DNA from: Deltaproteobacteria bacterium
Lineage (GTDB): Bacteria > Bdellovibrionota_F > JAHFAK01
Length of the DNA: 13,244 nucleotides
NCBI GenBank assembly: GCA_023250585.1
Contig: JAHFAK010000066.1
Coordinates: 1 to 13,244 of the forward strand
Direction of reading: 5' to 3'
A program made the position numbers and the translations under genes. The notes under the pieces are model-generated. The model saw only the letters and a program-made list of their open reading frames with translations, did no database searches and had not been told where the DNA came from. This document shows, piece after piece, positions 1-13,244 of this stretch (positions within the stretch are counted from its first letter, which is position 1; each line of letters opens with the position of its first letter).

Positions 1-459
1 ATTTAAAAGTCCGCGTAAATCTTCCATAATTTCTTTTGTTTTTAACATTTGGGCTTCATCAATTAAAAGCACGGTTTTTTTATGTGCATGCGCTCGATCT
101 AAAAGCTTGTCACAAATATCTTTCATGGTATCCTGTTTGGTTGAACGAGTCGGTTCAACGCCTAATTGAGACGCAATTTTTTTTAAAAAAATAAATGCAT
201 CTATATTCGTTTGGACAATAACGAGCAATGAAGCAAAATATTTAGATTCATCCAAACTTCTGAGAACTTTTCGAGCAATCGTCGTTTTGCCCGTCCCGAT
301 ATCTCCAACAAGAAGAGCTAAGCCACGAGTATTTTCTATAGCATGCATTATTCTGAGATATGCGCGATGATGTTCGTCGCTATTGAAATAAAAACGCGAT
401 CCAACCGGTTCATTAGAAAAAGGCTCTTTTTTGAGTCGATAAAACTCTAAATAATTCAT
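1..459 (-). CDS. ExeA/GspA-family AAA ATPase, 3' end cut by window edge
   Basis: Only the first 153 codons are present; the gene runs out of the window on the left. The protein begins MNYLEFYRLKKEPFSNEP, the typical opening of ExeA/GspA-like ATPases (short 'Y-x-F-Y-x-L-x-x-x-P-F' leader), followed by a Walker A motif GDIGTGKT at about residues 52-59 and a Walker B LLIDEAQ at about 131-137. Family members use ATP either to help secretin assembly through the cell wall in type II secretion (GspA/ExeA) or in transposition (TniB-like). The leader and the D-E-A-Q box fit the secretion/pilus branch better, and a secretin gene lies at the other end of this window, but the peptidoglycan-binding C-terminus that would settle it is not visible. 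The start at 459 is the only Met before the conserved leader. No Shine-Dalgarno is seen; a TANNNT box sits six bases upstream. Confidence 0.8.
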   Translation of the reverse strand, partial: MNYLEFYRLKKEPFSNEPVGSRFYFNSDEHHRAYLRIMHAIENTRGLALLVGDIGTGKTTIARKVLRSLDESKYFASLLVIVQTNIDAFIFLKKIASQLGVEPTRSTKQDTMKDICDKLLDRAHAHKKTVLLIDEAQMLKTKEIMEDLRGLLN

Positions 460-465
460 ATTTTT

Positions 466-494
466 ATAGTAAAGTCAGCGACATGAAAAATCAA
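466..494 (-). promoter_or_regulatory. Putative promoter of the ATPase gene
   Basis: Read on the minus strand, TTGATT (494-489), a 17-base spacer and TACTAT (471-466) are followed by six bases and then the ATG at 459. Transcription would begin at or next to the start codon, so the mRNA would be leaderless. Both hexamers are imperfect (each 4 of 6 to consensus). Confidence 0.4.
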
Positions 495-517
495 ATAGAT
501 AAAATCTGAGTTAGTTC

Positions 518-543
518 AGCGAAGATGTGAATGCATCTTCGCT
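518..543. repeat. Perfect inverted repeat between divergent genes
   Basis: AGCGAAGATG (518-527) is repeated exactly inverted as CATCTTCGCT (534-543) with a 6-base centre. It lies between the two divergent promoters, with no T-run on either side, so an operator for a dimeric regulator or a cruciform/REP-like element is more likely than a terminator. The binding protein is unknown. Confidence 0.5.
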
Positions 544-555
544 CACTCTTCAGTC

Positions 556-585
556 TTGATATAAATAAAAAGAGAATGCTACCAT
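556..585 (+). promoter_or_regulatory. Putative promoter of the MgtE_N/CBS gene
   Basis: TTGATA (556-561), an 18-base spacer and TACCAT (580-585) are followed by six bases and ATG at 592. The layout mirrors the divergent ATPase promoter and predicts a leaderless transcript; there is no Shine-Dalgarno next to the start. Confidence 0.35.
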
Positions 586-591
586 GCTATT

Positions 592-1836
592 ATGTTCTTT
601 GTAAGCAAGTTTCAGAATAACTCAATCATCGATGCAGCCAATAAAAAAATTGGCAAAGTAAAAGATCTTGTTGCATCATTATCCAGTGATTACCCACAAA
701 TCACTGCTCTTGAAATAAAAAAAAATGGAAATAGTTCGATCGTTATCGATTGGAGATTTGTTCGGGTTTTTGAGGAATCGAGTATTTTTTTAGGATTTAA
801 GATAGATGACATTCCCGTAAAAACATTAAAAGAAGACGAAGTTTTTCTTATTAAAGATCTTTTAGATAAACAAATAGTCGACACCGAAGATAGAAAAGTT
901 ATTCGAGTTCAGGATATTCAGCTATCGCGAATCAATAATACGCTGCGAATCATGGCTGTGGATATAAGCTTTCGCGCAGTTATTCGACGATTAGGCTTGG
1001 ATTTTTTAACTCATCGCCTCGATACGAGTCCAAACATAAATCTCATTGACTGGAAAAGCATTAATCTTATTAGTCGAAAATTTACCAACTTAAAACTAAA
1101 AGTCTCGCAAGAAAAACTTTCTGTTTTACATCCTTCCGATATTGCAGAAATTGTAAGTACTCTTTCGCCAAAAGAACGAACGGCGATTCTTGCATCACTC
1201 GACGAAGGAACAGCAGCAGATACAATCGGGGAACTCGATGAATCACAACAGGCAGATGCTCTTTCTCTTTTAGGAAAAGCTAAAGCGGGAGCGATTTTAG
1301 GAGAAATGGCTCCCGATGAAGCAGCTGATGTTATTGGAGATCTTCCACAAGAAAAAGCAAATGAGCTCTTGCGTCTCATGGATGAAGATGAAGCAGCAGA
1401 AGTAAAAGAACTTCTCGAATACCCTGAAAACTCTGCAGGCGGAGTGATGACGACTGACTATATTTCTGTTAATCCTGAATTGAAAGCAGAAGATGTAATA
1501 AACTTTTTAAGAAAAGAAGAGCATAACGACGATAATTTTTATTATATATACGTCACCGATCCTCATCATCAACTGCTTGGAGTTTTTTCATTAAAAGAAC
1601 TGATTCTTGCGCACCCTTCCCAAAAGGTAAAAACATTCATGAGCGCTCATCCGGTTACCGTTTCACTCCTTGATGATCAAAAAGAAGCTGCGGCAAAAAT
1701 AGCAAAATACAACCTCACCGCTATCCCTGTCATCGATACCTTCACTCACATTAAAGGCATCATCACGGTCGATGATGCGCTCGATATTGTCCTTCCTACG
1801 GCCTGGAAAAAAAGAGTTCCTAAGATGTTCAAATGA
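592..1836 (+). CDS. PRC-barrel / MgtE N-terminal / CBS-pair protein without a transporter domain
   Basis: The 414-residue soluble protein has three parts. Residues 1 to about 150 look like one or two PRC-barrel-like beta units (N-terminal VSKFQNNSIIDAANKKIGKV). Residues about 176-280 form an MgtE N-domain, a run of short helical repeats recognised by LHPSDIAEIVSTLSPKER and the repeated 'DEAADVIGDLP' type units. Residues about 286-340 and 347-402 are two CBS motifs, starting with the joint PENSAGGVMTTDYISV that links MgtE_N to CBS in true MgtE magnesium channels. The five-helix membrane channel domain of MgtE is absent: the chain ends KKRVPKMFK right after CBS2. Known MgtE N/CBS domains sense cytosolic Mg2+ or nucleotides, so a cation- or nucleotide-sensing regulatory role is inferred; the partner transporter is not in this window. 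It stands as a single gene upstream of dnaA. Confidence 0.85.
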   Translation: MFFVSKFQNNSIIDAANKKIGKVKDLVASLSSDYPQITALEIKKNGNSSIVIDWRFVRVFEESSIFLGFKIDDIPVKTLKEDEVFLIKDLLDKQIVDTEDRKVIRVQDIQLSRINNTLRIMAVDISFRAVIRRLGLDFLTHRLDTSPNINLIDWKSINLISRKFTNLKLKVSQEKLSVLHPSDIAEIVSTLSPKERTAILASLDEGTAADTIGELDESQQADALSLLGKAKAGAILGEMAPDEAADVIGDLPQEKANELLRLMDEDEAAEVKELLEYPENSAGGVMTTDYISVNPELKAEDVINFLRKEEHNDDNFYYIYVTDPHHQLLGVFSLKELILAHPSQKVKTFMSAHPVTVSLLDDQKEAAAKIAKYNLTAIPVIDTFTHIKGIITVDDALDIVLPTAWKKRVPKMFK

Positions 1837-1888
1837 CTTCAGGATGTTCAGATAAAAAAAAGATTGCATATTGATTTTTTTTTATATA

Positions 1889-1917
1889 TTCTCAATAGCT
1901 ATCTGCAAGAATATTAT
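1889..1917 (+). promoter_or_regulatory. Candidate dnaA promoter
   Basis: TTCTCA (1889-1894), a 17-base spacer and TATTAT (1912-1917) would start transcription near 1924, giving a leader of about 35 bases. That leader contains AGGAG (1942-1946), a Shine-Dalgarno 12 bases before the dnaA ATG. The -35 is weak (4 of 6). No DnaA box was seen in this spacer. Confidence 0.3.
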
Positions 1918-1958
1918 GTTGATTAATAGGAACTTTTGAGTAGGAGTCGCAACTGCTT

Positions 1959-3314
1959 ATGACCACAAATATCACTGTCTGGAAAGAAATTCTTGATTCA
2001 ATAAAAAAACAAATAAATTCCCCGTATATTATTGCCTGGCTTGAACCTTTGGCAATACGGACAATTTCTGATACGCGGATTATCCTCGAAGTTCCGAATG
2101 ATTTTTGGCTTGTCTGGATTCAAAAAAACTATTTAGAAATGATTAAAAATACCTGCAAAGAAGTTCTGAAAAAAGATTTTCAGGTCGCTTTAGAAATAAA
2201 TACAAAGCTCACCGAAAAGCTTGATGAAGAAATGCCTACTTCAGAAAATGAAGCCGAACTGATTAATAAAAATTTTCAAAAAAAAATCGAAGGTTCTCTT
2301 TTAAATAAAGAATATATCTTTAATGAATTTATTGTGGGACCGAGCAATCAGTTTGCTCATGCGGCATCGATTGCCTGTGCAAACAATCCGGGCGAAAACT
2401 ACAATCCACTGTTTATCTACGGCGGAGTTGGATTGGGAAAAACGCATCTTGTACATTCAATTGGCAATCAAATGATCAAAAATAATCCCTCGCTTAAGAT
2501 TTGTTATCTGAGCGCTGAAAAATTTATGAATGAACTCATATCATGCATTAAGTATGACAAGATGAATGAATTTCGCAATAAATATCGCCAAAACTGCGAT
2601 GCGCTTTTACTCGACGATGTTCAATTTCTTGCAGGAAAAGAAAGAACGCAGCTCGAATTCTTTCACACCTTCAATGCTCTTTATGAAGAAAGAAAACAAA
2701 TCATTATTACAAGCGATAAGTTTCCAAAAGATATTCCAACTCTCGAAGAGCGTCTCCGCAATCGATTCGAATGGGGATTGATTGCTGATATACAACCACC
2801 TGAACTCGAAACACGGATAGCGATTCTTAAACGAAAAGCAGAAAGCAATAAAATGAATCTTCCGGATGATGTAGCTCTCTATCTTGCAACAAATATACGA
2901 AATAATATTCGAGAGCTCGAAGGTTCGCTCATTCGTCTTGAGGCTTATTCTTCATTAACAGGCATAGCTCTATCTCTGGATCTTGCAAAAGACATTTTGA
3001 AAAACATAATTCAAGATAGCGACAAGAAATTAAAACTCGAAGACGTTCAAAAACATGTTGCTCAATTTTTTAATATAAATACAACTGAATTAAAATCGGC
3101 AAATAAGAAAAAGTTTATAGCTTTTCCACGACAAATAGCCATGTATCTCACGAGAAAACATTTCAACATTTCTTTTCCTGAAATAGGAAATATCTTTGGG
3201 GGAAGAGATCATTCAACAGTTATCCACGCCGTTAAAAAGATTGAAGACAAAATGAAAAATGATAAAAATTTATCGGTAACTCTTGAGACCATTGAAAAGA
3301 ATTTACAGGCATAA
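1959..3314 (+). CDS. dnaA: Chromosomal replication initiator protein DnaA
   Basis: DnaA binds origin boxes as an ATP-dependent filament and melts the origin so that the helicase can be loaded. The 451-residue chain has the standard order. Domain I (about 1-80, with W8 and the 'NDFWLVWIQKNY' region) is followed by a short variable linker (about 80-115). The AAA+ domain III carries Walker A GGVGLGKTH (155-163) and Walker B LLLDDVQF (216-223). Domain IV ends with the box-binding signature GGRDHSTVIHA starting at G414. Length and motifs are typical for the family. The start at 1959 has AGGAG 12 bases upstream and gives a normal domain I. The gene points toward the dnaA-dnaN spacer, which carries the origin features. 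Confidence 0.98.
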   Translation: MTTNITVWKEILDSIKKQINSPYIIAWLEPLAIRTISDTRIILEVPNDFWLVWIQKNYLEMIKNTCKEVLKKDFQVALEINTKLTEKLDEEMPTSENEAELINKNFQKKIEGSLLNKEYIFNEFIVGPSNQFAHAASIACANNPGENYNPLFIYGGVGLGKTHLVHSIGNQMIKNNPSLKICYLSAEKFMNELISCIKYDKMNEFRNKYRQNCDALLLDDVQFLAGKERTQLEFFHTFNALYEERKQIIITSDKFPKDIPTLEERLRNRFEWGLIADIQPPELETRIAILKRKAESNKMNLPDDVALYLATNIRNNIRELEGSLIRLEAYSSLTGIALSLDLAKDILKNIIQDSDKKLKLEDVQKHVAQFFNINTTELKSANKKKFIAFPRQIAMYLTRKHFNISFPEIGNIFGGRDHSTVIHAVKKIEDKMKNDKNLSVTLETIEKNLQA

Positions 3315-3533
3315 AATTTCTGTGTGGAAAATACTGTTGATATCCTGTGAGTGAGTTATGGATAAAATGTTAATCAATTCGATCAATAAACAAAACACAA
3401 AAAATATACCAACATTTATACAGAGAGAAATTTCATTTTCCATAATAGAATTTACACGTTACAAAACGATACACAAATCCACAGCTACTACTACTACTAT
3501 ATTTATATATAAATAATATAAGAAGGAGAACAT
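3315..3533. other. oriC: Putative oriC in the dnaA-dnaN spacer
   Basis: This 219-base gene-free spacer holds degenerate DnaA boxes. Compared with TGTGGATAA/TTATCCACA, they are TGTGGAAAA (3323-3331, one mismatch), TGTTGATAT (3335-3343, two), TATGGATAA (3357-3365, one), TTTTCCATA (3436-3444, two, opposite orientation) and AAATCCACA (3475-3483, two, opposite orientation). The last box is followed after one base by five CTA triplets (3485-3499) and then an almost pure A/T stretch (3500-3520). Box, triplets and AT-rich segment in this order match the basal unwinding system described for Bacillus subtilis. The adjoining dnaA and dnaN genes and the change from loose spacing to a long spacer here support the call; replication has not been shown. 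Confidence 0.75.
3485..3499. repeat. DnaA-trio-like array: five CTA triplets
   Basis: CTA is repeated five times without interruption. On the other strand this reads 3'-GAT-5' five times, which fits the DnaA-trio consensus 3'-(G/A)A(T/A)-5' that guides the DnaA filament onto one strand. It begins one base after a DnaA-box-like site (3475-3483) and ends at the AT-rich segment, as expected for a functional trio. Confidence 0.65.
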
Positions 3534-4658
3534 ATGGAATTTAAAATACCTAAAAATTTATTTATAAAAGCATTAGCAAAAACTATCTCAATAGCAGAAA
3601 AAAATATAGGACATGTGCTTTCAAATATTTTGATTGAAGGAGATAAAGATACCATTACATTTAAATCAACCGATTTAGAAATTGCACTCATACAGCAGTA
3701 TCCTATTTCTTTGCTTAAAAAAGGATGCGTTGTCGTAAGCGCTCGAAAATTATATGATATCATTAAAGAATTTCCCGATAAAGATATTGATGTTGCCGTG
3801 GATGAACGATTTAAAATGGAGCTTGTGTCAGGTAAAACGCGCATAAGATTAAATGGAATAGAACCTTCTGAATTTCCAAAAATTCCTGAATATAAAAAAG
3901 ATAAATTTTTTAAATTAGAGACCGATAGCCTTTTAGATATGATTGAAAAAACAGTTTTTGCAACAAGCAACAACGAAACAAAAAGAATTTTGAATGGCGT
4001 GTATTTTGAAAAAATAATGAGAGAAGAAAAGAAATTTATTCGAATGATTGCTACCGATGGACATCGATTATCGATAATGGATAAAGAAGTAGAAAATTGG
4101 AATAAGATCAATATTACCGAAGGAGTTATTATTCCTAAAAAAGGGCTCAACGAATTAAAGCGAATTTGCGAAGACGAAGCATCTGAAGTTTCTTTTAATT
4201 TTGTGGATAATAATTTTGTCGTTATTGGAGATAATACAACGCTCTCTATGAGATTACTTCAAGGAGGATATCCTAATTATCAACAAGTTATCCCCAAGCG
4301 GAATGAAAATACAATGATCGTAAATCGCGTTGAATTAATTAATGCGCTTAAAAGAATGTCTTCCATTTGTTCTCTCACCGATGAATTTAAAAAAGTACTC
4401 TTTACCGTAGAAGGATCAAAATTATCTCTGTATTCAAAATCCCCCGAGCTCGGAGAAGCTAATGAAGAATTTGATGTTGAATACATCGGCATGCCTCTCG
4501 AAGTTTCATTTAACTCAAAATTTTTTATTGAAGCATTAAATGTCATGAATAATGCCGAAAAAGTTCGTATAAAATTTGGAGATAAAGAAACACCTGCCCT
4601 TCTGTATTATGTTAATTCGGCAGAATATCTCCATTTAATAATGCCGCTTCGTTCGTAA
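3534..4658 (+). CDS. dnaN: DNA polymerase III beta subunit (sliding clamp)
   Basis: The ring-shaped clamp tethers DNA polymerase and many repair proteins to DNA. The 374-residue length and the three repeated clamp folds match the family: start MEFKIPKNLFIKALAKTISIA, middle 'FVRMIATDGHRLSIMDKE'-like segment seen here as IRMIATDGHRLSIM, and C-terminal end YYVNSAEYLHLIMPLRS, where the M-P-L/R region shapes the client-binding pocket. A strong Shine-Dalgarno AAGGAG (3523-3528) lies five bases before the ATG. Its leader overlaps the AT-rich end of oriC. recF follows after 22 bases, so the two are probably cotranscribed. Confidence 0.98.
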   Translation: MEFKIPKNLFIKALAKTISIAEKNIGHVLSNILIEGDKDTITFKSTDLEIALIQQYPISLLKKGCVVVSARKLYDIIKEFPDKDIDVAVDERFKMELVSGKTRIRLNGIEPSEFPKIPEYKKDKFFKLETDSLLDMIEKTVFATSNNETKRILNGVYFEKIMREEKKFIRMIATDGHRLSIMDKEVENWNKINITEGVIIPKKGLNELKRICEDEASEVSFNFVDNNFVVIGDNTTLSMRLLQGGYPNYQQVIPKRNENTMIVNRVELINALKRMSSICSLTDEFKKVLFTVEGSKLSLYSKSPELGEANEEFDVEYIGMPLEVSFNSKFFIEALNVMNNAEKVRIKFGDKETPALLYYVNSAEYLHLIMPLRS

Positions 4659-4680
4659 GCAGAGTTTTTGCCTGAAATGT

Positions 4681-5805
4681 ATGTATCTAAACAGTATTTC
4701 TCTTCTCAATTTCAGAAATTTTGAATCGTTAAAACTTGATTCAATGAAAAGAATTAATGTTTTTATTGGAAAGAATGCTCAAGGCAAAACAAATTTTATT
4801 GAAGCAATTTATCTTTTAGGCGCGCTTCGCTCTTTTCGTGGTTCAAAAAAGGAAGATATAATTATGAAAGGAAAAGATTCGTCGACTATCGTAGCGGAAA
4901 TAGGCAAGGATGGCTTAACAAAAGACCTTGAGCTTAATTTATCCAAAGATAAAAAAAATATTCGAGTTAATCATCATACCGTTTCTCATATGGAAGATTA
5001 TTATCGCGATTATCGAGTCGTAACATTTACGCCGGATGATACTATGCTTATCAAAGGCCTGCCTGAAGAAAGAAGGAATTTTTTAAATAGAGGAATCGTA
5101 ACCTATAATCCAATCTATTATCGAGTATATCGTAATTTTTCAAAAGCCCTTGATTCAAAAAAAATGCTTCTAAAAAATGATCGAGTACAAAAAAATGATC
5201 TCAGGCTGTGGAATAAAGAATTAGCAAAATACAGCGCGCCTATTTATATTGAACGAGAATCATTTATCAATGCGCTCAATGAACGCATTGCCCCTATATA
5301 TGAAAAAATTTCTCATAAAAAAGATTCTCTGTGTCTGACGTATATCCCCTCTTCTGGGCTTATTGATGTATCTCTCGATATAAAATCTGAAACCTTTCAA
5401 GATGATCTCGAAAATCTTTTGAATGGAAGATTAGATGAAGAAATTTTTTCACGGCATTGTTTAATTTCTCCAACCCGAGATGATATAGCCTTTAGTTTAA
5501 AAGATCTTTCTGCAAAAAACTATGCGTCTCAGGGAGAAATTAAAACAATCATACTGGCCTTGAAAATAGCCCACCTTGAGCATGTCTATTCAGTAACCGG
5601 CGAATATCCCGTCTTTTTACTCGACGATATTTCAAGCGAATTAGACGAAACCCGCCGATCATTTTTAATGAAATATCTTCAAGAAAAAAATATTCAAATT
5701 TTTTTAACAACGACAAAGTTTGATAATTATTTACAAGACATGAATAGTAATGATTATTCTCTCTATAAGGTCGAAGAAGGAAAAATTATACATTATGTTT
5801 CGTAA
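4681..5805 (+). CDS. recF: DNA replication and repair protein RecF
   Basis: RecF is an ABC-type ATPase that binds gapped DNA and helps load RecA during gap repair. The 374-residue protein shows the SMC-like layout: N-terminal LLNFRNF, Walker A GKNAQGKT (30-37), ABC signature SQGE (283-286) and Walker B with D-loop VFLLDDISSELD (about 311-322). Length is typical. No clear Shine-Dalgarno precedes ATG 4681, and an ATG at 4677 is out of frame. The gene sits 22 bases after dnaN, and the start of dciA lies inside its 3' end, so translation is probably coupled along the operon. Confidence 0.97.
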   Translation: MYLNSISLLNFRNFESLKLDSMKRINVFIGKNAQGKTNFIEAIYLLGALRSFRGSKKEDIIMKGKDSSTIVAEIGKDGLTKDLELNLSKDKKNIRVNHHTVSHMEDYYRDYRVVTFTPDDTMLIKGLPEERRNFLNRGIVTYNPIYYRVYRNFSKALDSKKMLLKNDRVQKNDLRLWNKELAKYSAPIYIERESFINALNERIAPIYEKISHKKDSLCLTYIPSSGLIDVSLDIKSETFQDDLENLLNGRLDEEIFSRHCLISPTRDDIAFSLKDLSAKNYASQGEIKTIILALKIAHLEHVYSVTGEYPVFLLDDISSELDETRRSFLMKYLQEKNIQIFLTTTKFDNYLQDMNSNDYSLYKVEEGKIIHYVS

Positions 5806-6259
5806 AGAACGTTTCCAAAGGCCCAATATATCTTTTCTCGTTGATAAATGTGTCGGTAAAGGCGTGACCCTGTATATGAAAATCTGTAAACTGTGGCCAG
5901 AAATAGTTGGAGAAAAGATTTCCAATAACTCAATGCCCTCTTTTATTGCCAGAAATAAACTCTATGTAAATGTCTCCAGCGCTCCCTGGAAAAACGAACT
6001 TGAATTTTTAAAAAACAACGTGCTCATTAAAATAAATGAGAAAATAAAACCGTATTTTATTAGAGAAATCCATTTTAAAATTGGTTCGATCGACAAGATT
6101 GGTTCCAATTCTACATCAAGAACTCTTCCCCAAAGTGTAAGTAAAAAAAATCTTGAGCTTATTGAAGATACTTCTCATGGCATTAAAGATCAGGCGCTTA
6201 AAGATATATTTAAAAATGCAATGCTGAGATCGTATAATAAGAAGAAGGAAAACGCATGA
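5795..6259 (+). CDS. dciA: DciA (DUF721), replicative helicase loader/operator
   Basis: DUF721/DciA proteins interact with the DnaB helicase in most bacteria that lack DnaC or DnaI loaders. The 154-residue protein has the diagnostic core 'LWPEIVGEKISNNSMPSFIARNKLYVNVSSAPWKNEL' region (quoted as LWPEIVGEKIS and LYVNVSSAPWKNELEFL), that is W-P-x-I-V-G, the beta-strand pair and the W-x-x-E-L helix. The start at 5795 was chosen over the in-frame ATG at 5750 because residues before MFRKERFQRP have no family counterpart and lie in recF; GAAGAAGG is 14 bases upstream. It overlaps recF by 11 bases and hemL by 4. The position directly after recF is the common place for this gene. Confidence 0.88.
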   Translation: MFRKERFQRPNISFLVDKCVGKGVTLYMKICKLWPEIVGEKISNNSMPSFIARNKLYVNVSSAPWKNELEFLKNNVLIKINEKIKPYFIREIHFKIGSIDKIGSNSTSRTLPQSVSKKNLELIEDTSHGIKDQALKDIFKNAMLRSYNKKKENA

Positions 6260-7530
6260 GAAAACGATCCGCTGAACTTTATCAAAAAGCCTTGTCTCTT
6301 ATCCCTGGCGGCGTTAATTCGCCGGTTCGGGCATTTAAGTCAGTTGGGATGGAGCCCTTATATATAGATCACGGGAAGGGTTCCAAAATATATGATGTTG
6401 ATGGAAATGAATATATCGATTACGTAGGATCTTTTGGCCCATTGATTTTAGGGCATGCGCCAGCTGAAATTATAGAAACCATCAAAGAGTACGCAGAAAA
6501 AGGATTAAGCTTTGGAGCGTGTCACGCACAAGAAGTGACGTTTGCATCGCTCATCACGAAAGCCTTTCCATCTCTCAATAAAGTTCGTCTGGTAAATTCC
6601 GGAACTGAAGCGGTTATGAGTACGCTTCGGCTTGCTCGTGGGTATACGGGGAAAGACATTATAATTAAATTCGACGGTTGCTATCATGGCCATGCTGATT
6701 CAATGCTTGTTGCCGCTGGTAGCGGTGTAGCAACTTTGGGAATTCCAGGAACTCCAGGTATTCCACAGGCCCATGCGCACACAACGCTCTCTCTCCCTTA
6801 TAACAATATCGAAGCTGTTAAAAAGGCCATAGCTGAGCATAAAAACAATATTGCGGCTGTAATCGTGGAACCTATTGCCGGAAATATGGGAGTAGTACTA
6901 CCCCAAGAAAATTTTTTACAGGAACTCCGCTCAATTACGGCAGAAAACAAAATTCTTCTTATTTTTGATGAAGTAATTACGGGTTTTCGTTTGTGCTATG
7001 GCGGCGCGGCAACATATTTTGGCAGTAGTCCTGATATTATTTGTTTGGGTAAAATTATTGGTGGAGGCATGCCCATTGGCGCTTTTGGCGGCAAAAAAGA
7101 AATTATGGACTGCATAGCCCCCGAAGGCAACATCTACCAGGCAGGAACGCTCAGTGGCAACCCTATTGCTGTTGCTGTGGGAATAAAAACACTGGAGCTT
7201 TTACAAAACAAGGATTATCGAATAATTGAGCAAAATACGCTCTATCTCACGAAAGAAATAGAAAAAAGAGCACACAAGAAAAATGTTCCCATACGTATAA
7301 ATTCAATAGGATCTTTGTTTACTGTTTTTTATAGTCACTATCCAGTTTATGATTATATAACTGCAAAAGAATCAAACCCTGAACATTTTAAAAGAACTTT
7401 TAAAAGGCTCCTTGATTCGGGAATTTTTATTCCGCCAAGCCAGTTTGAAGCATCGTTTCTCTCTTTTGCTCATGACCAGTCTGATTTGGAAAAAACTGCT
7501 GCTGCCTATGATCATTCATTCTCGGAATAA
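6256..7530 (+). CDS. hemL: Glutamate-1-semialdehyde 2,1-aminomutase
   Basis: This PLP enzyme converts glutamate-1-semialdehyde to 5-aminolevulinate, the C5-route precursor of heme and other tetrapyrroles. The 424-residue length and motifs match: opening LIPGGVNSPVRAFKSVG, LVNSGTEAVMSTLRLARGYTG, GCYHGHADSML, the FDEVITGFR aspartate region, and the PLP-binding lysine in CLGKIIGGGMPIGAFGG (K266, close to K265 of E. coli). Its ATGA overlaps the dciA stop, with AAGGA seven bases upstream, so it is translated from the replication operon. No other tetrapyrrole gene is in the window; a broader class III aminotransferase is less likely given the GGVNSPVRAF and GGGMPIGAFGG blocks. Confidence 0.95.
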   Translation: MRKRSAELYQKALSLIPGGVNSPVRAFKSVGMEPLYIDHGKGSKIYDVDGNEYIDYVGSFGPLILGHAPAEIIETIKEYAEKGLSFGACHAQEVTFASLITKAFPSLNKVRLVNSGTEAVMSTLRLARGYTGKDIIIKFDGCYHGHADSMLVAAGSGVATLGIPGTPGIPQAHAHTTLSLPYNNIEAVKKAIAEHKNNIAAVIVEPIAGNMGVVLPQENFLQELRSITAENKILLIFDEVITGFRLCYGGAATYFGSSPDIICLGKIIGGGMPIGAFGGKKEIMDCIAPEGNIYQAGTLSGNPIAVAVGIKTLELLQNKDYRIIEQNTLYLTKEIEKRAHKKNVPIRINSIGSLFTVFYSHYPVYDYITAKESNPEHFKRTFKRLLDSGIFIPPSQFEASFLSFAHDQSDLEKTAAAYDHSFSE

Positions 7531-7544
7531 GTTATCTTTCTTTG

Positions 7545-7572
7545 TTGATAATTTATTCATGTCCATTATAAT
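7545..7572 (+). promoter_or_regulatory. Strong promoter before the HAMP-like membrane protein
   Basis: TTGATA (7545-7550, 5 of 6) and a perfect TATAAT (7567-7572) are separated by 16 bases. Transcription should begin near 7579, two to four bases before the ATG at 7582, leaving no room for a ribosome-binding site. It starts a new unit after hemL. Confidence 0.65.
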
Positions 7573-7581
7573 AATTAAACT

Positions 7582-8259
7582 ATGGCTTTTCATTTTCGAA
7601 GAAGAAAGTATCTTCTCAGTAAAGAACTTCAGTTAAAATATACCTTAATTGTAACGCTCGTTTGTGCAGCTATTACGATTGGATTGAGTTTTTATATAAG
7701 TAAACTCGCCAAAGAAAATTCGAATTTGATTTATGAGCTTTCGGATGCAAAGAAAAATTTGCTTGAAGTTTTTCAACTCATTCCTGACTTAAATGATTCT
7801 TTGAAGTCTAAATTTGCCCAAGAAACAACAATGACCGAAGAAAAAATGCGAGATACGGTAATGAGAAATCAACGCCTTCCCTTTTTTCTCGGCATTTTTC
7901 TGTTATTAATTATTATGGTTATCTTTGTTGGAGGAATTATTTTTACGCATCGGATTGTCGGCCCGATGTATGTATTTTCCAACTATTTGAAAACACTGAT
8001 ACAGGGGCAGATCCCCGATATCCGTCAGTTGCGAAAACACGATGAATTTAAAAATTTTCGAGATGATCTTTCGTTATATGTTCAGGAATACAAACAAAGA
8101 AAAGTTGATGATAACGAAAAAGACCTTTTCTTTTTGCATAATATTCTTTCTCTTATTGATAGTAATAACATTAATAAAGATTTGGCAAAGGACACGATCC
8201 TGAAATTCATTGATGAAAAGAAGAACGAGAATAAATCTCTGTCTGAAGATATCGCATAA
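7582..8259 (+). CDS. Two-TM inner-membrane protein with HAMP-like domain
   Basis: I do not recognise a named family for the full protein. The 225 residues start with a basic cytoplasmic stretch (MAFHFRRRKY), then TM1 at about 20-42, an external region of about 55 residues rich in helix formers, and TM2 at about 100-123. A HAMP-like segment follows (about 124-172: HRIVGPMYVFSNYL, IPDIRQLRKHDEF, FRDDLSLYV), with its G-P and D-E-F landmarks. The tail (about 173-225) is charged and has no kinase, methyl-accepting or cyclase domain. Such layouts resemble the sensor half of chemoreceptors and histidine kinases; a signalling or scaffold role is inferred only. coaE starts 16 bases downstream and may be cotranscribed. 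Confidence 0.7.
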   Translation: MAFHFRRRKYLLSKELQLKYTLIVTLVCAAITIGLSFYISKLAKENSNLIYELSDAKKNLLEVFQLIPDLNDSLKSKFAQETTMTEEKMRDTVMRNQRLPFFLGIFLLLIIMVIFVGGIIFTHRIVGPMYVFSNYLKTLIQGQIPDIRQLRKHDEFKNFRDDLSLYVQEYKQRKVDDNEKDLFFLHNILSLIDSNNINKDLAKDTILKFIDEKKNENKSLSEDIA

Positions 8260-8275
8260 AATTCTGTAGAATAGC

Positions 8276-8890
8276 ATGAAACATAAACCTATTATTGTAG
8301 GGCTCACCGGAGGGGTTGGTTCTGGAAAAACCGAAGCGACGCTTTTTTTAAGAAAAAAAGGGTTTACCGTCATTGATGCTGATGAAATTTCTCATTCAAT
8401 TACGCAACCGGGAATGTCCGGATACCAAAAAATTCTCAAAATATTTGGCAATGGAGTTCTTAATTCCGGAAGTGAAATTGATAGAAAAAAACTAGGTGAG
8501 CTTGTTTTTAATGATGAAACCAAGCGAAAACAGCTTGAATCCATACTTCATCCGCTTATTCTTACTGAAATACAAACCCAAATTGCAGCTCATCAAGATG
8601 AATCGATCATTTTTGTTTCAATTCCTCTTTTAATCGAAACCGGTTCTTTTAAGGGAATGAATTGTTCCCTGTTGATCTATGCTCCTCAAGATATACAACT
8701 TCAGCGTTTAATTACTCATCGTAAGCTGCCTCGGGAGTATGCTGAAAAAATTCTTGCCGCTCAAATACCTATTAAAAACAAGCAACAACGTGTGGATTAT
8801 GTTGTGGATAATTCGGGAACATTAGAAGAGCTTCATAATAATCTTGAAAAAGCGCTCAAAAAATTGTGTGACCAGATAGACCCAAGTTAA
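8276..8890 (+). CDS. coaE: Dephospho-CoA kinase
   Basis: CoaE phosphorylates the ribose 3'-OH of dephospho-CoA, the last step of coenzyme A synthesis. The 204-residue protein has the P-loop GGVGSGKT (12-19) after a beta strand (IIVGLTG), the DADEISH motif that binds substrate, ILHPLI, the FVSIPLLIETG segment and a C-terminal DYVVDNSG, all standard for the family and length. No clear Shine-Dalgarno is seen; the short distance from the membrane-protein gene suggests readthrough. An inverted repeat overlaps its stop codon. rho, which often neighbours coaE in other bacteria, lies beyond the accessory genes that follow. Confidence 0.96.
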   Translation: MKHKPIIVGLTGGVGSGKTEATLFLRKKGFTVIDADEISHSITQPGMSGYQKILKIFGNGVLNSGSEIDRKKLGELVFNDETKRKQLESILHPLILTEIQTQIAAHQDESIIFVSIPLLIETGSFKGMNCSLLIYAPQDIQLQRLITHRKLPREYAEKILAAQIPIKNKQQRVDYVVDNSGTLEELHNNLEKALKKLCDQIDPS

Positions 8891-8916
8891 CGGGAGAATA
8901 ATTCCTCCCATTAACT
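8885..8916. terminator. Hairpin over the coaE stop codon, possible weak terminator
   Basis: AGTTAACGGGAG (8885-8896) and CTCCCATTAACT (8905-8916) pair with one mismatch around an 8-base loop. The stem is strong for this AT-rich DNA but is not followed by a T-run, so it may only protect the 3' end or be part of a repeat. Confidence 0.35.
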
Positions 8917-8934
8917 GAATAATTGCATAAGGCA

Positions 8935-8963
8935 TTGACTTCTATGTTATTTTAAAATAACAT
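8935..8963 (+). promoter_or_regulatory. Candidate promoter of the MNT/HEPN pair
   Basis: TTGACT (8935-8940), a 17-base spacer and TAACAT (8958-8963) would start RNA near 8970. A second -10-like box, TATAAG (8970-8975), lies six bases before ATG 8982. Both lie inside the tandem palindromes, so a bound repressor would block polymerase. Confidence 0.45.
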
Positions 8964-8983
8964 ATGTTATATAAGAATAACAT
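8944..8983. promoter_or_regulatory. Tandem palindromic operator, 2 x ATGTTAT-N6-ATAACAT
   Basis: Two 20-base inverted repeats abut exactly: ATGTTATTTTAAAATAACAT (8944-8963, a perfect palindrome) and ATGTTATATAAGAATAACAT (8964-8983, perfect 7-base arms). They cover the -10 region and the start codon of the MNT gene. Arms, spacing of one repeat every 20 bases (about two helical turns) and position fit paired dimers of a winged-helix repressor on one face of DNA; the MNT protein itself has such a domain, so autoregulation is inferred. Confidence 0.7.
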
Positions 8984-9593
8984 GACTTTTAACAATATCA
9001 TTAATAATTTTCTCGGTGATAGAATTAATCTTTTAGTATTACAGGTGCTTTATCATCAAAAAAATGGAGTGTCAGGACGTATGATGAGCCGCTTGGCGAA
9101 TGCATCTGTTTTTAAAGTACATCATGTCCTCAAGTTTCTAGTAAGACAGGGCGTAGTAAAAGAAGAAATATTTGGAAAAACTCACCGATACCAAGTGAAT
9201 AGAAACCATATTCTTGTAAAGGAACTTTTAAACCCGATTGTGCATTTCGAGCAAAATATTTTCCAAGATCTGGGAATGAAGATTGCTCATGCATATGATC
9301 CACATCCTTTATCTGTGGTGCTCTACGGAAGCGTTGCACGAGGAGAAGAAAAACCGGACAGCGACATAGACATTGCGCTTATTACTCATACAGCCACAAC
9401 GTATGTAAAAAAAGACGGTTTTATCGCAGATCTTATCACACTGTATGGAAATACAATCTCGATACGAGTTATTCCTTTCGATGAGTTTCGAAAGAAAAGA
9501 CAAAAAAAACATGATCCATTGATTCGTGCTATTATAAAAGAAGGAAAATCAATATATGGAAAATCTTTTATAGAATTATTTGGGAACCTCTAA
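8982..9593 (+). CDS. Winged-helix / MNT-type nucleotidyltransferase (antitoxin-like), C-terminus altered by insertion
   Basis: The protein (203 residues from this start) joins a winged helix-turn-helix domain (about residues 14-74: RINLLVLQVL, SRLANASVFKVHHVLKFLVRQG, HRYQVNRNH) to a minimal nucleotidyltransferase (about 108-185) with the catalytic pattern G-S-V-A-R-G-E-E and S-D-I-D-I, that is GS followed by DxD (D128 and D130 in this numbering). MNT proteins act as antitoxins by adding AMP to partner HEPN toxins in known MntA/HepT pairs. I chose ATG 8982 over 8964 because 8964 lies inside the operator and upstream of the likely RNA start; 8964 adds six residues. The final codons GGG AAC CTC and the stop come from the foldback element that begins at 9582. 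Without that element the frame would continue for 13 residues (KKNMLLEEPITRE) and stop in an ATGA overlap with the next gene. Confidence 0.8.
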   Translation: MTFNNIINNFLGDRINLLVLQVLYHQKNGVSGRMMSRLANASVFKVHHVLKFLVRQGVVKEEIFGKTHRYQVNRNHILVKELLNPIVHFEQNIFQDLGMKIAHAYDPHPLSVVLYGSVARGEEKPDSDIDIALITHTATTYVKKDGFIADLITLYGNTISIRVIPFDEFRKKRQKKHDPLIRAIIKEGKSIYGKSFIELFGNL

Positions 9594-9705
9594 AAACTAT
9601 CCATTTACTTCGTTGTCAACCTATGAGTAATCCTCACGTATTAGCAATACGCTCCGGTTGCTCATAGGTTGACGCCTTGTATCTGGGCACTTTTTAGAGG
9701 TTCCC
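9582..9705. mobile_element. 124-bp foldback (MITE-like) element
   Basis: The ends GGGAACCTCTAAAAA (9582-9596) and TTTTTAGAGGTTCCC (9691-9705) are perfect 15-base inverted repeats, extended to 17 by flanking TT/AA. Inside is a second perfect pair GTCAACCTATGAG (9615-9627) / CTCATAGGTTGAC (9661-9673), and at the centre CGTATT (9637-9642) / AATACG (9646-9651). The whole element can fold into one long hairpin; the segments between the pairs look like decayed arms. It has no coding capacity for a transposase and no obvious target duplication, so it is probably a non-autonomous element moved by an unseen transposase. It supplies the stop codon of the upstream gene. Its RNA hairpin could also separate the expression of the two genes. 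Confidence 0.7.
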
Positions 9706-9743
9706 AAGAAAAACATGTTATTAGAGGAGCCCATTACACGAGA

Positions 9744-10151
9744 ATGACTAGAAAAATCATTACAAAAAATGTTTCTCGAGAAAACTATCGCAGTTATAGG
9801 GGAAAGGCATTACAATTCTACGGAGTGATGAATATATGCTTACAAGATAGAGAATGGGATGCCGTATTACTCAATGGAGTACATGCAAGCATTAGTATGT
9901 GCGATGCATTAACGGTATTTCATGCAGGTAAGCATTCAAAGAGCGCGCATCATAGAGATGCCGCTCTTTTACTAGCCGAGAGCATTCCAAGTGACAAGAA
10001 CATCAATAAAAATGTACAGCGTCTTTGCGAAATTATTGATGAAAAAAATCTTATCGAATATCAACCAAAGCGATTTCAAGAACAGGAAGCCTTTTCATTT
10101 GCCCTTAAAGTAGAACGATTTTTCGAGTGGGCGAAGGCATTATTGCCTTAA
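9744..10151 (+). CDS. HEPN-like partner protein of the MNT gene (putative toxin)
   Basis: The 135-residue, mostly helical protein has a HEPN-like pattern: helix with YRGKALQFYGVMNICLQ, then WDAVLLNGVHASISMCDALTVF (the 'N-x-x-H/Y-A-x-x-x-x-x-D' helix typical of HEPN and related HTH-less bundles), then KHSKSAHHRDAALLL and a C-terminal helix with VERFFEWAKALL. HEPN/MNT pairs are toxin-antitoxin modules in which HEPN is often an RNase. However, no R-x4-6-H motif is present in this protein, so RNase activity is uncertain. The start at 9744 follows AGAGGAG (9723-9729); the longer in-frame start at 9669 lies inside the foldback element and is rejected. The family call rests on pattern and context, not on a search. 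Confidence 0.65.
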   Translation: MTRKIITKNVSRENYRSYRGKALQFYGVMNICLQDREWDAVLLNGVHASISMCDALTVFHAGKHSKSAHHRDAALLLAESIPSDKNINKNVQRLCEIIDEKNLIEYQPKRFQEQEAFSFALKVERFFEWAKALLP

Positions 10152-10236
10152 TTAGGGAGCGGATTATCTCCGTTCATCATTTTTGCCAAAGCGAGAATCC
10201 AGAGTAACCCCGCCTAATAACTGAAGGATTACAGCC
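10152..10236. other. Gene-free spacer after the HEPN gene
   Basis: No gene is seen. The stretch includes GGAG/CTCC able to form a short hairpin just after the HEPN stop (10156-10173) and a segment AAGCGAGAATCCAGA (10189-10203) that resembles the 3' half of the GTCATTCC-type dispersed palindromes of many proteobacteria. The segment 10218-10241 imperfectly repeats 8912-8934 on the other side of the island. Confidence 0.4.
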
Positions 10237-10364
10237 AGGCAACAAAAGCTCAACTTACCGCAGTTTTAAAGAGGAAGTCTCAGGTCGTCATTCCGCAGCT
10301 TGACCTCGGAATGACGATCAAGAAGATTATAATCTAAACTGCGGTAAGGTGAGGCAACAAAAGT
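10237..10364. repeat. Palindromic element flanked by 12-bp direct repeats
   Basis: AGGCAACAAAAG occurs at 10237-10248 and again at 10353-10364. Between them lie 104 bases with outer inverted repeats CTTACCGCAGTTT (10254-10266) / AAACTGCGGTAAG (10337-10349) and inner TCGTCATTCCG (10285-10295) / CGGAATGACGA (10307-10317). Terminal inverted repeats inside direct repeats are the mark of an inserted small mobile element with target duplication. It lacks coding capacity. It sits just upstream of the likely rho promoter. Confidence 0.6.
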
Positions 10365-10367
10365 AGT

Positions 10368-10395
10368 TGACAAATATAAAAATTTGATTATTTTA
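10368..10395 (+). promoter_or_regulatory. Putative rho promoter
   Basis: A perfect TTGACA (10368-10373), a 16-base spacer and TATTTT (10390-10395) would start RNA near 10402 and give a rho leader of about 200 bases. The -35 begins 4 bases after the flanking repeat of the palindromic element, so the insertion is close to removing or creating this promoter. Confidence 0.5.
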
Positions 10396-10401
10396 TAGAA
10401 A

Positions 10402-10599
10402 AATAACTTTTATCAAAAACGTATACATTAAGTAATCTTTTTTATTTCACATGACATTAGATAAACGTTCTAAATTAATTACTATCAAAGGAGATTTCAT
10501 ATATTAACCATTCATCTGATACTAATGTGTCCGTATCTTACAATGCTATCTCATTAAAATAATTATATATTTCATTTATTAACTGAAAGGGAAAGTTCT
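10402..10599 (+). other. Long AT-rich rho leader with possible short leader ORFs
   Basis: About 200 bases separate the putative start of RNA from rho. A short ORF at 10451-10507 encodes MTLDKRSKLITIKGDFIY, with no clear ribosome-binding site. A strong AAAGGAG (10487-10493) is followed seven bases later by ATA, not ATG. A 10-residue ORF starts at 10525. rho genes in other bacteria are autoregulated through a leader, so a regulatory role is plausible, but no attenuator structure was recognised. Confidence 0.25.
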
Positions 10600-11847
10600 A
10601 TGAATCTTAATGAACTCAAAGAAAAAAGTATTGGCGACTTAACAAAAATTGCAAAGGGCCTAAATGTTGAAGGCTTTTCTGTAATGCGTAAGCAAGAGCT
10701 TATTTTTGCTGTTTTACAAGCGCAAGCAGAAAAAGATGGAAATATTTATGGTGCAGGTGTTTTAGAAATTTTACCCGATGGCTTTGGTTTTCTTAGAACA
10801 CCGAGCTATAATTACCTCCCCGGTCCTGATGATATTTATGTTTCTCCTTCGCAAATTCGAAAGTTTAATTTACGAACGGGAGATACAATTTCAGGACAAA
10901 TTCGACCTCCTAAAGATAGCGAACGTTATTTTGCTCTTTTAAAAGTTGATGAGATCAACTTTGAAGATCCAGAAAAAACAAAAGACAAAATCATGTTTGA
11001 TAACCTTACCCCTATTTATCCTAACAAAAAATTTGATTTGGAGCATAAGCCGACTAATTATTCATCCCGAATTATGGATCTTTTAACTCCCATTGGAAAA
11101 GGCCAGCGCGCGCTTATTGTTGCTCCTCCTCGTACCGGTAAAACAATGTTACTTCAAGATATTGCCCATGCAATTATGGCTAATTCAAAAGAGGTTATTT
11201 TAATGGTTCTCCTCATTGATGAACGTCCAGAAGAAGTTACCGATATGGAAAGAAGCGTTAAAGGAGAAGTTATTAGCTCTACATTTGATGAGCCTGCGCA
11301 ACGTCACGTACAGGTTGCTGAAATGGTTATTGAAAAAGCAAAGCGTCTTGTTGAGCATGGAAAAGATGTCGTTATTTTATTGGATAGTATTACGCGTCTT
11401 GCTCGAGCATATAACACCGTTGTTCCTCCAAGTGGAAAGGTATTATCTGGAGGCGTTGACTCAAACGCGCTTCATCGTCCAAAACGATTCTTTGGAGCGG
11501 CTCGAAATATCGAAGATGGCGGAAGCCTCACGATTATTGCTACAGCACTCATTGATACCGGAAGCCGTATGGATGAAGTTATTTTTGAAGAGTTTAAGGG
11601 AACAGGAAACCTTGAAATTCATCTTGATCGAAAACTCGTTGAGAAGAGAATATTCCCTGCAATTGATATCAATAAATCCGGCACGAGAAAAGAAGAATTA
11701 CTGCTCGATAAGAGTGTTCTTAATAAGGTTTGGGTTCTCCGTAAAGTTCTCAGTCCATTAAATGCTGTTGATAGTATGGAATTCTTGCTTGATAAATTCA
11801 CTAAAACCAAAGGAAATGGCGATTTTCTTGCTTCCATGAACCAATAA
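10600..11847 (+). CDS. rho: Transcription termination factor Rho
   Basis: Rho is a hexameric RNA helicase that ends transcription at unstructured C-rich RNA. The 415-residue protein has an N-terminal helical cap ([21 protein letters not shown]), an OSB cold-shock-like RNA-binding domain ([29 protein letters not shown]), and the ATPase core with Walker A APPRTGKT (175-182), Walker [19 protein letters not shown]-loop segments [20 protein letters not shown] and the C-terminal [30 protein letters not shown] region (quoted in parts: [23 protein letters not shown]). It matches the compact rho length with no inserted N-terminal domain. AAAGGGA (10586-10592) lies seven bases before the ATG. Confidence 0.98.
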
Positions 11848-11905
11848 TCCTAAACCCAGCACGGCTTTTCAAATGGAAGTTTTTTCATAGCAGAGTTTAT
11901 TAAAA

Positions 11906-11929
11906 CGCTCATTATGTGGGCGCTTTTTT
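11906..11929 (+). terminator. Putative Rho-independent terminator after rho
   Basis: CGCTC (11906-11910) pairs with GGGCG (11918-11922) around a 7-base loop, followed by C and six T (11924-11929); AAAA just before the stem can pair with part of the T-run. A second, weaker CTTTTC/GGAAG stem with a T-run occurs just upstream near 11867-11886. Confidence 0.5.
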
Positions 11930-11971
11930 GCTCTTATATGCTGGACTTTCGTATGTTATTGAATTTACACG

Positions 11972-12038
11972 TATAATATTGCTAAGCATCATTGTAGTTT
12001 TTTGTGATTTTGGCATACATTTTGCTCATTACTATAAG
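11972..12038 (+). promoter_or_regulatory. Candidate promoter region of the secretin gene
   Basis: Two possibilities are seen. One is a perfect TATAAT (11972-11977) with only a weak -35. The other is TTGGCA (12010-12015), 17 bases, TATAAG (12033-12038), which ends only three bases before ATG 12042; the overlapping TACTAT (12030-12035) is six bases before it. No Shine-Dalgarno precedes the ATG, which favours a leaderless start from the second. Confidence 0.4.
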
Positions 12039-12041
12039 TGT

Positions 12042-13244
12042 ATGCGAATATTTATACCCTTTATATTCTTCTTTATTTTTATTAATGAGCAATTTCCCTA
12101 TGTTGTTATAGCTCAAGAGAAGGCCAAGACAGCTCCAGAAGAGACCGATGATGTTGAAGTATATGATCCATCTTCTGCTCCAAAAGGAGAAGCTGCTGCA
12201 TCTGATAAAGATGAAGAAACGATAGAATTAAATTTCAGCAATGCTGATCTTCGATCGATTATTCGTGAAATATCTGAATTTACTAAGAAACATATTGTAT
12301 TTCCTGATAGTTTAAGCGGAAAAGCAACTCTTTTTTCCCCTCGTCCATTGAAGCAAGATGAAGTCCTTGAAGCTTTAGTTTCCCTTCTTTCTGTTAAAGG
12401 ATGGACAATTGATAAGTCTAACCCTACTATTTGGAAAATAATCAAAGCAGAAGAAGTCAATAAGACTTCAGAGATAGATAAAGATGGCAATCTTAAAGAT
12501 TCGGACCTTTATATCACTTCATTCATTCCTATTAAATATATCGATGCTGGGCAGATTGCAGATACGCTTAAGGAAATGGTCTCCAATATGAAGGTATATA
12601 AAGATACTAATACTATTATTGTGACGGATACAAAAAGCAAAGTTAATCGCCTCAAAGAAATGATTGCAAAATTAGATAAAGAAGGTTTCGATGAAAATAT
12701 CGAACATATTCGTCTTAAAAATGCCATTGCCGAAGATGTTGCTCGGAAGTTAGGAGAAATTATTGATATTGCAGGAGGCTCCAAAAAAGATACAAAATTT
12801 CCTTTTACAGGCACCGGAGGGGAATCAACGGAGTTTAAAGGTCGGAGAATTATTTCTAAAGTAATTGCCGATCCGAGAACAAATTCAATTATTGTCAAAG
12901 GAAATGATAGTGGTATTGAAGAAGCTCGTAAGCTCATTGCAGATCTCGATTCAGAAATCACCGATGAAAAACAAGAAACGCGGGTTTTTGTATACCAACT
13001 CGAACATGCCGAAGCGGAATCTCTGGCGAGTATTTTATCAGGGGTTATAAAAGGTATAGCACCTGAGAAAAAAAGTATTTTTGCTAAGGAAGAAGAAGGT
13101 CTTACCTTAGGCGGAAAAAATCTCAACGTTACAGCAGATAAAAAAACAAACTCACTCGTTATTGCGGGAACTTATTCGGGCTATCAATCAATTGTGCCTA
13201 TTATTAAAAAACTCGATCTGAAGAGGAAGCAAGTTCAGATTGAA
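12042..13244 (+). CDS. gspD: Secretin GspD/PilQ-type outer-membrane channel, 3' end cut by window edge
   Basis: The first 401 codons of a secretin are present. A signal peptide (MRIFIPFIFFFIFI... cleavage likely after VVIA, residue 24) is followed by an acidic linker. Then come an N0 domain (about 62-136: IELNFSNADLRSIIREIS, KHIVFPDSLSGKATL) and three KH-like N domains: N1 about 158-213 (FIPIKYIDAGQIADTL), N2 about 219-305 (HIRLKNAIAEDVARKL, ADPRTNSIIVKG) and N3 about 314-392 (VFVYQLEHAEAESLASIL, TADKKTNSLVIAG). The window ends at KQVQIE, the first strand of the secretin barrel domain. N0 plus N1-N3 is the GspD arrangement of type II secretion; a pilus or competence secretin cannot be excluded without the pore domain and neighbours. 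Start chosen because it is the only Met before the signal peptide. Confidence 0.88.
   Translation, partial: MRIFIPFIFFFIFINEQFPYVVIAQEKAKTAPEETDDVEVYDPSSAPKGEAAASDKDEETIELNFSNADLRSIIREISEFTKKHIVFPDSLSGKATLFSPRPLKQDEVLEALVSLLSVKGWTIDKSNPTIWKIIKAEEVNKTSEIDKDGNLKDSDLYITSFIPIKYIDAGQIADTLKEMVSNMKVYKDTNTIIVTDTKSKVNRLKEMIAKLDKEGFDENIEHIRLKNAIAEDVARKLGEIIDIAGGSKKDTKFPFTGTGGESTEFKGRRIISKVIADPRTNSIIVKGNDSGIEEARKLIADLDSEITDEKQETRVFVYQLEHAEAESLASILSGVIKGIAPEKKSIFAKEEEGLTLGGKNLNVTADKKTNSLVIAGTYSGYQSIVPIIKKLDLKRKQVQIE

Follow-up and report, generated by a model that had tools for sequence, protein, structure and literature searches.

The 219-bp intergenic region between dnaA and dnaN (positions 3315–3533, no strand assigned) is almost certainly the chromosome origin of this bacterium, and from its sequence we estimate a probability of about 92% that it holds a standard Basal Unwinding System (BUS). 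The layout itself, in which a DnaA box is followed by DnaA-trios and an AT-rich element, is already known from many bacteria; its presence here would bring a sparsely sampled phylum into the range of DnaA-trio origins and provide a clear predicted oriC for it. We favor this reading because the region lies between dnaA and dnaN, its (CTA)5 run is unique in the genome, the least stable window of the contig begins in it, the initiator keeps 10 of the 11 functional residues checked, and 71 of the 80 CTA loci listed from elsewhere carry dnaA and/or dnaN. Against it stand the two mismatches of the trio-proximal box, the three of its tandem partner, the 1-nt gap between box and triplets, and a GC skew turn that falls inside dnaN. 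An earlier note on this DNA had already proposed an origin with a DnaA-trio, and the proposal is well supported by the position between the two genes, the order and polarity of the box, trio, and AT elements, the lowest stability on the contig, the nearby local skew turn, and the DnaA residues.

Genomic context of the predicted origin

The window that we analyzed is an entire contig of 13,244 bp from a 2.24 Mb genome in 164 contigs. Upstream of the predicted origin lies dnaA (1959–3314, plus strand), encoding an initiator protein of 451 aa identified by phmmer and by the Pfam domains Bac_DnaA, Bac_DnaA_C, and DnaA_N, and downstream lies dnaN (3534–4658, plus strand), whose sliding clamp product was recognized from its DNA_pol3_beta domains. 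Next after dnaN come a RecF-like SMC_N gene and then a DciA-domain gene. We predict oriC in the gap from its position, its sequence elements, and the GC skew of the contig. A search for promoter-like enrichment found none in 3250–3600, and Rfam returned no match anywhere in the window.

Computed over the contig only, cumulative GC skew stands at −27 at position 3500, reaches its minimum of −28 at 3709–3722, and climbs to +131 at the contig end. The turn lies ≈200 bp inside dnaN, the fall that precedes it is small, and the skew before the site is weak; as a local test only, the contig skew agrees with an origin nearby.

DnaA boxes, CTA triplets, and the A/T-only element

The core of the region holds the trio-proximal DnaA box AAATCCACA (3475–3483, plus strand, 2 mismatches), directly 3′ of which a G at 3484 leads into (CTA)5 at 3485–3499; the dnaN start codon stands 34 nt past the end of this run. 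Both the sequence and the region coordinates confirm the order of box, G, (CTA)5, and A/T-rich DNA that had been described earlier. The almost pure A/T stretch then placed at 3475–3520 does exist, but its extent was drawn loosely, as the A/T-only run, a putative unwinding element without strand assignment, is the 24 nt at 3498–3521 that overlap the last TA of the triplets. Directly after it comes AAGGAGA, the likely ribosome-binding site of dnaN. By nearest-neighbor energies, the lowest-stability 40-bp window of the contig begins at 3485.

A degenerate outer box, CGATACACA (3467–3475, plus strand, 3 mismatches), sits 8 bp upstream of AAATCCACA, start to start, which is also the offset between tandem boxes at (4,12) in other origins. 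The scan also found TTTTCCACA (3323–3331) and TTATCCATA (3357–3365), each on the minus strand with one mismatch, and a weak box, TTTTCCATA (3436–3444, plus strand, 2 mismatches); a perfect TTATCCACA is absent from the 219 bp scanned. The earlier description of the boxes as degenerate holds for the missing perfect box and for the two mismatches next to the trios but not for TTTTCCACA and TTATCCATA. Upstream of dnaA, the gap yielded no box with ≤1 mismatch. The whole window contains 13 boxes with ≤1 mismatch, compared with 3.3 expected. A cluster inside dnaN (4202–4296) comprises a perfect box at 4202–4210 on the minus strand and one-mismatch boxes at 4277 and 4288 on the plus strand. In the 3′ part of coaE (8791–8811), the minus strand carries TAATCCACA and a perfect TTATCCACA at a distance of 12 bp, perhaps by chance or as a DnaA-titrating site.

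Set against the features that define a BUS, the region adjoins both dnaA and dnaN and has a box with two mismatches, AAATCCACA, at a spacer of 1 or 4 nt from its trios, where a BUS calls for ≤2 mismatches within 16 bp (PMC8287927). The second tandem box of ≤4 mismatches, frequent but optional in a BUS, is represented by CGATACACA. Four or five CTA triplets stand where at least three trios with a middle A on the trio strand are expected, and the trio-binding residues and arginine finger of DnaA are identical at 10 of 11 positions, the exception being N196 to D.

Uniform CTA trios in other bacteria

To place the CTA run in context, we scanned one genome per GTDB species for the pattern TCCACA-N(0-15)-(CTA)5, and obtained at least 117 stretches. 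The 80 loci listed among these were chosen for their five CTAs, so frequencies among them are not population estimates. Using the DnaA and DnaN of the window as tblastn queries, we found dnaA and/or dnaN at 71 of the 80 loci among the matches listed and neither gene at 9; some of the 71 gave dnaA alone or dnaN alone with these queries. At least ten phyla are represented among the listed matches with dnaA/dnaN, the taxa, as named in the record titles, including Bacillota, Cyanobacteria, Bdellovibrionota, Gemmatimonadota, Spirochaetota, Acidobacteriota, Actinobacteria, Dadabacteria, Eisenbacteria, Poribacteria, and Nitrospinaceae. The run has five CTAs in 43 and six in 28 of these 71 listed origins. 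In a separate survey of 386 genomes, TCCACA-N(0-14)-(CTA)4 occurred in 11, the window's own genome included, and the reversed-pattern control had no matches in the same 386.

The literature points the same way: 3′-GAT-5′ is the commonest trio, with BUS elements predicted in 85% of 2,070 origins (PMC8287927), and a B. subtilis origin with all six trios as 3′-GA-5′ still works (PMC10721633). Because CTA is widespread in origins and these published frequencies and the functional all-3′-GA-5′ origin agree with it, uniform CTA trios are ordinary, not remarkable. The view that five identical triplets are unusually regular does not survive the finding of (CTA)5-6 beside a box and dnaA/dnaN at 71 of the 80 loci among the matches listed.

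When we applied strict BUS criteria (box with ≤2 mismatches and ≥3 (C/T)T(A/T) trios) to the DNA upstream of dnaN, 7 of the 34 regions that have dnaA next to them were positive, where shuffled sequences gave ≈2, and none of the 25 regions that lack an adjacent dnaA was. Because G+C-rich origins and origins that deviate from the strict consensus are numerous, this collection was too small to serve as a sample of spacings, and we set it aside.

The triplets might instead be a chance microsatellite, or simply part of a 52-aa ORF (3358–3516), with no role in replication. Triplet repeats can originate by slippage, and the run does sit within that short ORF, but (CTA)5 occurs just once in the 2.24 Mb genome. 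Moreover, when the 219-bp spacer was simulated 20,000 times with a first-order Markov model, (CTA)5 arose in none of the replicates, (CTA)4 in 1, and (CTA)3 in 22, and among the matches listed such CTA runs take the corresponding box-adjacent place in a wide range of bacteria, with the box-to-run distance conserved. Genome uniqueness, simulations, and conserved placement and distance led us to reject the microsatellite and small-ORF readings alike as extremely improbable.

The earlier note had further suggested that, in this lineage, uniform trios may offset the weakness of the DnaA boxes. The proximal and outer boxes of the window, with two and three mismatches, fit that idea, but the same dnaA-dnaN spacer also holds two one-mismatch boxes. 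Moreover, the best adjacent box in the 71 origins with ≥5 CTAs among the matches listed has no mismatch in 30, one in 34, two in 6, and three in 1, so that 64 of 71 have ≤1 mismatch, although the TCCACA of the search pattern favors good boxes. We find no support for such compensation and regard it as very unlikely.

Spacing between the DnaA box and the trios

The feature that sets the window apart is the 1-nt gap between AAATCCACA and the first CTA, which is unlike nearly all other origins examined. Taking the best box (≤3 mismatches) no more than 8 nt before the start of the CTA run, we found a spacer of 4 nt in 60 and 3 nt in 4 of the 71 origins among the matches listed, no box within 8 nt in 7, and a spacer of 1 with such a box in none. 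The commonest sets of box positions in these listed origins are (4,13), in 35, and (4,12), in 20; the boxes of the window, at 1 and 9, become (4,12) once the spacer is taken to include the first CTA. The other 10 matching genomes of the 386-genome survey have a spacer of 4 in eight cases, 8 in one, and 12 in one, and TCCACAG(CTA)3 is absent from all of the surveyed genomes except the window's.

Because the usual spacer in other origins is 4 nt, the first CTA most likely belongs to a GCTA spacer (3484–3487, plus strand), a probable assignment drawn from the spacer distribution. Four CTA trios would then remain in register at 3488–3499 (plus strand, 3′-GAT-5′ on the complementary strand) of the five counted earlier at 3485–3499. 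The GC-rich spacer is usually 4–5 bp long and has been suggested to keep the distance between box and trios (PMC8235120). GCTA fits that length but has only 50% G+C, GC-richness not being a defining feature.

Alternatively, all five CTAs could be trios behind a 1-nt spacer, a shortened variant in which DnaA would engage single-stranded DNA directly past the box. G and (CTA)5 are indeed read straight from the sequence, and in H. pylori unwinding persisted when a DnaA-trio was swapped in for the GC-rich sequence (PMC8235120). The absence of a spacer of 1 among the 71 listed origins, where 4 (60) and 3 (4) prevail, and of TCCACAG(CTA)3 from the other surveyed genomes argues against this arrangement, as do two of the seven listed origins without a near box, L110 and L117. 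There a G precedes six CTAs and the box is at 9, so that each can be read as having a box at 12, a 4-nt spacer, and five trios; in L110, a further box of lower quality, AATTTCACA, with 4 mismatches, stands at a spacer of 1. We consider five functional trios unlikely. It is quite unlikely, too, judging from the sequence, that this is a natural origin in which a trio has been substituted for the GC-rich spacer, placing the trios one step nearer the box, but if true, such an origin could tell whether box-trio distance or trio sequence sets the start of melting. The preferred reading is GCTA followed by four trios. That the box lies 3–4 nt before the run in 64 of 71 origins among the matches listed offers a simple rule for finding the first functional trio; this rule fits the distance-keeper view of the GC-rich sequence from the H. 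pylori work (PMC8235120).

The initiator protein and a proposed opening mechanism

The DnaA of the window matches B. subtilis DnaA (8btg) with a phmmer E value of 2.5e-132. We checked 11 B. subtilis positions covering trio reading, phosphate contact, and the arginine finger (183, 187, 190, 193, 196, 197, 202, 222, 223, 228, and 264); the roles of all of these except 197 are described in PMC10721633. Ten of the 11 are identical (E183, N187, I190, I193, K197, R202, K222, E223, E228, and R264), and position 196 is D in place of N. Because these residues are kept, we predict that this DnaA shares the preference for 3′-GA-5′.

The sequence, the position and order of its elements, the spacing statistics, and the conserved DnaA residues are direct observations; from them we infer how the origin would act here, from DnaA binding through unwinding to the loading of helicase. 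DnaA would bind the co-oriented tandem boxes CGATACACA and AAATCCACA, and DnaA-ATP would then polymerize along the 3′-GAT-5′ strand opposite the CTA repeats, with neighboring protomers capturing each trio's G and A, through four in-register trios and then imperfect A/T triplets. The A/T run would melt toward dnaN and permit helicase loading, possibly aided by DciA (gene at 5750–6259). That DciA-domain gene (Pfam E 5e-14) overlaps the end of the RecF-like gene and suggests DciA-type helicase loading in this lineage.

Comparison with known origins

The B. subtilis BUS also lies just before dnaN, the same place as in the window. With the B. subtilis incC/BUS, the window shares co-oriented tandem boxes, 3′-GAT-5′ trios on one strand, and an A/T-rich element after them (PMC6669920, PMC8287927, PMC10721633), as well as an initiator with the same trio-reading residues. 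Unlike in B. subtilis, its outer box is degenerate, its trios are uniformly CTA, its spacer is GCTA rather than GGCC, and the gap upstream of dnaA lacks a box with ≤1 mismatch. H. pylori oriC2 has the same order of box, spacer, DnaA-trio, and A/T-rich DNA, and its poriG4 mutant, in which a trio replaces the GC-rich sequence and which is still unwound in vitro, resembles the natural GCTA of the window; H. pylori differs in its bipartite origin, its box consensus sequences, and its real GC-rich spacer (PMC8235120).

Streptococcus suis, Halonatronum, and Dadabacteria (L110) share an unbroken (CTA)5-6 by a DnaA box together with dnaA and/or dnaN, but in the (CTA)5-6 origins among the matches listed, the box is mostly 4 nt before the run; L110, with its G and six CTAs, is the arrangement closest to the window among them. 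In another genome assigned to the same phylum (G001), TTATTAACA-TATAAACATGAT-CTACTA and AT-rich DNA occur upstream of dnaN (L008, 660–740), with no dnaA beside it. We rejected this genome as a close-relative comparison because it may be mis-binned: the DNA around its dnaN is AT-rich, whereas the contig that carries its dnaA (L033) is G+C-rich.

Neighboring genes

Upstream of dnaA, 592–1836 encodes a PRC-barrel followed by MgtE_N and CBS domains, with no membrane domain detected, as in a soluble MgtE-like protein. Further downstream, at 8964–10151, a gene for a nucleotidyltransferase-domain protein with a probable helix-turn-helix precedes one for a 160-aa protein without a Pfam match, and the two possibly form an MNT/HEPN-type pair.

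Follow-up and report, generated by a model that had tools for sequence, protein, structure and literature searches.

Positions 9582–9732 of the 13,244-nt stretch of DNA that we analysed (the window; contig JAHFAK010000066.1, positions 1 to 13,244) are very probably one copy of a non-autonomous, MITE-like transposable repeat that consists of a hairpin and a tail and was inserted at the overlap of a minimal nucleotidyltransferase (MNT) gene and a HEPN-like gene. That the repeat is mobile follows from its many copies in the source genome together with the 4-bp target duplications that accompany them. The features of the locus are as follows.

9582–9732, + strand: mobile element in full, 151 bp, made up of hairpin and tail (26 genome copies aligned; target duplication statistics)
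9578–9581, + strand: left copy of the target-site duplication, ATTT, matching the right copy at 3 of 4 bases (duplication statistics; sequence)
9733–9736, + strand: right copy of the target-site duplication, ATTA (duplication statistics; sequence)
9582–9596, + strand: left tip and outer stem arm, GGGAACCTCTAAAAA, in which GGG AAC CTC TAA provides the current MNT end, GNL-stop
9691–9705, + strand: right outer stem arm, TTTTTAGAGGTTCCC, which is the inner right end
9706–9732, + strand: 27-nt tail ending in the second terminal repeat, TTAGAGGAGCCC, with AGAGGAG inside at 9723–9729
9600–9687, + strand: conserved hairpin body as modelled across phyla, CCATYTRC..CGTTG ... CGCCTTGTATCTGG (cross-phylum alignment and covariance model)
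9631–9657, + strand: apical core, TCCTCACGTA...TACGCTCCGG, with a conserved 4x4 internal loop
8964–9593, + strand: winged-helix and MNT gene, its 3' end changed by the element (Pfam Polbeta / NTP_transf_2; PADLOC PDC-M05A; MNT alignment)
9744–10151, + strand: HEPN-like partner gene lacking RX4-6H (homology via locus L062; HEPN alignment)

The element begins with a two-part hairpin of 124 bp, to the right of which lies a tail of 27 nt; this tail closes with the left tip repeated in inverted form. As in other MITEs, it is short and free of a transposase (151 bp, no ORF inside) and is bounded by terminal inverted repeats, with tips GGGAACCTCT and AGAGGNNCCC; its ends can be used as the search pair GGGNACCTCT / AGAGGNNCCC. 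The original prediction had placed a foldback at 9582–9705, and this stretch is indeed a strong inverted repeat, with a folding energy of -65.8 kcal/mol and a z-score of -10.2, such that 0 of 200 shuffles folded as well. It had also taken 9705 as the end of a 124-bp element, a boundary that is ruled out by the alignment of the copies and by the target-site duplication test: the copies stay alike for 27 nt beyond this point, to 9732, and the duplication test is positive at the 9732-type end alone. These 27 nt recur in 13 of the 16 copies of the window's subfamily, and when the copies were aligned with their flanks, the tail of about 27 nt beside the hairpin read AAAAAAACATAGTTATTAGAGGTGCCC in subfamily 1 and TGAAATACGAGTTTTTCAGAGAGTCC in subfamily 2. 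The tail is missing from three copies. Because TTTA is duplicated immediately next to the hairpin end in one of these, on contig C94, the inner end may be usable as well.

Searching the source genome with the 124-bp sequence returned 15 further copies at 80–87% identity, plus partial and remote ones, and tip searches added a second subfamily with tips GGGAACCTCTSAAAA, yielding about 28 copies in two subfamilies, the multi-copy state expected of a MITE. The search for further copies in the same genome, proposed with the original prediction, thus supports a mobile repeat. A 35-bp internal-deletion copy (G000:C45:1797-1831) consists of the two tips alone, GGGTATCTCTAAAAACATAGTTATTAGAGATACCC, without the hairpin, and is flanked by a perfect TAAT on both sides. 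Separately, three solitary fragments made up of the tail and the right arm were observed (G000:C14:12974, C6:14431 and C161:2619; L084, L085 and L083, respectively), and the C6 fragment lies directly 5' of the ATG of a response-regulator-like ORF, with GGAG adjoining.

To quantify the target duplication, we compared the bases flanking 23 copies with shuffled controls. At the 9732-type end, 62 of 92 bases matched at a length of 4 bp, compared with 40.0 in the shuffles, and none of 5000 shuffles did as well; the right ends of the copies were set by homology, which leaves a few of them partly ambiguous. Seven copies showed exact 4-bp duplications (TATA, ATTA, TAAT, TCAA, ATAA, TTTA and TAAA), the flanks showed no surplus of matched bases over shuffles at lengths 3 and 5, and the 9705-type hairpin end gave nothing significant at length 4 and no exact match. 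The duplication of the window copy is itself imperfect (ATTT/ATTA, 3 of 4 bases), and it is over the family that the fixed length expected of a MITE is seen. Over the family, then, insertion duplicates 4 bp of an AT-rich target. The element would have been moved in trans, by a transposase that acts on its tips. Our search for an autonomous element with matching ends, which covered DDE transposases, found none: the three located in the draft assembly (DDE_Tnp_1 and DDE_Tnp_1_2 matches) were ruled out as the autonomous partner by their different ends. No plasmid in a plasmid search carried the whole element, and the only other genome of the phylum is free of it.

The insertion in the window had been thought recent. 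The window copy is among the most diverged, however, differing from the subfamily consensus by 12.7% as against 4–9% for most other copies, so that a recent insertion is not indicated. All 41 consensus pairs of the hairpin still form in it.

The copies lie at the ends of genes. In 14 of 17 copies in full-length loci, with uncurated ORFs serving as a proxy for genes, an ORF of 110 aa or more has its stop codon within 12 nt of a tip, compared with a background of 17–19% of tolerated positions that near a stop in 120 kb of the same genome (binomial P ~3e-8, or 5e-6 with the two +12 cases counted as failures). The usual offsets are -1, 0 and +1, that is, the stop lies in the duplication or is made with the tip as TA|G, and an offset of +12 corresponds to the tip's own TAA, as in the MNT gene. 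The simplest reading combines an AT-rich target with selection against gene damage; a preference for gene ends is possible, and we infer that target preference, selection or both account for the placement. Given this clustering at stop codons, the MNT/HEPN junction is a site of the usual kind for the family.

The hairpin is conserved as a structure. Across the 26 copies, 95.6% of the cells pair and 18 of the 41 pairs have changed on both sides; double-change cells number 92, compared with 32.7 in shuffled alignments (0 of 500) and 2–13 in slid versions. Even the outermost bases covary (GGTGACC/GGTCACC, GGCAACC/GGTTGCC, GAAAACC/GGTTTTC). From these compensatory changes it is clear that the fold has been maintained; the covariation can mean either selection on the folded strand or self-templating of the palindrome. 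The minus strand folds more stably in most of the 26 copies, and the pair types do not settle which strand folds.

The hairpin extends far beyond the source genome. A covariance model built from an alignment of the window, Desulfobacter and Scalindua copies matched 26 of 386 genomes, mostly of unrelated families, at E <= 1e-4 (25 of the 385 other than the source genome), where about 0.04 would be expected by chance if the E-values, which are rough, hold; among the matches listed, genomes other than the source carry up to 10 copies. The core pattern was found in 16 IMG/VR stretches and in at least 103 stretches of GTDB contigs, from Enterobacterales, Microbulbifer, Gallionella, Desulfobacter, Candidatus Scalindua and others. 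The Desulfobacter and Scalindua copies have the whole hairpin body in common with the window but carry other terminal repeats, and their tail also ends in a second inverted tip. At locus L232, the tip is nearly identical to that of the window, GAAACCTCTCAAAAAGG. In about 8 of 28 loci from other genomes, a stop codon stands just 5' of the left outer stem. Separately, a relative in a Desulfobacter postgatei MAG (L121, 600-780) is flanked by an apparent 9-bp duplication, CAATAATTA, rather than one of 4 bp, a difference that suggests a different mover for the same hairpin at that locus.

In E. coli, a repeat with the same apical core occurs in 5,375 of 5,426 genomes, at a median of 5 places, and no annotation lies beneath it among the matches listed. 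This enterobacterial repeat of about 120–150 bp, which we presume to be the RSA repeat, resembles the element in its apical core, AATCCTCACGTACT..AGTACGCTCCGGTTG, and in its overall hairpin, and the covariance model scores it at 43–53 bits, values that are partly circular because the loci were picked by the core pattern. It differs in its terminal repeats (for example, TTAGAGCCTATCCC..) and lacks the CCCATCTGC / GCATCTGGG lower stem.

Together, these comparisons raise the possibility, which we hold only tentatively, that one mobile structured module spans bacterial phyla: the hairpin, with its body CCCATCTGC..CGTTG / CG-CTTGCATCTGGG, two conserved internal loops and an apical core, would be combined with different terminal repeats in many phyla and lie right after stop codons in a preferred orientation. 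Its upkeep by compensatory change would then be due to the reading of the folded strand by a conserved factor, either of the host or of transposition. A related alternative, which we consider conceivable although rather doubtful, takes the element for more than a passive MITE and gives the hairpin a function as a conserved RNA or single-stranded DNA module at gene 3' ends, where it would act in termination, mRNA stability or mobility through single strands and would owe its spread to transposon ends of different kinds. This alternative is favored by the strong covariation, by the recurrence of the hairpin across genomes, including the Desulfobacter and Scalindua copies with their other terminal repeats, and by the stop codons just 5' of the left outer stem at several of those loci. 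Palindrome pairing can, however, also be kept by template switching or gene conversion, the placement of the copies is explicable by selection against gene disruption, and the hairpin has no poly-T tract and so is not a normal intrinsic terminator. It is the hairpin family that gives the finding its wider interest: a short non-coding repeat whose hairpin is recognizable across phyla, covaries, sits at stop codons, and is absent from Rfam and from the papers searched offers a testable case of bacterial 3' ends gaining mobile structure.

Far less likely is movement by an HUH (Y1) transposase, which would place the repeat among the single-strand elements of REP/REPIN or IS200/IS605 type. The imperfect hairpin, the location at gene 3' ends and the conserved structure would all fit such an element, but the 4-bp target duplications do not, given that elements of these types are not known to make any, and 9582–9732 contains no GTAG tag.

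Neither the window nor any hairpin from eight related loci reached the gathering score of a known RNA family in Rfam 15, and a literature search by sequence letters found nothing relevant to the hairpin. The Box C / PIT triplex repeat (PMC4666352) was ruled out by its different sequence, and YPAL/RU-2 because its printed sequence does not match. Judged by its description, the best described analogue appears to be QMITE2 of Coxiella burnetii (PMC5896051), a structured MITE of 150–190 bp that is present in many copies, mostly in 3' untranslated regions, overlaps gene 3' ends by 1–10 bp, and lengthens at least one protein. It differs in its 7–11 nt direct repeats, which vary in sequence, in its internal GTAG REP and in being a target of IS1111. 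The enterobacterial repeats ERIC and RU-1/RU-2 (YPAL) (PMC2759123) are likewise small and mobile, and some are fused to gene 3' ends with an altered C-terminus, but the printed RU-2 and RU-3 sequences lack this core and the ends are different.

The MNT protein has an N-terminal winged helix, matches Pfam Polbeta / NTP_transf_2, resembles the PADLOC candidate PDC-M05A, and carries the GSX10DXD motif as GSVARGEEKPDSDID; against the NCBIfam MntA model, it scores 37.3 bits, under the cut-off of 60. Its partner in the window has no Pfam match of its own and no PDB relatives by sequence, and we identify it as HEPN because its homologue at L062 matches PF05168 at 3.9e-8. Five aligned HEPN partners share K-N-x3-Y, at the site where active HEPNs carry RX4-6H (PMC3710099), and RX4-6H is absent from all five, so the identity of the HEPN protein as a toxin is doubtful and, judging from these sequences, toxin/antitoxin wording for the pair does not seem warranted. 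The arrangement resembles type VII HEPN/MNT (HepT/MntA) modules (PMC7641770, PMC3710099) in that the MNT gene is upstream with GSX10DXD intact and the HEPN gene directly downstream; unlike in those modules, the MNT here has a winged helix at its N-terminus and the HEPN lacks RX4-6H.

As the original prediction described, the MNT frame reaches the element at GGG 9582 and ends at TAA 9591–9593; the HEPN ATG is at 9744, so that 150 nt now separate the HEPN start from the MNT stop. When the element and one target copy (155 bp) are removed, the resulting empty site would encode an MNT of 210 aa ending in ...KSIYGKSFIELFHEND-stop, that is, ...IELFHEND-stop with four native extra residues, HEND, and an 8-nt overlap with the HEPN ATG. 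Removal of the 151 bp alone would give an MNT ending in ...FITRE and a 4-nt overlap. Removal of 124 bp, from which a restored frame and ATGA overlap had been deduced, is arithmetically right but leaves 27 nt of the element in frame. The 13-residue native MNT tail deduced in this way proved to be partly element sequence (KKNMLLEEP), and the AGAGGAG assigned to the native MNT 3' end lies within the tail of the element.

In homologous MNT/HEPN pairs that are free of the element, the two frames overlap, by 4 nt (L062), 4 nt (L046), 8 nt (L048) and 17 nt (L047), making overlap the rule and the window the exception; the L062 MNT ends in GELITK-stop, with a 4-nt ATGA overlap with its partner. The homologues thus bear out the expected overlap, but the 13-residue tail is absent from all aligned MNT homologues. 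Close MNT relatives were absent from the GTDB contigs and a close relative with an empty site from the sequence collections, so the pre-insertion frame is a reconstruction; loss of the overlap by insertion is nonetheless well supported, with the original overlap deduced from the empty site and the homologues. It is scarcely credible that a recent 124-bp foldback cut off a 13-residue tail (MNT ending KKNMLLEEPITRE) along with the SD of a toxin gene and shifted a toxin/antitoxin balance, since, although the frame is kept and an ATGA overlap appears on removal, the copies share 27 nt past 9705, no target duplication marks the 124-bp end, no homologue has the tail, the window copy is old and the HEPN lacks RX4-6H.

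Our preferred reading is that the MITE-like element inserted, with a 4-bp duplication, into an AT-rich target in the last MNT codons, where MNT would have overlapped the HEPN start by 8 nt. The insertion gave MNT its GNL-stop end and moved the two frames 150 nt apart, with a very stable hairpin in the gap. HEPN probably now starts independently, perhaps using as its ribosome-binding site the AGAGGAG at 9723–9729, which comes from the right tip of the element and lies 14 nt 5' of the HEPN ATG. A mobile repeat thus appears to have swapped translational overlap for a hairpin-bearing gap, making the locus a natural test of the need for coupling.

Two further observations concern HEPN genes. The HEPN partner at L046 (G039:C71, 1054-1266) is missing its N-terminal half and has a length of only 70 aa, yet it still overlaps its MNT by 4 nt. 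In the window, a second foldback lies 3' of the HEPN gene, at 10238–10350, formed by CTTACCGCAGTTTTAAA ... TAATCTAAACTGCGGTAAGG around GTCATTCCGCAGCTTGACCTCGGAATGAC.
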